Shown: positions 1 through 64,000 of the stretch, piece by piece
Layout: every line of letters begins with the position of its first letter
Numbering within the stretch: the stretch's first letter is position 1
Assembly (NCBI GenBank): GCA_958295725.1
Contig: OY282368.1
Location: 248,001-312,000, forward strand
Direction of reading: 5' to 3'
DNA from: an uncultured Alphaproteobacteria bacterium
Lineage (GTDB): Bacteria; Pseudomonadota; Alphaproteobacteria; UBA2966
Length of the DNA: 64,000 nucleotides
Notes under the pieces: generated by a model
Told to the model about the DNA's origin: nothing
Seen by the model: the letters and a program-made list of their open reading frames with translations, nothing else
The model's database searches: none
Made by a program: the position numbers and the translations under genes

Positions 1-2253
1 GTTTCGAGGGCGTTCGTCGGCGCCGACGTGTACATCTCGGTGGGTAACGTGCGTCTGACGTCCGTCGCGGTCGTCGGCGAGGTGCGCCGTGCGGGTATTC
101 ATCAGCTCACGGGCTTGTCGACCATTCTCGATGCCCTGGCGGTGGCGGGAGGCGTCAAGAAGACCGGGAGCCTTCGGCGTGTCCACGTCGTCCGGGGCGA
201 CGAAATTTTCTGGGTCGACCTTTACGACCTCCTCTACACCAGCGGTATCGCTTACGACCTGACCGTTTTCGAAGGCGATCGCATCGTCGTTCCCACGATC
301 GGCGCGACGGTCGCGATCGGGGGACAAGCCAAACGTCCCGGCATCTACGAGCTTCCGGAAGGCCGGGATTCCGTATCCGTCCCGGAGGCCCTGGCGTTGG
401 CGGGAGGGCCGCTCAGACCCAGGGGAAACCGCATACTCAGGATCACCTTCGACGTTCAGGGACGCCAACGGATCCTGGAAGGCGACATTGGGGATGGAGT
501 CGTCTCGGACGGCGATATCGTCGTCGTCAACAAGGCGGAAGACGTTCAAGTGGGGAGCGTCACGCTGGTCGGTCACGTGCGCGTCCCCGGCCGCAGGTCG
601 CTCGCGTCCGCGCCGACGTTGCGGGCGCTGCTGGGCGGCGCCCGAAACCTGGCGGACGATCCCTACCTGCTGTTCGGCGTGTTGCAAACGACGGACCCGG
701 ATACCCTGGCGCGCAGGTTCTTCCCCGTCGATCTGCAGGAGATCGTCGACGGTCGCCGGAACCATGCCTTGCGCGATGGCGATCGACTGATCGTCCTGGG
801 GGCGGACGATATCCGGTATCTGATGTCCGACGACGTTCAGAAAACCGTCCAACTGGCCCGGGCCCTCCAGGTCGACGAAGCGTCCGGCCTCTCTTCCACG
901 GAACGCGCTCCGGAACCGGACCGGGAAGGCCGGGCGTCGAAGCCGAAACCGTTGTCGGAAGTTCAAACCCTCCTGTCCCGGTTCAATATCGGAATCGGAC
1001 CGTCCGGAAGGGAAGCGCGGGAGGACGAGGAGGAGAAGGGCCGAGACGAGACCGCCCAGGCGACATCGTTCCCCTGCCGCGGCCTTCAGGCATTGGCGAC
1101 GGTCATCGCCACGACAAGGGCCGGCCGGTTCGTTCATGCGGTGCGCGGTACGGGCTCGGCCCAGCTATCGCCGTCGGTGAACCCCCTGCCGTGTCCCAAG
1201 GTCTACGACCGCTATCCGGACCTGTTGCCGTTCGTACTCGAGCACGTGGTCTCGGTCGACGGAGAAATCAGGACTCCCGGCATCTATCCGATCACGCGGC
1301 GGACTTCGTTGCGGTCGCTGATCGGCGTTACCGGCGGACTGACCCGCAAGGCGGATCTCACACAAGTCGAAGTTACGCGGTTCGCTTCCGATTCACCCGA
1401 CGGCTCGACCGCCGTCGAACGGCGCACGCTCGACGTGGATCGAACGGGAACCGTGAATGTCGTGGCGAGTCCCGGCGACGTCATCCGGTTCAATCGCGTG
1501 TCCGCGTTCGCGGGCCGCGATGACGGCCCCGTCCTGCTCTCGGGCGAATTCGTGCGGCCGGGGTTGTACGATATCCGCCGCGGCGAACGTCTATCGGAAG
1601 TCATTGCCCGCGCGGGGGGCGTGACGCCGTATGCCTATCCGTACGGAGCCGTGTTCACGCGAGAACGTATCAAACGGGCGCAGCAAGCGGGATTACGGCG
1701 CGTCGCGCGGGAACTGCGGGCCGGCGCGGCTTATGCGGCGGCCAAGAAAGGGGCCGACTCCGCGGCCTTGACGGTCTTGCGGGAACTGATCCGGGATCTG
1801 ACATCGACCGAAGTTGTCGGGCGCATGGTTATCGAGGCGGATCCCACGGTGCTCCAGGCCCGGGCGGAACTGGACGTCGTGCTGGAGCCGGGCGATCGGC
1901 TGTTCATGCCGAAGCGCCCGAACTCCGTGCTCGTGACCGGGGATGTGCTCAACCCCGGCGCGCTGCAGTTCGTCTCGGGAAACGACGCGCACTCCTATAT
2001 CCGGCAGGCCGGAGATCTTCAGCGATCCGCGGACCGGGACGGCGTATTCGTCGTTTACCCCGATGGCGCCGCCCAACCGATATCCCTCGGCGTGTGGAAC
2101 TACAGGCCGGTCCAGGTTCCGCCCGGCAGCACCATCGTCGTTCCCAAGAACCCCGCGCCGTTCGACGTCCTTTCGTTCAGCACGAGTCTGGCGCAAGTGC
2201 TCAGCCAATTCGCCATCACCGCGGCCTCGATCGCGGTAATCGGCGACAACTGA
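1..2253 (+). CDS. Polysaccharide export protein with repeated SLBB domains (5' partial)
   Basis: The reading frame is open from base 1, so the true start and any signal peptide lie upstream; 750 residues are visible. At least six SLBB-like modules recur, each with a core like VVGEVRRAGI, IGGQAKRPGIY, LVGHVRVPG, VDGEIRTPGIY, LSGEFVRPGLY or VTGDVLNPG. An acidic, charged linker sits near residues 300-350. The C-terminus is hydrophobic (IAVIGDN end). SLBB repeats of this kind form the periplasmic ring of Wza-like outer-membrane exopolysaccharide channels. The next gene is YjbH-like and a Wzz-like protein follows, which supports a role in capsule or exopolysaccharide export. It is longer than Wza itself (about 380 residues). 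Confidence 0.88.
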   Translation, partial: VSRAFVGADVYISVGNVRLTSVAVVGEVRRAGIHQLTGLSTILDALAVAGGVKKTGSLRRVHVVRGDEIFWVDLYDLLYTSGIAYDLTVFEGDRIVVPTIGATVAIGGQAKRPGIYELPEGRDSVSVPEALALAGGPLRPRGNRILRITFDVQGRQRILEGDIGDGVVSDGDIVVVNKAEDVQVGSVTLVGHVRVPGRRSLASAPTLRALLGGARNLADDPYLLFGVLQTTDPDTLARRFFPVDLQEIVDGRRNHALRDGDRLIVLGADDIRYLMSDDVQKTVQLARALQVDEASGLSSTERAPEPDREGRASKPKPLSEVQTLLSRFNIGIGPSGREAREDEEEKGRDETAQATSFPCRGLQALATVIATTRAGRFVHAVRGTGSAQLSPSVNPLPCPKVYDRYPDLLPFVLEHVVSVDGEIRTPGIYPITRRTSLRSLIGVTGGLTRKADLTQVEVTRFASDSPDGSTAVERRTLDVDRTGTVNVVASPGDVIRFNRVSAFAGRDDGPVLLSGEFVRPGLYDIRRGERLSEVIARAGGVTPYAYPYGAVFTRERIKRAQQAGLRRVARELRAGAAYAAAKKGADSAALTVLRELIRDLTSTEVVGRMVIEADPTVLQARAELDVVLEPGDRLFMPKRPNSVLVTGDVLNPGALQFVSGNDAHSYIRQAGDLQRSADRDGVFVVYPDGAAQPISLGVWNYRPVQVPPGSTIVVPKNPAPFDVLSFSTSLAQVLSQFAITAASIAVIGDN

Positions 2254-2323
2254 TCCGACCCCCCTTTCGCCGGGTCTGTCCGGATTGCCGTTGGCGCCGC
2301 ATCGCCGCCGAACGCTCCGTCCG

Positions 2324-5029
2324 ATGCGGAGCTTGCTGTTCGCGTCTTGCATCGTGGTAGTGGCGGCGGCGGCGCCATACGCCCGCTCGGCCGCGGAGCC
2401 CGAGCCGAAGGACGAGCGCTACGTCTCGATGAACGATTTCGGCGGGGTCGGACTCCTGCAGACGCGGACGGCGCGTTTCGGTCCGGATGGACTGCTGGAT
2501 GTCGGAGGCAGTTTCGTCGATGAATACTTTCGTTACTACGTCACCTTGCACGCGCTGCCCTGGTTGGAAGGCACGTTCCGTTACACGGACATTCGCAACC
2601 GGCTGTACTCGAACGTGTTCTCCTACAGCGGGAGCCAGTCGTACAAAGACAAGGGAGCGGACATCAAGATTCGCCTGGTCAAGGAGCGGCGGCTGATCCC
2701 GCAGATCGCCGTCGGCCTTCAGGACGGATTGGGGACCGGCCAGTTCCAGTCGGAGTATCTGGTCGCCAGCAAGCGATTCCTCGATCTGGATCTGTCCTTC
2801 GGGATTGCCTGGGGATACCTGGCGCATGGAGGGAGCTGGCGCAATCCTCTCATCGACGTCTGGGGTCGATTCTCGGACCGGACCGAGAACCGCGCAGGCG
2901 GAGGCCGCCCGTCGCTCAAGTCCTATTTTTCCGGGGCGACGGTCGCCCCGTTTTTCGGTGTCGAGTACCGGACTCCCGTGGATGGCCTCACCCTGAAGCT
3001 CGAATACGAAGGAAACGACTACCGCAACGAGCCTCTGGGGAATGCGTTCGAGGCCTCGACGCCCCTGAATTTCGGATTCAACTATCGGCCCTTTCCGTGG
3101 TTCGACGTATCTCTCGCCTATGAGCGCGGGAACTCCATCACGTCGCGTCTGTCGCTGAGGCATGTGCTCCACGATCCGGGGTTGCCGAAGTTCGATCCAC
3201 CGCCGCCGGCGGTCAGGATCCGCCCGCGCGGCATCGCGCGAATACCCCCAGCGGAACCGTCGGAGGGTCCGGAAGCCGCGACCGGACCGCGTTCCGGGCA
3301 AGAACCGGAACCCGCCGCGAGCCGTCACGGGGAGACCGATTCGCCGATCGCCGAGTCGGTCGATGAACTGTTCGTTTCGCTCGAGCGGGCCGGGTTCGAC
3401 ATTCAGGAGATCGAGCTGACGCACGGAGAGGCTCGAATCGTTGTCGAGAACGATCTTGGCGGGGACGTGAAGGGAATCGCGGAACGCGTCGCCGGGGACG
3501 TCGCCGCGCATCTGCCCGTGCCCATCGAGAGGGTGACGTTCTCGAGCGTCGGGGACGAGGCTGGTATCGACGCGAGCCGTGATCGGGTCACCGTTCACGT
3601 CGCTTCGACGACGGGCCCGGAACCGGACACGCCTGTCGGGGCCGCGCGAGCCACGGCCGGGGATCGGCCGGGATTCGGTGGGATCGAGCGGGATTCGGCG
3701 GCGGAAAGCGAGACGGGAGAAGTCGCGGCGACCCGAAGCGATACCGGTCCCGATGTGACGAGCGGCCGGGAGCCGCTCGGAACCGCGCAGCCGCCGCTAT
3801 CGCCGCTATCCAGGGACGATCAGGCGAGGATCGCCACGGCCTTGTTCGAGGAACTCGCGAAGGAGGAGATACTCGGAGAAGCGCTCCGGATCACCGGCCG
3901 CTCCGCCGTCGTCTACACCGCGTCCGGCAGGTTCCGGCAGTTCGCGAGGAACGCCGGCCGGACACTGCGGATAGCCGCCAACGTCCTCCCCGACTCCATC
4001 GAGGAATTGACCGTCGCGAGCCTGCACAAGGGGATCGAGACGAATCGCGTCAAGATTTGGCGCAAGGATCTGGAAAACGCCGCGAATGGCCTCGGCAGCG
4101 CCGAAGAGGTGTGGGCCCGCGCGGAGGTCCTTCCGGGACGGCCCGACCGGCCGCGGGACGTCATCGTCAATCCCGACCGATATCCCCGTCTCTCCTGGGG
4201 TATCGGCCCGGGATTTCGGCAACACATCGGGGGACCCGAGAGATTCATCCTTTATCAGGTCTATGCGCGCGCGAACGCCGAGCTGGACGTTCTGCCGGGC
4301 CTCACCATCGGCGCCGCGTACGGCCAGAACGTCTACAGCCAGTTCGGCGCGATTCGACAAGAGTCCGACAGCGTCCTGCCCCGTGTCAGGAGCGATATCA
4401 AGGAATACCTCCAGCGGGGCGAGAGCGGCATCGTCCGTTTGCAGGCCGACTACGCGTTTTCCCCCTTGAGGGAGGTATACGCGCGACTGTCCGCGGGCCT
4501 GTTCGAGGAGATGTTCGGGGGGGTAGGCGGGGAGGTTCTGTACCGGCCTTTCACGTCCCGGCTGGCGCTGGGCGCGGAATGGAACTGGGTCCGGCAACGC
4601 GATTTCGACGCGTCCCTGAAATTCCGCGACTACGACACCGGCACCGGGCACTTCAGCGTCTACTACCAATGGCCCTGGTACGACATCCTGTCGATCGTGA
4701 ACGTCGGCAGGTATCTCGCGCGGGACGACGGAGCGACCTTCAACTTCTCGCGGGAGTTCGACAGCGGCGTGCGCATGGGCGCATGGTTCACGCTGACGAA
4801 CGTGTCGGCCGAGGAGTTCGGCGAAGGCAGCTTCGACAAGGGTTTCTTCATAAATATCCCCTTCGATCTGCTCCTCCCGCGGTCGACGACGAGTTCGGGA
4901 CACATCGCCTATCGTCCGCTCACCAGGGACGGCGGCCAGATGGTTCACGTCTCGACCCGCCTGTACGACCGGACCGGCGGCGCCAACTTGAATACGGTCG
5001 CCAGGGACTGGGACCGGTTCATGGATTGA
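2324..5029 (+). CDS. YjbH-like exopolysaccharide outer-membrane beta-barrel protein
   Basis: 901 residues. I chose the ATG at 2324 rather than an upstream TTG at 2285 because it opens directly into a signal peptide (MRSLLFASC, hydrophobic stretch, likely cleavage near ARSAA). The N-terminal third (SMNDFGGVGLLQTRTAR, then aromatic alternating strands) and the C-terminal third (SWGIGPGFRQHIGG onward) match the YjbH/YmcA family, predicted outer-membrane barrel partners of SLBB export proteins. The middle (about residues 295-500) is a long Pro/Glu/Arg-rich, poorly conserved linker, which makes the protein longer than E. coli YjbH (about 700 residues). It follows the SLBB gene by 70 bases, so it is probably in the same operon. 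Confidence 0.85.
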   Translation: MRSLLFASCIVVVAAAAPYARSAAEPEPKDERYVSMNDFGGVGLLQTRTARFGPDGLLDVGGSFVDEYFRYYVTLHALPWLEGTFRYTDIRNRLYSNVFSYSGSQSYKDKGADIKIRLVKERRLIPQIAVGLQDGLGTGQFQSEYLVASKRFLDLDLSFGIAWGYLAHGGSWRNPLIDVWGRFSDRTENRAGGGRPSLKSYFSGATVAPFFGVEYRTPVDGLTLKLEYEGNDYRNEPLGNAFEASTPLNFGFNYRPFPWFDVSLAYERGNSITSRLSLRHVLHDPGLPKFDPPPPAVRIRPRGIARIPPAEPSEGPEAATGPRSGQEPEPAASRHGETDSPIAESVDELFVSLERAGFDIQEIELTHGEARIVVENDLGGDVKGIAERVAGDVAAHLPVPIERVTFSSVGDEAGIDASRDRVTVHVASTTGPEPDTPVGAARATAGDRPGFGGIERDSAAESETGEVAATRSDTGPDVTSGREPLGTAQPPLSPLSRDDQARIATALFEELAKEEILGEALRITGRSAVVYTASGRFRQFARNAGRTLRIAANVLPDSIEELTVASLHKGIETNRVKIWRKDLENAANGLGSAEEVWARAEVLPGRPDRPRDVIVNPDRYPRLSWGIGPGFRQHIGGPERFILYQVYARANAELDVLPGLTIGAAYGQNVYSQFGAIRQESDSVLPRVRSDIKEYLQRGESGIVRLQADYAFSPLREVYARLSAGLFEEMFGGVGGEVLYRPFTSRLALGAEWNWVRQRDFDASLKFRDYDTGTGHFSVYYQWPWYDILSIVNVGRYLARDDGATFNFSREFDSGVRMGAWFTLTNVSAEEFGEGSFDKGFFINIPFDLLLPRSTTSSGHIAYRPLTRDGGQMVHVSTRLYDRTGGANLNTVARDWDRFMD

Positions 5030-5152
5030 GGCGCGGCGCGACCGGAGAGACCGCCCGACGACCGCGCGGCCTCGGGCGCCGGAAGATCGGTCTTGATCAT
5101 TCCGAACGGCGGGGTATGGTGCGGGTACCCCTCCCCCCCTATCCGGCAACGC

Positions 5153-6124
5153 ATGGATCAGGTGACTCAGACGTCGGCAAGGCCCGTGGACGTCCCGCCG
5201 TTCGACCAACGTTCCGGCGACGCGCTGGACGTCGTCGATCTGCGGTTCCTGTTCGCGATGCTTTGGCGCTACCGATGGCTCTTTCTCGCGCTCATCGTGG
5301 CGGGCGGCCTGTATGGAACGTACGGGATGTACAATTACATGCCGACGTATCGGGCTTCCATGGTCGTGGCCCCGGCATCGGGGGAAGAAGGCGGACTTTC
5401 CGGCAGGGCTTCACGACTCTCGGCCGCCTTCCAGCAACTGGGGTTGTCGCTCGGAAGCCGACAGGAAGCGTCGACCTTCGATCGGCTGAAGCTCGTCATG
5501 GGTTCGGTCACGCTGGCCCGCCACCTGCAGGACAAGTTCGGGTTGTTGCAACGTATCCACGAGGATACCTGGCGGGAAGACTCGCGGAGCTGGAAACGCC
5601 CGGCCGGGACGCTGTTCGAGTGGGAGCAAGGAGTCCTCTCGTTTCTGAATCTCGGCACCTGGCAGGCTCCGTCGGTCGAATCGCTCGCCCGATACCTCCA
5701 ATCCGGCATCGAATTCGAACTCGTCAAGGACAGTCGTTTCATAGAGATCAGCTACGCCCACCCAGACCCCGACTTCTCCCTCTGGTTGCTCAGGACGGTG
5801 TACGAGGAAGCGGACGACATGCTTCGCAGGCAGGATCAGGTCGCGAACAGCGAGCGCAAGGACTATCTGGACGAGAAATTGACCGAATCGACCGTCGTGG
5901 AAATGCGCCAGGCGCTCGCGACGCTGCTCCTGCAGGAAGAGCAGACGTCGATGATGCTGACCGCCGATCTTCCCTATGCCGCCCGCGTCATCGAACCCGC
6001 ATACGTGTCGCGGTTTCCGCTGACGCCGAACGTCTTGATCGAGGCGATCCTGCCGATCGTGATCCTCGTCTCGGTCGGTATCGTTCTCATCGTCATGCGC
6101 GTGCTGTTGCGAACCGAAAGTTAG
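5153..6124 (+). CDS. Wzz/chain-length determinant family protein
   Basis: 323 residues from the ATG at 5153; a TTG at 5093 is possible but the extra 20 residues look non-native. It has the polysaccharide co-polymerase architecture: a transmembrane helix at about residues 35-58 (WLFLALIVAGGLYGTYG), a periplasmic domain with helical stretches, a PxxP-type region (FPLTPNV) and a second transmembrane helix at the C-terminus (ILPIVILVSVGIVLIVMRV). No fused tyrosine kinase domain is present, so it resembles Wzz-type rather than Wzc-type proteins. Such inner-membrane proteins set polysaccharide chain length and contact the export channel. Confidence 0.85.
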   Translation: MDQVTQTSARPVDVPPFDQRSGDALDVVDLRFLFAMLWRYRWLFLALIVAGGLYGTYGMYNYMPTYRASMVVAPASGEEGGLSGRASRLSAAFQQLGLSLGSRQEASTFDRLKLVMGSVTLARHLQDKFGLLQRIHEDTWREDSRSWKRPAGTLFEWEQGVLSFLNLGTWQAPSVESLARYLQSGIEFELVKDSRFIEISYAHPDPDFSLWLLRTVYEEADDMLRRQDQVANSERKDYLDEKLTESTVVEMRQALATLLLQEEQTSMMLTADLPYAARVIEPAYVSRFPLTPNVLIEAILPIVILVSVGIVLIVMRVLLRTES

Positions 6125-6218
6125 GGTGCCGGCGCGATTATCTTCGATCCGTCGGGAATCGAGGAGTCTCGAAGATGGGCGGCTCACGGAAATCCGTCCG
6201 GACATTCCGCGGTTTTCC

Positions 6219-7316
6219 ATGACGCGGGAACCGGGCAAGTCCCGGGCAAGGAACGCCGTATTCGTGCTCCCGTCCTTCCGCGGCGGCGGCGCCGAGCGTG
6301 TCCTGCTGACGTATTTCGCCCATCTGGACCCGAACCGGGTGGAGAAGAGACTGCTGGCGCTGTCGGGGGACGGGCCTCTCGCGGGTCTCGTTCCGCCCGG
6401 CGTCGCGCCGGCCGTGCTCCATCGACGCCGATTGCGTTCCGCCGCGTTCGCCCTGTATCGGGCGTTGGTCCGTCTGAGACCCGACATCGTGTTCTCCACG
6501 ATGGGGCACGCGAACCTCGCGTTGCTGGCCATGAAACGCTTCCTGCCGTCTCGGCCCCGTATCGTCATCCGGGAATCGAACACGCCTTCCCGAAATTTGC
6601 CGCACCTGGCCTATTCATCCCTTCTTCAAATCGGCTACAAGCGGCTTTATTCCCGCGCCGACGCCATCGTTTGTCAGTCGCGTTTGATGGCCGACGATCT
6701 TTCCCGTTCCTACGGCGTTCCTCCGGACTTGCTGTCCTGCGTGAGGAACCCGGTCGACGGCGACGCCCTGCGGCGACAGGCCTGGCCGCCGATACGCGAA
6801 CCGGGATCGGGCATACGGTGCGTCGCGGCGGGACGACTGACGCGACAGAAGGCGTTCGATCGCTTGCTGAACCTCGTCGCGCAAGCGGATGGCGATCTCC
6901 ACGTGACGATCCTGGGCGATGGCGAGCTCCGGGAGGACCTGAAGCGAAAGGCCGAATCCCTCGATATCACCGGCAAGATCCGCTTCGCCGGTTTCGTCGA
7001 CAAACCCTGGCCATACTACGGAGGCGCCGATGCGTTCCTTCTCACGTCGCGCTGGGAAGGCATGCCGAACGCGGCACTCGAGGCGCTCGCCTGCGGCACC
7101 CCCGTCATCGGCACGCCCGAATCGGGCGGACTGCCCGAAGTCGAGGCGTCGGCGCCGCACGCCGTCACCTTGGCCGCCGCGGGGCCGGAGTTCCTATCCG
7201 CGGTGCGGTCGCTCGAACCCGCGCCGCCCCGGAACTTGCGGGCCTCCCTGCTCCCCCACGAGTTCACCCTCGAAGCCGTGATGCCCGAGTTCGAGCGCGT
7301 CCTGCTGGGGCACTGA
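6219..7316 (+). CDS. GT4-family glycosyltransferase
   Basis: 365 residues from the ATG at 6219; a GTG at 6126 would add 31 unconvincing residues. N-terminal FVLPSFRGGGAERV is the nucleotide-sugar transferase start typical of family 4, and the C-terminal half carries the donor-site signature (SRWEGMPNAALEALACGTPVIGT, with the EX7E glutamates). GT-B fold and cytoplasmic, or membrane-associated, action are family knowledge. The adjacent export genes and a second glycosyltransferase imply it adds a sugar to the exopolysaccharide repeat unit; the sugar is unknown. Confidence 0.85.
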   Translation: MTREPGKSRARNAVFVLPSFRGGGAERVLLTYFAHLDPNRVEKRLLALSGDGPLAGLVPPGVAPAVLHRRRLRSAAFALYRALVRLRPDIVFSTMGHANLALLAMKRFLPSRPRIVIRESNTPSRNLPHLAYSSLLQIGYKRLYSRADAIVCQSRLMADDLSRSYGVPPDLLSCVRNPVDGDALRRQAWPPIREPGSGIRCVAAGRLTRQKAFDRLLNLVAQADGDLHVTILGDGELREDLKRKAESLDITGKIRFAGFVDKPWPYYGGADAFLLTSRWEGMPNAALEALACGTPVIGTPESGGLPEVEASAPHAVTLAAAGPEFLSAVRSLEPAPPRNLRASLLPHEFTLEAVMPEFERVLLGH

Positions 7317-7320
7317 CGAC

Positions 7321-8520
7321 GTGCGGAACGAGCGTCCGATTCTCCTGTTCGTCGTCAACGAACCCTATTTCTTCGTATCGCATCGGCTGCCGCTGGCCGC
7401 TGGCGCCATGGCGGAAGGCTACGACGTCCATCTGGCGGCGCCCGACGACAACGTCTGGGCGCCCGGGGCGTTCCAGACCCGGCTCTTCTTCGCCGATCGC
7501 GGGATCACGTACCACGAAATCCCGCTTTCCCGGTGGGGCATGCGTCCGTCCGGGGAACTCGCGACGATCAAATCCCTGTACGCGCTGTATCGGAACGTCA
7601 GGCCGGCGGTGGCGCACCACGTCACGGCCAAGGCCGTTCTCTACGGCGGCGTGACCGCCAGACTCGCCGGGGTCCCGGCGGTCGTTTCCGCGTTTCCGGG
7701 GCTCGGTCATTACTTCGCGGCCTCGAATCCCGGCGCGCGCCTCGTCAGACTAGTGCTGGTCCGGGGTTACAGGTTCGCGACCGGTCATCCGAACTCGTGG
7801 GTGATCGTTCAAAACCGGCACGACGCCGAGACCTTGCGGCGCCTCGGCGTATCGGACGCGGAGCGAACGACCGTCACGCGAGGGTCCGGCGTCTCGTTGC
7901 GGGACTTCCGGCCCGCGGCCTGGCCGGAAGGGCCGCCGCTCGTCGTCCTTCCGTCGCGGATGATATGGGAGAAGGGGGTCGGCGCGTTCGTCGACGTCGC
8001 GCGGAGGCTGAAAGCGTCGGGTATCCAGGCGCGTTTCGCCCTCGTCGGAAATGCGCACCCCGGCAATCCGCGCGCGATACCGGAAGAGACGTTGCGGGCC
8101 TGGCACGCGGAGGGAGTCGTGGAGTGCTGGGGACGCCGGGAAGACATGCCCGAGGTTTTCGCCGAGGCGAGCGTGGTGTGCCTTCCGTCCACCTACGGCG
8201 AAGGCGTCCCCAAGGCGTTGATGGAGGCCGCGGCGTGCGGGCGCCCGATCGTCACCTACGACGTACCGGGATGTCGGGAAGCGGTCGTCGACGGATCGAG
8301 CGGCATTCTGGTCGCCAGGGGAGATCTCGACGCGCTCGTGGAATCGCTGGGACGCCTGATCCAGGACCGGGCGCTCTGCCGGCGAATGGGGGAGGAAGGC
8401 CGGCGTCTGGCGGAGAACGAGTTCGGTGTCGACCGCGTGGTCGACCGGACCCTGGAAATCTACCGCGCGCTCCGGTCGACTCCGGAGGCGGTCCCGTCGT
8501 CGAGCGGTTTCGCGCGATGA
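7321..8520 (+). CDS. GT4-family glycosyltransferase (second)
   Basis: 399 residues starting at a GTG only 4 bases after the previous stop, consistent with co-translation in the exopolysaccharide operon. N-terminus PILLFVVNEPYFFVSHRLPLA resembles CapM/PglA-type transferases that act on undecaprenyl-linked saccharides. The C-terminal donor-binding motif is STYGEGVPKALMEAAACGRPIV, with the two glutamates of EX7E. Substrate is not readable from sequence. No flippase, polymerase or initiating transferase is visible, so the rest of the locus should lie upstream of the window. Confidence 0.86.
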   Translation: MRNERPILLFVVNEPYFFVSHRLPLAAGAMAEGYDVHLAAPDDNVWAPGAFQTRLFFADRGITYHEIPLSRWGMRPSGELATIKSLYALYRNVRPAVAHHVTAKAVLYGGVTARLAGVPAVVSAFPGLGHYFAASNPGARLVRLVLVRGYRFATGHPNSWVIVQNRHDAETLRRLGVSDAERTTVTRGSGVSLRDFRPAAWPEGPPLVVLPSRMIWEKGVGAFVDVARRLKASGIQARFALVGNAHPGNPRAIPEETLRAWHAEGVVECWGRREDMPEVFAEASVVCLPSTYGEGVPKALMEAAACGRPIVTYDVPGCREAVVDGSSGILVARGDLDALVESLGRLIQDRALCRRMGEEGRRLAENEFGVDRVVDRTLEIYRALRSTPEAVPSSSGFAR

Positions 8521-8536
8521 CGGGGACGGCAGAGCG

Positions 8537-9862
8537 ATGATTCGATCACTGGTCGCCGTCGCGTCGTTCGTCGCGGTCATGACCCTGCCTTCCGCGCAGG
8601 CACTCGCGGCTCCCGAAATTTTCGAGATCGAGAGCGCCGGGGGCGTGAAGGCGTGGCTCGTGCACGAACCCAGCATCCCCATCGTTTCCGTCCAGGTCGC
8701 GTTCCGCGGCGGCTCCATCACCGATCCGGCGGGGAAGGAGGGCTTGGCCAACATGGTCGCCGGCCTCCTCGACGAGGGGGCCGGCGACCTCGACTCGGCC
8801 GCCTTTCAGGAGCGGCTGCGGGAACTCGCCATCGGATTTTCCGCCCGCGCCAACAAGGATACGTTCCGCCTGAGTATGCGGACGCTGGTCGAGAACCGCG
8901 CCGAGGCCTTTCGTATGCTCGGGCTGGCACTCTCCGCGCCGCGTTTCGACCCGCAGCCCGTGGAGCGCATCCGCGGGCAGCTCGAGGTCGTTCTGACCCG
9001 CGACGCGGAGGACCCGGATCGCGTCGCCAACCATGCGTGGTTCGCCAAGGCGTTTCCCGATCACGAGTACGGAAGGCCGAGCCGCGGGACGCTCGAGGGC
9101 ATCGCCGAGATCACCCGGGACGATCTCGCGGCCTTCGTCCGCCGGCGGTTCGCCCGAGACAACGCCATCGTCGGGGTCGTGGGCGACGTCGCGCCGGAAG
9201 AGTTGTCGCGACTGCTGGACCTCGCTTTCGGCGATCTCGCGGAAACGGCGGAGCCGGTCGAGGTGACGGAGGCGATACCGTCGGCCGAGGCGTCGACCAC
9301 CGTGATCCGCAAGCCGGTCCCGCAAAGCGTGGCGATGTTCGGGCTCCCCGGACTGAAACGCGACGACCCCGACTATTACGCCGCCTACGTCATGAACCAC
9401 GTGCTCGGCGGAGGCGGATTCACCTCGCGTCTCCACCGGGAGGTTCGCGAGAAGCGCGGCCTCGCGTATTCGGTGTACACGTACCTGGATCCTTACGACT
9501 ACTCCGCCGTTTATCTCGGCGGCGTCGCCACCGTGAACGAGCGGATCGGCGAGTCCCTCGACATCATCGAGGCGCAGATCGCGGACGTCGCCGAGAACGG
9601 GATCACCGCGGACGAGCTCGAACGCGCCAAAATGTTTCTCGACGGGTCGTTCCCGCTGCGGCTCGATTCCAACGCCAAGATCGCCCGCGTGCTGGTGGGC
9701 ATCCAACTGGACAACCTGGGCAGGGACTATATCCAGCGGCGCCCGGAACTGATCGATGCCGTGACCCTGGACGACGTTCGGCGTGTCGCCAGGCGTTTGC
9801 TGGGCGGAGGCGGCCTTGCGATCGTCGTCGTCGGCGACCCCGTGGGAGTGGACGGCGGCTGA
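8537..9862 (+). CDS. M16-family peptidase homologue, non-catalytic type
   Basis: 441 residues with a signal peptide (MIRSLVAVASFVAV...AQALA). I chose the ATG at 8537, preceded by a GACGGCAGAGCG purine-rich stretch. Two M16 halves are present; the second has the conserved GGGGFTSRLHREVREKRGLAYSV region with the Arg/Tyr pair. The zinc motif HXXEH expected near residue 70 is absent: the site reads NMVAGLLDEGA. This is the pattern of the inactive partner in bacterial M16B heterodimers, which normally sits beside a catalytic HXXEH gene. No such gene adjoins it here. A periplasmic role is inferred from the signal peptide. Confidence 0.85.
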   Translation: MIRSLVAVASFVAVMTLPSAQALAAPEIFEIESAGGVKAWLVHEPSIPIVSVQVAFRGGSITDPAGKEGLANMVAGLLDEGAGDLDSAAFQERLRELAIGFSARANKDTFRLSMRTLVENRAEAFRMLGLALSAPRFDPQPVERIRGQLEVVLTRDAEDPDRVANHAWFAKAFPDHEYGRPSRGTLEGIAEITRDDLAAFVRRRFARDNAIVGVVGDVAPEELSRLLDLAFGDLAETAEPVEVTEAIPSAEASTTVIRKPVPQSVAMFGLPGLKRDDPDYYAAYVMNHVLGGGGFTSRLHREVREKRGLAYSVYTYLDPYDYSAVYLGGVATVNERIGESLDIIEAQIADVAENGITADELERAKMFLDGSFPLRLDSNAKIARVLVGIQLDNLGRDYIQRRPELIDAVTLDDVRRVARRLLGGGGLAIVVVGDPVGVDGG

Positions 9863-9885
9863 GCGCTTCGTCACTCTCGCCCCGC

Positions 9886-9918
9886 CGGGACAGGAGGCAT
9901 GAGCGCCGGCCTGTCCCG
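9886..9918 (+). terminator. Stem-loop after the M16 gene
   Basis: A perfect 9-base inverted repeat, CGGGACAGG (9886-9894) and CCTGTCCCG (9910-9918), with a 15-base spacer that can extend pairing (GGC/GCC). It lies 23 bases after the M16 stop codon. No strong T tract follows, so it may be a transcript-end processing structure rather than a classical terminator. Confidence 0.45.
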
Positions 9919-9959
9919 TTCGACCGAAACCGCACCGCCGTTCCTTGCCGGTCGGCCGG

Positions 9960-9988
9960 TCACATGCGCGGGACCCATCCGCTATAAA
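9960..9988 (+). promoter_or_regulatory. Possible promoter of the F420 oxidoreductase operon
   Basis: TATAAA at 9983-9988, followed by TAT, stands out in very GC-rich sequence and sits about 48 bases before the first oxidoreductase start. The -35 position (around 9960-9965, TCACAT) is weak. A perfect 10-base palindrome GATCCGGATC lies just downstream at 10002-10011 and could be an operator half or chance. Confidence 0.3.
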
Positions 9989-10035
9989 TATGAACGCGAA
10001 CGATCCGGATCATTCACGGTTTGAGGAGCGGCGAC

Positions 10036-11052
10036 ATGGAATTCGGCTTCTACCTTCCGACACGGGGCCCTCTCGGCACGCCCGAGCACATGACGGCGCT
10101 GGCCGCCAGGGGCGAGGAGTTGGGATACGGTTACATCGCGGTGACCGATCACGTCGTCGTACCGCGCGGCGTGGACTCCAGATACCCCTATACCGACCGG
10201 GGCGACTGGCCCGCGGGACGGTTCGGGGATTTCTGCGACCAACTGACGGTTCTCGCCTATCTCGCCGGGCGGACCGGTTCGGCCCGCCTCCTGACCTCGG
10301 TCATGGTCGCGCCGCACCGGCCGCCGGTGCTGGCGGCGAAGATGCTGTCGACGATCGATGTCCTGTCTCACGGCCGTCTCACCGTCGGCGTCGGCGCCGG
10401 CTGGTGCAAGGAGGAGTTCGAGGCGATCGGAGCGCCTCCTCATGGCGAGCGCGGCAAGGTCACCGACGAGTACATCCGCGTGTTCAAGGAGCTCTGGGGC
10501 GCCGAAGACCCGGAATTCCATGGCGATTACGCGGACTTCGCCGACATCGTGTTCCTCCCGCGTCCCGTGCAGCGGCCGGGTCCGCCGGTCTGGGTCGGGG
10601 GCGAGAGCAAGCCCGCCCTGCGCCGCGTCGTCCGGCTCGGCGACGGCTGGCTTCCCATCGCGCACAATCCGAGCTTCCCTCTCGACACCCGCGAGCGATA
10701 CGAGGCGGCCCTCGAAGATTTGGCGCGTCTCGCCGAGGGGGAGGGACGGAGCATCGACGACATCGAGTGCGCTTTCTTCATCATGCGGTGGGGATCGGAA
10801 CCCGGCGATCCCCTGCCGCCGATGGGGACGGACGGTCCGGCGACCGACGGCAACCGCCGCCTGATGACGGGATCGGTGGAGCAGATGGCGGCGGACATCG
10901 CGACGCTGGAAGAGCTCGGCGTGAAGGCGCTCATGTTGAGTTTCGAGCGCCCCGGCCTTTCCGAAACCATGGACAGGATGGAGGCGTTCGCCCGCGACGT
11001 CATCCCGCTCGCGGCCAGGCCGGCGGACGGTCGAGCGGGCCGCGACGCGTAA
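10036..11052 (+). CDS. LLM-class (luciferase-like) F420-dependent oxidoreductase
   Basis: 338 residues. The ATG at 10036 is preceded at good spacing by GAGGAG (10023-10028); the TTG at 10021 is rejected. The fold is luciferase-like TIM barrel, with N-terminus MEFGFYLPTRGPLG, the DHVVVPRG region and GRLTVGVGAGWCKEEFEA, matching the TIGR03619-type F420-dependent family. Cofactor F420 is family knowledge, not provable from sequence alone. A paralogue follows 25 bases later with near-identical layout (same FHGDYADF and VGGES segments), indicating tandem duplication. Substrate unknown. Confidence 0.85.
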   Translation: MEFGFYLPTRGPLGTPEHMTALAARGEELGYGYIAVTDHVVVPRGVDSRYPYTDRGDWPAGRFGDFCDQLTVLAYLAGRTGSARLLTSVMVAPHRPPVLAAKMLSTIDVLSHGRLTVGVGAGWCKEEFEAIGAPPHGERGKVTDEYIRVFKELWGAEDPEFHGDYADFADIVFLPRPVQRPGPPVWVGGESKPALRRVVRLGDGWLPIAHNPSFPLDTRERYEAALEDLARLAEGEGRSIDDIECAFFIMRWGSEPGDPLPPMGTDGPATDGNRRLMTGSVEQMAADIATLEELGVKALMLSFERPGLSETMDRMEAFARDVIPLAARPADGRAGRDA

Positions 11053-11077
11053 CGGCGCGGCGACGAGGAAACGTTTC

Positions 11078-12067
11078 ATGGAAATAGGGTTTTACGTCCC
11101 CACGCGGGGACCGTTGAGCGCACCGGAGAACATGTCGGCCCTGGCCCGGAAGGGCGAGGCGCTCGGCTTCGATTTTCTGTCCATGACGGACCATCTGGTC
11201 GTGCCGCGAAGCCGGGTCTCGGACTATCCGTATACCAGGGACGGCGACTGGCTGCCCGGACGTTTCGGGGACTTCGTCGATCAGCTCACGGCGATGGCGT
11301 TCGTCGCCGCTCTGACCGACTCCATCGGTCTGCTGACGTCCGTGCTGGTGCTGCCGCACCGTTCGCCGGTCCCGACGGCGAAGGCGCTGGCGAGCATCGA
11401 CTACCTTTCCGGCGGCCGCCTCTCGGTGGGGTGCGGGGCGGGATGGATGAAGGAGGAGTTCGAGGCGCTGGGCGCCCCGCCCCATGCCGAGCGCGGCAGG
11501 GTCGCCGACGAATACATCGAGGTATTCAAGGAGCTCTGGACGAGCGATGACCCGGAGTTCCACGGCGACTACGCCGATTTCTCGGACATCACCTTCGAAC
11601 CGAAACCCGTCCGGAAACCGCGTCCGCCCATCCTGGTGGGCGGCGAGAGCCCGCCAGCCATGCGGCGCGCCGCGACGCTTGGCGACGGCTGGATCCCCAT
11701 GGCCCACAACGCCAGGGTTCCCCTCGACACGTTGGAACGACTGCGGGCGTACGTGGACAGGCTCCATCGGCTCGCGGAGGGCGCCGGGCGGGATCCCGCG
11801 TCGCTCCGGGTCACGTGGTTCACGCTGTGGTGGGGGACGGAACCGGGCGAACCGCTTCGGCCGGCGGAAGTCGACGCCTCGTTCCCCGGTGGAGACCGGC
11901 GCCTCCTGAGCGGCGGCGCCCGGCGGATGAAGGACGACATGGCGGCAATGGAGGGGATCGGCGTCGACTCCATCATCGTCAACTTCGAACGGGAAACCAT
12001 CGAGGGCACGCTCGAGGGGATGGAGGCGTACGCGGCGGAGTTCATCGGGTCCGGGACCGGCCCATGA
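11078..12067 (+). CDS. LLM-class F420-dependent oxidoreductase, tandem paralogue
   Basis: 329 residues, ATG at 11078 after a GACGAGGAA purine stretch. It aligns end to end with the preceding gene: IGFYVPTRGPLS, DHLVVPRS, GRLSVGCGAGWMKEEFEALGAPPH, EFHGDYADFSDI, VGGESPPAMRRA. Both copies keep the active-site surroundings, so both are probably functional with diverged substrates. Its stop overlaps the next start (ATGA at 12064-12067), so the Nudix gene is translationally coupled. Confidence 0.85.
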   Translation: MEIGFYVPTRGPLSAPENMSALARKGEALGFDFLSMTDHLVVPRSRVSDYPYTRDGDWLPGRFGDFVDQLTAMAFVAALTDSIGLLTSVLVLPHRSPVPTAKALASIDYLSGGRLSVGCGAGWMKEEFEALGAPPHAERGRVADEYIEVFKELWTSDDPEFHGDYADFSDITFEPKPVRKPRPPILVGGESPPAMRRAATLGDGWIPMAHNARVPLDTLERLRAYVDRLHRLAEGAGRDPASLRVTWFTLWWGTEPGEPLRPAEVDASFPGGDRRLLSGGARRMKDDMAAMEGIGVDSIIVNFERETIEGTLEGMEAYAAEFIGSGTGP

Positions 12068-12633
12068 CCAGCGGCCTCCGACCGTGGAAGTTGCTGGGAT
12101 CGAGAGAGATATTCGTCGTCCCTCGGCGGCTCTCGGTCTCCACCCACACGGTCGAGTTGCCCGACGGCCGGCGATACGAGCCCTACTACCGGGTCGATCT
12201 TGCCGATCAGGCCTGGGTGGCCGCGACGGCGGAGGACGGCCGGTTCATCTGCCAGCGGCAGTACAAGCACGGACCGGAGCGGATCGCGCTCACCCTTCCC
12301 GGCGGGATCGTGGATCCGGGAGAGGAACCGCTCGCCGCCGCCCGCCGGGAACTGCTCGAGGAGACGGGGTATGAATGTCGGGACTGGCGGCATCTCGGCG
12401 CCTTCTGCCGCAACAACAACCAGCGCTGCGGCGAGGAGCACTTCTTCCTGGCGTCGGGCGGCGTCTGGAAGCAGGAGCCCGACCCGTCGACGAACCTGGA
12501 AGAGATCAAGACCGTGCTCATGACCCGCGACGAGTTGGCGCGGGCCGCGGCGAATGGCGAAGTCCCCGTGCTCGGCCATCTCGCCGGCATCCTGATGGCC
12601 CTTCGGCGACCGGCGCCGGAAGCCGGGGAATAG
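12064..12633 (+). CDS. Nudix hydrolase
   Basis: 189 residues from the ATG at 12064, overlapping the previous stop by 4 bases. A complete Nudix box lies at residues 81-103: G81, E87, then REL-x-EE-x-G with R95, E96, E99, E100 and G102, so metal binding is intact. The family hydrolyses nucleoside diphosphates linked to another group, for example ADP-ribose. Coupling to two F420-type oxidoreductases suggests a housekeeping role for a cofactor or product of that pathway, but this is inference. The stop is 6 bases from the stop of a convergent gene. Confidence 0.85.
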   Translation: MTSGLRPWKLLGSREIFVVPRRLSVSTHTVELPDGRRYEPYYRVDLADQAWVAATAEDGRFICQRQYKHGPERIALTLPGGIVDPGEEPLAAARRELLEETGYECRDWRHLGAFCRNNNQRCGEEHFFLASGGVWKQEPDPSTNLEEIKTVLMTRDELARAAANGEVPVLGHLAGILMALRRPAPEAGE

Positions 12634-12639
12634 GCGCAA

Positions 12640-13062
12640 TCAGCCGAGATTTCCCCAGCCCGTCACGCGCTCGGCGCGGATAGCGATGACGGGAAGGCCC
12701 TCCAGCGCCATCCGCCGGTACTGGGGGTATCGGTCCCGCAGCATCGCCTGTGCGCGGTCGTGCTCCTCCCCGTTCTCCAGAATTTCCGCCGGCCCCCTCA
12801 CCATGACCCAGCCGAGGCAGCTCCAGTCCTCTTCGTAGCGGTCGACGACCAGCGCCACCGAGGGGTTTTCGAGGATGTTGCGGATGCGCTTCAGGGGCCG
12901 CGGCGCCTCTCTCTTCGGCTTCTCGTCGATCGTGACGTAGACGCCGCGCGCCCCGAGCGCGAAGCACACCGGCACCACGTGAGGCCGCCCGCCGGCGTCC
13001 GCCGTCGCCAGCCGTCCGACGCGCCGGCTGTCCAGAAACGTCCGCTGCCGCTCTCCGAACAT
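12640..13062 (-). CDS. PPOX-class flavin/F420-dependent oxidoreductase (pyridoxamine oxidase fold)
   Basis: 140 residues. The split-barrel pyridoxamine-phosphate-oxidase-like fold is seen in GRLATADAGGRPHVVPVCF, the KPKREAPRPLKRIRNILENP segment and ALVVDRYEEDWSCLGWVMVRG; the pattern matches the Rv0121-type F420 branch (TIGR03668). It converges on the Nudix gene and the two LLM oxidoreductases, so three F420-type proteins occur within 3 kb. The cofactor could also be FMN. Confidence 0.8.
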   Translation of the reverse strand: MFGERQRTFLDSRRVGRLATADAGGRPHVVPVCFALGARGVYVTIDEKPKREAPRPLKRIRNILENPSVALVVDRYEEDWSCLGWVMVRGPAEILENGEEHDRAQAMLRDRYPQYRRMALEGLPVIAIRAERVTGWGNLG

Positions 13063-13422
13063 TCGTGGAGGCTATCACGGCCCGGTCGCCGACTCCCTGC
13101 ACTCCCGGGCGCGTGCCGGACGCCGGCTCAAATCCATTCGCGAGGTTCTTCCGCCAGAACCTCTTCGTCGCCCCACGTGGAAAAATAAGACCGGCTCGTC
13201 GTGAAGAATCGCGACAACCTGCCGCTATCGTCCGGCACCAACTCCGCACGCGCCGCCGCGCACATCGTGTCTGCGTCTCCCTGGTATCCCGGAACTGAAG
13301 TTCGACACATAGAGACGCTTCTGTCGGGAGGCTGAATTTCTTGACGCCAGGCGAACTTGGTGACACAGATTTTCTCTCTGAGAATGAAACGTATTTCGGC
13401 GCCAGGACACTGGATTGGGCGC
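13063..13422. other. Divergent intergenic region (360 bases)
   Basis: No gene supported. It separates the PPOX gene (minus) from the dehydrogenase gene (plus) and should hold both promoters. TTGACG at 13341-13346 is a candidate -35 for the plus-strand gene, with only a weak AT-rich -10 near 13366. A degraded copy of the insertion-sequence-end repeat lies at about 13299-13317 (see repeat entry). Confidence 0.5.
13299..13317 (-). repeat. Weak match to the insertion-sequence-end repeat
   Basis: Read on the minus strand this contains CGTCTCTATGT followed by GAAC, preserving the order seen in the element end at 63191-63210 (CGTCTCATATGT then GAAC). Upstream GACAGAA is also shared. Similarity fades after that, so this is the least certain of the four copies. 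Confidence 0.35.
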
Positions 13423-14493
13423 ATGAAGCTCCTGGTTCTTCGTGGCGACGCCATCGGACCCGAAATCGTCGGTGCGGCGATCGAGGTTCTGAAGGCGGCC
13501 GACGGCGCATTCGGCCTCGGCCTCGAAATCGGGGAAGCCCCGGTCGGCCTCGACGCCCTGGAACGGCTCGGGACGACATTGCCGGACGAGACCCTTGCCC
13601 GCGTTCTGGCTAGCGACGGTATCGTCTTGGGACCGCAGCACAACATGGCCTATCCGCCGCCCGAAGAGGGCGGAACGAACGTTTCGGCGACGATCCGCAA
13701 GCGTCTCGATCTGTTCGCCAACGTCCGGCCGAGCCGCGGGCGTCCCGGTGTCCCGGCGCCGTCTCCCGGCATCGACGTGGTCGTCGTGCGGGAGAATACC
13801 GAGGGTTTCTACGCGGATCGCTCGATGGCCCGGGGCTCGGGCGAGTTCATGCCCACGGAGGACGTGGCGTTGGCGGTCCGCAAGATCACCCGCGAGGGTT
13901 CCCGCCGGATCGCCGAGGAGGCCTGCCGCATCGCGGCATCCCGTAGCGGCAGGCTTGCGGTCGTGCACAAGGCGAACGTCCTGGGCCTGACCGACGGGCT
14001 GTTCCGGGATACGGCGTTCTCCGTCGCTGAACGTCACGGCGGACTGGAGGTCGAGGAGCATCTCGTCGACGCCACGGCGGCCCGTCTGGTCCGCGAACCC
14101 GAGGCGTTCGACGTGATCGTGACGACCAACATGTTCGGAGACATCCTCTCCGATCTGGCCGCCGAACTGTCGGGCGGACTGGGGCTGGGGCCTTCGATCA
14201 ACGCCGGACGCGAGCACGCCGTCGCCCAGGCGGCCCACGGTGCGGCGCCGGATATCGCCGGACGGGACGTCGCCAACCCGACGGCCATGATCCTCTCGGT
14301 CGCCATGCTGCTGGACTGGTTGGGACCGAGGTGCGACCGGGACGATCTGAGGCGAGCGGCCGCCGATATGAACCGCGCGGTCGACGCGCAACTCGCCGAC
14401 CCGGAAGGCCGGACCGCCGATCTGGGCGGCCCGTTGGGAACCGCGGCTTTCGGCGCCGCCGTCGCGGCGCGGATCCCGGCCGGAACGGCGTGA
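13423..14493 (+). CDS. Isocitrate/isopropylmalate dehydrogenase family protein
   Basis: 356 residues from the ATG at 13423 (MKLLVLRGDAIGPE); upstream GTG starts add a non-homologous leader. Family markers are present: the early GD.IGPE loop, VVVRENTEGFY, the substrate lysine region VVHKANVLG, and the metal-binding NMFGDILSDLAAEL. These enzymes perform NAD-dependent oxidative decarboxylation of beta-hydroxyacids (isopropylmalate, isocitrate, homoisocitrate, tartrate). The substrate-deciding loop does not match LeuB or Icd closely enough to name one. Neighbours (TPP enzyme, SDR, aconitase) suggest a side pathway of tricarboxylate-like acids. Confidence 0.82.
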   Translation: MKLLVLRGDAIGPEIVGAAIEVLKAADGAFGLGLEIGEAPVGLDALERLGTTLPDETLARVLASDGIVLGPQHNMAYPPPEEGGTNVSATIRKRLDLFANVRPSRGRPGVPAPSPGIDVVVVRENTEGFYADRSMARGSGEFMPTEDVALAVRKITREGSRRIAEEACRIAASRSGRLAVVHKANVLGLTDGLFRDTAFSVAERHGGLEVEEHLVDATAARLVREPEAFDVIVTTNMFGDILSDLAAELSGGLGLGPSINAGREHAVAQAAHGAAPDIAGRDVANPTAMILSVAMLLDWLGPRCDRDDLRRAAADMNRAVDAQLADPEGRTADLGGPLGTAAFGAAVAARIPAGTA

Positions 14494-14503
14494 GCTCTCT
14501 CGC

Positions 14504-16135
14504 TCAGCGCCGGACGACCGGCGCCGGGTTCCCTTCGATCGTCACGTTGACGCAGGCGGGCTTGCCGCTGGCGCGGGCACGGGCCAACGCCGCCGACAGT
14601 TCCGTCGGTCGGGTCACGAGCTCTCCGTGCGCGCCAAGCGCTTCCGCGACAAGGTCGTACCGCGTCGGCAGCAGCCCGCAGCCGTGCGCCCGGTTCTCGC
14701 CATAGTCGCGGATCTGGATCTGATGCTCGGCGTTCCATCGGGCATCGTTGCCGACGACGACGATCAGCGGGAGACCGTAGCGGACCGCGGTGTCGAGCTC
14801 GGCGAGGTGGTACCCGAAGGCACCGTCCCCCGAGATGGCGACGACCGGCGCCTCCCTCTCGACCGCGCAGGCCGCGAGGCCGAAGGGGATGGCGGAGCCG
14901 ATCGATCCCGCGACGCCGTTGATGATGCGCCGTTCCGAATCGAGCATACCTTGCGACCACTGACCGATCTCGCCACCGTCGCAAACGAGCACGGCATCGG
15001 AGTGCTCCGCCATGAACTCCCGGACGCCGCGACAAAGATCGAGCGCGTGGAGCGCCCCATCGCCGGCGGCGGTCGCGGTTTCCCATTCGGGAGGACGATA
15101 GCCCACGGCGGCGCGCGCCTCGGCGAGCCATGCACCGTCGCCATGCGCCGAACCGGACGCCGCGAGCGCAGCGGCCGACGCCAGGGGGGACGCAACGCCG
15201 CTCAGGATCAGGCGCTCGCCCTTGTCCCGCGCCACGCGGCGAATCGTTTCGGCATCGGGGTCGAACGCGATGAACTCGCAGGCCGGATCGAAGGCGGGCG
15301 CCTCGCCGAACCGGAGGGTGAAATCGAGAGGCTTCCCGAGCAGCACCAGAAGATCGGTCCGCCGGAATACCTCCGCGACCGCGCCGAGCGCCGGATCGTT
15401 GAGCCCGCGGGGGCTCTCCATGCCGATCACGGGAACGTTCAGGGCGTCCTCCAACTTCCGCGCCGCGGCTCGGCCCGGCGCGGAGCAAAGTGTCGGACCG
15501 CCGACGATCAGGGGGCGTTCCGCTGCGACGATGGCGGAGAGCGCTGCGGACGCCGCCGCCTTGCCCAACGGAGGGACCACGGGATCGAAGGCGGACGCTT
15601 CCGGCCACAGGGCTGGATCGTCCGCCAGTTCCGCCTCGAGGAGGTCGGACGGCAGACTGAGGTGGATGGGACCCGGGCGCCCCGACGCGGCGGTGCGGGC
15701 GGCGCGCGCGAGATCGTGACCCAGATCTACCGCGCGCTCGACCGTCCAGGACTCCTTGGCGACGGTCGCGGCCATCGCCGCCTGCGGCAGCTCCTGGAAT
15801 CCGCCCCGGCCGATCTCATGGGTACCCGCGTGTCCGGACAGCAGGAGCATGGGGGTCTCCGAGGCCAGGGGCGTACAGAGCGCCGCGGCCGCGTTGGTAT
15901 GACCCGGGCCGCCCGTGACGAGGGCGACCCCGACCCGGCCGGTCAGGCGGGCCCAGGCGCTCGCCATGAACACCGCCGCCGCCTCCTGGCGGACGTGCAG
16001 GAGCTCCAGCATCGTGTCGACCGCGGCGTCGTAGATCGACATGATATGGTTCCCCGACAGTGAGAAGATCGCGCGCATGCCCGCCTTGTCGAGTGTCCGG
16101 GCCACGATGTCGGCTCCACGCAGGGTCTTCGTCAT
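14504..16135 (-). CDS. Thiamine pyrophosphate enzyme, acetolactate synthase-like
   Basis: 543 residues, ATG complement at 16135-16133. All three domains of the ThDP family are present: the N-terminal PYR domain with the catalytic glutamate E51 (HVRQEAAAVFM), the central domain, and the C-terminal PP domain with GDG at 436-438 followed by the metal-binding Asn (VVGNDARWN). Overall it is nearest to acetolactate synthase / 2-hydroxyacyl-CoA lyase-like enzymes. No regulatory small subunit adjoins, so a biosynthetic IlvB role is unlikely. It converges on the dehydrogenase gene and diverges from the SDR gene. Confidence 0.82.
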   Translation of the reverse strand: MTKTLRGADIVARTLDKAGMRAIFSLSGNHIMSIYDAAVDTMLELLHVRQEAAAVFMASAWARLTGRVGVALVTGGPGHTNAAAALCTPLASETPMLLLSGHAGTHEIGRGGFQELPQAAMAATVAKESWTVERAVDLGHDLARAARTAASGRPGPIHLSLPSDLLEAELADDPALWPEASAFDPVVPPLGKAAASAALSAIVAAERPLIVGGPTLCSAPGRAAARKLEDALNVPVIGMESPRGLNDPALGAVAEVFRRTDLLVLLGKPLDFTLRFGEAPAFDPACEFIAFDPDAETIRRVARDKGERLILSGVASPLASAAALAASGSAHGDGAWLAEARAAVGYRPPEWETATAAGDGALHALDLCRGVREFMAEHSDAVLVCDGGEIGQWSQGMLDSERRIINGVAGSIGSAIPFGLAACAVEREAPVVAISGDGAFGYHLAELDTAVRYGLPLIVVVGNDARWNAEHQIQIRDYGENRAHGCGLLPTRYDLVAEALGAHGELVTRPTELSAALARARASGKPACVNVTIEGNPAPVVRR

Positions 16136-16276
16136 GATCGCTCCATCGGTCGCACGGACGCGGCCCGGGCGCGCCAAGCCAAGCCGATCCTCCACCCTTA
16201 TACCCACCCTCGATCCATTCATGCCATCCTTCGGCCGGCGACGGGTCGCTCGGCAAGAGGTAGAGAGGACGTCGAT

Positions 16277-17041
16277 ATGACGAAACTGGCAGGCAAGGTG
16301 GCCCTCGTCAGCGGGGCCTCGCGCGGCATCGGCAAGGCTATCGCGCTCAAACTGGCGGAGGAGGGTGCGTCGCTCTACCTGGTGGCGGACGAGACGGAGA
16401 CCGAGTTGCGGACGGCTTGCTCCGAATGCGGCGAGCGGCATGACGCCGTGGATGCGCGTTACGGCATCATGGAGCTCTCCGAGGTGGACGCCGGCGTGCG
16501 CATGGTGGCGGCCTGCCTCGAGGAGTTCGGGCGCCTCGACGTGCTCGTCAACAACGCCGGCGTGCGCCGACGCGGACGTTTCGGCGAGTTCACTCAGGAC
16601 GACTACGAGTTCGTCCAGGCGGTCAACATCCGGACACCTTTCTTCGCCAGCCAAGCGGCGCTGCCGGCCATGCGCGAACAGGGTGGCGGGCGCATCATCA
16701 ACATCACCAGCCAGATGGGATCGGTGGCCTTCGACGACCTCGCCCTCTACGGCATGAGCAAGGCGGCACTCATCTACCTGACGCGGGCGATCTCCTTCGA
16801 CTGGGCACGGGACGGCATTCGGGCGAACTGCGTCAGCCCGGGTCCCATCGCCACCCAATACAACATCGACCGCCTCGCGAACGACCGGGCCATGTGGGAC
16901 AAGCTCGAACGCGGCACGACGGTCGGCCGCCTCGGCGCGCCCCATGAGGTGGCCGAGGCGGTCTGTTTCCTGGCGACGTGCGAGACCGACTTCATCCAGG
17001 GGCACGATCTTGTCGTCGACGGCGGCTGGACCAGCCATTGA
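16277..17041 (+). CDS. SDR-family oxidoreductase
   Basis: 254 residues, preceded by GAGAGGA at good spacing. Classical short-chain dehydrogenase: cofactor loop SGASRGIG at 12-19, NNAG at 92-95, catalytic S145, Y158 and K162 (YGMSK). Ends in the usual FIQGHDLVVDGGW. Substrate unknown. It shares an intergenic region of about 140 bases with the divergent TPP enzyme and precedes aconitase. Confidence 0.85.
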   Translation: MTKLAGKVALVSGASRGIGKAIALKLAEEGASLYLVADETETELRTACSECGERHDAVDARYGIMELSEVDAGVRMVAACLEEFGRLDVLVNNAGVRRRGRFGEFTQDDYEFVQAVNIRTPFFASQAALPAMREQGGGRIINITSQMGSVAFDDLALYGMSKAALIYLTRAISFDWARDGIRANCVSPGPIATQYNIDRLANDRAMWDKLERGTTVGRLGAPHEVAEAVCFLATCETDFIQGHDLVVDGGWTSH

Positions 17042-17116
17042 CGCTTGGAGACGTTTCGCGCTCGCCTACGGTTCGTGCGCGTGGACCGTCCGCCGACATC
17101 GCGAGAAGAGGTGGAA

Positions 17117-19798
17117 ATGCCTGCTACGAGCCGTGACGGTTGCGACGTGATCCGGACTCTGGAGGCGGACGGGCGCCGTTACCGTTACTTCAGTCTCGAC
17201 GCGGCGGAGCGGGCGGGGATTGGTCCGGTCTCGAAACTCCCGCGGTCGCTGAAGGTACTGCTCGAGAACCTGCTGCGACACGAGGATGGCGAGACGGTCA
17301 CGGAGGACGACATCCGCGCCGTGGCCCGGGCGGGCGCGGAACCCGTGGACAGGGAGATATCCTTCCGTCCGGCGCGGCTGATGATGCCGGACTCCTCCGG
17401 TATTCAGCTCATCGCCGATCTGGCGGCGATGCGCGATGCGATGGTCGAGCTCGGCGGCGACCCGAACGACATCAACCCGGTCGCCCCGGTCGATGTGATC
17501 GTCGATCACTCCGTGATGGTGGACGTGGCCGGCACGGTGGGTGCCGCGCAGCGGAACATGGAGATCGAGTTCGCCCGCAACGGCGAACGCTACGGATTCA
17601 TCAAGTGGGGACAGCGAGCCTTCGAGAACTTCCGCGTCATACCGCCGGGGATGGGCATTTGCCACCAAGTGAACCTGGAATACCTGGCGCGGGTGGCGTG
17701 GCGGGACGACAGCGGCGAACCGCCGCTGGTCTATCCGGACACGCTGCTCGGCATGGACAGTCACACGCCCATGATCAATGCCCTCGGCGTCCTCGGCTGG
17801 GGCGTCGGCGGTATAGAGGCCGCGTCGGCCATGCTGGGCCAGCCCGTCGCGATGCGCCTGCCGGAGGTGATCGGCTGCCGCCTCGTCGGCCGGCCGCGCC
17901 CCGGCGTTACGACGACGGACGTCGTGTTGACCGTCACACAGACCCTCAGAACCGGGGATCTCGTGGGCAAGTTCGTGGAGTTCTTCGGCGAGGGCGCCGC
18001 GGCGCTCCCGGCGACGGAACGGGCGACGCTTTCGAACATGGCGCCGGAATACGGATCGACCTGCGGCTTCTTCGCCGTCGACGAGGAGACACTGCGTTAC
18101 CTCCGCCTTACCGGGCGCGCGGACTCGCACGTCGCGCTCGTGGAAGCCCATGCCAAGGCCCAGGGCCTGTGGGGTGCGAGCGGAGACGGGATCCGCTTCT
18201 CGGACGTCGTGGATATCGATCTCGACGCCATCGGACCCAGCGTGGCCGGCCCGAAGCTGCCGCACGCGCGCCTGCCCCTTTCCGAAACGCGCGCGGCGCT
18301 GTCCGGAGAATTTCCCGACCGGACCGCGAACCCGGAGACCGCGTTCGAGGTCGCGGGCCGAGACCGGCGCCTCCGTCACGGCGACGTGGTGCTTGCCGCG
18401 ATCACGAGCTGCACCAACACCTCCAACCCGTCGGTCATGGTGGCCGCGGGCCTGTTGGCGCGGAACGCGGTCGAGAGGGGGCTGACCGCGAAGCCCTGGG
18501 TCAAGACCTCGCTGGCGCCCGGGTCCCGGGTAGTGGCGGACTACCTCGAGACGTCGGGCCTCCAAGCCTTTCTCGACCGACTCGGCTTCAACGTCGTGGG
18601 GTTCGGCTGCACGACCTGCATGGGGAACTCGGGACCGCTGGCGACGGAGGTCGCCGACGCCATCGTCGCGGATGATATCGTCGCCTGCGCCGTCCTTTCG
18701 GGGAACCGCAACTTCGAGGGCCGCGTGCACGGCCTCGTCAAGGCCAACTTCCTGGCCTCGCCGCCCTTGGTCGTCGCCTTCGCTATCGCCGGCACGACGA
18801 ACATTGATCTCGCGAACGGCCCCCTCGGCGTGGATGCCGGCGGCAAGCCCGTCACGCTCGCGGACATATGGCCGGGCGAGGACGAGATCCGGGCGATCAT
18901 GGACGACATACTGACCCCGGATATCTACAAGGCTCGCTACGCCGAGGTCGAGGAAGGGCCGCCCGCTTGGCGGGAACTGCCAGCGGCGGATGGCACGACC
19001 TTCGCCTGGAACGAAGACAGCGGCTACTTCCGCCGCCCGCCCATGTTCCAGGACATGCGGCGCGAGCTGCCCGAGATCGGCGACATCCTGGGGTCCCGGG
19101 TGCTGGTCCTTGCGGGAGACTCCGTCACGACCGATCACATCTCGCCGGTCGGCGGCATTCCCGAGGCTTCGCCCGCCGGTCACTATCTCGTCGCCCAAGG
19201 CGTCGAGCCGGCGGACTTCAACAACTATGCCTCGCGGCGGACCAATGCCGACGTCGGCGTCCGGGGCACCTTCGCCAACGTCCGCTTCCGTAACGACATG
19301 GTGCCCGGCAAGACGGGCGGGTTCACGCGCCATATGCCCGACGGCGAGGAGATGACGATCTACGATGCGGCCGTGCGCTACCGGTCGGAGGACGCGCCGC
19401 TGGTCGTGGTGGCGGGATATCAGTACGGCGCGGGATCGTCGCGCGACTGGGCGGCCCGCGGTCCCCGCTTCCTCGGGGTCAAGGCCATCCTCGCCAGCGG
19501 ATTCGAGCGCATCCACCGCTCCAATCTCGTGGGTATGGGTATCTTGCCGCTTCAGTTCCCCGACGGCATCGACCGCTACACCCTCGGCATCGACGGCACG
19601 GAAGCGATCGACGTGACCGGACTCGGCGGCGCGATCGCGCCCCGGATGGAGATCGAATGCCGGATCGTCCGCGCGGGCGGTCGCGGCGAGACCGTGCCGT
19701 TGATCTGCCGGCTCGACACGTCCTTCGAGGTCGAGTGCTTTCTGAACGGTGGCATCCTGCACTACGTTCTGCGCGACAAGCTGCGACAGGCGGCGTGA
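17117..19798 (+). CDS. acnA: Aconitate hydratase A
   Basis: 893 residues, the usual AcnA length (E. coli 891). The ATG at 17117 follows AGAAGAGGTGGA; a TTG at 17045 is rejected. The three [4Fe-4S] cysteines are C432 (ITSCTNTSN), C498 and C501 (GFGCTTCMGNSG). DHISPVGGIP and QYGAGSSRDWAARG mark the mobile domain. It interconverts citrate and isocitrate in the cytoplasm. The gene starts 75 bases after an SDR gene and converges on the CaiD-like gene, 9 bases stop to stop. Confidence 0.95.
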   Translation: MPATSRDGCDVIRTLEADGRRYRYFSLDAAERAGIGPVSKLPRSLKVLLENLLRHEDGETVTEDDIRAVARAGAEPVDREISFRPARLMMPDSSGIQLIADLAAMRDAMVELGGDPNDINPVAPVDVIVDHSVMVDVAGTVGAAQRNMEIEFARNGERYGFIKWGQRAFENFRVIPPGMGICHQVNLEYLARVAWRDDSGEPPLVYPDTLLGMDSHTPMINALGVLGWGVGGIEAASAMLGQPVAMRLPEVIGCRLVGRPRPGVTTTDVVLTVTQTLRTGDLVGKFVEFFGEGAAALPATERATLSNMAPEYGSTCGFFAVDEETLRYLRLTGRADSHVALVEAHAKAQGLWGASGDGIRFSDVVDIDLDAIGPSVAGPKLPHARLPLSETRAALSGEFPDRTANPETAFEVAGRDRRLRHGDVVLAAITSCTNTSNPSVMVAAGLLARNAVERGLTAKPWVKTSLAPGSRVVADYLETSGLQAFLDRLGFNVVGFGCTTCMGNSGPLATEVADAIVADDIVACAVLSGNRNFEGRVHGLVKANFLASPPLVVAFAIAGTTNIDLANGPLGVDAGGKPVTLADIWPGEDEIRAIMDDILTPDIYKARYAEVEEGPPAWRELPAADGTTFAWNEDSGYFRRPPMFQDMRRELPEIGDILGSRVLVLAGDSVTTDHISPVGGIPEASPAGHYLVAQGVEPADFNNYASRRTNADVGVRGTFANVRFRNDMVPGKTGGFTRHMPDGEEMTIYDAAVRYRSEDAPLVVVAGYQYGAGSSRDWAARGPRFLGVKAILASGFERIHRSNLVGMGILPLQFPDGIDRYTLGIDGTEAIDVTGLGGAIAPRMEIECRIVRAGGRGETVPLICRLDTSFEVECFLNGGILHYVLRDKLRQAA

Positions 19799-19807
19799 AA
19801 GCCGCCC

Positions 19808-20593
19808 CTAACGACCCTTCCAGACCGGCTTGCGTTTCTCCGCGAAGGCGCGCGCGCCCTCTTGCAGGTCCTCGCTCGCGTAGAGCGTGTTGACGGCGGG
19901 GATCCCCTTGCCGTGCATCAGGTCGAACGCTTCCTGTACCTTGAGGTCCTCGGTCATGCGGATGGTTTCCTTGATCGCCGCGAACACCAGCGGTGGCCCG
20001 TCCGCCAGGAGATCGGCCAGCTCCCGCGCCCTGTCCATCAGCCGGCCGGGCGGCAGAACCTCGTTCACGAGACCCCAGCGCGCCGCCTCCCGGGCATCCA
20101 TCCAGCGTCCCGTCAGCAGCAGGTCCATGCAGACATGGAACGGGATACGCCGGTGAAGCTTGATGCTGGCCGCGTCGGCGAGCACGCCTACGTTGATCTC
20201 CGGCAGGGCGAAGCGCGCATGTTCCGCCGCCAGGACGAGGTCGCAGGAGATGGCGAGTTCGAGACCCCCGCCGACCGCCATCCCGTTCACCGCCGCGATC
20301 ACTGGCTTGTTGAGATTCGGTAGCTCCTGCAAGCCTCCGAATCCGCCCACGCCATAGTCGGTATCGGGCGGCTCGCCTTCCGCGGCGCCTTTCAGGTCCC
20401 AGCCCGCCGAAAAAAATCTATTGCCGGCCGCGGTGATGACGGCAACCCGCAAGTCGGGATCGTCCCGGAACTCCGCGAACAGATCGCCCATGCGGCGGCT
20501 GGTGGCGCCATCGATGGCGTTCGCCTTCGGGCGGTCGAGAGCGACCTCCAGCACGCGGCCGCGCCGCGCGACGTGGAGAGGATCGGCGGTCAT
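19808..20593 (-). CDS. caiD: Crotonobetainyl-CoA hydratase-like enoyl-CoA hydratase (CaiD type)
   Basis: 261 residues, the same length as E. coli CaiD, and shares its diagnostic stretches (SAGWDLKGAAEGE, DYGVGGFGGL, NKPVIAAVNG, C-terminal FAEKRKPVWKGR). CaiD hydrates crotonobetainyl-CoA to L-carnitinyl-CoA. The start ATG overlaps the stop of the upstream acyl-CoA synthetase by ATGA (20590-20593), so translation is coupled. Carnitine dehydrogenase and BKACE genes in the same run support the assignment. A general enoyl-CoA hydratase role remains the alternative. Confidence 0.82.
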   Translation of the reverse strand: MTADPLHVARRGRVLEVALDRPKANAIDGATSRRMGDLFAEFRDDPDLRVAVITAAGNRFFSAGWDLKGAAEGEPPDTDYGVGGFGGLQELPNLNKPVIAAVNGMAVGGGLELAISCDLVLAAEHARFALPEINVGVLADAASIKLHRRIPFHVCMDLLLTGRWMDAREAARWGLVNEVLPPGRLMDRARELADLLADGPPLVFAAIKETIRMTEDLKVQEAFDLMHGKGIPAVNTLYASEDLQEGARAFAEKRKPVWKGR

Positions 20594-22707
20594 GTCGGTT
20601 CTCCTTCGACGAGTCGCATCAGGGCATCCACCGCTACCGCGCCACCGCCTCGCGGTCGCACGATGACCGGGTTCACATCGAGCTCGACCAGGCTGTCGGC
20701 GTGGTCGAGGATGAACCGTTGTATGGCGAGCACCGTCTCGACCAGCGCGTCGCGGTCGCCGGGGCATCGTCCGCGGAAGCCGTCGATCAGCGCGGCGACC
20801 TTCAACCCTTCCACGGCGGAGACGATCTCGTCTCGCGTGGCGGGCTGTATCAACAGGACGCGGTCCCCGACGAGCTCGGCCAACTCACCGCCCGATCCGA
20901 GCAGCAAAACGAGACCGACTTGCGGGTCGCGGCGCGCGCCGACAATCACTTCGGCGACCGTGTTCTCGATCATCTCTTCGATGAGCACCACGCCGCCGAC
21001 AGGCAACAATTCGCTGGCCGCGGCGATCACGTCGGGGGTGTTCCCGAGGCCGAGACGCACCGCGCCCGTGTCCGACTTGTGGGCGAGACCCGGAGCCATG
21101 GCCTTGACCACGGCGGGTCGGCCGATGCGCTCGGCCGCGCCCATGGCCTCCGGGAGGCGACGCACGACTTCACCCCTGGGGATGCGGACGCCAGCGTCGG
21201 CCAACCGCTTCTTGGCCTCCCACTCGTTCAAGACCGTGTCGGTGCCCGCGCGAAGGGGGGGCGGCCCATACGGCGGCGAAGGAGGCGTCGCCCATGTCTC
21301 GCCGATATCGGCGGCCAGCTCGATCGCCGCAAGGCCTTCCTCGACGCCGGAAAAGGGGACCATGCCGCGAACCATGATCTCGTGGGCGAGCGCTTCCGTG
21401 AGCGATTCCGGAAGGATCGCCAGCACGCCGCCTCGGGTGCCGGTCCGGTCGCAGGCCCGCTCGAACGCGTCCAGGGCGATCCGCCAATCGCCGTCGTCGC
21501 AGCGGTCGTCGCGTGGCAGATCGATCGCCAGGAGACCGATATCGAAGCCGCAGCCGAGCATTGCCGAGAACGTCGCGGCCAAGCGTTCCGCGTCACCCCA
21601 GATGAAGGTGTGGTAGTCGAGCGGGTTCGAGACGATCACGAGATCGCCCAACGTCGCCCGGACCCTCGCGCTTTCGTCCGCCGTCAACGTCCGGGCGGCG
21701 AGATTGCGGCGTTCGAGGGCGTCGGCGACCAGCGCCGCCTCGCCGCCCGAACAGCTCAGCGACGCCACGTCGCGCCCCGATAACGGCTCCGACACGTGCA
21801 ACAGCCGCAGGGTCTCGAGGAACGTCGGCAGGGACGGAGCGCGGGCGATCCCGACCCGCTTCAGAAACGCGGTCGCCGCGATGTCCGATCCAGCCAGGGA
21901 GGCCGTATGCGAGAGCGTGAGTTCGGCGCCCCCGGCGCTGCCCCCGAGCTTGAGCGCCACGATCGGGATGCGCTTCTCGCGTGCCTTCTCCGCCGCCTGG
22001 GCCAAGTCTGCCGCGTCGTCCAGCGACTCCAGGAGAAGCCCGATCGCGGTGACGCGCCTGTCATCGAGCAGGGTGTCCATCACCGCCGGAGCGCCGAGCT
22101 GGGCCCGGTTTCCGAGCGTGATCACGGCGGCGATGGGCAGGCCGCGCCGATTCATCGTCAGCGTGATGGCGATGTTGCTGCTCTGGGACAGGATGGCGAC
22201 GCCCCGTTCGACTCGCCTTCCGCCGTGTTGGTCGGGCCACAGCGGCACGCCGTCCAGGTAGTTGATCAGCCCATAACAGTTCGGCCCGACGATCGGCATG
22301 TCGCCGGCGGCGTCGAGCAACGCGGTCTGAAGACCCCTACCCTCTTCGCCCGACTCGCCGAAACCGGACGCGTAACACACGGCTCCGCCCGCGCCCCTCG
22401 CGGCCAACGACCGGACGACGGCGACGGTCAGATCCCGGCGGACGCCGACGAAGGCGGCGTCGGGCGCTTCCGGCAGGTCGTCGACGCTCCTGAAACAGGA
22501 CAATCCCTCGATCTCCGCGCGCTCGGGATGGACCGGGTAGATGGCGCCGGGAAACTCCATGCGTCGGCACTGCTCGACGACGCGCGCCGCTTCGCGGCCG
22601 CCGACGACACAGATCGAACGGGGCTTCAGAAGGCGGGCGAGGTCCCATGTCTTCCCCTCGCCACGCTGGGAAGAAGACGGGTGGAACGTGTGCGGCTCCC
22701 GGCTCAA
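20590..22707 (-). CDS. Acyl-CoA synthetase (ADP-forming), acetate-CoA ligase family
   Basis: About 705 residues. Domain order: CoA-binding Rossmann domain (LLKPRSICVVGG, GPNCYGLINY), succinyl-CoA-ligase-like domains with the phospho-accepting histidine (LTLSHTASLAG), then a C-terminal ATP-grasp domain (KAMAPGLAHKSDTGAVRLGL, ELDVNPVIVRPRGGG). It would activate a carboxylate with CoA and ATP, giving ADP. In this cluster it is a candidate for the betaine-CoA ligase role filled by CaiC (AMP-forming) elsewhere. The start is uncertain: no in-frame ATG precedes the conserved N-terminus, and I used the TTG at 22707, 6 bases after the upstream stop. Confidence 0.82.
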   Translation of the reverse strand: MSREPHTFHPSSSQRGEGKTWDLARLLKPRSICVVGGREAARVVEQCRRMEFPGAIYPVHPERAEIEGLSCFRSVDDLPEAPDAAFVGVRRDLTVAVVRSLAARGAGGAVCYASGFGESGEEGRGLQTALLDAAGDMPIVGPNCYGLINYLDGVPLWPDQHGGRRVERGVAILSQSSNIAITLTMNRRGLPIAAVITLGNRAQLGAPAVMDTLLDDRRVTAIGLLLESLDDAADLAQAAEKAREKRIPIVALKLGGSAGGAELTLSHTASLAGSDIAATAFLKRVGIARAPSLPTFLETLRLLHVSEPLSGRDVASLSCSGGEAALVADALERRNLAARTLTADESARVRATLGDLVIVSNPLDYHTFIWGDAERLAATFSAMLGCGFDIGLLAIDLPRDDRCDDGDWRIALDAFERACDRTGTRGGVLAILPESLTEALAHEIMVRGMVPFSGVEEGLAAIELAADIGETWATPPSPPYGPPPLRAGTDTVLNEWEAKKRLADAGVRIPRGEVVRRLPEAMGAAERIGRPAVVKAMAPGLAHKSDTGAVRLGLGNTPDVIAAASELLPVGGVVLIEEMIENTVAEVIVGARRDPQVGLVLLLGSGGELAELVGDRVLLIQPATRDEIVSAVEGLKVAALIDGFRGRCPGDRDALVETVLAIQRFILDHADSLVELDVNPVIVRPRGGGAVAVDALMRLVEGEPT

Positions 22708-22712
22708 CTGTC

Positions 22713-23873
22713 CTACGCGCCTAACGGCCGCAGTAAATCGCGGGCGATGATGTGTCGCTGGATCTCGCTGGTGCCGTCCCAGATCCGCTCGACGCGGGCA
22801 TCCCGCCAGAACCGCTCGATCGGCAGGTCGTCCATGAGACCCATGCCTCCGAAGATCTGCACCGCCGCATCGGTGACGCGGGCCAGCATCTCCGACGCAT
22901 AGAGCTTGGCCTGGGCGATCTGACGGTTGGCATCGAGCCCCTGGTCGAGCCGCCACGCCGCGGCCAGGGTGAGCCAATCCGCCGCGTCGATCTCGGTCGC
23001 CATGTCGGCGAGCTTGAAGGAGACGCCCTGGAACCTGCCGATCGGTTGGCCGAACTGCCGGCGGCGCGCGGCCCAGTCGACGCAGAGGTCGAAGCAGCGC
23101 CGTGCTCGGCCCACGCACATGGCGGCGACCGTCAGGCGCGTGGCATAGAGCCAGGTATTGGCCATGTCGAACCCGTTGCCTTCCTCGCCGAGAATCTGGT
23201 TCGCGGAAACGCGGCACTCGTCGAAAGCGAGGATGCCGTTGTGATAGCCGCGGTGCGAAACGGCGCGATAGCCCGGACGGATCTCGAAGCCGGGCGTGTC
23301 CCGGTCGATCAGGAAGCACGTGATGCGCTTCTTCGGTCCGGCAGGCGTCTCCTCCTCTCCCGTGGCGACGAAGACGATGACGAAGTCGGCGATGTCGGCG
23401 TGACTGATGAAATGCTTGGCGCCCGTGATGACGTAGTCGTCGCCCTCGCGGCGGGCGAAGGCCTTCATGCCGCGCACGTCGGAGCCGGCGTCGGGTTCGG
23501 ACATGGCGAGGGCGTCGATCTTCTCGCCGCGTACGCTGGGCGACAGGTAGCGCGCGTGCTGGTCCTCGTTACAGGCGCAGAGGATGTTCGAGGGCCGGCC
23601 CCAGAACACGGAAAGCGCCATCGAGGTCCGGCCCAGCTCGCGCTCGAGAAGGGTGAAGGTCAGGTGGTCCAAGCCGCCGCCGTCGAATTCCCGCGGGATG
23701 TTGGGGGCATAGAAACCGAGGGCGCGGACCTTGTCCTGTATTTCGCGGCCGAGTTCCCGCGGCACTAGGGCCGTCCGCTCGACCTCGTTCTCGAGGGGAT
23801 AGAGCTCGCGTTCGACGAAGCTCCTCACGGTATCGACCACCATCCGCTGTTCCTGACTCAGCCCGAACTCCAT
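22713..23873 (-). CDS. Acyl-CoA dehydrogenase (CaiA-like candidate)
   Basis: 386 residues from the ATG at 23873; the longer GTG/ATG leaders are not conserved. FAD acyl-CoA dehydrogenase signatures: LAMSEPDAGSDV, the DLCVDWAARRRQFGQPIGRFQ region and VQIFGGMGL. At the usual catalytic-glutamate site the motif reads IWDGTSEIQR, that is Asp in place of the MCAD Glu; E. coli CaiA is also divergent there. In context it could oxidise gamma-butyrobetainyl-CoA to crotonobetainyl-CoA for the downstream CaiD-like hydratase. It starts 17 bases after the carnitine dehydrogenase stop. Confidence 0.83.
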   Translation of the reverse strand: MEFGLSQEQRMVVDTVRSFVERELYPLENEVERTALVPRELGREIQDKVRALGFYAPNIPREFDGGGLDHLTFTLLERELGRTSMALSVFWGRPSNILCACNEDQHARYLSPSVRGEKIDALAMSEPDAGSDVRGMKAFARREGDDYVITGAKHFISHADIADFVIVFVATGEEETPAGPKKRITCFLIDRDTPGFEIRPGYRAVSHRGYHNGILAFDECRVSANQILGEEGNGFDMANTWLYATRLTVAAMCVGRARRCFDLCVDWAARRRQFGQPIGRFQGVSFKLADMATEIDAADWLTLAAAWRLDQGLDANRQIAQAKLYASEMLARVTDAAVQIFGGMGLMDDLPIERFWRDARVERIWDGTSEIQRHIIARDLLRPLGA

Positions 23874-23889
23874 GTCCGCCTCGTTCGTT

Positions 23890-25398
23890 TCACCTGGAGT
23901 CGGCCCCGGGATCCGGCCCTGTCGGCATGGCGATGGCGCGCCCGGCAGCATCCGGCGCACCGAGACCGGCTTGCGCGTCTTCGATCTCGCGGAGACGCGC
24001 CAGCACTTCGGGCGCCGCCGGCGCGGCGCGGGCGACCCGCGTATCGACGTGAAGGAGCATGTGTTCCGCCGTGGCGAGCTCCGTATCCGTCTCCTCGTGA
24101 CTCATGCGATGGAAGAGATGGAGCCGTTTCTCGTCGCAACCCAGCACCCGGGTCGAGACGGCGAGGGGTTCCTCTCCCGCAGCCTCGCGCTGATGCCGGA
24201 TGTGCGTTTCCACCGTGTAGTAGCTATGGCCCGCCGCCAGATAGTCGCTGTCCACGCCAACGAACCGCAACAAGGCGTCCGTCGCGTCGCCGAACACCTG
24301 AAGATAACGGCTTTCCGTCATATGGTTGTTGAAATCCACCCACTCGGGCGCGACCCGGACCGTGTGAAGTCGCAAGGGCCGGGACAGGTCGCGCTCGCTT
24401 GTCCGGGACGCGCGATGAGCGCGCGAGAACAATTGGGCCTCGTAATCACGCAACACGGCGCCGGCGCCGTGGTTTTGGGTGCGCAGGCCCTGCATGACGG
24501 ATACCAGACAGTCGTCCCGCAGGCGTTCGAGATCGCGGATGGCGCGCCCCGCTGCCTGCGCGTCGGACTGCGCGACGATCCGCTCGATCAGTCGGTCCGT
24601 GAGCGTGGGACCCTCGACGTGCGCCCACGGCAGGTCGAGCGCCCCGCCGAACTGCTCGAGGAAGTGGCGCATTCCCGCCTCGCCTCCGGCGAGACGGTAG
24701 AGCAGAAAGGTTCCCATGACGCTCCAGCGCAACCCGGGGCCATAGACGATGGCCTGGTCGATCTGGTCGGCCGTGGCGACGCCGCCGTCGATCAGGTGCA
24801 GAGCCTCGCGCCAAAGAGCTTCGAGCAACCGGTCGGCGACGAAGGCGTCGATCTCGGTGTCCAGAACCAGGGGGTACATGCCGACCGAGCGATAGACCGC
24901 GGCAGCGCGTGCCTTGGCGTTCCCGGCGGTGGCCTGGCCCCCGACCACTTCGACCAGTGGCAGCAGGTAAACCGGATTGAACGGGTGTCCGACGCAGATC
25001 CGGTCGGGCGCCACGCAACCGGCCTGCAGCTCGCTCGGCAGCAGACCCGAGGTCGAGGAGGCGATGACGATGCCCGGGTCCGTGACCCGGCTCGCTTCGG
25101 CGAGCAGGGCTCGTTTGATCTCCACGCGCTCGGGCGCGCTCTCCTGAACGAAATCGGCGCCGGCGACGGCCTCGGCGATCTCGCCGGCGATGGCGATGCG
25201 TCCCGGCGGCACCGGTGGCGCCAGGGTCAGCTTGGCGTAAGCGCGACGCGCGTTCTCCAGTGCGTCGGCGATACGGGCGGCGGCACGCGGGTCGGGATCG
25301 TAGGCGGCGACGTCGATGCCGTTCACGGCGAACCGCGCCGCCCAGCCCGCTCCGATGACGCCGGCGCCGATCAGGGCGACGCGCTCGATCTCGCTCAT
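23890..25398 (-). CDS. lcdH: L-carnitine dehydrogenase fused to a hotdog thioesterase
   Basis: 502 residues; ATG at 25398 with AGGAG upstream. Residues 1-315 are a 3-hydroxyacyl-CoA-dehydrogenase-like NAD enzyme: dinucleotide loop GAGVIGAGWA at 11-20, and catalytic H138 in GHPFNPVYLLPLVE. Residues about 340-480 form a 4HBT-type thioesterase with the D355-x-N-N-H359-M signature. This fusion is the known arrangement in rhizobial carnitine dehydrogenases, where the first domain makes 3-dehydrocarnitine and the second hydrolyses betainyl-CoA. BKACE, which links those steps, is the next gene upstream. Confidence 0.88.
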   Translation of the reverse strand: MSEIERVALIGAGVIGAGWAARFAVNGIDVAAYDPDPRAAARIADALENARRAYAKLTLAPPVPPGRIAIAGEIAEAVAGADFVQESAPERVEIKRALLAEASRVTDPGIVIASSTSGLLPSELQAGCVAPDRICVGHPFNPVYLLPLVEVVGGQATAGNAKARAAAVYRSVGMYPLVLDTEIDAFVADRLLEALWREALHLIDGGVATADQIDQAIVYGPGLRWSVMGTFLLYRLAGGEAGMRHFLEQFGGALDLPWAHVEGPTLTDRLIERIVAQSDAQAAGRAIRDLERLRDDCLVSVMQGLRTQNHGAGAVLRDYEAQLFSRAHRASRTSERDLSRPLRLHTVRVAPEWVDFNNHMTESRYLQVFGDATDALLRFVGVDSDYLAAGHSYYTVETHIRHQREAAGEEPLAVSTRVLGCDEKRLHLFHRMSHEETDTELATAEHMLLHVDTRVARAAPAAPEVLARLREIEDAQAGLGAPDAAGRAIAMPTGPDPGADSR

Positions 25399-25424
25399 GG
25401 CGGCCACGGCTCCTGAAGTCCGCG

Positions 25425-26318
25425 TCAGCCGCGCCGGTTCAGCGAAAGTTTTTCCCGAACCTCGTCGGGTCCGAGGACACGCACGTTCATGGCCTCCAGA
25501 ATGGAGACCGCCCGCTCGACGAGCTGGGCGTTGGAGGCGAAGACGCCGCGTTCCAGGTAGATGTTGTCCTCGAGCCCGACGCGCACGTTGCCTCCGGCGA
25601 GAACGGCCATGGCGACGAAGGGTAGCTGCATGCGGCCGATGGAGAATGCCGACCAGTGCGTGCCCGGTGGAAGCCGGTTGACCATGGCCATCAAGGTGCC
25701 GGGATCGTCCGGCGCGCCGTAGGGAATCCCGCAGCACAACTGGACCATCGCCGGTGTGTCGATCAGGCCTTCGTCGATCATCGTCTTGACGAAGACCAGG
25801 TGACCCGTGTCGAAGACCTCGAGCTCGGGGCGCACGTCCAGTTCCCGCACGCGCTTCGCCCCGGTTCGCAGCATCGAGGGCGTGTTCGTCATCACGTAGT
25901 CGCCTTCGGCGAAGTTCATGGTGCCGCAGTCGAGGGTACAGATTTCGGGCAGCAATTCCTCGACATGGGCCAGCCGCTCCAAGGGGCCGGCCATGTCGGT
26001 CAGTTCCTCGTCGAGAGGCAACGGACGTTCCCCCTTGCCGAACACGAGGTCGCCGCCCATGCCGGCCGTGAGATTGAGCACGACATCCGTACCGGACGCG
26101 CGAACGCGCTCGACCACCTCGCGATAAAGCGCGGGGTCCCGGGCGCCACGGCCCGTTTCGGGGTCCCGAACGTGAATGTGCGCGATGGCCGCCCCGGCTT
26201 CCGCGGACTCGATCGCCGCGGCGGCGATTTCCTCGGGGGTGACCGGAATCCCCGGATGCTTGCCCGTGGTGTCGCCCGCGCCCGTAACGGCGCAGGTGAT
26301 GAATGCCTCCCAGTTCAT
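25425..26318 (-). CDS. BKACE-family beta-keto acid cleavage enzyme (3-dehydrocarnitine cleavage candidate)
   Basis: 297 residues from the ATG at 26318, preceded by GGGAGG. DUF849/BKACE family: N-terminal [12 protein letters not shown] and the zinc-binding [11 protein letters not shown]. Family chemistry is beta-keto acid plus acetyl-CoA giving acetoacetate and a new acyl-CoA; with 3-dehydrocarnitine the products are acetoacetate and betainyl-CoA. Neighbouring carnitine dehydrogenase-thioesterase makes that substrate the best inference. It is the first gene of the minus-strand operon and diverges from betB. Confidence 0.87.
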
Positions 26319-26548
26319 CGCGCAGACCTCCCTGGACAGGAGCATGACGCCCGTAGCGTACCGGATTCGGGTCTTGGGAGGCATTCGGAATCGACGAGTT
26401 ATCGGCCATTTCCGGCGCCTGGAACGGCGGCGGAGGCGCCCCGGAGCACGACAACCGGCCTGCGCGCGGTTCTTGTTCGCGAGGCGCCGAGTCTGGTATG
26501 CGGCGATGCGGCCATCGTTGCCGCGGGCTCACCCGAGAGAAGCGGAGC
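26319..26548. promoter_or_regulatory. Divergent promoter region of the carnitine/betaine cluster
   Basis: 230 bases separate the BKACE start (minus) from the betB start (plus), so both promoters should lie here and could be co-regulated. No convincing -35/-10 pair or long palindrome was found by eye, and no regulator gene (GbdR, CdhR or BetI type) is encoded in the window. Confidence 0.4.
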
Positions 26549-28012
26549 ATGAAGCGTTTCCCGGAGCAGAAGCTCCACATCGACGGCGCGTATGTCGCCG
26601 CGACGAGCGGACGAACCTTCGAGAACGTGAATCCCGCGACCGGCGAGGCGCTCTGCGCCGTCCATGTCGCGGACGCCGGAGATGTCGACCGGGCGGTCGC
26701 CGCCGCCGCGCGTGGGTTCGAGACGTGGTCGCGGATGGGGGGCGCGGAGCGGGGGCGCGTTCTGATGGAAGCGGCGCGCCTCCTGCGGGCCCGCAACGAC
26801 GAGCTCGCCGAGATCGAGGTGCTGGACACCGGCAAGCCGATCTCGGAGGCCCGGGGCGTCGACGTCGCCTCGGGCGCGGACTGCGTCGAGTATTACGCGG
26901 GGCTGGCGCCGTCGCTCCACGGCGAGCATTTCGATCTCGGCTCGGCCTTCGCCTACACGCGGCGCGAGCCCCTCGGCGTCTGCGCCGGGATCGGCGCCTG
27001 GAACTATCCCCTTCAGATCGCCTGCTGGAAGTCGGGACCGGCCCTGGCGTGCGGCAACGCGATGGTGTTCAAGCCCTCGGAAGAGACGCCATTGACGGCG
27101 GCGCGGCTCGCCGAAATCTACGCCGGGGCGGGCCTGCCGCCCGGCGTCTTCAACGTCGTGCAAGGCGGGACGGAGACGGGCCGGGCGCTCACGCGCCATC
27201 CGGATGTCGCCAAGGTATCGCTCACCGGCGGCGTCGATACCGGCAAGGTCGTCATGGCCGACGCGGCAGCGACGGTGAAGCATGTCACGCTGGAACTGGG
27301 CGGCAAGTCGCCGCTGATCATCTTTGCCGACGCCGATCTCGACAACGCGGTCTCCGCGGCCCTGATGGCGAACTTCTATACGCAGGGCGAGATCTGCTCC
27401 AACGGCACGCGGGTGTTCGTCGAGAGGCCGATCCACGACGCGTTCGTCGAGCGGTTGCTGCCGCGCGTGGAAGCGATGAAGGTGGGCGACCCGCTCGACC
27501 CCGAGACGACCGTCGGCTCGCTGATCAGCCGCGAGCATCTCGACAAGGTGATGGATTACATCGAGGCGGGGAAGCGCGAGGGCGCCGAGCTCGTCATCGG
27601 CGGCGGACGGGCGGTCGAGGGAGGTCTGGGATCGGGGAACTTCGTGATGCCGACCGTCTTCGACCGCTGCGAGGACGACATGACCATCATGAAGGACGAG
27701 ATCTTCGGTCCGGTCATGGGCGTGCTCACGTTCGACGGCGAGGACGAGGCGGTGGCGCGCGCCAACGCGACCGAGTTCGGACTCGCCGCTGGCGTGTTCA
27801 CGCGGGATCTCGCCCGTGGACATCGCGTCGTCGCCCGTCTCCAGGCGGGGACGTGCTGGATCAACAACTACAACGTCACTCCCATCGAGATGCCCTTCGG
27901 CGGCTACAAGCATTCCGGTCTCGGACGCGAGAACAGCCTCGCGGCCATCGAGCACTATACCCAGCGAAAGAGCGTCTACGTGGAGCTCGGCGACGTCGAG
28001 GCCCCGTTCTGA
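26549..28012 (+). CDS. betB: Betaine aldehyde dehydrogenase
   Basis: 487 residues, the usual BetB length. ATG at 26549 follows GAGAGAAGCGGAG. Aldehyde dehydrogenase signatures: GAWNYPLQI with N152, ELGG glutamate E249, and catalytic C283 in QGEICSNGTR, a BetB-characteristic motif. NAD-dependent oxidation of betaine aldehyde gives glycine betaine, the same product as the divergent carnitine operon. Other amino-aldehydes are possible substrates. Confidence 0.88.
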   Translation: MKRFPEQKLHIDGAYVAATSGRTFENVNPATGEALCAVHVADAGDVDRAVAAAARGFETWSRMGGAERGRVLMEAARLLRARNDELAEIEVLDTGKPISEARGVDVASGADCVEYYAGLAPSLHGEHFDLGSAFAYTRREPLGVCAGIGAWNYPLQIACWKSGPALACGNAMVFKPSEETPLTAARLAEIYAGAGLPPGVFNVVQGGTETGRALTRHPDVAKVSLTGGVDTGKVVMADAAATVKHVTLELGGKSPLIIFADADLDNAVSAALMANFYTQGEICSNGTRVFVERPIHDAFVERLLPRVEAMKVGDPLDPETTVGSLISREHLDKVMDYIEAGKREGAELVIGGGRAVEGGLGSGNFVMPTVFDRCEDDMTIMKDEIFGPVMGVLTFDGEDEAVARANATEFGLAAGVFTRDLARGHRVVARLQAGTCWINNYNVTPIEMPFGGYKHSGLGRENSLAAIEHYTQRKSVYVELGDVEAPF

Positions 28013-28081
28013 ATCTTGCATGGCCGGGCACGGTTCGGACCCCGATCGAACCGTCACGGGTCGAACCCGAGGAGACGATAC

Positions 28082-28930
28082 ATGAGCGGAAACGGCGACC
28101 GTTTTCTGGAGGGGCGCACGGCGATGGTCACGGGCGGCGCCTCGGGAATGGGCCGGGCCATGGCGCTCGCCTTCGCGGGAGCCGGCGCCGATGTCGCCAT
28201 CGGCTCGCTGTTGTCGGATCGCTCCGGGACCGTGGCCGAGGGGGAGATCGCCTATCTCCCGGGACAGGGAGAGCTCGACGCCACGGCCGTGGAAATCGAA
28301 GCCCACGGCGACGCGCGAGCGATGGCAATGGGACTCGACGTGACGTCGATGGAGTCCGTCGCAACGTTCTTCGACGCGACCGTCGGGGCCTTCGGCAAGG
28401 TCGACATCCTGGCCAACGCCGCCGGCATAACGGCCGAGCAGACCATCGTCGGCCACACGGACGCACTGTGGGACAAGGTGCTGGACGTCAATCTCAACGG
28501 CACCTACCGCGCCATCAAGCTCTGCCTGCCCGGAATGATCGAGAGGGGATGGGGTCGCATCGTCAACATCGCCTCGACGGCGGCCTCCGTCGGCGCGCCC
28601 ACGTCGGGAGCCTACTGCGCCTCCAAGGCCGGCGTCGTCGGCCTGAGCCGCTGCGTCGCCCTCGAGGGCGCCGCCCACGGCGTGACCTGCAACACCATCA
28701 GTCCCACCTGGGTCGAGACCGGCTTCGGCAAGGACTGGATGAGCGATATCGCCGAGACCCAGGAGGGCCGATCGGGCGCGGCGTACATCGCCGACGTGAA
28801 GGCCGCCAACCCGCAGGGGCGTCTCGTCCAGCCCTCCGAGGTCGGCACGCTCGCGCTCTATCTCTGCCGCGAGGAGGCCATCGGTGTCACCATGCAGGAT
28901 CTGACGATCTCCGCCGGCTCGCTCTGGTGA
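28082..28930 (+). CDS. SDR-family oxidoreductase with an inserted loop
   Basis: 282 residues from the ATG at 28082, with GAGGAGACG upstream. Cofactor loop TGGASGMG at 17-24, NAAG at 112-115, catalytic S165, Y178 and K182 (YCASK). Between the second and third strands (about residues 45-78) there is an insertion (SDRSGTVAEGEIAYLPG...) that typical 250-residue SDRs lack. It probably sits in the betB operon (gap 69 bases) and may act on a betaine- or carnitine-related alcohol, but the substrate cannot be read. Confidence 0.8.
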   Translation: MSGNGDRFLEGRTAMVTGGASGMGRAMALAFAGAGADVAIGSLLSDRSGTVAEGEIAYLPGQGELDATAVEIEAHGDARAMAMGLDVTSMESVATFFDATVGAFGKVDILANAAGITAEQTIVGHTDALWDKVLDVNLNGTYRAIKLCLPGMIERGWGRIVNIASTAASVGAPTSGAYCASKAGVVGLSRCVALEGAAHGVTCNTISPTWVETGFGKDWMSDIAETQEGRSGAAYIADVKAANPQGRLVQPSEVGTLALYLCREEAIGVTMQDLTISAGSLW

Positions 28931-28995
28931 CGGAGCTCCGATCCGGTGGGCGGGGCGACACTGAGGAGTATCTCTTCAATCGAGGCTGTCATGGT

Positions 28996-29934
28996 TTACA
29001 GGTCTCCCGAATCGAAATAATCCTTGTCGACCCGTTTGACCCTGTAGGTCGTTTTCTCGCGCACACCGATATCGTGCTTGAACATTAGGCGCACGAGTTC
29101 CTTGCCATCGATCAAGACGATAGGCCTGTGTAACTCCACCACGTAATTCTCGGCGTCCCTAGTGAAATTGGCCGTCGTGACGAACACGCCTTTGTTCGTG
29201 CCTTTAGTCTGGATTGAGCCAACGAACTGCTGAACTTCGGGCCGGCCCACAGTTTGGTTTTCTGAATATTTTTTGGCCTGAAGATAGATATTGTCCAGGC
29301 CGAGGGCATCTTCCCGTATGATCCCGTCGATCCCGCCGTCGCCTGAACGTCTGGTGACCCGCCCCATCGCGGCGTCCCCGCCGCCATAGCCCATGGCGAT
29401 CAGCAGGTCCACCACCAGCCGTTCGAGAAACTCGGGCGGCGCTTCGCGCACCCGGTCCAGCACTTCGGCTTCCAGCATGTCGCGCAATTGCCGGGCCGCC
29501 CGGTCAAGCGCCTCTTCGGGCGTATCCACGGACTCGTCCGCTGGCGGAGTGGAGGAAACGCCGTCGAAGGAAGAGGTGTTCTTGCTGGCCCCGCCAGCCT
29601 GCCAGTCGACGTAGGTTGGGTAGTTGCCAAGGTATTTCCGGTCGATGCGGGGCGGCGGGTCAGTCAGCAACCGTTGGCCTTCCGCCGTCAGCCGCCACAC
29701 GCCACGCCGAATCCGTTCTGTCAGACCGGCGCGTCCAAGATACAACAGCGCCCAACTGATCCGGTTGGCGAGCACGGTCTGCCTGCCGCCGGAAAGCATC
29801 TCCCGTCGGTCCTCTTCCGTGAGTCCCTCGGCGGTGGCCACGCGGTCGCGAATCTCGGAGACGGGCGTTTCCGCGCCATCGGCCAGCGCTTTGAGGGCTG
29901 GCAACATAAGGGACTGAAAATCGGGAACAGCCAC
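28996..29934 (-). CDS. mrr: Mrr-type restriction endonuclease (type IV, modified-DNA specific)
   Basis: 312 residues from a GTG at 29934. The N-terminal half is a winged-helix domain (residues about 5-110: ALADGAETPVSEIRDRV, RRGVWRLTAEGQRLL, YVDW). The C-terminal Mrr nuclease domain has E171, D203 (GDGGIDG) and QAK at 219-221, the PD-(D/E)XK core. Mrr enzymes cut methylated foreign DNA. The gene contains runs such as AATATTTTTTGG that are AT-rich compared with its neighbours, and a copy of the insertion-sequence-end repeat lies just outside its start, both suggesting acquisition by transfer. Confidence 0.9.
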   Translation of the reverse strand: MAVPDFQSLMLPALKALADGAETPVSEIRDRVATAEGLTEEDRREMLSGGRQTVLANRISWALLYLGRAGLTERIRRGVWRLTAEGQRLLTDPPPRIDRKYLGNYPTYVDWQAGGASKNTSSFDGVSSTPPADESVDTPEEALDRAARQLRDMLEAEVLDRVREAPPEFLERLVVDLLIAMGYGGGDAAMGRVTRRSGDGGIDGIIREDALGLDNIYLQAKKYSENQTVGRPEVQQFVGSIQTKGTNKGVFVTTANFTRDAENYVVELHRPIVLIDGKELVRLMFKHDIGVREKTTYRVKRVDKDYFDSGDL

Positions 29935-29958
29935 AGGATCCCTCTTTATTCTACCTGC

Positions 29959-30010
29959 GTCTCACCTCTGCCTGAACGAGGTCACCAAGACACGTGCCTG
30001 AACCAGGACA
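29959..30010 (+). repeat. Copy of the insertion-sequence-end repeat
   Basis: Two related 17-base units, 29968-29984 (CTGCCTGAACGAGGTCA) and 29994-30010 (GTGCCTGAACCAGGACA), the first preceded by GCGTCTCAC. They match the paired units at 63165-63181 and 63201-63217 beside the transposase; the 28 bases ending at 29984 differ from the 63 kb copy at only three positions. Spacing between units is 26 here and 36 there. Located between mrr and the polyprenyl synthase gene. Confidence 0.75.
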
Positions 30011-30083
30011 ACGGCTTGCCGTTGGCAGGACGCGTCACTATGCTCGCCCACGCTTGCGAACGAGGTCAAGCGCGGAGCCGGTC

Positions 30084-31106
30084 GTGGCCACAGTCGTCTC
30101 CCTGGCGCAACAGCCCGGTCCGCCGTCGCGGCGGGCATTGGACAAACTGAAGACCCTCGTGGGCGAGGATCTCGCCGAGGTCAACGACGTCATCCTCGCG
30201 CGCATGCATAGCCGCGTGCCGCTGATCCCCGAGCTCGCCGGCCACATCATCGCCGCTGGCGGAAAGCGCCTCCGGCCGTTGATCATGCTCGCTTGCGCCC
30301 GCATGTGCGGGTACGCCGGTTCGCGCCACGTGAAGCTCGCGGCCTGCGTCGAGTTCATCCACACCGCGACGCTCCTGCATGACGACGTCGTCGACGATAG
30401 CGGCCTGCGCCGCGGCAATGCCACCGCCAATGCCGTGTGGGGCAACCAGGCCAGCGTCCTCGTGGGGGATTTTCTGTTCAGCCGGGCCTTCCAGCTCATG
30501 GTCGAGGACGGGTCGCTCCGGGTGCTCGACATCCTTTCCTCGGCCTCCGCCGTAATCGCCGAGGGAGAGATCCTGCAACTGCTCACCACCAACGACACGG
30601 CGACCACCGAGGATGCCTATCTCGAGGTGATCTCGGCCAAGACCGCGGCCCTCTTCTCCGCCGCGGCGCGACTCGGCGCCGTGGTGGCCGACCGGCCGCG
30701 GATGGAAGAGGAGGCGCTTGAGTCCTTCGGCCGCAACCTCGGCATCGCCTTTCAGCTGGCGGACGACGTGCTCGACTACTCCGCCCACGAGGTGACGCTC
30801 GGCAAGGCCGTGGGAGACGATTTCCGCGAGGGCAAGATCACCTTGCCCATCGTGCTCGCCTTCCGCCGCGGCGTCGACGAGGAGCGGGCGTTCTGGAAGC
30901 GGACCCTGGAAGACGGCGCGCGGACGGACGCCGATATCGGGCAGGCGATCGCGTACCTGGACGCGCGCGGCGCGCTGGCCGATACTCTGGAGCGAGCGCG
31001 CCACTACGGGGCCAAGGCCCGCGATGCCCTCGGCATCTTCCCCGAAAGCGAGGTCAAGCGGATCCTGCTCGACGTCGTCGACTTCTGCGTCGACCGGGCG
31101 CACTGA
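30084..31106 (+). CDS. ispB: Polyprenyl (octaprenyl-type) diphosphate synthase
   Basis: 340 residues from a GTG at 30084; upstream sequence belongs to the repeat, not to the protein. Both aspartate-rich motifs are present: DDVVDD at 100-105 (LLHDDVVDDSGLRRG) and DDVLD at 227-231. The chain-length-floor residues before the first motif (FIHTATLLHD) fit a long-chain trans-prenyl synthase making the ubiquinone tail. The original promoter region appears to have been altered by the repeat directly upstream. Confidence 0.9.
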   Translation: MATVVSLAQQPGPPSRRALDKLKTLVGEDLAEVNDVILARMHSRVPLIPELAGHIIAAGGKRLRPLIMLACARMCGYAGSRHVKLAACVEFIHTATLLHDDVVDDSGLRRGNATANAVWGNQASVLVGDFLFSRAFQLMVEDGSLRVLDILSSASAVIAEGEILQLLTTNDTATTEDAYLEVISAKTAALFSAAARLGAVVADRPRMEEEALESFGRNLGIAFQLADDVLDYSAHEVTLGKAVGDDFREGKITLPIVLAFRRGVDEERAFWKRTLEDGARTDADIGQAIAYLDARGALADTLERARHYGAKARDALGIFPESEVKRILLDVVDFCVDRAH

Positions 31107-31178
31107 CGTCCGCTTCCCGGTCCAGCGTGGGATCGCGCCGGAGAGCGGTTCCGGGTCGGCCGTGGGACGAGAGGATGG

Positions 31179-31220
31179 CGAGTCCGTCGCGTTTCCTCGC
31201 GTGATGGCGATACGGACTCG
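31179..31220. repeat. 9-base inverted repeat between convergent genes
   Basis: CGAGTCCGT (31179-31187) and ACGGACTCG (31212-31220) form a perfect inverted repeat with a 24-base loop that itself contains CGCG pairs. It lies between the convergent ispB and GST genes, so it could end both transcripts; there is no T tract on either side. Confidence 0.4.
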
Positions 31221-31226
31221 ACGTGC

Positions 31227-31847
31227 TCAGCTCAACGGGATCATGGCGTGTTCGCGAAACGCCGGGCGTTCCCGAAGCCGCGCGTACCAGGCCCCGAGGT
31301 TCGGCAGTTCGGGGCGTTCGATATCCATGGCGTACCACCGGTAGGCGATGCAACCGACGGGGATGTCGCCCATGGTCGGCGTGTCTCCCGCGACATACGT
31401 GTTTCGCTCCAGACGCGAATCGAGGACGCGCAATTCCGTGGCGCAGACCTGGAGGGCCCGCGCGATCGTGTCGTCGTCACGTTCGTTCTTGGGGGTCCGG
31501 TAAAGTCCGAGGAACGCCCGGATCAGCTGCGGATAGGCGAGATTGTAAGGCCAGTCCATCCATTGATCCGCCACCGCGAGCGTCCGGGGATCGTCCGGCC
31601 ACCAGGAGCCGGCCCCGTGCTTGCGCGCGAGATACCTCACGATGGCGTGCGACTCCCACAGCGTGAAACCGCCGTCCTCTATCGTCGGTATGCGACTTGT
31701 CGGGTTCATCGCCACGTAGTCCGGCCGGTCGAGACCACCGAACGGCCCGCCGGCATCGACCCGTTCGTATTCGAGGCCCAGCTCTCCTGCGAGCCACATC
31801 ACCTTCTGGACGTTGATCGACGTCTCCCGGCCCCAGACCTTCAGCAT
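31227..31847 (-). CDS. Glutathione S-transferase family protein
   Basis: 206 residues. Thioredoxin-like N-terminal domain (KVWGRETSINVQKVMW, NPTSRIPTIEDGGF with the cis-proline, LWESHAIVRYL with the glutathione-contacting E-S pair) and the helical C-terminal domain. The start ATG (31847) is followed by an active-site region with Ser (T-S) rather than Cys. Substrate unknown. Divergent from the MOSC gene across 236 bases in which no other gene is supported. Confidence 0.86.
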   Translation of the reverse strand: MLKVWGRETSINVQKVMWLAGELGLEYERVDAGGPFGGLDRPDYVAMNPTSRIPTIEDGGFTLWESHAIVRYLARKHGAGSWWPDDPRTLAVADQWMDWPYNLAYPQLIRAFLGLYRTPKNERDDDTIARALQVCATELRVLDSRLERNTYVAGDTPTMGDIPVGCIAYRWYAMDIERPELPNLGAWYARLRERPAFREHAMIPLS

Positions 31848-32083
31848 CCGCCTCTCCCCCTCTGCCCTGTTCCCATCCGTGTCGCGCTCATTGATGACGG
31901 TATCGCCGCCCGCGCGTCAACCGTGTCCGCGGACGGGATAAACGAAGGTAACGCCGGGATCTTGATATCTGGGAGAAAGGGATTTGGCATGGTTCGCTTG
32001 ACGCCGCCGATGCCGGCCCTCGACAATGACGCTTCGCGATCGTTACCGACGTCCCGGCTTAGCGAAGGAGGCGCGTCCGCGGC

Positions 32084-32524
32084 ATGGGCCAGTTGAAAGG
32101 CATCGCGATACGAGGCGCATCGCGCGCCGCGATGGAGGAGGTCGACTCCGTTTCGGTCAGCGTCGAGGCTGGTCTCGCGGGCGACCGTCACGGAGATATG
32201 GCGGCCCGCCAGGTCACGGTTCTCTCGGCCACGGACTGGCGGGCGGTTTGCGACGAACTGGGCGCCGACCTGCCCTGGACCGTGCGGCGCGCGAACCTGC
32301 TGCTCGACGGCGTGGATATCCCCCGCGTCGCTGGCGGCCGTGTCGGAATCGGCCAATGCCTGCTCGAGATCACCGGCGAGACCGGCCCCTGCGAGCGCAT
32401 GGACGAACAGCACGACGGCCTGAGACGGGCGTTGACCCCCGATTGGCGCGGCGGACGCACCTGCCGCGTGGTGTCCGGCGGCGAGATCCGGGTGGGAGAC
32501 CCGGCCGGAATCGTCGGTATATAA
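32084..32524 (+). CDS. MOSC domain protein
   Basis: 146 residues. Starts MGQLKGIAIR, with GLAGDRHGD, RRANLLLDG and the conserved cysteine C103 in TGPCERMDE, the hallmarks of the MOSC (molybdenum cofactor sulfurase C-terminal) fold. Such stand-alone proteins deliver or use sulfur on molybdenum cofactor in detoxifying reductases. A molybdenum hydroxylase subunit occurs about 18 kb away, but no direct link is shown. DUF3604 gene begins 45 bases downstream. Confidence 0.85.
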   Translation: MGQLKGIAIRGASRAAMEEVDSVSVSVEAGLAGDRHGDMAARQVTVLSATDWRAVCDELGADLPWTVRRANLLLDGVDIPRVAGGRVGIGQCLLEITGETGPCERMDEQHDGLRRALTPDWRGGRTCRVVSGGEIRVGDPAGIVGI

Positions 32525-32569
32525 TCGGCCTCGACTCCGACAGTCCGACAACCGCGACCAGGACGGACG

Positions 32570-34837
32570 ATGCCGACGACCGCCGGAATTTTCGAAGATC
32601 CGATCGCGCCCCACGAGCTCGGTCACGCCGAGCTCGCACCCGGCGGGGAGTTCGAGGCGGGATCCTACCAGACCTTCACCCTGACATACACCTGCGGATA
32701 TTTCGGCATCGACGATTCGGGAAGTCTGCGCGTCGTCTTCCGGTTCGCGGCCGACCAGACCCGCCCGCAGTTCGACGACCCGAAGGGACCCAACTACACC
32801 ACGGTCGTCGCCAGCAACAACGCGGTCTTGGAATACCGTTACGACCCCAAGGGAAACATCAGGCCCTGGGACCGCACCCTCTACATCAAGGTTGTCCGCG
32901 GATTCATGCGGAAGGGCGACACGATCACCGTCACCTTTGGCGATATCGGCCAGGGCTCCCCCGGCATGCGCCTACAGACGTTTTGCGAGGATACGTTCGA
33001 GTTCCGCGTCCTCGTCGACCCCATCGCCACCTACAACTACCAGCAACTGCCGGTCCAGCCGACGATCAGGCTGGTCCCGGGGCCGGTGGACCGATGGGTT
33101 GCCGTATGTCCGACGTCGCGACAGGCCGGCGAGGCGTTCCGCCTCTCGATCAAGGCGGAAGACAAGTGGGGCAACCCCACCGACAAGGCCGACGGGACGT
33201 TGACGTTGCGGTCGTCCCGGCCGGTCAACGGCCTGCCCGACCGGATCCGCTTCCCGGCGGGCGAATTCGCGTATCACGTCGAGAACCTTTCCGTGGACGC
33301 ACCCGGGGACGTCGACATCGAGCTCCTGGACGACTCGGGCGCCGCGCTCTGCCGCGCCAACGCGCTTCGCATCGTCGAGAAGGCGGACCTTCGGCCCTAT
33401 TGGGGCGACATGCACGGCCAGAGCGAGGAGACCATCGGCACCAACGGCGCGCGCCAGTATTTCGAGTTCGCGCGTGACCGCGCGTTCGTCGACGTCGCCG
33501 GACATCAGGGGAATGACTTCCAGATCACCGGGGATTTCTGGAACGCGTTGAACGGGTTCACCGCCGAATTCGACGAGCCCGGACGGTTCGTCACCCTGCC
33601 GGGGTACGAGTGGTCGGGGAACACGGCGCTCGGCGGAGACCGCAACGTGTACTACATGACGGACGACCGCCCCATCCGTCGGTCGTCGCACGCGCTGGTG
33701 GACGACAAATCCGATATCGACACGGACTGCAACACGGCCGCGGATCTTTTCGAGGTCCTGCGGGAAGCGGACGAGAACGTCGTCTGCTTCGCCCATTGCG
33801 GCGGCCGCTACGCCGACGTGAAGCTCGCGCACGACGGCGTCGTCGAGCGCTCGATGGAGATCCACTCCTCGTGGGGGACCTTCGAGTGGCTGGTCCGGGA
33901 CGCCTTCGAGATGGGCTACCGGATCGGCATCGTCGGAAATTCCGATGGCCACAAGGGGCGCCCCGGTGCGAGCTATCCCGGCGCCGCTCACTTCGGCGCC
34001 ATCGGCGGCCTGACCTGTCTGCTCATGCCCGAGCTCACGCGCGCGGCCGTGTTCGACTGCCTGCGCAAGCGCCGTCACTACGCGACCACGGGCGGGCGCC
34101 TCGTCATGGACGTGTTGACCACGTTCGACGGGGAAGGGACCCTCTATCACGATGATCCCGATCTAGGCCCGGCGGACGGGCGACCGGCAACCGGGGCGAC
34201 GATGGGAGACATCGTCCATCTGCCGTCCGGCGGCGTGACGCTGGCCGTCGATGTGCTCGCGTCGGCGCCGATCGAGCGCCTCGACATCTTCAACGGACTG
34301 GATCATGTCGAGACCGTCCGTCCCTACGGCGCCGGCGAGCTCGGCAACCGTATCCGGGTGGTCTGGGAGGGGGCGGAGTATCGGGGCCGTTTCCGGCAGG
34401 TCATCTGGGACGGAACGGCGAGGTTCGAGGGCGCCAGGATCGAACGGCATCGCCCGATCAACTTCTTCAACCGGGACAAGACCATCGACCGGATCGGCGA
34501 CGACACGCTCCGATGGCGCGCCCTGACCACTGGAAACCTCGGCGGGTTCGACGCCTGGATCACGGGCGCCAACGGCGGCGCGTTGAAGCTCGATACACCG
34601 CTGGTGAAGCTTGATCTTCCCTTGGACGACATCGGGTACGACGACCGCGTGTCCGAAGCCGGGGGCCTCGACCGTCGCGTGCGGGTGTTCCGGTTGCCGG
34701 AGGACAATCCCCACCGCGCCATGCGTCTCGAACGGCGGATCGACCTCAAGGACGTCGGCGACAACCCGTTGTTCGTGCGCGTGACCCAGGAAGACGGGCA
34801 TCTCGCGTGGTCGAGCCCGATCTACGTCTACCGCTGA
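32570..34837 (+). CDS. DUF3604 domain protein (PHP-like metal-dependent hydrolase)
   Basis: 755 residues, no signal peptide. The N-terminal 270 residues are beta-rich and domain-like (FTLTYTCGYFGIDDSG, GNPTDKADGTLTL). The C-terminal part carries PHP-type metal-binding motifs: D280-M-H282 (YWGDMHGQSEET), H409 (FAHCGG) and N457-S-D459-G-H461. These motifs predict a multi-metal phosphoesterase or amidohydrolase-like active site. The biological substrate of DUF3604 proteins is not known to me. It may be co-transcribed with the MOSC gene. Confidence 0.82.
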   Translation: MPTTAGIFEDPIAPHELGHAELAPGGEFEAGSYQTFTLTYTCGYFGIDDSGSLRVVFRFAADQTRPQFDDPKGPNYTTVVASNNAVLEYRYDPKGNIRPWDRTLYIKVVRGFMRKGDTITVTFGDIGQGSPGMRLQTFCEDTFEFRVLVDPIATYNYQQLPVQPTIRLVPGPVDRWVAVCPTSRQAGEAFRLSIKAEDKWGNPTDKADGTLTLRSSRPVNGLPDRIRFPAGEFAYHVENLSVDAPGDVDIELLDDSGAALCRANALRIVEKADLRPYWGDMHGQSEETIGTNGARQYFEFARDRAFVDVAGHQGNDFQITGDFWNALNGFTAEFDEPGRFVTLPGYEWSGNTALGGDRNVYYMTDDRPIRRSSHALVDDKSDIDTDCNTAADLFEVLREADENVVCFAHCGGRYADVKLAHDGVVERSMEIHSSWGTFEWLVRDAFEMGYRIGIVGNSDGHKGRPGASYPGAAHFGAIGGLTCLLMPELTRAAVFDCLRKRRHYATTGGRLVMDVLTTFDGEGTLYHDDPDLGPADGRPATGATMGDIVHLPSGGVTLAVDVLASAPIERLDIFNGLDHVETVRPYGAGELGNRIRVVWEGAEYRGRFRQVIWDGTARFEGARIERHRPINFFNRDKTIDRIGDDTLRWRALTTGNLGGFDAWITGANGGALKLDTPLVKLDLPLDDIGYDDRVSEAGGLDRRVRVFRLPEDNPHRAMRLERRIDLKDVGDNPLFVRVTQEDGHLAWSSPIYVYR

Positions 34838-34963
34838 CCGTCGGCAGCGACCGCCGGCAAGGGTAACGTGGACGGGGACGCGCGGGGTTCGTCGTCGAGA
34901 AGCCTCGCGCGCGGAACCGTGACCGAATTGAACCAGGGCCGAAGGGCGAAGAGGGAGAGAACC

Positions 34964-35734
34964 ATGGCGCGTCTGGTGGACAAGGTAGCGATCGTGACCG
35001 GCGGAGGGTCGGGTATCGGGACGGCGACGGTTCGGAAGTTCGCGGTGGAAGGGGCGACCGTCGTGGCGACGGACATCGCTTCGGACGCGGGTTCCGCGGT
35101 CGTCGTGGAAATCGGCGCGAACGCCGTGTTTCTCCGTCACGACGTGACGGACGAAAGCCAATGGGAAACCGTCATGAAGGAGGCCGTCGATCGCTTCGGC
35201 AAGGTCGACATCGTGGTCAACAACGCCGGTATCATCGGTACCGGTGCGCCGCAGGACCCGGAAAACCTGTCGCTGGACGAGATGCATGCCATCGGCAAGG
35301 TCAACGTCGACGGCGTCTTGCTGGGCTGCAAGCATGCCATCATGGCGATGAAGGACCGGGGCGGCGCGATCGTCAACTTGTCCTCGATCGCCGGCATCTA
35401 CGCGACTCCCGGGCTCGTCCCCTACGGGGCGAGCAAGGGCGCCGTCCGGCAGCTAACCAAGTCGGTGGCCGCCTACTGCGGGCAGCGGGGTTACGGAATC
35501 CGCTGCAATTCGGTCCATCCGGGCATTGTCGAAACACCGATGGGCGAGACCGTTCTCAATTTGCTCTTCGACGATCCCGAACAGGGACGGGAGGAACGCC
35601 GCAAGCAAGTCCCCGTGGGCCGCCTCGGGCGGCCCGAGGACATCGCCAATGCCGTGTGCTATCTGGCCTCCGACGAAGCGAGTTTCGTGAACGGCGCCGA
35701 GCTCGTCGTCGACGGCGGACAGCTCATCCTGTAG
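34964..35734 (+). CDS. SDR-family oxidoreductase
   Basis: 256 residues from the ATG at 34964, with GAGGGAGAG upstream. Cofactor loop TGGGSGIG at 12-19, NNAG at 86-89, S141, Y154 and K158 (YGASK), ending in VNGAELVVDGGQ. Acidic D37 after the second strand suggests NAD preference. Substrate unknown. Converges on the fumarase gene with 26 bases between stops. Confidence 0.85.
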   Translation: MARLVDKVAIVTGGGSGIGTATVRKFAVEGATVVATDIASDAGSAVVVEIGANAVFLRHDVTDESQWETVMKEAVDRFGKVDIVVNNAGIIGTGAPQDPENLSLDEMHAIGKVNVDGVLLGCKHAIMAMKDRGGAIVNLSSIAGIYATPGLVPYGASKGAVRQLTKSVAAYCGQRGYGIRCNSVHPGIVETPMGETVLNLLFDDPEQGREERRKQVPVGRLGRPEDIANAVCYLASDEASFVNGAELVVDGGQLIL

Positions 35735-35760
35735 CGCGACCCGCTGGAACGTCCCGCGTC

Positions 35761-37389
35761 TCAGACCTCCGGCGGGATGTTGAACTCGGCGAAGAAATCG
35801 TTCCCCTTGTCGTCGATGACGATGAAGGCCGGAAAGTCCCGGACTTCGATGCGCCAGATCGCCTCCATGCCGAGCTCCGGATACTCGAGGCACTCGACCT
35901 CGGTAATGCAGTCCCGGGCCAGGCGGGCCGCCGGGCCGCCGATGGAGCCGAGATAGAAACCACCGTGGGTCTTGCAGGTCTCCGTCACTTGGCGCGACCG
36001 GTTTCCCTTGGCCAGCATCACCAGCGAGCCGCCGTGGGACTGTAACAGGCCGACGTAGGAATCCATGCGGCCGGCGGTGGTCGGACCGAACGATCCCGAG
36101 GCATAACCCTCCGGTGTCTTGGCGGGACCGGCATAGTAGACGCAGTGGTCCTTCACGTAATCGGGCAGTCCGTCGCCGGCGTCGATGCGTTCCTTGAGCT
36201 TGGCATGGGCGATGTCGCGGGCGACGATCATGGGCCCCGAAAGAGACAGCCGCGTCCGCACCGGATGAGCGCCGAGGGTGGCGCGGACGTCATCCATGGG
36301 CCGGTTGAGGTCGATCTCGACGACGTCTCCGCCGAGCCGGTCTTCCCGGATATCGGGCATGAACCGCGCAGGGTTCGTCTCGAGTTCCTCCAGGAACACG
36401 CCCGACGACGTGATCTTGCCGAGCACCTGCCGGTCGGCGGCGCAGGACACGCCGATGCCCACCGGACAGGAGGCGCCGTGACGGGGCAGGCGGACGACCC
36501 GCACGTCGTGGCAGAAGTACTTGCCGCCGAACTGCGCGCCGATGCCAAGTCCCCGCGTCATCTCGTGAACCTTGGCCTCGAGCTCCAGGTCGCGGAAGGC
36601 TTGGCCGTGCTCGTTACCGCTCGTCGGCAGGGTGTCGAGGTAACGGCAGCTCGCCAGCTTCACCATCTTCATGGTGAATTCCGCCGACAAACCGCCGATG
36701 ACGATGGCGAGGTGGTAGGGGGGGCAGGCCGCGGTTCCCAGCGTTCTCACCTTCTCCTCGAGGAAGCTCATCATGGAGTCGGGGTTGAGCAGGGCGCGCG
36801 TCTGCTGGAACAGGAAGGACTTGTTCGCCGATCCGCCGCCCTTGGCCACGAACAGGAATCTGTAGGCGTCTCCCTTGTCCGCATGGATCTCGATCTGGGC
36901 GGGCAGGTTGTTGCCCGTGTTGATCTCCTCGTACATCGACAGCGGTGCCATCTGGCTGTACCGGAGGTGGCTCTCCGTGAAGGTCCGCAGGATGCCGGCC
37001 GAGATTGCCGCCTCGTCGTCGCCGTCCACCCACACGGTCTCGCCCTTCCTGCCCATGACGATGGCGGTGCCGGTGTCCTGGCACATGGGCAGGACGCGGC
37101 CCGCAGCGATGTTGGCGTTCTTGAGCAGCTCCCAGGCCACGTAGCGGTCGTTATCCGAGGCTTCGGAGTCTTCCAGGATCCCGGCGAGCTGTCGCAGGTG
37201 TCCGGTCCTCAGAAGGTGGGCGCTGTCCTCGAACGCCTGAGCCGCCAGCAGGGTCAGCGCCGCCGGATCGATCTTCAGGATGGAGCGTCCACCCGCGTCG
37301 ATCCGGCTTACGTGATCCGTCGTTAAACGACGATACGATGTATCGTCGGCACCGAGCGGCACCATCTCGCGATGGGTGGAGTCGTTCAT
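35761..37389 (-). CDS. fumA: Fumarate hydratase, class I (iron-sulfur)
   Basis: 542 residues, close to E. coli FumA (548). Cluster cysteines C103 (PMCQDTG), C222 (ACPPYH) and C316 (GVSCAADR) are all present, as is C-terminal [13 protein letters not shown]. It hydrates fumarate to malate; the [4Fe-4S] cluster makes it oxidant-sensitive. The start is confirmed by homology running to the N-terminus ([14 protein letters not shown]). A perfect 9-base palindrome lies inside codons 14-21. Confidence 0.93.
37328..37348. repeat. Perfect palindrome inside the fumarase N-terminal coding region
   Basis: CGACGATAC (37328-37336), 3-base loop GAT, GTATCGTCG (37340-37348). It would form a tight hairpin in the fumarase mRNA about 40-60 bases after the start codon, or a dyad for a dimeric DNA-binding protein. 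Confidence 0.6.
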
Positions 37390-37520
37390 GGGACCTTCCC
37401 GGGTCGGATGCGAACGCGGGTCCCCAATGATAGCAGAGCCGTCCGGACGGCGCGGCGATGCGGACTTTGGGCCGTTCGGGTAGCGCGACGGTGGAAACCG
37501 CGCGAAGAGACCGGCCCGAC

Positions 37521-38033
37521 CTACGGGAAGACGGCCGTTTCGGACAGTACCAGCGTGTCCGACTTGTTCTCGGTGGTATAGGCGTCAAAGTCCGTGCCGT
37601 CGGCCTTGATCCGCCCGAGAGGGTCCTGTTCCGGGTCGATGACGAACCCCATGCGTATCATCACCAGCGGCTCTTCGCCGACCGACTCGAAGCGGTAGTA
37701 GGCACCGGCCGGCATGATGACGCCTTCGTATGGCTCGCACGACCGCCGCTCGTCCCTGGGCCCGATGAAATCCACCCGTCCCCGAAGGACGACGAAGGTA
37801 TGCTCGTCGTTGGGATGCGCGTGGATCGCGTTCTCGCCGCCCTCGGCATAGGTTTTGATGACGACCCACGAACGCCCGGTCGCGGCCAGGATGGTGTCGG
37901 TATTGCCCTTCTCCGGCAGGCGCGCCGTCAGATTGAAGAACTGGGGCGTCCCGCTGTCGTCCCGCGCGGCGCGGAGCTTGACGCCATAATCCTCCATGTT
38001 CTCGGCGTAGGGGAGAAATTCCTGCTGGCTCAT
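37521..38033 (-). CDS. Cupin domain protein
   Basis: 170 residues from the ATG at 38033. A single cupin barrel: first metal motif [15 protein letters not shown] (two His, Glu-like spacing) and second motif around [19 protein letters not shown]. Binds a divalent metal in most relatives; function unassigned. Separated from fumarase by about 130 bases and from the upstream Gfo/Idh gene by 95 bases, all on the minus strand. Confidence 0.8.
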
Positions 38034-38128
38034 CGGGAGCACTTTCCTTTGAAGAAGAGACCGGACGGGAGAAACGATCCTCTCACGCGTCCGCGCCGGG
38101 CGCAAGCGATCCCCGGATTCCCGGCGGG

Positions 38129-39118
38129 CTACGCGAGATCGACGGCGCCGCCGTCGCGGGCCGCCGACTCGACAATCGCCTCGAGGACGGCGACACCGTG
38201 GATCGCCTGATCGGTCGGCAGCGGGTAGGGATCGCCGCCGGCGACCGCGGCGGCGAACGCCTCGAGCTCCGACCGGCAGGTATCGAGCTTTTCAAATTCG
38301 CGCGTCCGCGGTTGTCCGTCGGTCGCGCGTACGGTCATCGACCCATCCTCGTCGATACGCGCCCAGCCTTCGGTGCCGAACGCCTGGAGGCGGAACAGGC
38401 GCGCGGTCGCCGTCAGCGTGCCGAGCAGGCCCGTGGCTCCGGTGGCGAAGCGCAGCAACACGGCGGTCGTATCGTGCGACTCCACCGCCAGCACCTGCCG
38501 GAGGCTGTGGGCCTGGACCCGGGCGATGGGACCGGCGAGGTGGATGAAGGCGTCGATGCAATGGATGCCGAGCGATGTCATGCCGCCGGCCGGGCTCTCC
38601 ACGCCCTCGGAGCGCCAGATCTCCGGCGTCAGATCGAGGCCGTAAGGCGACGAGAACTGGCCTTCGAGATGTAGCACCCGGCCGACCTCGCCGGCCTTGA
38701 TCATCCTCTTCAGCATGGACATGGCCGGGAGGAATCGCCGGTCGTGACCGAGCGCCAGAACCACGCCCGCGGTCTCGCAAGCGGCGACGGCCCGCCGTGC
38801 ACTCTCGGCCGTGAGCGTGAATGGCTTCTCCACGAAGACGTGCTTCCCCGTCGCCGCGGCCCGTTCAATCTGCTCCGCATGTCGCGTGTGCGGCGTGGCG
38901 ATCGCCACGGCGGCGATCGTCGGGTCCGTCAGCGCCGCGGCGTAGTCGCTGCCGAGCATCATGCCGTGACGTTCGGCGAAGTCGTCCGCCCTGGCGGGCG
39001 TGCGGGTCACGGCGCGGGTGAACCGGATCAGATCCCCCTTGGGGTGCCCGGCGTCCTGCACCGAATCGACCAGACGCCGGCCCCAGCGTCCGAGGCCAAT
39101 GATGGCGGTATTCAGCAT
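38129..39118 (-). CDS. Gfo/Idh/MocA-family NAD(P)-dependent dehydrogenase
   Basis: 329 residues from the ATG at 39118 (a GTG immediately before is possible). N-terminal Rossmann GLGRWGRRL, the EKP motif VFVEKPFTLTAESA with catalytic lysine, and GGMTSLGIHCIDAF with the conserved His near the active site. These enzymes oxidise or reduce sugars, inositols and related cyclic polyols. Substrate unknown. Diverges from the carboxyltransferase gene. Confidence 0.85.
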   Translation of the reverse strand: MLNTAIIGLGRWGRRLVDSVQDAGHPKGDLIRFTRAVTRTPARADDFAERHGMMLGSDYAAALTDPTIAAVAIATPHTRHAEQIERAAATGKHVFVEKPFTLTAESARRAVAACETAGVVLALGHDRRFLPAMSMLKRMIKAGEVGRVLHLEGQFSSPYGLDLTPEIWRSEGVESPAGGMTSLGIHCIDAFIHLAGPIARVQAHSLRQVLAVESHDTTAVLLRFATGATGLLGTLTATARLFRLQAFGTEGWARIDEDGSMTVRATDGQPRTREFEKLDTCRSELEAFAAAVAGGDPYPLPTDQAIHGVAVLEAIVESAARDGGAVDLA

Positions 39119-39323
39119 CACGCGGTCTTCGGGGGCGATCTCGGCGCGGTCTCGGCGATCATCACGACGACCTTGCGGATATACGGAGACATGAGGTTAT
39201 AGCGCAGCTTCAATGTCATCCCGACTCTCCCTCGCCGGCGCGTTCGGACAAAGCGCGGATCCCGACGCTACCAGTCGGCGGGACGATTTGACAGGTCCCG
39301 GCGTCCGCGACATCGTGACGCTG

Positions 39324-40883
39324 ATGAGCTGGGAGCGCGAGGTCGAGGAACTCAACCGGCGCCGCGCGTGGGCAGAGGAGCTCGGCGGCCGCGAGAGCGT
39401 CGAGCGCTTGCATGCCCAGGGACGGCGGACGGTGCGCGAGCGTATCGCCCGCCTGACCGACCCCGGATCGTTCCACGAGGTGGGCAAACTCGCCGGGAAC
39501 CCCGTCTACGAAGACGGGAAGCTGAAGAAGGTCGTGCCGGCGCCTTACGTCATGGGACTGGCGCGGATCGACGGCCGCGAGGTCTGCGTCGGCGGCGAGG
39601 ACTTCACGATCCGGGGCGGCGCGAGCTGGAGCGGCGCCCGGTCCAAGGGCGGGCAGAGTGGCTTTGTCGAGGACCTCGCCTACGAATACCGCATCCCCCT
39701 GATCAACCTGCTGGACGGGGCCGGTGGGTCGGTCACATCGGCCAGGCGGCGGGGGTACACGGTGCTTCCCGGGGCGCACGGCTTCGAGCGCAACGTTGCG
39801 CTCATGGACACGGCTCCGGTGATCGGCGCCGTCCTGGGATCGGCCGCCGGCGGCCCCGCCGCACGCGCCGTGCTCACCCATTTTTCGGTCATGGTCAAGG
39901 GTATCAGCCATGTCTTCGTGGCCGGCCCGGCGATCGCCGAACGCGGCCTTGGTGAGGACATCGACAAGGAGGGGCTCGGGGGGTACAGGGTGGCGGTCGA
40001 CATCGCGGGCACGGTCGACAACGCCGTCGACAGCGAAGACGAGAGCTTCGCGCAGATCCGTCGCTTCCTCGGTTATATGCCGCGGAACGTGTACGAACTT
40101 CCGCCGGCGGTCGCCGCCGCCGATCCTCCGGACCGGGCGGAGGAGGAGCTCCTGTCGATCGTGCCGCGGGAGAGGCGGCGGCCCTACGACATGCGGCGGC
40201 TCGTCGAGCTGATCATCGACCGGGGATCGGGCTTCGAGATCCAGCCGACCTTCGGCCGCGCCGTGTTCACGTTCCTCGCGCGCTTCTCGGGCCGGCCCGT
40301 GGGCGTCATCGCTCACAACCCCGCCTACTACGGGGGCGCCGTCGATCCCAGGTCTGCCCGCAAGCAGACCAGGTTCATCAGGCTCTGCGACACCTTCCAT
40401 ATTCCCATCGTCTTCTTCGTCGATACGCCGGGTTTTCTGGTGGGTCGCAAGGTGGAGGAGGAAGGGATGATCCGGGACGGCGTAGAGAGCATGGCCGCGT
40501 TGTTGAAGGCGCGGGTGCCGGTGCTCACGGTGATCGTGCGTAAATGCTACGGCATCGCGGGCACCGTGCCGTTCGACAAGAACGGCGTGGATTTCCAGGT
40601 CGCCTGGCCGTCCGCCGAATGGGGCTCGCTGCCCATCGAAGGGGGTGTCGCCGTGGCCTTCCGACGGGAGATCGCGGCCGCGGCCGACCCCAGGAAGCGG
40701 GAGGCCGAGCTCGAGGCGGAGTTCCGCGAGCTGGCCTCGCCGTTCCTCACGGCTCAGGCCTTCGCCGTCGAGGACGTCATCGACCCGCGCGCCACGCGTC
40801 CGCTGCTGTGCCGGTTTCTGGACGCGGCGCAAGCGCGTCTCAGGGCCGACTTCGGTCACGGAGCGACGCCGGCGACCTCGTAG
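39324..40883 (+). CDS. Acyl-CoA carboxylase beta subunit (carboxyltransferase)
   Basis: 519 residues from the ATG at 39324 (GTG at 39315 also possible). Crotonase-like carboxyltransferase halves: LLDGAGGSVTSA with KGISHVFVAGPA in the first, and FVDTPGFLVGRKVEEEG plus RKCYGIAGTVPFD in the second, the propionyl/methylcrotonyl-CoA carboxylase pattern. A working carboxylase also needs biotin carboxylase and carrier domains, which are not in this window, so a partner must be elsewhere. Its 3' end overlaps the convergent gene by 28 bases. Confidence 0.86.
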   Translation: MSWEREVEELNRRRAWAEELGGRESVERLHAQGRRTVRERIARLTDPGSFHEVGKLAGNPVYEDGKLKKVVPAPYVMGLARIDGREVCVGGEDFTIRGGASWSGARSKGGQSGFVEDLAYEYRIPLINLLDGAGGSVTSARRRGYTVLPGAHGFERNVALMDTAPVIGAVLGSAAGGPAARAVLTHFSVMVKGISHVFVAGPAIAERGLGEDIDKEGLGGYRVAVDIAGTVDNAVDSEDESFAQIRRFLGYMPRNVYELPPAVAAADPPDRAEEELLSIVPRERRRPYDMRRLVELIIDRGSGFEIQPTFGRAVFTFLARFSGRPVGVIAHNPAYYGGAVDPRSARKQTRFIRLCDTFHIPIVFFVDTPGFLVGRKVEEEGMIRDGVESMAALLKARVPVLTVIVRKCYGIAGTVPFDKNGVDFQVAWPSAEWGSLPIEGGVAVAFRREIAAAADPRKREAELEAEFRELASPFLTAQAFAVEDVIDPRATRPLLCRFLDAAQARLRADFGHGATPATS

Positions 40884-41863
40884 CAGCGTTCCATCAACCG
40901 CAACGACTCGAGATTGTCCAGCCGGTCGGTCCAGAACGGCTCGCCCGTGCGCACTCCGTTCGCGAAGTCCCGTACCGCGTTGGTGAAGCAGGCCTGGAAG
41001 TTCGCCGCGAGGTCGTGCTCCACCGGCGGCGCGTCGTCGCCGACGAGGAACAGTCTGTCGCGGTCGAAGACCATGGCGTCCCTGGCGCCGATCAGTTCCA
41101 GTCTGTCGCTCGGCCTCGCGGGATACCCAGGCGCGGACATGCTGCCGTCGACCACGGCCGTCACGCCGTTCTCTCCCCGCATGACGATGATCGCCACGTC
41201 CTCGCCGACGAGGTCCTTGTTGATCCGGTCCATCTCCACGGATATCACCTCGAACTCACCGAGCAGGGAGCGCAGGACGTCGAGTTGGTGGATCAACAGC
41301 TCGAACACGATGAGGCGCTCGAACGTCGCCAAATAGGGTTGGCGGACCAGATCCGGTGGCGTCGCTCCGTCGGTGGATGGCGCGAGTCCGGGGCTGCGGA
41401 CGGTCATCCGTGCATGGGTGACCCGTCCGATGCGGCCTTCGCGCAGCCACTCTCCCATCTGAAGGTAGTGAGGCCGCCAGCGATAGTTCTCGTGGACCAT
41501 GAAGCGGATACGGTCGCCGACGTCCGCGATCAGGGATTCGGCCTCCGCTACGGTTGGCGTCACGGGTTTCTGGGAGCAGGCATGAACCCCGTGATCGGCC
41601 GCGAGGCGGACCAGGTCGGCGTGGGTATCGACCGGCGTCGCGATGTCCACGGCCTCGGGCCGCGCGTCTTCCAGCATCCGGGCGAAATCCGTGTACACGG
41701 CCGGGATGCCGAATTCTCTCGCGCGTCGCTCCGCCTTCTCGGCGACCGGATCGCAGATGGCGACGACATCCACCTCCTCCACCACCGACCAGCCATTGAG
41801 GTGGAACTGGCTCATCAGACCCGCCCCGGCGAAGGCCACCCGGAGGTTGGCGCTGTCGATCAT
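40856..41863 (-). CDS. Gfo/Idh/MocA-family dehydrogenase
   Basis: 335 residues from the ATG at 41863 (41884 is an alternative). Rossmann start LRVAFAGAGLMSQFHLNGW, catalytic-lysine region ACSQKPVTPTVAEAESL (Q in place of the usual E of EKP), and a substrate domain. Substrate unknown. Its ATG overlaps the TGA of an open frame upstream (see pseudogene entry), as in coupled operons. It is only distantly related to the dehydrogenase at 38.1 kb. Confidence 0.83.
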   Translation of the reverse strand: MIDSANLRVAFAGAGLMSQFHLNGWSVVEEVDVVAICDPVAEKAERRAREFGIPAVYTDFARMLEDARPEAVDIATPVDTHADLVRLAADHGVHACSQKPVTPTVAEAESLIADVGDRIRFMVHENYRWRPHYLQMGEWLREGRIGRVTHARMTVRSPGLAPSTDGATPPDLVRQPYLATFERLIVFELLIHQLDVLRSLLGEFEVISVEMDRINKDLVGEDVAIIVMRGENGVTAVVDGSMSAPGYPARPSDRLELIGARDAMVFDRDRLFLVGDDAPPVEHDLAANFQACFTNAVRDFANGVRTGEPFWTDRLDNLESLRLMERCYEVAGVAP

Positions 41864-42090
41864 GGTGGTTCCCGTCGCAAGCATGGCGCACCGTCATCCG
41901 CCAGCCCACCATAGGAGAGGACGATCGCCCTCGACAAGGGCCTGTCGCGGAGTTGGGGCCGGGCCTCGCCGTCGGCCTTGAGGCCGAACGCGAGGAAGGC
42001 GCCGCCGACCCCGACCACGGCGTCGAGCTCGACCTGCGGCTGAGGCGGTAGGGGCGCGCCAGCCGTATCCCCCTCCCGGCCTCCTTCCTG
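41860..42090 (-). pseudogene. Possible 3' remnant of a gene once upstream of the Gfo/Idh gene
   Basis: An open minus-strand frame of 76 codons with coding-like composition (it contains VELDAVVGVGGAFLAFGLKA and AIVLSYGGLADDG) ends at a TGA overlapping the next gene's ATG by ATGA. There is no ATG; a GTG inside it would give a 53-residue peptide. The upstream side is closed by a TGA at 42091-42093. I do not recognise the family. It could be a truncated gene tail or chance. Confidence 0.3.
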
Positions 42091-42227
42091 TCAGGGGGGA
42101 GGAGCGCGAACGGATCCGGCGGCGGGGAAGCCTATGACCCGTCCCATACGGTGTCTCTCGTCGCTCGGAGAACTGTGCTAAAGGACGGCGTCTTCACCGT
42201 ATTCCCCGCTCCCACGGGAACTCGCGC
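41864..42227. other. Divergent intergenic region (364 bases)
   Basis: Lies between the Gfo/Idh gene (minus) and hyuA (plus). Apart from the possible gene remnant at 41860-42090 nothing is supported; 42060-42130 is a purine/pyrimidine-skewed stretch (CCCCTCCCGGCC, GGGGGGAGGAG) with no evident promoter. Confidence 0.5.
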
Positions 42228-44264
42228 ATGGCCCACCTGATCGGCGTCGACGTCGGCGGCACCAATACCGACCTGGTCTTCGTGGATACCGAAGCGGGCG
42301 AACTGCGTCTCGCCAAGGTGCCGTCGACGCCGACCAACCAAGCGGACGGCCTGATGCGCGGGATCGACATCCTGGGCGTCCCGCTGAACGAGGTGGATCT
42401 GCTGATCCACGGCACGACCGTGGCCACCAACGCCGTGATCGAACGCAAGGGTGCCCGCTGCGGCCTGATCACGACCAGGGGCTTCCGAGACGTCCTCGAG
42501 ATGGGGCGTCGCGACCGCCGCCAGACGTATGGGCTGTTCGGCGATTTCCAGCCCCTGATCGACCGCGAGGACCGCCGCGAGGTGGACGAACGGGTCAGCG
42601 CCGAGGGAGACATCCTGACCGCCCTCGATCCCGACGAGGCGCGCGCCGTGGCCGAGGCGCTCGCCGAGGCCGGCTGCGAGGTCCTGGTCATCTCGTTCCT
42701 GCACGCCTACGCCAACCCGCACAACGAGGAGGCCGCCGGCGCGGCGGCGCGTGAGGTCTGGCCCAACGACTTCGTCGTCACGAGTTCCGAGGTCCTGCCC
42801 GTGGTCCGCGAGTTCGAACGGACCAGCACTGCCGTCGTCAGCGGCTACGTCCAGCCGCTCATCTCGCGATACCTCACGCGCTTGGGAGAACGGCTGAACG
42901 AGGGCGGCTACGACAAGGAATTCCTCGTCGTCCAGCTGAACGGCGGCGTGATGACGGCGTCCGTGGCGGCGCGGCTGGCCTCCAACACCATCCTTTCCGG
43001 ACCCGCCGCCGGCGTCACCGCGGCGGCGGCCATCGCCGCCGACATGGACATCGGCGAAGTGGTGTGCTGCGACATGGGCGGCACCAGCTTCGACGCCTGC
43101 ATCATTCGTGGCGGCAAGCCCCTGATCGCCGGTGAGAAATACCTGGACTTCCGTATCCCGCTGAGCCTGCCGATGCTCGACGTCGACGCCATCGGGGCGG
43201 GTGGTGGCAGCATCGCGCGCCTCGATTCTTCCGGCATCGTCGAGGTCGGCCCGGAGAGTGCGGGGGCCGACCCGGGACCGGCCTGCGCCGGGCGCGGCGG
43301 AACCGAGCCGACGGTGACCGACGCGAGCCTGACGCTCGGATACCTCGACCCCGGCGAGGTCATCGGGCGGGACGAGGGGATCGGCATGGACGTCGAGATG
43401 GCGCGCGCGGCGATCCGGGAAAAGATCGCCGGGCCGCTCGGTCTGGCGGTGGAGGATGCCGCGGAGGCGATCCTCACGGTCACCGGCGCCAGGATGGCAG
43501 GCCATGTGCGGGGGAATCTCCTCGGCAAGGGTCTCGACCCGCGCGAGTTCTCGGTGATCGCCTTCGGCGGCGCCGGTCCGGTTCACGTGAACCGGATCAC
43601 CCGCGAGGTGGGTTTCCGCTCGGCCATCGTCCCCGCCTATCCGGGACTGACATCGGCGCTCGGGTGCGTGCTCGGCCGCCTGCGGCACGACTACCTGCGC
43701 ACCGTGAACGTCGCCCTCGATACGCTCGATCCCGCCGTCCTCGGCGCGATCTTCGACGAGGAGACGCGGAAGGGACGCGCGTTGCTCGACGCGGAAGGCG
43801 TGCCCGCGGACCGGACCGCGGCGACCCTCGGGGCGGACATGTGCTACGCCGGTCAGGCCTATGTCATCCAGGTGACCTTCCCCGACGACGAGGCGCTGTC
43901 GCGGGACTCGATCCGGACGGCCTTCGAGGCCGCCTATCGCGAACGGTTCGCCAACCTGCTGCCGCACGCGAGCATAAGGATCGTCAGCACCCGGGTGACG
44001 GTCGCCGACACCGGGGGCGTTCCCTCGGTCGCCGACTTCGTCTCCGCGCCCACGGATGCGAGGCCGACCGTCGGTACCGCGCGAACCTACTTCGGCGGTG
44101 CCTGGATCGATGCGGCCAAGTACCGCCGGGCGGAACTCCCAGCGGGGTTCCGCCTCGACGGACCGGCATTGCTCACGCAGCCCGATTCCACCACACTGAT
44201 CGAACCGGGCTTCTCCGCCACAGTGCACCCGACGGGGAACCTGTTGATCGAAGCGAACACCTGA
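42228..44264 (+). CDS. hyuA: Hydantoinase/oxoprolinase subunit A (HyuA)
   Basis: 678 residues. Actin-like ATPase signatures: N-terminal GVDVGGTNTDLVF, HGTTVATNAVIERKG, and SGPAAGVTAAAA followed by DMGGTSFD and GAGGGSIA. With HyuB it forms the ATP-dependent amide-ring-opening enzymes (N-methylhydantoinase, 5-oxoprolinase) or acetone-carboxylase-like enzymes. HyuB follows 14 bases downstream and an FAD/GcvT demethylase next, favouring an N-methylated substrate, by inference. Confidence 0.9.
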   Translation: MAHLIGVDVGGTNTDLVFVDTEAGELRLAKVPSTPTNQADGLMRGIDILGVPLNEVDLLIHGTTVATNAVIERKGARCGLITTRGFRDVLEMGRRDRRQTYGLFGDFQPLIDREDRREVDERVSAEGDILTALDPDEARAVAEALAEAGCEVLVISFLHAYANPHNEEAAGAAAREVWPNDFVVTSSEVLPVVREFERTSTAVVSGYVQPLISRYLTRLGERLNEGGYDKEFLVVQLNGGVMTASVAARLASNTILSGPAAGVTAAAAIAADMDIGEVVCCDMGGTSFDACIIRGGKPLIAGEKYLDFRIPLSLPMLDVDAIGAGGGSIARLDSSGIVEVGPESAGADPGPACAGRGGTEPTVTDASLTLGYLDPGEVIGRDEGIGMDVEMARAAIREKIAGPLGLAVEDAAEAILTVTGARMAGHVRGNLLGKGLDPREFSVIAFGGAGPVHVNRITREVGFRSAIVPAYPGLTSALGCVLGRLRHDYLRTVNVALDTLDPAVLGAIFDEETRKGRALLDAEGVPADRTAATLGADMCYAGQAYVIQVTFPDDEALSRDSIRTAFEAAYRERFANLLPHASIRIVSTRVTVADTGGVPSVADFVSAPTDARPTVGTARTYFGGAWIDAAKYRRAELPAGFRLDGPALLTQPDSTTLIEPGFSATVHPTGNLLIEANT

Positions 44265-44278
44265 GACGGGATCAGGAC

Positions 44279-45940
44279 ATGCGGAACATCGATCCGACGA
44301 CCCTCGCCGTCGTCCGCGGCGCACTCGAGCAGATCGCGGACGAGATGGACACCGTACTGTCCACCTCGGCCTTCTCGCCCATCATCTCCGACGCCTGGGA
44401 CCGCGCCAGCGGCATCTTCCACCCCAAAACGGGGGAGGTGATCGTCCAGGGCCGGACGGGCCTGCCCATCTTCATCATCGTCATGCAACACACCGTGCAG
44501 CATGTGCTGAAGGACCATCCGCCGGAGACCATGAAACCCGGCGACGTGTTCATCGTCAACGACCCCTATCGGGGCGGCACCCACACCATGGACTTGAAGT
44601 TCGTCCGTCCCTTCTTCCGCGACGGCGAGCTCAAGGCGCTGCTGGCGAACACCGGCCACTGGCCCGACGTCGGCAGCATGACCCCCGGCGGCTTCACGAC
44701 GACGGCCACGGACATCTACCAGGAAGGGTTCCGCATACCGCCCGTCAGGATCTACGACGGCGGTGAGTTCAATCAGATCCTCGCCGACGTGATGTTCCAC
44801 AACATGCGCGTGGCGGACGACCGTCGCGGCGACATGGCGGCGCAGCTCAACTCGCTGGAGATGGGCGACAGGCGCCTGCGCGAGTTCTTCGACCGTTTCG
44901 ACGAGGACACCGTCTTCGCCTGCGTCGACGAATTGAAAGACCGGTCGGAGAGGCTGATGCGCGAATGCATCGCCGACATCCCCGACGGCGCGTACCGGTT
45001 CGTCGACCACATGGATTCGGACGGACTCGACGAAGGCCGGTTGACGATCGACGTCAAGGTGATCGTCGAGGGCACGAACATCACCTTCGACCTCTCCGGC
45101 AGCTCGCCCGAATGCCGGGGTCCGTTCAACAGCCCCTACAGCAACACCGTGACCGGCACGATGATCGCCGTGAAGCACGTGTTCTGGGACGTCCCGATCA
45201 ACTCCGGGTGCTTCGAGCCCTTCGACTGGATCATCCCCGAGGGGTCGATGCTCAATCCGCGGGAACCGCGACCGGTGTCGGGTACGACCACCGAGTCGTG
45301 CAACATGATCGTCAGCACGACGCTCGGCGCGCTGGCCCAGGCCGTTCCGGGGCGGGTGCCGGCGGGCTACTTCGCGACCGGCTCGAACGTCTGCCTGGGT
45401 GGCACGCACCCGGACCACGGGGAGTATGCGGCCCTGCTGCTGATCGGCGGCGGGATGGGCGGTAACCCGGACGGCGACGGCCTCAACAACGGCTGTCCGG
45501 CGATCGGCGCCTCGCGCAACGGCTCGATCGAGATCGTCGAGCAGTCGGTCCCCTTCCTCTACACGAAGTACGGACTGCGCGAGGGCTCGGCCGGAGACGG
45601 CGAGTTTCGCGGCGGGCTCGGCGTCGAAGCGGCCCTGCAACTCCACGAGGGCGAGGGCTACCTCACGTTCCTCGGCGACCGGGGCACGATCGGCCCCTAC
45701 GGCCTCGAGGGTGGCGATCCGGGCGCCACTGCCGATCACGAGTTCCATACCGGCGGCGAATACTGGCGGGCGCCGCACAAGACCAAGATCGACCGCGTGT
45801 ACCTGAAGCCCGGCGACGGCATGGTCGTGCGCACCCCGGGAGGCGGCGGTTACGGCGACCCGGCCAGGCGTTCGCCGGAGGCCCGCGTCGCCGACAAGCG
45901 CCGCGGCTATCTCGGCCCGGCGGCCCAGGCCGCCGAATAG
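44279..45940 (+). CDS. hyuB: Hydantoinase/oxoprolinase subunit B (HyuB)
   Basis: 553 residues from the ATG at 44279. Family marks: N-terminal DPTTLAVVRGALEQIADEM, the NDPYRGGTHTMD metal-site region, and C-terminal GSAGDGEFRGGLGVE and PGGGGYGDPARR. It is the partner of the preceding HyuA (14-base gap) and is followed 21 bases later by the FAD/GcvT fusion, so the three genes form one operon. Confidence 0.9.
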   Translation: MRNIDPTTLAVVRGALEQIADEMDTVLSTSAFSPIISDAWDRASGIFHPKTGEVIVQGRTGLPIFIIVMQHTVQHVLKDHPPETMKPGDVFIVNDPYRGGTHTMDLKFVRPFFRDGELKALLANTGHWPDVGSMTPGGFTTTATDIYQEGFRIPPVRIYDGGEFNQILADVMFHNMRVADDRRGDMAAQLNSLEMGDRRLREFFDRFDEDTVFACVDELKDRSERLMRECIADIPDGAYRFVDHMDSDGLDEGRLTIDVKVIVEGTNITFDLSGSSPECRGPFNSPYSNTVTGTMIAVKHVFWDVPINSGCFEPFDWIIPEGSMLNPREPRPVSGTTTESCNMIVSTTLGALAQAVPGRVPAGYFATGSNVCLGGTHPDHGEYAALLLIGGGMGGNPDGDGLNNGCPAIGASRNGSIEIVEQSVPFLYTKYGLREGSAGDGEFRGGLGVEAALQLHEGEGYLTFLGDRGTIGPYGLEGGDPGATADHEFHTGGEYWRAPHKTKIDRVYLKPGDGMVVRTPGGGGYGDPARRSPEARVADKRRGYLGPAAQAAE

Positions 45941-45961
45941 ACTCGGGAACGCGGTAACGCC

Positions 45962-48415
45962 ATGGCCCTGCCCGACCAGGCCCGCGCCGTGGTCATCGGC
46001 GGCGGCATCGCCGGTTGCTCGGTCGCCTGTCGCCTCGCCGAGCTCGGCTGGACGGACGTCGTCCTCGTCGAGCGTAACACCGTGTCTTCCGGCACCACCT
46101 GGCACGCCGCGGGCGACGTCAACATCATCCGCGGCTCGCTTGAGGCGATGCGGATCGTGCGCGACAGCGTCGAGCTCTATACGTCCGCGTCCGCGGAGAC
46201 CGGCCAGGACATCGGGTTCAAGCACTGCGGGCTGATCTCGCTGGCCCAGAGCGAGGACCGTATGACGGACTACCGCCGCCAGATCGCGCTGTTCCGGTCC
46301 ATCGGCGGCGAGGCCGAGTTGGTGCCGCCGGAACGGGTCGCCCGGCTCAACCCGTTCGTGCGCAACGACGACATCCTCGGCGCGCTTCACACGCCCGAGG
46401 CCTACCGGGTCAACCCGGCGGACGTCGCCCAGGCCGTGTCGAAGGCGGCGCGGCGCCGCGGCGTCGCGATCTTCGAGAACACCCCCGTCACCGGCATCGA
46501 GACACGAAGGGCGGGACAGGTGCGCGAGATCGCCGCCGTCGAGACCGACCGGGGCCGGATCGCCTGCGAGACCGTGGTGCTGGCCGGCGGTGCGTGGTCC
46601 CGCGACATCGGGCGGCTGGCCGGCGTCTCCGTCCCGCTGCACGCGGTCGAGCACAGCTACCTGATCACCAACGCGATCGAAGGCGTGGACGACCGGCTGC
46701 CGATCTCGCGCGACCCGGACGCCTACATCTATTCGCGCGAGGAGGTCGGCGGTTTCCTCATCGGGTTCTTCGAGCCGGGCGCCAAGCCGCTCTCCAGGGC
46801 GCAACTGCCGGACGACTTCTCGTTCGCCAGCCTGCCGGAAGACTGGGACCATCTCGAGCCCCACATCGCCAACGCCATCAACCGCTACCCGGCGCTGGAG
46901 ACCGCCGGCATCAAGCTCCTGTTCACCGGCCCCGAGAGCTTCACGCCCGACGGCGCGTTCCTCCTGGGCCCGGCACCCGACGTGTGCGGGCTGTTCGCCC
47001 TCGCCGGCATGAACTCGTCGGGCATCGCGATGTCGGGCGGCGCGGCCAAGGTCCTGGCGGGGTGGATCGACGGAGGCGAGCCCACGATCGATATCACGGC
47101 GTTCGACATGCGTCGTTTCCCGCGCCTGCTGGGCAACACCGCTTGGCTCGCGGAACGCGCCAGGGAACTGCCGAGCCGGCTGTTCGAGGTCAACCTGCCC
47201 CGACGCGAGCACGGGCGCGGCCGGAACCTGCGCCTGTCGCCCCTGCACGGCCGGTTCGGGATGGCGGGCGCGCGCTTCGGACAGGTCGCCGGCTGGGAGC
47301 GCCCCAACTGGTTCGCGCCCGGCGACCGGGACATTGTCGACACGCCGACCTACGGACGGCCCGGCTGGTTCGACGCCGTGGCGGAAGAGCACGGGGCGGC
47401 GCGCGGGGCCGTGGCGCTGTTCGAACGCTCGCCCATGGCCAAGATCCTGGTCGAAGGCCCGGACGCCGAGGACCTGCTGCAAACGGTATGCGCCAACGAC
47501 TTGTCGGGTCCCGACGGCCGGTTGATCTACACCGCCATGCTCAACGCGAACGGCGGGTTCGAGTCCGATCTCACGGTCACGCGCCTCGGCGGCGACCGGT
47601 TCCTCGTCGTCACCGGTGCTAACGAGGGGGTCCGGGACCACGACCGCATCGCGCGGCACGCCGGCGACCGGAGGGTCTCGATCGTCGATGTCACGAGCGC
47701 CTTCGCGGGTCTCGCCCTGACCGGACCCAACGCCCGCAAGCTGTTGTCGCGCGTCACGGAGAACGACGTATCGGACGAGGCGTTCCCCCACCTCACCGCG
47801 CGAGAGATATGGGTCGGCCCCGGACACGCGTGGGCGCTGCGTGTTTCCTACGCCGGCGAGCTCGGCTGGGAGCTGTTCATCCCGACCGAAAGCGCCGTCG
47901 CGGTCCACGACGCCGTCGTCGCGGCGGGCGAAGGCCTCGGCCTCGCCCACGCGGGCGCGTACGCCTCCAACACCTTGCGCATGGAGAAGGGCTTCCGCGC
48001 CTGGGGCCATGACCTCACGCCGGCGGAAACGCCGCTCGAAGCCGGACTCGGGTTCGCCGTGCGTCTCGACAAGCGGGTTCCGTTCATCGGGCGGGACGCC
48101 CTGTTGCGCCAGCGCGACGACGGCATCCGCAAGCGCATGGTCGTGTTCACGATGGACGAGACGGAGCTCTGGCCCGTCGTCCGCGAGCCGGTTCGGCGGG
48201 ACGGCGAAGTCGTGGGGCACCTGACGTCGTCGGGCTACGGCTACTCCGTCGGCAAGATGGTCTGCATGGGCTTCGCGCGCAACGACGGCGATCCGGTCGG
48301 CGAGGACTTCATCGATTCGGGCGCCTGGGACATCGAGATCGCGGGCGAGCGCATTCCCGCCGAGGCGAGCCTCGCCGCCCCCTACGACCCCGGCGGCGCG
48401 CGCATGAGGGGATAG
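45962..48415 (+). CDS. FAD-dependent oxidoreductase/GcvT fusion (dimethylglycine or sarcosine dehydrogenase type)
   Basis: 817 residues. N-terminal FAD domain with GGGIAG at 13-18 and TTWHAAG, where H48 matches the histidine that carries covalent FAD in dimethylglycine dehydrogenase. From about residue 430 a GcvT-like tetrahydrofolate-binding domain follows (SPLHGRFGMAGARFG, FERSPMAKILVEGPDAEDLL, SYAGELGWELFIP, ending LDKRVPFIGRDALL). Such enzymes oxidise an N-methyl group and pass the one-carbon unit to tetrahydrofolate. Third gene of the hyuAB operon. Its 3' end overlaps the convergent gene by 34 bases. Confidence 0.88.
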   Translation: MALPDQARAVVIGGGIAGCSVACRLAELGWTDVVLVERNTVSSGTTWHAAGDVNIIRGSLEAMRIVRDSVELYTSASAETGQDIGFKHCGLISLAQSEDRMTDYRRQIALFRSIGGEAELVPPERVARLNPFVRNDDILGALHTPEAYRVNPADVAQAVSKAARRRGVAIFENTPVTGIETRRAGQVREIAAVETDRGRIACETVVLAGGAWSRDIGRLAGVSVPLHAVEHSYLITNAIEGVDDRLPISRDPDAYIYSREEVGGFLIGFFEPGAKPLSRAQLPDDFSFASLPEDWDHLEPHIANAINRYPALETAGIKLLFTGPESFTPDGAFLLGPAPDVCGLFALAGMNSSGIAMSGGAAKVLAGWIDGGEPTIDITAFDMRRFPRLLGNTAWLAERARELPSRLFEVNLPRREHGRGRNLRLSPLHGRFGMAGARFGQVAGWERPNWFAPGDRDIVDTPTYGRPGWFDAVAEEHGAARGAVALFERSPMAKILVEGPDAEDLLQTVCANDLSGPDGRLIYTAMLNANGGFESDLTVTRLGGDRFLVVTGANEGVRDHDRIARHAGDRRVSIVDVTSAFAGLALTGPNARKLLSRVTENDVSDEAFPHLTAREIWVGPGHAWALRVSYAGELGWELFIPTESAVAVHDAVVAAGEGLGLAHAGAYASNTLRMEKGFRAWGHDLTPAETPLEAGLGFAVRLDKRVPFIGRDALLRQRDDGIRKRMVVFTMDETELWPVVREPVRRDGEVVGHLTSSGYGYSVGKMVCMGFARNDGDPVGEDFIDSGAWDIEIAGERIPAEASLAAPYDPGGARMRG

Positions 48416-50175
48416 ACGGAGCCGCGCCGCAACCGGCGCTCCCGTTCCGTCGCCGTCTCGTTCACCGCCCTCCCGTCGCCCGTCAGCGCCACGCCGTAAT
48501 CGCGCAGCGCGCTCTCGCGGCCGACGAAACCGCAGCGGACATCGCGGAGCACGCGCGAGGGATCGCGCTCCAGCGGGTCGCCCCAGCCGCCGCCCCCGGA
48601 AGATCGCGCGACGAGTCGCGCGGGACCGTAGACACGGTTGCCGTAGGGCGGCGCGACTTCCGGCTCGCCGCCGGCCGGCACGATCTCCATCTCCGCCTCG
48701 CGGCCCGTACCGCCGCCGTTGACGCCGTACCCCGACGGATAGACGAGCCCCTCGCCGCGGAAGGAGTGGACCGCCTCTTCCTCGATGGCGACCTCGTAGT
48801 GGATGCCGGTGCCGCCCCGAAACTCTCCGGGACCGCCCGAATCGCGGCGATACTCCTGGCGCAGGAAACGCATGGGATAGCGCTGCTCGCAGGACTCGGC
48901 GTTCTGAAGGAGAAGCCCGCCGAGGGTGATGACGTGGCCGAGCTGGTCGAAACCGTCCCGGCCCCGGACCGCGCCGGCGCCCGGCATCGTGCACCAGTGA
49001 ATCATGACGTAGGGGTCGTCCGAGTCGACACGGCCCGCCGTCACCCCGTGCACGCCCTTCCCCCAGCCGGCGCAGGCGTTGGCCGGATCCGCCTGGGCCA
49101 ACGCCTTCCAGGTGACGTGGACGATCTCGTGGGCCACCGACTGCGTGCTCTGGGTCATGGGCGCTGGCGGTCGCGGATTGACGACAGTGCCGAGCGGCGC
49201 GATCAGGGTCGTCGCGCGGAAGGCGCCGCCGTTCCGGGGCAACGCCGGGTCGAGAAACGAGAACAGGCCCAGGTAAACGCAGGCGTGGGTGGTGACGAGA
49301 GACGCGTTCTTGAAACCGCGCACCTGTGGATGGGTTCCCGTGAAGTCCACCGTCAAGTGGTCGCCGGCGATGGTCAGGGCCACGCGGATGGGGATCTCGA
49401 CATCCTCGAAACAGTCGTTGTGGCTGAGCTCCTCCGCCTCGTAGCGACCGTCGGGAAGCTCGCGGACGGCGGCCCGGAACATGCGCTCGCCGTGGTCCAG
49501 GAGCGCGGCGATGGAGGCCTTTCCCGTCTCGACGCCGAACTCCTCGATCAAGGCGGAAACGCGCTCCGCCCCAATCCGGGTCGAGCCCAGCATGGCCCGC
49601 AGATCGCCGCCGAGCAGGCGCGGCGTGCGGGTATTAAGCAGGAGGAACTCCCACAGATCGCCCAGCAGCTCGCCCCGGCGCACCAGCTTGAGCGGCGGCA
49701 GCCGGACGCCCTCATGCCAGATCTCGGTCGCCTCCGCGAAGTACGAGCCGGGAGCGCCGCCCCCGATGTCCGATTGGTGCGCCCGGATGCAACCGAAGGC
49801 CACCAGCTCTCCCGCGACGAAGACGGGCCGGACGACCACCCAGTCGGGCAGGTGGTTGCCACCCGCCTCGTAGGGGTCGCTGGCGAGGAAGACGTCTCCG
49901 TCCTCGATCTCGTCCGGGAACGCGTCGAGGACGGCCTCGACCACGAAGCCGCCGCAGCCGGCCTGGATCGGGATGCCGTCCGACTGCGAGACCGGTTCGG
50001 CCCTCGAGTCCGTCAGGAAGCAGGCGAAATCGTGGCACTCGCCGAAGAACGGGCTCCACGCCGTGCGCATCATGACCCGGCCCATGTGCCGGCCGATGTC
50101 GTCGAACCGGTTCTGGATCAGCGCCAGGGCGACCGGATCGGGCGTCTCCGTCCCCGAGGCGGCGGGATCCGTCAT
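48382..50175 (-). CDS. Second HyuB-type hydantoinase B subunit, without HyuA
   Basis: 597 residues from the ATG at 50175, which overlaps the upstream stop (ATGA, 50172-50175). Marks: DPVALALIQNRFDDIGRHM, SDPYEAGGNHLPDW, SGGPGEFRGGTGIHYE and SSGGGGWGDPLERD. Clearly related to, but diverged from, the hyuB at 44.3 kb. No second hyuA is nearby; it may share the hyuA at 42.2 kb or work with an unlinked partner. Coupling to a molybdenum hydroxylase subunit is unusual. Confidence 0.87.
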   Translation of the reverse strand: MTDPAASGTETPDPVALALIQNRFDDIGRHMGRVMMRTAWSPFFGECHDFACFLTDSRAEPVSQSDGIPIQAGCGGFVVEAVLDAFPDEIEDGDVFLASDPYEAGGNHLPDWVVVRPVFVAGELVAFGCIRAHQSDIGGGAPGSYFAEATEIWHEGVRLPPLKLVRRGELLGDLWEFLLLNTRTPRLLGGDLRAMLGSTRIGAERVSALIEEFGVETGKASIAALLDHGERMFRAAVRELPDGRYEAEELSHNDCFEDVEIPIRVALTIAGDHLTVDFTGTHPQVRGFKNASLVTTHACVYLGLFSFLDPALPRNGGAFRATTLIAPLGTVVNPRPPAPMTQSTQSVAHEIVHVTWKALAQADPANACAGWGKGVHGVTAGRVDSDDPYVMIHWCTMPGAGAVRGRDGFDQLGHVITLGGLLLQNAESCEQRYPMRFLRQEYRRDSGGPGEFRGGTGIHYEVAIEEEAVHSFRGEGLVYPSGYGVNGGGTGREAEMEIVPAGGEPEVAPPYGNRVYGPARLVARSSGGGGWGDPLERDPSRVLRDVRCGFVGRESALRDYGVALTGDGRAVNETATERERRLRRGSVYPLMRAPPGS

Positions 50176-52496
50176 GCCTCGGCGTTCCGAAGGGCCCGCC
50201 ACACGCGCTGCGGCGTCGCCGGACAGTCGAGCCGCCGCGCGCCGCGCGCCGACAGGGCGTCGATCGCCGCGTTCACGATCGCCGGAGGAGCGCCGATGGC
50301 GCCGGCCTCCCCACAGCCCTTGACCCCGAGCGGGTTGCTCTCCGTCGGGATCTCGTTGAACGAGATGGCGAGGTCGCACATGTCGTCGGCCCTGGGCAGC
50401 GCGTAGTCCATGAACGAGCCGGTCACCGGCTGCCCCGTCTCGCGGTCATAGGCCATGTCCTCGAGCAGAGCCTGGCCCGCGCCCTGGGCCACGCCGCCCT
50501 GAACCATGCCTCGGACGATCGTCGGATTGACGATGGTCCCGAAGTCGTCGACGGCCGTGTAGCGCACCACCGAAACCACGCCGGTCTCGGGATCGATCTC
50601 GACCTCGGCCACGTGACAGCCGTTGGGCCAGGCGGAGGCGCGGCGCCGGTAGCGCTCGTGCGTGTCGAGGTCCTCGTCGAGATCCTCGGGACGGCGCCCC
50701 GGATCGCGGGCGATGGCGGCCGCCTCGAAGAGGCCGAGCGCCCGGTCGGTCCCGGCGACGATGAAGCGTCCGTCCGCGAACTCGACGTCCGCGACGGCCG
50801 CCTCGAGCACGTGGGCGGCGATCGTCCGGCCTTTCTCGATCGCGCGGTCGGCGGCGGCGCGCAGGGCCGATCCCCCCATCTCGGTCGACCGCGAGCCGCC
50901 ATGCCCGCCGCCGATCGCGATCCGGTCCGTGTCTCCCTGGTCGAAGCCGATATGGTCGAGAGGCACGCCGAGCCGGTCGGAAACGATCTGGCGCAGCGTC
51001 GTCTGGAGGCCTTGGCCGTTGTCGAAGGTGCCGAGCAGGAGCGTAACGGTATCGTCTTCCGAGAACCGGATATCCGCGCCCTCCTCCGCCGGCCCCAGCG
51101 TGTCGTCGATGTAACAGCCGATACCGATGCCGCGAAACATGCCGCGTGCCTCGGAATCGGCCCGGCGCGCCTCGAACCCCGCGTAGTCGGCCTCCGCCAG
51201 GGCGCCCTCCAGGGCGGCCGGGAAGTCGCCCGAATCGAACGTGAAGCCGAAGGGGGTCGTGTACGGCAGGGCAGTCGCCGGGACGAGATTGCGGCGGCGC
51301 AACTCCGCCGGATCGATCCCTATGTCGTCCGCCGCGGCGTCGAGCAGCCGCTCGACGAGATAGATCGCCTCGGAGCGCCCGACGCCGCGATACGAGCCCG
51401 TCGGCGTCTTGTTGGTGAAGACGGTCTTGACCTCGAGGTGCGCGGCCGGGATGTCGTAGACACCCGAGGCCGCCGAAGCGTTCGCCTTGGTCGGCAGCAT
51501 GGGCGTCGAGCCGGCGACGTAGGCCCCGTGCGTGGCGATCGTCCGAACGCGGAGCCCGAGGATGCGTCCGTCCGCGTCGAGCGCCATCCGGGCCTCGCTC
51601 ACGTGGTCGCGGGCCTGATCGTCGCTCACGAAGGACTCGCCGCGGCCGCCCGTCCACTTGACGGGCCGACCGAGCCGCCTCGCCGCCCACAGGACCAGCG
51701 CGTACTCGGGATAGGCGTAGTTCTTCATGCCGAAACCGGCGCCGACGTCGGGCGCCACCACCCGCAGATCGGCCTCGGCGACGTGAAGCACCTGTTCGGC
51801 GAGTTGCTTGCGCAGGTTGTGGACGTTGGCGCAGGTGACATGCAGCGTATACCGCCCCGTGGCAGGATCGAACTCGCCCATCGCCGCGCGGCCTTCCATG
51901 GAGGCGACGGCGAGGCGGTTGTTGACCAGCCCCGCGATCTCCGTCACGCGCGCCGCGGCGGCGAACGCCGCCTCGGTGGCCGCGGCGTCGCCGGCTTCCC
52001 AATCGACACAGACGTTCCCCGGCGCCTCGTCCCAGAGCCGGGGAGCGTCCGCGTCCATGGCCCGGGCCGTATCGGTGACGGCCGGCAAGGGCGCGTAGTC
52101 GACTCGCACGAGGTCCGCCGCGTCCCGCGCCCGGTCTTCCGTCTCGGCGACGACCAAGGCCACCGGATCGCCGACGTGACGCACCCGGTCGCGGACGAGC
52201 GGCCAGCGCGGGGGCACGAAACACGTCCGTCCGTCGCGGCCCTCGATCGTCACGGCGCACGGGATCGGGCCGACGCCATCGGCGGCGAGGTCGGCATGGG
52301 TGAACACCGCCAGGACGCCGGGCGTCCTCGCCGCTTCCGCGCGGTCGATCCCCAGCACGTCGGCGTGCGCGCGCGGCGAGCGGACGAGCACGGCCGTCGC
52401 CTCGCCCGCGAGGCGGATATCGTCGACGTAGCGGCCGCGCCCGGTCAGAAACCGTTCGTCCTCGACCCGCCGCACGGGTTCGCCGATCCGCGCCAT
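50172..52496 (-). CDS. Molybdenum hydroxylase (xanthine dehydrogenase family) large subunit, orphan
   Basis: 774 residues; ATG at 52496 with a strong GGGGAGGGGAACGG upstream. N-terminal a/b-hammerhead (IGEPVRRVEDERFLTGRGRYVDD), molybdopterin-binding GAGFGMKNY and GGHGGSRSTEMGG, and the catalytic glutamate in VKGCGEAGAIGAPPA. The active-site loop reads SYRGVGRSE, not the AYxCSFR of true CO dehydrogenase, so it is a form-II-like hydroxylase. The usual FAD (medium) and 2Fe-2S (small) subunit genes are not present here. Confidence 0.88.
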   Translation of the reverse strand: MARIGEPVRRVEDERFLTGRGRYVDDIRLAGEATAVLVRSPRAHADVLGIDRAEAARTPGVLAVFTHADLAADGVGPIPCAVTIEGRDGRTCFVPPRWPLVRDRVRHVGDPVALVVAETEDRARDAADLVRVDYAPLPAVTDTARAMDADAPRLWDEAPGNVCVDWEAGDAAATEAAFAAAARVTEIAGLVNNRLAVASMEGRAAMGEFDPATGRYTLHVTCANVHNLRKQLAEQVLHVAEADLRVVAPDVGAGFGMKNYAYPEYALVLWAARRLGRPVKWTGGRGESFVSDDQARDHVSEARMALDADGRILGLRVRTIATHGAYVAGSTPMLPTKANASAASGVYDIPAAHLEVKTVFTNKTPTGSYRGVGRSEAIYLVERLLDAAADDIGIDPAELRRRNLVPATALPYTTPFGFTFDSGDFPAALEGALAEADYAGFEARRADSEARGMFRGIGIGCYIDDTLGPAEEGADIRFSEDDTVTLLLGTFDNGQGLQTTLRQIVSDRLGVPLDHIGFDQGDTDRIAIGGGHGGSRSTEMGGSALRAAADRAIEKGRTIAAHVLEAAVADVEFADGRFIVAGTDRALGLFEAAAIARDPGRRPEDLDEDLDTHERYRRRASAWPNGCHVAEVEIDPETGVVSVVRYTAVDDFGTIVNPTIVRGMVQGGVAQGAGQALLEDMAYDRETGQPVTGSFMDYALPRADDMCDLAISFNEIPTESNPLGVKGCGEAGAIGAPPAIVNAAIDALSARGARRLDCPATPQRVWRALRNAEA

Positions 52497-52532
52497 CCGT
52501 TCCCCTCCCCGTCGCTGTCCCTCCGTCGTTCT

Positions 52533-52640
52533 TCAAACCTGCGTCGTCGAAGCCGGCGTTGCAAGGACCGGCGCGTCGCGGACGAGGGAGCCGGGGACGT
52601 ACTTGGACAATCCGATGAGCTTGGCGCGGTTCCGGCCCTT
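52533..52640 (-). pseudogene. Possible 3' gene remnant beside higA
   Basis: A minus-strand frame with high third-position GC reads RAKLIGLSKYVPGSLVRDAP and stops at 52533-52535, 36 bases before the molybdenum hydroxylase start. Upstream it runs into higA, which has a different composition, as expected if higBA was inserted into a longer gene. The family is not recognised and the reading may be chance. Confidence 0.22.
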
Positions 52641-52661
52641 TACTTCTCGGCAAGGGAGAGG

Positions 52662-52958
52662 TTACGCGGCATCCGCTGGTCGCACGCGCTTGGCAATCTC
52701 GGTTCCGCGCTCCCATTCGATCCGTGCGATGTCGTACTGGCTCTGGAGACCGATCCAAAACGGTGCGCCGTTGCCAAAATAGAGGCCGAGACGCACCGCC
52801 GTGTCGGCGGTGATCGAACGGCGGCCATTCAGAATGTCCGTCACGCGGCCCGACGGAACGCCGAGGTCGAGCGCCAGCCGGTTGGCACTCAGGCCCCTCG
52901 CTTCGAGTTCGCGCTTCAGCAGCCGGCCAGGGTGTGAGATCGGAAGCATGGCGTTCAT
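52662..52958 (-). CDS. higA: HigA-family antitoxin
   Basis: 98 residues. Helix-turn-helix antitoxin of the VapI/HigA type: ISHPGRLLKRELEARGLSANRLA, RVTDILNGRRSITADTAVRLGLYFG, then FWIGLQSQYDI. The ATG at 52958 overlaps the higB stop (ATGA); an internal ATG at 52949 is better spaced from a GGGATG sequence. It would bind HigB and repress its own promoter. Composition is less GC-rich than neighbours. Confidence 0.9.
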   Translation of the reverse strand: MNAMLPISHPGRLLKRELEARGLSANRLALDLGVPSGRVTDILNGRRSITADTAVRLGLYFGNGAPFWIGLQSQYDIARIEWERGTEIAKRVRPADAA

Positions 52959-53242
52959 CCCCTGTGGTAATCGACGATCTCGACGTGGTGGGCGTCACCC
53001 GCTCGAAACTCGAAGCAAATCCGCCAAGGCCCGTTCACCGTCATCGCCCATTGACTTGCGCGAGTCCCTTTGAGCCTGTGCAACCCGACGCTCTTGAGCG
53101 GGCTCAGGTCACGGAGTGTATCGGCAGCGTTGAGCGCCAGCAGCAAATCGATAGCGGCAGAGAAGTCCAAGCCACGAAACCGGTTCGGCGTTTCACCTTC
53201 CCAGACTTTTCGGCTGGCCGCATTGCGCCACGAGCGGATCAC
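52955..53242 (-). CDS. higB: HigB-family toxin (RelE/ParE-like ribosome-dependent mRNase)
   Basis: 95 residues from a GTG at 53242. Characteristic starts and ends: MIRSWRNAASRKVWEGE, LRDLSPLKSVGLHRLKG, QWAMTVNGPWRICFEF, VEIVDYHRG. Toxin-first order with antitoxin overlapping by 4 bases is the standard higBA arrangement. The insertion-sequence-end repeat lies about 40 bases upstream and may supply promoter sequence (TTGTAT at the -35 position). Confidence 0.9.
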   Translation of the reverse strand: MIRSWRNAASRKVWEGETPNRFRGLDFSAAIDLLLALNAADTLRDLSPLKSVGLHRLKGTRASQWAMTVNGPWRICFEFRAGDAHHVEIVDYHRG

Positions 53243-53282
53243 GGCAAAAACGTACTACGCCAGTCAGCCCAATACAAGAGCA

Positions 53283-53307
53283 TGTCCTGGTTCAATACAT
53301 ATGAGAC
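53283..53307 (-). repeat. Copy of the insertion-sequence-end repeat
   Basis: Read on the minus strand, 25 bases match 63193-63217 beside the transposase with two differences (GTCTCATATGT, then TTGAACCAGGACA). It lies immediately upstream of higB. Confidence 0.75.
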
Positions 53308-53398
53308 ACGGTCCATCGGACCGGTGGGCATCCGGTCTCGCCATGGCCAGAAGTCCGCTTATGGCCGTGGCTGTCCTCGGAGCCGCTGGAAACGGCGG

Positions 53399-53476
53399 GA
53401 GGTCGGCGAACTCCGTAAGCGTATGGCCCGCCTGGAGGGCCTGCGCGAGGCGATCGGCGGTCGTCACGCGGCCTGA
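53399..53476 (+). pseudogene. Possible 3' remnant of a small coiled-coil protein gene
   Basis: A plus-strand frame ending at a TGA (53474-53476) reads EVGELRKRMARLEGLREAIG, resembling the heptad-rich C-termini of small hypothetical proteins. No plausible start or N-terminal part exists upstream; the sequence before it is the insertion-sequence-end repeat and a GC-rich spacer. Confidence 0.3.
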
Positions 53477-53489
53477 TGGGGACGCGGCG

Positions 53490-54674
53490 TCAGAACCCGT
53501 CGTCCTCGATCTCGGAGTGCCGGAAAGGCGAGTGGGTGGCGAGGTAGGAGATGTCCTCGTCGACCTGTTCGCGCTCGTGGACGAGGTAATGCTCGACCCC
53601 GTCCCGGAACCGGGGTTCGCGTATCCAGTGGGCCGAATAGGTATGCACGGGCAGATAGCCCCGGGCGAGCTTGTGCGGCCCCTGCGCGCCCGCCTCCACA
53701 CGCTTCAAGCCTCGCTCGATGGCGAACTGGATCGCCCGATAGTAGCACGCCTCGAAGTGCAGGAAGCGATGATCCTCCCGGCAACCCCAGTTCCGGCCAT
53801 AGAGGGTGTCGCCGCCGACGAAGTTGAGTGCGCCCGCGATGTACCTTCCATTGCGCGACGCCATCACCAGGGCGATTTTGTCGGCCATGGTCTCCCCGAC
53901 GAGCGAGAAGAAGAGGCGGTTCAGGTACGGACGCCCCCATTTCCGGCTGCCGGTGTCCATGTAGAACGCGAAGAAGGCGTCCCAATGCTCTTCCCGGAGG
54001 TCGCCGCCGGTGAGGACCTGGACGTCGATGTCCGGGTTCTCGTGGATTTCCCGACGCTCCCGGCGGATCTGCTTCCGTTTGCGGGATGTGAGATCGGCTA
54101 GGAAATCGTCGAACGCGGCGTACCCGTTGTTGAGCCAGTGGAACTGCTCGCCGGTGCGCTGTAGCAGCCCGGAGGCGCCACATTGCCTCCACTCCTCCTC
54201 GGTCAGGAACGTGATGTGGAGCGACGAGACCTTGAGCCGCCGCGCTACTTCGACGCATCCCGCCAGGGCGAGCTCGCGGTTCGTTTCCCGGTCCGCGTCG
54301 TCCCGGGCCAGGAGCCTCGGGCCCGTTACCGGCGTGAACGGCACCGCGAGCTGGAGCTTGGGGTAATACCGTCCACCGGCCCGCTCGAAGGCGGCGGCCC
54401 ATCCGTAGTCGAACATGTACTCGCCCATCGAGTGGGACTTCACGTAAAGGGGCGCCGCCGCCCGCAACTTCCCGTCGGCGTCTTCCACCGCCACGTGGTA
54501 GGGCGTCCAGCCGGTCTCGGCGCACACGCTGCCGCTGTCCTCCAGCGCCCTGAGAAAGGCGTGGGACAGGAAAGGGTTGTCGCCGCCGGCGCAGGCGTCC
54601 CATTCGGCGGCATCGATCCGTCCGATGTCGCCGACGGCCTTGATGGTCGCCGGCGCCTGTTCGACGTCACCCAT
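53490..54674 (-). CDS. GNAT-like protein of the DUF482 (FemAB-related) family
   Basis: 394 residues. Family marks: DAAEWDACAGGDNPFLSHAF near the N-terminus, SLHITFLTEEEW, GEQFHWLNNGYAAFDDFLA, RKRKQIRRERRE and GARNW-like GRNWGCREDHRFLHFEACYY, then EAGAQGPHKLARGYLP. Usually annotated as a GNAT or peptidoglycan-related acyltransferase in Alphaproteobacteria. Function not experimentally clear to me. Preceded on the minus strand by the RidA gene, with 136 bases between that contain no supported gene. Confidence 0.82.
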   Translation of the reverse strand: MGDVEQAPATIKAVGDIGRIDAAEWDACAGGDNPFLSHAFLRALEDSGSVCAETGWTPYHVAVEDADGKLRAAAPLYVKSHSMGEYMFDYGWAAAFERAGGRYYPKLQLAVPFTPVTGPRLLARDDADRETNRELALAGCVEVARRLKVSSLHITFLTEEEWRQCGASGLLQRTGEQFHWLNNGYAAFDDFLADLTSRKRKQIRRERREIHENPDIDVQVLTGGDLREEHWDAFFAFYMDTGSRKWGRPYLNRLFFSLVGETMADKIALVMASRNGRYIAGALNFVGGDTLYGRNWGCREDHRFLHFEACYYRAIQFAIERGLKRVEAGAQGPHKLARGYLPVHTYSAHWIREPRFRDGVEHYLVHEREQVDEDISYLATHSPFRHSEIEDDGF

Positions 54675-54810
54675 GGATGGCGGTCAACCTCGTCGTTTCG
54701 CCGGGAATTTCGAGTCGCCCGAGAGAAGACGAGTGTACCAAAGCCGTGTGTCGCCGATCACCTCGGACGACAGGGAACGCCGGAGCCGTTCCGGCCGATC
54801 CGGAGCGGCT

Positions 54811-55278
54811 TCAATCGATTTGCACCATGGCGTCGATTTCGACGGATGCGTCGAAGGGCAACGAGCCCATGCCGATGGCGCTGCGGGCGTGCCTGCCCGC
54901 TTCGCCGAAAACGTCGACCATGAGGTCCGAGGCGCCGTTGATGACCTTGGGCTGATCCCTGAAGCCGGCGGGCGCGTTGACGAAACCGTTCAGCTTCAAC
55001 ACGCGCGCGACACGGTCGAGATCGCCGCCGCAGGCCGCCTTGACCTGGGCGATGACGTTCAGGGCGCAGAGGCGCGCCGCGGCCGCTCCGGCCTCCACGG
55101 AAACCTCGTCGCCCACGGTCCCGGCGTATTTCAATTCGCCGTTCTCCAGGGGCAACTGCCCCGCGACATGAACGACGTTGCCGCTGACCACGTAGGCCAC
55201 GTAATTCGCGACGGGTACCGCCGCCTCGGGGAGCGCGATCCCGAGTTCCGCGAGCCGCGCATTGATCTTTCCGGCCAT
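54811..55278 (-). CDS. RidA/YjgF-YER057c family protein
   Basis: 155 residues; ATG at 55278 with GGGAGGAC upstream. It is of the longer RidA-subfamily type: LAELGIALPEAAVPVANYV, VVHVAGQLPLENGE, AARLCALNVIAQVKAA and RSAIGMGSLPFDASVEIDAM. RidA proteins deaminate reactive enamine/imine intermediates. The critical RidA arginine region is replaced by the subfamily version (HARSAIGMGSLP), so the exact activity is uncertain. Same strand as the PhyH gene 47 bases upstream. Confidence 0.84.
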   Translation of the reverse strand: MAGKINARLAELGIALPEAAVPVANYVAYVVSGNVVHVAGQLPLENGELKYAGTVGDEVSVEAGAAAARLCALNVIAQVKAACGGDLDRVARVLKLNGFVNAPAGFRDQPKVINGASDLMVDVFGEAGRHARSAIGMGSLPFDASVEIDAMVQID

Positions 55279-55325
55279 GAAAGTCCTCCCTGGTCCGATG
55301 GTTGACGGTTCGGGCCGAACCGGAA

Positions 55326-56141
55326 CTACGAAACCTCCCGGTACAGGATACGGTCGCGCCGTTCCCGCAGGCGCTCGAAACGGTCGAGGGCGTCGGGGTC
55401 GAAATCGCGTTCCGGGACCGTTTCGGGATCGAAGTGGCCATGACGGTCCTCTCCCCGGACCAACATGGCGGAATCCCGGAATCCCGACGTCTGTTCGATC
55501 TCGGCCGAGATGTAGCGCACGACGAATCCGATCCTCGGGAGCGGCGAGACGTTGGGCGAGGAACCGTGCGCGACCCGGACGTGGTGCAACGACATCTGGC
55601 CCGGCTCCAGCTCGATGTCCACGGCCCTGCCGTCGTTCACCTCGACGGCGATCTCCTGGCCGCGCGACAGAAGGTTCTTCTCGTCGAACGTGTCCGCGTG
55701 GGGCATCGGTTCCCCGTGCGACCCTGGAATCATTCGCATGCAGCCGCTTGCCCGGGTGCTGGGCGTGAAGGCCAGCCACGCGGAACAGATCCGCGTTCCG
55801 CTCAATCCCCAGTAGGTCGCGTCCTGGTGCCAGGAGACGTAGGTCAGATCCCCGGGATGTTTGACGAAGAAATTGGTGGTCCAGCACAGGATGTTCGGTC
55901 CCAGGACGCACTCCACGGCGTTGAGGATACGCGTGTCCCGCGCCAGATCCGCCATCCACTTGAGCACGAGATGGCCTTTGACGTTGACGACGTCGACGCC
56001 GAGCTCCGCGCCCTTCCGCCGCGCTTCCTCGTAGAGTCGGCGATAGTGCTCGGCCTCGTCCGGGCCCAGTACGTCGATCGGGAAAACGAAGCCGTCATCC
56101 TCGTAGCGCGCGACCCGCTCGGCGCTCAGTCCACCGGCCAT
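55326..56141 (-). CDS. Phytanoyl-CoA dioxygenase (PhyH) family protein
   Basis: 271 residues from the ATG at 56141, with AAGGAG upstream. Fe(II)/2-oxoglutarate ligands: H105 and D107 in WHQDATYW, and distal H192 in VRVAHGSSPN; the 2-oxoglutarate-binding arginine is probably in RIGFVVRY. Members hydroxylate small molecules, including phosphonates, ectoine and lipids. Substrate unknown. Probably operonic with RidA downstream. Confidence 0.85.
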   Translation of the reverse strand: MAGGLSAERVARYEDDGFVFPIDVLGPDEAEHYRRLYEEARRKGAELGVDVVNVKGHLVLKWMADLARDTRILNAVECVLGPNILCWTTNFFVKHPGDLTYVSWHQDATYWGLSGTRICSAWLAFTPSTRASGCMRMIPGSHGEPMPHADTFDEKNLLSRGQEIAVEVNDGRAVDIELEPGQMSLHHVRVAHGSSPNVSPLPRIGFVVRYISAEIEQTSGFRDSAMLVRGEDRHGHFDPETVPERDFDPDALDRFERLRERRDRILYREVS

Positions 56142-56327
56142 CCGTCTGGCTCCTTCCCCGGACCGTCGATGCCGGGACGGTCCCGGTCGAGCGGGAACCG
56201 TCCAATACGCCGACATACCGCTGTCGACGGGCAGCGCCACGCCGGTGACCATCTCCGACTCGCGGCGGCGTCTCTCAAATTATAGCGCCTCTCGGACCGC
56301 GCGCCAGTTCGGCGGAGCGACGCCCGG

Positions 56328-57293
56328 TCACGTCAGGGCATCCGGGGGAGTTTTCGCGGCGAAGACGGCGTCCAGGTTGTCGAGTGCCCGGAATCCCATG
56401 GCGTCGCGGGTTTCCACCGTCGATGTCCCCATATGCGGCAGCAGGAAGGTGTTCCGAAGGCGGCGGTATCCGGGATGGATGTCGGGTTCGCCCGGATAGA
56501 CGTCCAGTCCGGCGGCGGTCAGCTTGCCCGACTCGAGGGCGGCGACGAGATCCTCGTCGACGACCAGGTCGCCCCGCGCCGTGTTGACCACGATCGCCCC
56601 GTCCGGCAGCAGCTCGATCCGTTCCCGCGTCAGGAAGCGCCGCGTCTCGGGCGTGAGCGGGGCATGCAGCGAGAGCACCTGACTGGCCCGGAGCAACGAC
56701 TCCGGGCTCTCGTGAAACTCGGCGCCGTTCTCGAGCTCCGGCGGGAGCCGGTTCCGGTTGTGGTAATGCACCTCCATGTCGAAACCCCTGGCGCGGGCGG
56801 CGACGGCGCGTCCGATGCCGCCCATGCCGTAGATGCCGAGACGCTTCCCCGATATGTCGGTGCCCAACATGCCGGTGGGGCTCCACGCCTCCCAACGTCC
56901 TTCGCGGATCATGGCCTCGCCTTCCGCCGCGCGGCGGGCGGCGCCGAGCATGACCGTCATCGTGAGATCGGCAGTCGCCGCGTTCAGGACTCCGGGCGTG
57001 TTCGTGACGAAAATGTTCCGGGCCTTCGCGGCCGTCAGGTCGATGTGCTCGTATCCCACCGAGAAGGTCGCGATCGCCCTTACGCCCTCGGGCAGGCGCT
57101 CGATCACGTTGGAGGGGAATTTGTCGGTCGCGCAGACCAGTAGCGCCTCGCGGTCCCGCGACAACGCCACCAGCTCCTCCGTGTCGTATGCCCTGTCGTC
57201 GGGATTGAACTTCGCGTCGTAATCCCGCGCCAGCCTCGCCTCGACGGCGGGCGGCAGCTTCCGCGTCACCAGTATCTTCGGCTTGTCCCTCAT
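56328..57293 (-). CDS. D-2-hydroxyacid dehydrogenase (glyoxylate/hydroxypyruvate reductase type)
   Basis: 321 residues from the ATG at 57293; longer frames run into the upstream promoter. NAD-binding GMGGIG at 156-161, catalytic R240 (NTARGDLV), E269 (PGEP) and H287 (LLPHMGTS). Closest in pattern to glyoxylate reductase (GyaR/GhrB-like). Divergent from eipB with about 100 bases between. Confidence 0.88.
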   Translation of the reverse strand: MRDKPKILVTRKLPPAVEARLARDYDAKFNPDDRAYDTEELVALSRDREALLVCATDKFPSNVIERLPEGVRAIATFSVGYEHIDLTAAKARNIFVTNTPGVLNAATADLTMTVMLGAARRAAEGEAMIREGRWEAWSPTGMLGTDISGKRLGIYGMGGIGRAVAARARGFDMEVHYHNRNRLPPELENGAEFHESPESLLRASQVLSLHAPLTPETRRFLTRERIELLPDGAIVVNTARGDLVVDEDLVAALESGKLTAAGLDVYPGEPDIHPGYRRLRNTFLLPHMGTSTVETRDAMGFRALDNLDAVFAAKTPPDALT

Positions 57294-57390
57294 TCGTTCC
57301 GACCCGTCGCTCCGAAAGGTTTCCGAATCACCCTGTCGCCGAATCGCTCGGGCGCGTCGCCAAGAGTCCGTGATATACACTGTGGCCTCC

Positions 57391-58212
57391 ATGACGATCA
57401 AAGCTCCGAACGCGCCGGTCTGGACGGCGATCGCCGCCGCGATCGTTCTCGCGCCGGTCGGCGCCGATTCGGCCGCCGGTCCCGATCCGTTGCCGCATCG
57501 CGCCGTTTACGACCTGACCTTGAAAACCGCCGTTTCCGATACTGGAGTGACCGGCGTTTCGGGACGCATGGCGCTCGAGTGGGCGGACGCCTGCGAGGGC
57601 TACACGACCGCCCAGCGTATTCATATGCGGATCGACCGGGCCGAAGGGCGGCCGGTCGACAACGATTTCACCGTCGCCTCCTGGGAGTCCAAGGACGGCG
57701 ACACGTTCCGCTTCAGGATTCGCAACGTCGTCGTCGGCGCGCTGGTGGAGGAATTCGGCGGGCTCGCCGAGCGCGACGGCGTCCGGCGGACGGGTGTCGT
57801 TCGCATGAAGGTCCCCGTCGCCGGGACTATCCCGCTGCCCGCCGGCACCGTGTTCCCTTCCGAGTACGCCAGCATTCTGACGCGCGAGGCCAGGAAGGGG
57901 GCCACGCGCATCGAAGCGCGGGTCTTCGACGGAATGGGCGAGGAGGGCCTGTTCGACGTGGTCGCGTTCGTCACCGGACACACCCCGGCCGGCCAAGCCG
58001 CCACCGGGCTCGCCGAGCTGGACGACGAGGAAGCCTGGAACATGCGGACGGCTTATTTCAGGGTCGGCGATACGTCCGGACTACCGGAGTACGAGGTCGG
58101 GTTCAGGTTGTTCGCGAACGGCGTGGCCGACCGGCTGGTCCTCGACTACGGCGATTTCGTCCTCGGTTCGAGGATGGCGCACTTCGAGGCGCTTCCCGAT
58201 TCCGGCTGCTGA
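57391..58212 (+). CDS. eipB: EipB-family periplasmic cell-envelope integrity protein (DUF1849)
   Basis: 273 residues from the ATG at 57391, with a signal peptide (WTAIAAAIVLAPVGADSAAG). The EipB fold is recognisable: LPHRAVYDLTL, GRMALEWADACEGYTTAQR and FRFRIRNVVVG. Two cysteines, C68 (DACEGY) and C273 (the last residue), match the conserved disulfide pair described for Brucella EipB. The family is alphaproteobacterial and supports envelope integrity, which also helps place the organism. Confidence 0.88.
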   Translation: MTIKAPNAPVWTAIAAAIVLAPVGADSAAGPDPLPHRAVYDLTLKTAVSDTGVTGVSGRMALEWADACEGYTTAQRIHMRIDRAEGRPVDNDFTVASWESKDGDTFRFRIRNVVVGALVEEFGGLAERDGVRRTGVVRMKVPVAGTIPLPAGTVFPSEYASILTREARKGATRIEARVFDGMGEEGLFDVVAFVTGHTPAGQAATGLAELDDEEAWNMRTAYFRVGDTSGLPEYEVGFRLFANGVADRLVLDYGDFVLGSRMAHFEALPDSGC

Positions 58213-58275
58213 CGGCGGCACGTTCCCTGGAAACCCGCGTGTCGCGTCCGCTCCTTACCGCGCGGCGGCGACGGT

Positions 58276-59226
58276 CTACTCGTCCCGGACGGGCCATAAC
58301 CAGGCGGCGCCCCGCACGCCGCTGGAATCGCCGTGGACATTCCGCCGCAACTCGGTCGTGATCTCGTCCGAGAACGCGTATCCCTTCCAGAGACGGGGAA
58401 CGCTCTCGTACAGACGCTCGATGTTCGAGCAGCCGCCGCCGAGAACGATGACGCCCGGGTCCAGGACGTTGATCACGGAAGCAAGGGACTTGGCCATTCT
58501 CCGCTCGTAGCGGGCGAGCGCCGCCTCCGCCATCTCGTCGCCGGTCCGCGCGCGTGATGCGATCTCTTCCGCTGTCGAGGCCGGACCGCCGCTCACGGTG
58601 TGGTCGCGGGCCAGCCCCGGACCCGACAGGAAAACCTCGATGCAGCCGCGCTTGCCGCAGTAGCAAGGGGGTCCCGGCGTCTCTTCCGCGTCGGGCCAGG
58701 GCAGCGTGTTGTGGCCCCATTCCCCCGCGACCGCGTTCGATCCGGTCAAGACCTTGCCGTCGACGACGATGCCTCCGCCGGCGCCGGTGCCGACGATCAC
58801 GCCGAAGACGACCTCGGCATCGCGGCCGGCGCCGTCGACGGCCTCGGACAGGGCGAAGCAGTTGGCGTCGTTGGCGACGCGAACGGGACGGGCCAGGGCG
58901 GCGGCCAGATCCTTGTCGAAAGGTTTTCCGATCAGCCATGTGGAGTTCGCGTTCTTCACCAGCCCGGTGGCCGGGGAGACGATGCCGGGAATCCCGACGC
59001 CGACGGTGCCCCGGACTTCCACGCCCTGTTCCAGTTCGGCCACGACATCGGAGATCGCTCTCACCGTTCCGTCGTAGTCGTGCCGGGGCGTGGAGACGCG
59101 AACGCGGCCGCGTTCCTCGCCGCTCGACGACAACGCGATGGCCTCGATCTTCGTGCCGCCTACGTCGACACCGATTCGCAGACCCGGTTCCTCGCGCTTC
59201 GGCCCGGCGGAAGCGTCGACGCTCAT
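58276..59226 (-). CDS. mak: Fructokinase (Mak/ROK family)
   Basis: 316 residues. Very close to E. coli Mak in pattern: GVDVGGTKIEAIAL, KNANSTWLIGKPFDKDL, VRVANDANCFALSEAVDGA with catalytic D120, AGEWGHN, and C-terminal HGDSSGVRGAAWLWP. Zinc ligands H172, C188, C190 and C195 (CYCGKRGC) are intact. Phosphorylates fructose (or mannose) with ATP. Its ATG overlaps the HAD gene's stop by ATGA. Confidence 0.92.
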   Translation of the reverse strand: MSVDASAGPKREEPGLRIGVDVGGTKIEAIALSSSGEERGRVRVSTPRHDYDGTVRAISDVVAELEQGVEVRGTVGVGIPGIVSPATGLVKNANSTWLIGKPFDKDLAAALARPVRVANDANCFALSEAVDGAGRDAEVVFGVIVGTGAGGGIVVDGKVLTGSNAVAGEWGHNTLPWPDAEETPGPPCYCGKRGCIEVFLSGPGLARDHTVSGGPASTAEEIASRARTGDEMAEAALARYERRMAKSLASVINVLDPGVIVLGGGCSNIERLYESVPRLWKGYAFSDEITTELRRNVHGDSSGVRGAAWLWPVRDE

Positions 59227-59897
59227 CGGAAGCCCCGGTCGGCGAGGCAGCGTTCGACGATGGCGCGCGCCTCGGTCCAGTCGGTGGCCCGGTGATGGCT
59301 GTCCTCGGAAGGTCCGAAGAGCTCCGCCAACCGGCGGTCGGCCACGAAATGGACGCGGGCGACGCGATCCGCGGCCCGGGCGACGGACGTGTGGTTGCGG
59401 GGGATGTCGTCGATGAAGACGGTGGGCGCGTCGGTCCGGGCGCTCAGGCGGCGGACCGCCGGTCCCTTGTCGCCGGCGTTGGTGATGACGGGATAGTCCA
59501 TGCCGTGCCGCCGCAGGCATCGTGCGCGCCCTTCGCGTGCGTGCGGTGGAATGTTCGAGAGGACGACGATCCGGGCGCGGCCGGACAGGGCGCGCAGGGC
59601 CGCGGCGGCGCCGGGCAGGGGCTCGAGATCTTCCACTCTCTCCCTGTAGAAATCGTCCAGGATCGCCCTGATCTCGTCGGACTCGACCGGCTCGTCGTCG
59701 GCCCGCCGCCGCACGTTTCCCACGAGTCGGAAGGAGGTCCAGTCGAAATAGAGGTTCCGGCTTTCGAGGTATGCCTCGAAGGCCGTCATGAACTCGACGA
59801 GAACGCCGTCGGCGTCGCAGACGATCAACGGGCGCGCCGCCTCGACGATGGCGGAGTCTATCTGCTCGATGGTCTCGGGGGAGAGGACTTCGGACAT
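59223..59897 (-). CDS. HAD-superfamily hydrolase
   Basis: 224 residues. HAD motif I is D28-A-D30-G (IVCDADGVLVEF), motif II VVLSNIP, a lysine in NAGDKGPAV and motif IV VFIDDIP, so the phosphatase centre is intact. Insert between motifs suggests a C1 cap. It overlaps the Mak start by 4 bases, so a role on a sugar phosphate is a reasonable inference; no substrate can be read. Confidence 0.84.
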   Translation of the reverse strand: MSEVLSPETIEQIDSAIVEAARPLIVCDADGVLVEFMTAFEAYLESRNLYFDWTSFRLVGNVRRRADDEPVESDEIRAILDDFYRERVEDLEPLPGAAAALRALSGRARIVVLSNIPPHAREGRARCLRRHGMDYPVITNAGDKGPAVRRLSARTDAPTVFIDDIPRNHTSVARAADRVARVHFVADRRLAELFGPSEDSHHRATDWTEARAIVERCLADRGFR

Positions 59898-59960
59898 GCT
59901 CCGACGCCGGTTACATCGGGGCCGGCGCGCCCGACCGGGTCGCCGCAGTCGGGGAGAACC

Positions 59961-61463
59961 CTACACCGCCAGATTGATCCAGGTCGTCTTGAGCTGGGTG
60001 AACTTGTCGAGCGCGTGGATCGACTTGTCGCGTCCGAATCCGGATTGCTTGTATCCACCGAAAGGCACGGTCATGTCGGCCTGGTCGTAGTTGTTGATCC
60101 ACACGGTTCCGGCCTTGATGGCCCGCGCCGTCTTGTGCGCGGTCGCGAGGTCGCTGGTCCACACCGCCGACGCGAGGCCGTAGATGGTGTCGTTGGCGAT
60201 GGAGATCGCCTCGTCCACGTCCTTGAAGGCGATGACCGAAAGGACGGGCCCGAAGATCTCCTCCTGGGCGATCTTCATGTCGTTGCGCACCCGGTCGAAG
60301 ATCGTCGGCTCGACGTAGTAACCGCCGGTCTCCTCGCGCACCCGGTTGCCTCCGTGGATGAGGTCGGCGCCGGCGTTCCGCCCCTCGTCGATGTAGTGGA
60401 GCACCTTGTCCATCTGGGTCCGGTCGACGACCGCGCCCATGCGCGTGCCGGGATCCAGGGGCGCGCCCGGTACGTGGCGCGCGGCGTTCCTGGTGACGAG
60501 CTCCATGAACTCGTCCTTGATCGAGTCCTGGACGAGCAGCCGCGACCCGGCATTGCAGATCTCTCCCTGATTGAAGAATATCCCGAAGCACGCCGCCTTG
60601 GCGGCATACTCGAGATCGGGCGAATCGGCGAGCACGATGTTGGGCGACTTGCCCCCGAGCTCGAGGCCGAGGCGCTTGAGATTGGATTGCCCGGCGTATT
60701 GCATGAGCTGCTTGCCGACCTCGGTGGAACCCGTGAAACCGATGCCGTCGATGTCCATGTGCAGGCCCATGGCCATGCCCACCTTGCCGCCGCTGCCGGT
60801 GACGACGTTGAGCACGCCGTCCGGAACGCCCGCTTCCGCCGCGAGCTCGGCCAGCCGCAGCGCCGTCAGGGACGAGACGGAGGCCGGCTTGAGGATGACG
60901 CTGTTCCCGGTCGCCAAGGCCGGGCCGAGCTTCCAGGACGCCATGAGCAAGGGGAAGTTCCACGGCACGATGACGCCGACGACGCCGAGCGGCTCGCGCG
61001 TGATCATGCCGAGGAACGCCGGATCGGAGGGGGCGATCTCGTCGTAGACCTTGTCGACGAGCTCGGCGAACCAGTCGATGCTCGCGGCCGACGCCGGAAC
61101 GTCGATCCGGGTGGTGTCCCGGATGGGCTTGCCCACGTCCAGGGTCTCGAGCAACGCCAGCTCCTCGCGGTGGTCGCGCATCTTTTGGGCGAGCTTCTGT
61201 AGCACGCGCTTGCGGCGGGCCGGCGCCATCCCGGACCACACGCCGGACTCGAAGGCCGCGCGGGCGGCCTTCACCGCGCGATCGACGTCCTCCCCGGCGC
61301 ACGAGGCGATGGGGGCGATCTCCGAGCCGTCCGCCGGGTTGATGCTGGCGTAGGTCGCGCCGGAAGCGGCGTCGACGAATTCGCCGTCGATGAAGGCCTT
61401 GCCGCGGATATCGAGTCCGCTGGCGGCTTCTCTCCAGTCGTCGAGGGTTTCCGCTGCCGACAT
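59961..61463 (-). CDS. Aldehyde dehydrogenase (PuuC-like)
   Basis: 500 residues. IRGKAFIDGEFVDAASG at the N-terminus, PWNFPLLMASWKLGPAL, E268 (LELGGKSPN), catalytic C303 (NQGEICNAGSRL), and C-terminal PFGGYKQSGFGRDKS. The pattern is closest to the PuuC family, gamma-glutamyl-gamma-aminobutyraldehyde dehydrogenases, which accept many aldehydes. No other putrescine-pathway gene is present, so specificity is open. Lies just downstream of rpmG with a terminator between. Confidence 0.9.
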   Translation of the reverse strand: MSAAETLDDWREAASGLDIRGKAFIDGEFVDAASGATYASINPADGSEIAPIASCAGEDVDRAVKAARAAFESGVWSGMAPARRKRVLQKLAQKMRDHREELALLETLDVGKPIRDTTRIDVPASAASIDWFAELVDKVYDEIAPSDPAFLGMITREPLGVVGVIVPWNFPLLMASWKLGPALATGNSVILKPASVSSLTALRLAELAAEAGVPDGVLNVVTGSGGKVGMAMGLHMDIDGIGFTGSTEVGKQLMQYAGQSNLKRLGLELGGKSPNIVLADSPDLEYAAKAACFGIFFNQGEICNAGSRLLVQDSIKDEFMELVTRNAARHVPGAPLDPGTRMGAVVDRTQMDKVLHYIDEGRNAGADLIHGGNRVREETGGYYVEPTIFDRVRNDMKIAQEEIFGPVLSVIAFKDVDEAISIANDTIYGLASAVWTSDLATAHKTARAIKAGTVWINNYDQADMTVPFGGYKQSGFGRDKSIHALDKFTQLKTTWINLAV

Positions 61464-61498
61464 GGGTTCGTTCCTTGCTGTTCGGTGTGGCGGACGGG

Positions 61499-61527
61499 CA
61501 AAACGAAGGCCGCGCGATCGCGCGGCC
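61499..61527 (-). terminator. Rho-independent terminator after rpmG
   Basis: A perfect 20-base palindrome at 61508-61527 (GGCCGCGCGA then its mirror) read on the minus strand is followed by TTCGTTTTG. Position, 23 bases past the rpmG stop and before the aldehyde dehydrogenase start, fits termination of the rpmG transcript. Confidence 0.75.
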
Positions 61528-61550
61528 TCGCCGCCCCGTGGACGTTTCGA

Positions 61551-61718
61551 CTACTTGATCCTCGATTCCTTGAACTCGACGTGCTTGCGCGCGACGGGAT
61601 CGTATTTCCTCATCGACAACTTCCCGGTCTTCGTCCGCGGGTTCTTCTTGGTCACGTAGTAATAGCCCGTGTCGGCCGTGCTGACGAGCTTGACCTTGAG
61701 GACGGTGGGTTTTGCCAT
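61551..61718 (-). CDS. rpmG: 50S ribosomal protein L33 (cysteine-free type)
   Basis: 55 residues. [20 protein letters not shown], then [20 protein letters not shown] and [14 protein letters not shown]. No zinc-binding cysteines, so this is the C-minus form typical of Proteobacteria. Single-gene unit with its own promoter and terminator. AGGGGA lies upstream of the ATG at 61718. Confidence 0.95.
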
Positions 61719-61763
61719 GGCGGCTGTTCCCCTGTCGTGTCGTTCACCGGAATCCTGACCGGG

Positions 61764-61791
61764 ACTCTAACGGCGGGGACCCGCGAGTCAA
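61764..61791 (-). promoter_or_regulatory. rpmG promoter
   Basis: On the minus strand TTGACT (61791-61786), 16-base spacer, TAGAGT (61769-61764), a good sigma-70 match. Transcription would begin near 61757, giving an untranslated leader of about 40 bases. Confidence 0.55.
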
Positions 61792-61828
61792 GACTTTGTC
61801 CCGGTTCCACGGGCGGCGCCGCGTCGAG

Positions 61829-63040
61829 TTATGCCTTGTCCAGTTCCGGGCTCTCGGCCGGCCCGTCCCGGCCCGCCGCGCGAAGGCGCTCGAAACCGGC
61901 TTCGAGGTCGGCGATCAGATCGTCGGGGTCCTCGAGGCCGACGTGGTAGCGCAGCGTCGTCCCCGGCGCGTCCCATGTCGTCGCCGAGCGCAGCTTCTCG
62001 GGCCGGGTGGGCAGGACGAGGCTTTCGTAGCCGCCCCAGGAGCCGCCCATGCCGAAATAACGGTAGCCGTTCAGCATGGCCGCGACGGCCTCCTGCGGGG
62101 TTTCCTCGAGCACGACGCCGAACAGTCCCGAGGCGCCCTTGAAGTCCCGCTTCCAGAGCTCGTGTCCGGGATCGCCGGGCAGGGCCGGGTAGAGCACGCG
62201 CGCCACCTCGGGGCGGGTCTCGAACCATGCCGCGAGCTTCAGGGCCGACTCCTGGTGGCGGGCGAGCCGGGCCGACAGGGTGCGGAGCCCGCGCTGACCC
62301 AGATAGCAATCATCGGGGCCCACCGCCATTCCCAGGCCCCAGGCAGAATCGCGGACCCGGGAGAAGTGTTCGTCTTGGACGGACACCAGTCCCAGCATCG
62401 CGTCGGAATGGCCGACAATGTACTTGGTCGCCGCCATGATGGAGACGTCGACACCGAAGTCGAGCGGCTTGAAGTAGAGCGGCGTGGCCCAGGTGTTGTC
62501 CATCATGGTCACGGCCCCGGCCTCGCGGGCGGCTTCGGTGACCGCCGGAACGTCCTGCATCTCGAAGGTCTGGGAACCCGGCGCCTCGAGATACACGACG
62601 CGGGTGTTCTCCCGTATCAGATCGGCGATGCCGGCTCCAACCGCCGGGTCGTAGAACGTGGTCTCGACGCCTATCCGGGCGAGCAGGGAGTCGGCGAACC
62701 GGCGCGCCGGATAGTACACGGCATCGACCATCAGCATGTGGTCGCCGGGCTCGAGAAAGGCAAGCAGCGGCGCGGTGATGGCCGCCAGCCCGGACGGCAC
62801 GGCGATGCAGCGGTCCGCGCCTTCCAGCTCGGCCATGGCGTCCTGCAGCGCGAAGGTCGTCGGCGTGCCGCGCCGCCCGTAGACGACGGTGTCCGGCGCG
62901 TCCCGCTGTTCCCGTGCGTGCTCCCAGGCCTCCACGGTCGGGAACAGGACGGTCGACGCGTGGTAGACGGGCGGGTTGACGATTCCGTGGTTGTCGAAGG
63001 GCTTCCTACCGGCGTGAACAATGGTGGTATCGTCCTTCAT
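61829..63040 (-). CDS. metC: Cystathionine beta-lyase-type PLP enzyme (MetC family)
   Basis: 403 residues. Cys/Met-metabolism PLP fold type I: YGRRGTPTTFALQDAM, VPSGLAAIT, APGSQTFEMQDVPA, DNTWATPLYFKPL and the PLP lysine K206 in AATKYIVGHSD. The KYIVGHSD segment is typical of MetC. It probably converts cystathionine to homocysteine, pyruvate and ammonia. Its promoter region upstream ends at the insertion-sequence boundary. Confidence 0.88.
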   Translation of the reverse strand: MKDDTTIVHAGRKPFDNHGIVNPPVYHASTVLFPTVEAWEHAREQRDAPDTVVYGRRGTPTTFALQDAMAELEGADRCIAVPSGLAAITAPLLAFLEPGDHMLMVDAVYYPARRFADSLLARIGVETTFYDPAVGAGIADLIRENTRVVYLEAPGSQTFEMQDVPAVTEAAREAGAVTMMDNTWATPLYFKPLDFGVDVSIMAATKYIVGHSDAMLGLVSVQDEHFSRVRDSAWGLGMAVGPDDCYLGQRGLRTLSARLARHQESALKLAAWFETRPEVARVLYPALPGDPGHELWKRDFKGASGLFGVVLEETPQEAVAAMLNGYRYFGMGGSWGGYESLVLPTRPEKLRSATTWDAPGTTLRYHVGLEDPDDLIADLEAGFERLRAAGRDGPAESPELDKA

Positions 63041-63367
63041 GGCGTCGCTGCTTTCATATGGGTGACTTCCGGATGATGGGGGCGTGAGGGCCGCGCCATG
63101 ATGTCACCTCGAACGGGGCGGCGCCAGATACGCCGCGACCGGCGCGCGGCGCGGCGTCTCACATCTGTCTGAACGAGGACAGAACCCCCTCCGTCTCATA
63201 TGTCCTGAACCAGGACACGCCCTGTCGAGAACATTTTGAGTTGACCGGATTATGTACCAAATGGATTGACCGCTTCTGTTGGGGTTGTTGGCCCTGTGGG
63301 GAAGTGGTCAGGCGCGGGGCGGCTGTCCACTTGTCCACAGGGCGCCGGCGGGTTGCGTCGAAGCGGG
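63041..63367. other. Intergenic region containing the insertion-sequence end (327 bases)
   Basis: 63041-63158 is the metC upstream region with no gene. 63159-63217 holds the repeated units of the element end. 63218-63367 is non-coding sequence between the element end and the transposase stop. No riboswitch pattern was recognised upstream of metC. Confidence 0.6.
63193..63217 (+). repeat. Insertion-sequence-end repeat, reference copy
   Basis: GTCTCATATGT followed by CCTGAACCAGGACA. This stretch recurs on the minus strand at 53283-53307 and, in part, at 29994-30010. Confidence 0.7.
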
Positions 63368-64000
63368 TCACGCGGCCTTGCGGGTTTGGGTTTCGAGCGG
63401 GGTTCCGTCGGCTTGGTAGTGAGCGAGGCGCCTGGGTCCGTGGAAGACGGCGAGGGTGTCGTCGGGGTACTCGTGCACCCGGACCTTGACCTTGACGTAG
63501 TGGTGGCGATGTCGCCCGGCGGGGATCTGCAGGCTGCGTCCCTTGTAGCGCACGGTGTTGTCGCCTGACACGGTGCGGTCCTCCTGGACGCAGAGGATGT
63601 CTTCCAAGGCGCCGGCGAAGGGCACGAAGGCCGAACCCTCGGCCTCGGGCGGGGTCGCGAAGCGTCTGTTGTGGTCCGGCAGGTAGACCTCCTCGAGGAA
63701 GCGGTTGGCCTCGGCCATGTCGGTGATGCCGGCGAGCCTGAGTTCCTGGGGCAGGCGCTTCTGCACGGTGGCGAACATGCGCTCCGAGCGCCCCCTGGCC
63801 TCGGGCGAGTAGGCGGCGATGTGCTCGATGCCGAGTTGGTGAAGCGCGCGACCGACCTGGGTCGGAGTGTCCTTGTCCACCTTGCCGCCGGCCTCGGGGG
63901 TGCGCCAGTAGTGGCTGCCGCGGTCGGTGTAGAGCGAACAGAACAGTCCGCGCTCGCGGATCACCTCGCGGAGCGCCCGGAAGCTCGACATGGTGCCCTC
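63368..64000 (-). CDS. DDE transposase with integrase core (5' partial)
   Basis: 210 residues visible; the frame is open through base 64000, so the N-terminal part with the first catalytic Asp lies outside the window (the ATG at 63991 is internal). The second catalytic Asp is in SLYTDRGSHY and the Glu in PEARGRSERMFATVQ. C-terminal region GRSLQIPAGRHRHHYVKV is typical of ISNCY/IS1202-type transposases. It is intact as far as seen. Confidence 0.85.
   Translation of the reverse strand, partial: EGTMSSFRALREVIRERGLFCSLYTDRGSHYWRTPEAGGKVDKDTPTQVGRALHQLGIEHIAAYSPEARGRSERMFATVQKRLPQELRLAGITDMAEANRFLEEVYLPDHNRRFATPPEAEGSAFVPFAGALEDILCVQEDRTVSGDNTVRYKGRSLQIPAGRHRHHYVKVKVRVHEYPDDTLAVFHGPRRLAHYQADGTPLETQTRKAA

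Follow-up and report, generated by a model that had tools for sequence, protein, structure and literature searches.

In the available portions of two sources on cox genes, AYxCSFR is given as the motif of form I carbon monoxide dehydrogenase (CODH) and AYRGAGR as that of form II, and the role of form II cox genes is described as unclear or unresolved (PMC13203968, PMC13240472). The latter, a survey of form I, ascribes lone CoxL genes to incomplete genome recovery in the part at hand (PMC13240472), and an equally partial text on Poribacteria describes expression of coxM and coxS without a CO-oxidising large subunit, explained there by annotation as xanthine dehydrogenase (PMC8941161). In caprolactamase, according to the accessible text, CapA is the phosphorylating subunit, and CapB opens the ring and has the metal ligands Asp41, His99, Asp102, and His124 (PMC8453981). 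The pyridine pathway of nicotine degradation on pAO1 brings together the molybdenum (Mo) hydroxylase Kdh and a gamma-N-methylaminobutyrate oxidase in one cluster, according to the excerpted source (PMC10494377). As far as that excerpt allows comparison, the locus examined here likewise holds genes for a Mo hydroxylase and an N-methylamino acid oxidase-type enzyme together. Unlike the large subunit described below, Kdh of pAO1 has all three subunits, and to our knowledge the ring is not opened by HyuAB in the nicotine pathway. In the degradation of N-methylpyrrolidone (nmpABCDEF), an N-methyl lactam is reportedly opened by a HyuAB-type enzyme before an oxidase acts; we know of no Mo hydroxylase in that operon. 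A search of the open-access literature found nothing on iron-sulfur (S) and FAD (M) subunits shared with a lone CoxL, or on a CoxL-Hyu cassette.

Our analysis concerns a 64,000-nucleotide stretch (the window) of an uncultured alphaproteobacterium (UBA2966; assembly GCA_958295725.1), in which five genes form a convergent block:

42228..44264, plus strand: hyuA, ATP-binding subunit, with DVGGT, DMGGT, and GADPGP motifs
44279..45940, plus strand: hyuB1, beta-type subunit, partner of the adjoining HyuA by tree
45962..48415, plus strand: dimethylglycine-dehydrogenase-like protein (FAD and GcvT folate domains), 817 aa, convergent with hyuB2
48382..50175, minus strand: hyuB2, ATP-dependent lactamase/hydantoinase beta-type subunit, 597 aa, ATGA-coupled to coxL, metal ligands D49, H108, D111, and H133
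50172..52496, minus strand: coxL, orphan form-II-like Mo hydroxylase large subunit, 774 aa, SYRGVGR loop, catalytic Glu in GCGEAG

The coxL ORF is intact and encodes the Pfam domains Ald_Xan_dh_C, MoCoBD_1, and MoCoBD_2. Its product has the makeup of a xanthine oxidase-type large subunit, with a hammerhead, two Moco-binding domains, and the GFGxK, GQG, and catalytic Glu motifs of Mo hydroxylase large subunits. The listed hyuB2 ORF starts at 50379, and the ATG at 50175 is the likely coding start because its ATGA overlaps the coxL stop. The original prediction was thus right to call the CoxL-like subunit complete (774 aa, three Pfam domains, catalytic residues intact), to describe coxL and hyuB as translationally coupled by ATGA, and to find no FAD or iron-sulfur subunit nearby, the nearest lying ~0.54 Mb away by whole-genome family searches. 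That coxL and hyuB2 might be pseudogenes was rejected, as their motifs are intact and synteny is kept despite divergence. Immediately upstream of coxL is a pair encoding an HTH_3 protein and a RelE/HigB-like toxin (52662-53242, minus strand); a promoter and terminator scan of the sequence upstream of coxL gave no candidate.

HyuB2 matches PF02538 over 519 of 519 profile positions, and most of the protein can be aligned to CapB (6yra_B) and to N-methylhydantoinase (7hk5). Aligned to 6yra_B, the CapB ligands Asp41/His99/Asp102/His124 correspond to D49/H108/D111/H133 of HyuB2, and D, H, D, and H occupy these positions in all 27 HyuB rows compared. The score of HyuB2 against the NCBIfam caprolactamase model is 323 bits (cut-off 1000). 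HyuB2 differs from CapAB and N-methylhydantoinase in having no same-strand HyuA beside it and in being coupled to a Mo hydroxylase. Since CapA phosphorylates and CapB opens the ring, in the portion of the source at hand (PMC8453981), HyuB2 is expected to need a HyuA. The nearest is encoded ~4 kb off on the opposite strand; it carries the two phosphate motifs along with the adenosine motif, and by tree is paired with HyuB1. HyuB2 clusters with HyuB from loci carrying a different HyuA class and the window HyuA with partners of HyuB1, which suggests that a HyuA once belonging to HyuB2 has probably been lost, its role now falling to the window HyuA or to one encoded elsewhere. Its closest paralogue in the same genome (61% identity, at 2025 kb, L022) has a HyuA adjoining.

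Hyu genes are common in this organism, with 20 HyuB genes in 3.67 Mb by family search and 14 near-full HyuA matches plus one 60-position fragment. One HyuA is followed by two HyuB at three places (L013, L015, L021), which could be a precedent for two HyuB sharing a single HyuA. Within C1:1358-1385 kb of G000 (L019, L054, L020), hyuA-hyuB occurs twice, together with a CoxL-M-S set and a 1219-aa M-S-L fusion protein. The dimethylglycine-dehydrogenase-like protein of the window resembles dimethylglycine dehydrogenase/oxidase (4p9s, 1pj5) along its whole length, with FAD and GcvT folate domains, and would be an N-demethylation enzyme; it differs from those systems in that its gene sits with HyuAB and CoxL genes. 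The 3' ends of this gene and of hyuB2 overlap by 34 bp. In G118, too, a dimethylglycine-dehydrogenase-like gene (L231, 13794-16271) and an orphan CoxL lie ~4.6 kb apart.

The block has the same convergent layout in all three genomes of the genus that were examined. In the other two (G014, loci L029/L130; G013, loci L030/L131), identities are 85-89% for hyuA, 78-92% for hyuB1, 82-84% for the dimethylglycine-dehydrogenase-like gene, 80-90% for hyuB2, and 72-84% for coxL. None of 15 flanking window proteins tested has an orthologue in the G013 and G014 stretches compared (weak Gfo-type matches appear in L030 only), which extend 3-10 kb beyond coxL and just 1-2 kb beyond hyuA. G013 carries a second hyuB1 and additional CoxL copies in a row. 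An order-level search found HyuB2-type matches in 5 of 15 genomes, an 81-100% orthologue being confined to the three members of the genus. Class searches with HyuB2 and with CoxL (385 genomes each) gave no adjacent pair outside the genus among the matches listed, a weak negative because few top candidates were scored per genome (the best 3 or best 2) and thresholds were strict. The coupled pair that the original prediction proposed to seek in other genomes is therefore present in both other members of the genus, with none listed outside it. Relatives carrying a three-subunit hydroxylase and no HyuB, named in that prediction as speaking against the pairing, were absent among the direct orthologues (only two are known), though at greater distance there are form-II three-subunit relatives that lack HyuB.

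CoxL is associated with Hyu genes in other families as well. In family f115, two of five genomes searched, from two genera, have coxL-hyuA-hyuB with ATGA between coxL and hyuA, in the order MarR-coxL-hyuA-hyuB (G229, L129; G393, L160). A beta-keto acid cleavage gene is near both loci (on the opposite strand in L129); L129 additionally has a PLP enzyme nearby, and L160 a Rieske oxygenase. CoxL loci were inspected in these two genomes and in G127 and G318, with G395 left out; those of G127 and G318, which have related CoxL, showed no Hyu. The f115 CoxL stands alone and falls by tree on a branch other than that of the window CoxL, and the f115 HyuA and HyuB are sisters of the window HyuA/HyuB1 and of one further pair in the source genome; the f115 coupling is a second one, independent of that in the window. 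In family f82, M-S-L-HyuA-HyuB occur in a row in G377 (L191), and S-L-HyuA-HyuB occupy a whole short contig in G094 (L190). A path from heterocycle to lactam to amino acid to keto acid would fit the f115 and f82 genes. Elsewhere in G377 (L206), at the end of a contig, M and S come after HyuA-HyuB, another Mo hydroxylase set beside Hyu. Eight plasmid regions, all opened for CoxL matches, had orphan CoxL genes as well as SLM operons, and a CoxL-HyuB pair in none.

These observations bear on whether CoxL and HyuB2 belong to separate pathways or are relics, their overlap being an operon accident kept by descent, a reading that we judge unlikely. Adjacency of CoxL and Hyu alone is weak evidence, since Hyu genes are so common, and the pair is known from only three genomes of one genus. 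Outside the genus, moreover, HyuB is adjoined by HyuA in 17 of the 18 HyuB2-type loci fetched (L147 shows none), and CoxL is present in just one, L143, where it lies ~3 kb away and belongs to another CoxL branch. Hyu genes occur within 3.5 kb of CoxL in 6 of 42 orphan and 4 of 34 three-subunit rows, and because this count could not reject chance adjacency, the case for a link rests on synteny and operons. Against an accident, the block has been kept while its neighbors changed and while CoxL diverged to as low as 72% identity and HyuB2 to 80%, the catalytic residues are intact, and an independent CoxL-HyuA-HyuB coupling occurs in f115. A chance rearrangement likewise appears unlikely from gene order, because the block is kept in all three genus genomes with changed neighbors and because coxL-hyuA-hyuB is ATGA-coupled in f115. 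The originally predicted module of ring oxidation and ring opening gains from the pairing conserved in the genus, from CoxL-HyuAB coupling in f115 and f82, and from the metal ligands kept in HyuB2; the missing FAD and iron-sulfur subunits proved not to be peculiar to the locus, being usual in a large class of CoxL.

The window CoxL resembles form II CODH/cox SLM Mo hydroxylases in its phylogenetic group, catalytic Glu, and conserved columns, and differs from them in standing alone, with a SYRGVGR loop and no S, M, or maturation genes beside it; neither a three-subunit layout (S and M beside L) nor the SLM operon order of form II CODH was found at coxL. Whole-genome family searches of the source genome identified 12 large-subunit (MoCoBD_1), 6 M (FAD_binding_5), and 6 S (Fer2_2) genes, and by position every FAD and iron-sulfur gene is the neighbor of a CoxL gene other than that of the window, six such CoxL genes in all. 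Those closest to the window are at C1:843-845 kb, compared with C1:298-300 kb for the window CoxL. Six of the 12 large subunits thus stand alone: the window CoxL and those at C1:185129, C1:235696, C1:778329, C1:1252672, and C2:59916. The genome has a single form-II cox S-L-M locus, where form-II-type S and M (S placed by tree) flank another L at C1:925.8-928.9 kb. An assembly artefact or missing contig was rejected as the cause, as the source genome comprises 3 contigs and orphans also occur in one-contig genomes (G195, G359, and G389; L124, L127, and L128). In Azospirillum thermophilum, an annotated plasmid also carries an orphan CoxL, flanked by a LysR gene and an EAL-domain gene. One nearly identical pair of orphan CoxL (end branches <0.01) lies on contigs of 3.5 Mb (L014, 6853-9186) and 93 kb (L028, 7446-9779).

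In a CoxL tree of 79 rows, 71, including the window CoxL, make up a supported group of form-II-like sequences, in which 25 of the 26 three-subunit large subunits, together with L171, form one branch with 100% SH-aLRT, a support from a quick search without bootstraps on a tree with long branches. Among the remaining 45 form-II-like rows, 41 are alone (context judged within 3.5 kb), with the catalytic residues preserved, 3 border the end of a contig or stretch, and L174_3557 has neighboring S and M genes. The tree leaves out sequences with <600 matched residues or <550 bits (for example L037, L186, L188, L194, and partial genes), duplicate loci, and loci fetched after tree sampling. In L171, on a Pseudohalocynthiibacter plasmid, CoxL is accompanied by CoxG, with S and M ~7 kb off on the opposite strand, an intermediate arrangement. 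Twenty further loci (7 from relatives' matches and 13 from G013/G014, several near contig ends) had S or M in the fetched stretch for 0 of 23 CoxL ORFs, one of which is a gene already counted and one of which (L242) scores lower. On the evidence of tree and gene context, lacking adjacent S and M characterizes a whole class of form-II-like large subunits and is no oddity of the window locus.

A mirror image of this pattern is seen in cox loci that have S, M, and maturation genes and no L, which occur in three genomes (G043, G173, and G359). The G043 locus (L164) reads CoxG-S-M-AAA ATPase-CoxE-XdhC/CoxI-XdhC-MobA-like, with no L found on its 33.75 kb contig, and the whole genome has 4 MoCoBD_1 (L) genes and one Fer2_2 gene, the S of L164. 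The G173 locus (L166) is arranged as in G043, without L in a 32 kb stretch, and that of G359 (L193) comprises S-M-AAA-CoxE-XdhC, with no L over the 10 kb fetched, a complete set being present elsewhere in that genome. Of 19 further S loci, three have S-M without L: L211 (G270), L224 (G311), and L225 (G388); a twentieth stretch (L229), a guessed place, contained no S and is not among the 19. In L204 (G377), S and M are 4.4 kb apart with other ORFs between them, and for L210 an M was not reported.

Large subunits outnumber S genes in each of 20 genomes counted (214 L versus 124 S in total), a ratio biased because 19 of these were chosen for a strong CoxL match or kinship. A form-II-like S (E<=1e-58) is present in 181 of 385 class genomes and in 24 of 25 genomes with an orphan CoxL (Fisher p ~6e-8, ignoring kinship), an association that partly reflects descent, as orphan L and SLM share ancestry. 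The exception, G286 (89% complete), has an orphan match and no form-II-like S at this threshold. The 25 derive from 29 genomes with a CoxL match at E<=1e-250, after four were set aside because the match was the L of an SLM operon (G047, G085, G175, and G272); each has a stand-alone CoxL in the opened locus, that of G323 near a contig end, and one G323 S match under the family cut-off was left uncounted. Since most genomes also hold other S-M sets, the partner of an orphan CoxL need not be form II.

An orphan CoxL might instead act without S and M, using another electron carrier or catalyzing a non-redox reaction, which we consider improbable. The clean separation of the orphan class from the SLM branch and the location of the substrate site in the large subunit alone would be compatible with such a role, as would tandems of three orphan CoxL without S or M in L113 and L118. 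Conservation argues the other way, with 40 orphan rows retaining a mean of 96% of 54 columns invariant in three-subunit enzymes, as do the presence of a form-II-like S in nearly all orphan-bearing genomes and the existence of S-M loci without L, where in G043 there is no other S in the genome. Orphan rows preserve 134 of the 268 SLM-conserved columns at a frequency of at least 90% and another 36 at <30%; several of those 36 surround the GFG, GQG, and GSR motifs. The two genomes with the CoxL tandems also have an S-M locus lacking L, and in L113 a DUF1800 gene adjoins the tandem. That the window CoxL is itself a CODH is very improbable and was rejected on motif, for although its best solved-structure match is the CoxL 8uem and it falls in the form-II-like group, it lacks the form I AYxCSFR motif, its SYRGVGR loop (shared by its group, most stand-alone form-II-like rows having AYRGAGR or a near form) departs even from the form II AYRGAGR, its second-best structure match is 6-hydroxypseudooxynicotine dehydrogenase (7dqx), and the available parts of three sources call CO oxidation by form II unresolved or unlikely (PMC13203968, PMC13240472, PMC6794299).

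The stand-alone class and the mirror-image cox loci without L together suggest sharing of subunits in trans. We therefore favor, as somewhat the more probable account, that coxL and hyuB2 each encode a subunit that handles substrate, the generic partners coming from genes elsewhere, combining use of S and M in trans, heterocycle hydroxylation, and ring opening by HyuAB. CoxL would obtain S, M, and maturation factors from the single form-II cox S-L-M locus at C1:925.8-928.9 kb, on which the other stand-alone large subunits of the genome may also draw. It could then oxidize the carbon next to the ring nitrogen of a (probably N-methylated) heterocycle to give a lactam, which HyuA/HyuB would open in an ATP-dependent reaction, and the dimethylglycine-dehydrogenase-like enzyme would remove the N-methyl group from the resulting N-methyl amino acid. 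We infer the physical assembly in trans, the substrate class, the reaction order, and the HyuA partner of HyuB2 from the gene patterns described above.

The larger finding, as read from gene content and trees, is the stand-alone state across the form-II-like class, mirrored by cox loci without L. The chances are about even that Alphaproteobacteria possess a plug-in system in which one form-II S-M/maturation locus (in some cases without its own L) serves many interchangeable CoxL, each setting one substrate; the window's CoxL and its equally partnerless HyuB would then constitute a two-gene cassette for ring oxidation and ring opening. If so, lone CoxL genes in the form-II-like class would be real enzymes and not gaps in genome recovery, and if form-II S-M does serve many large subunits, the question of what these systems oxidize would shift from one substrate to many.
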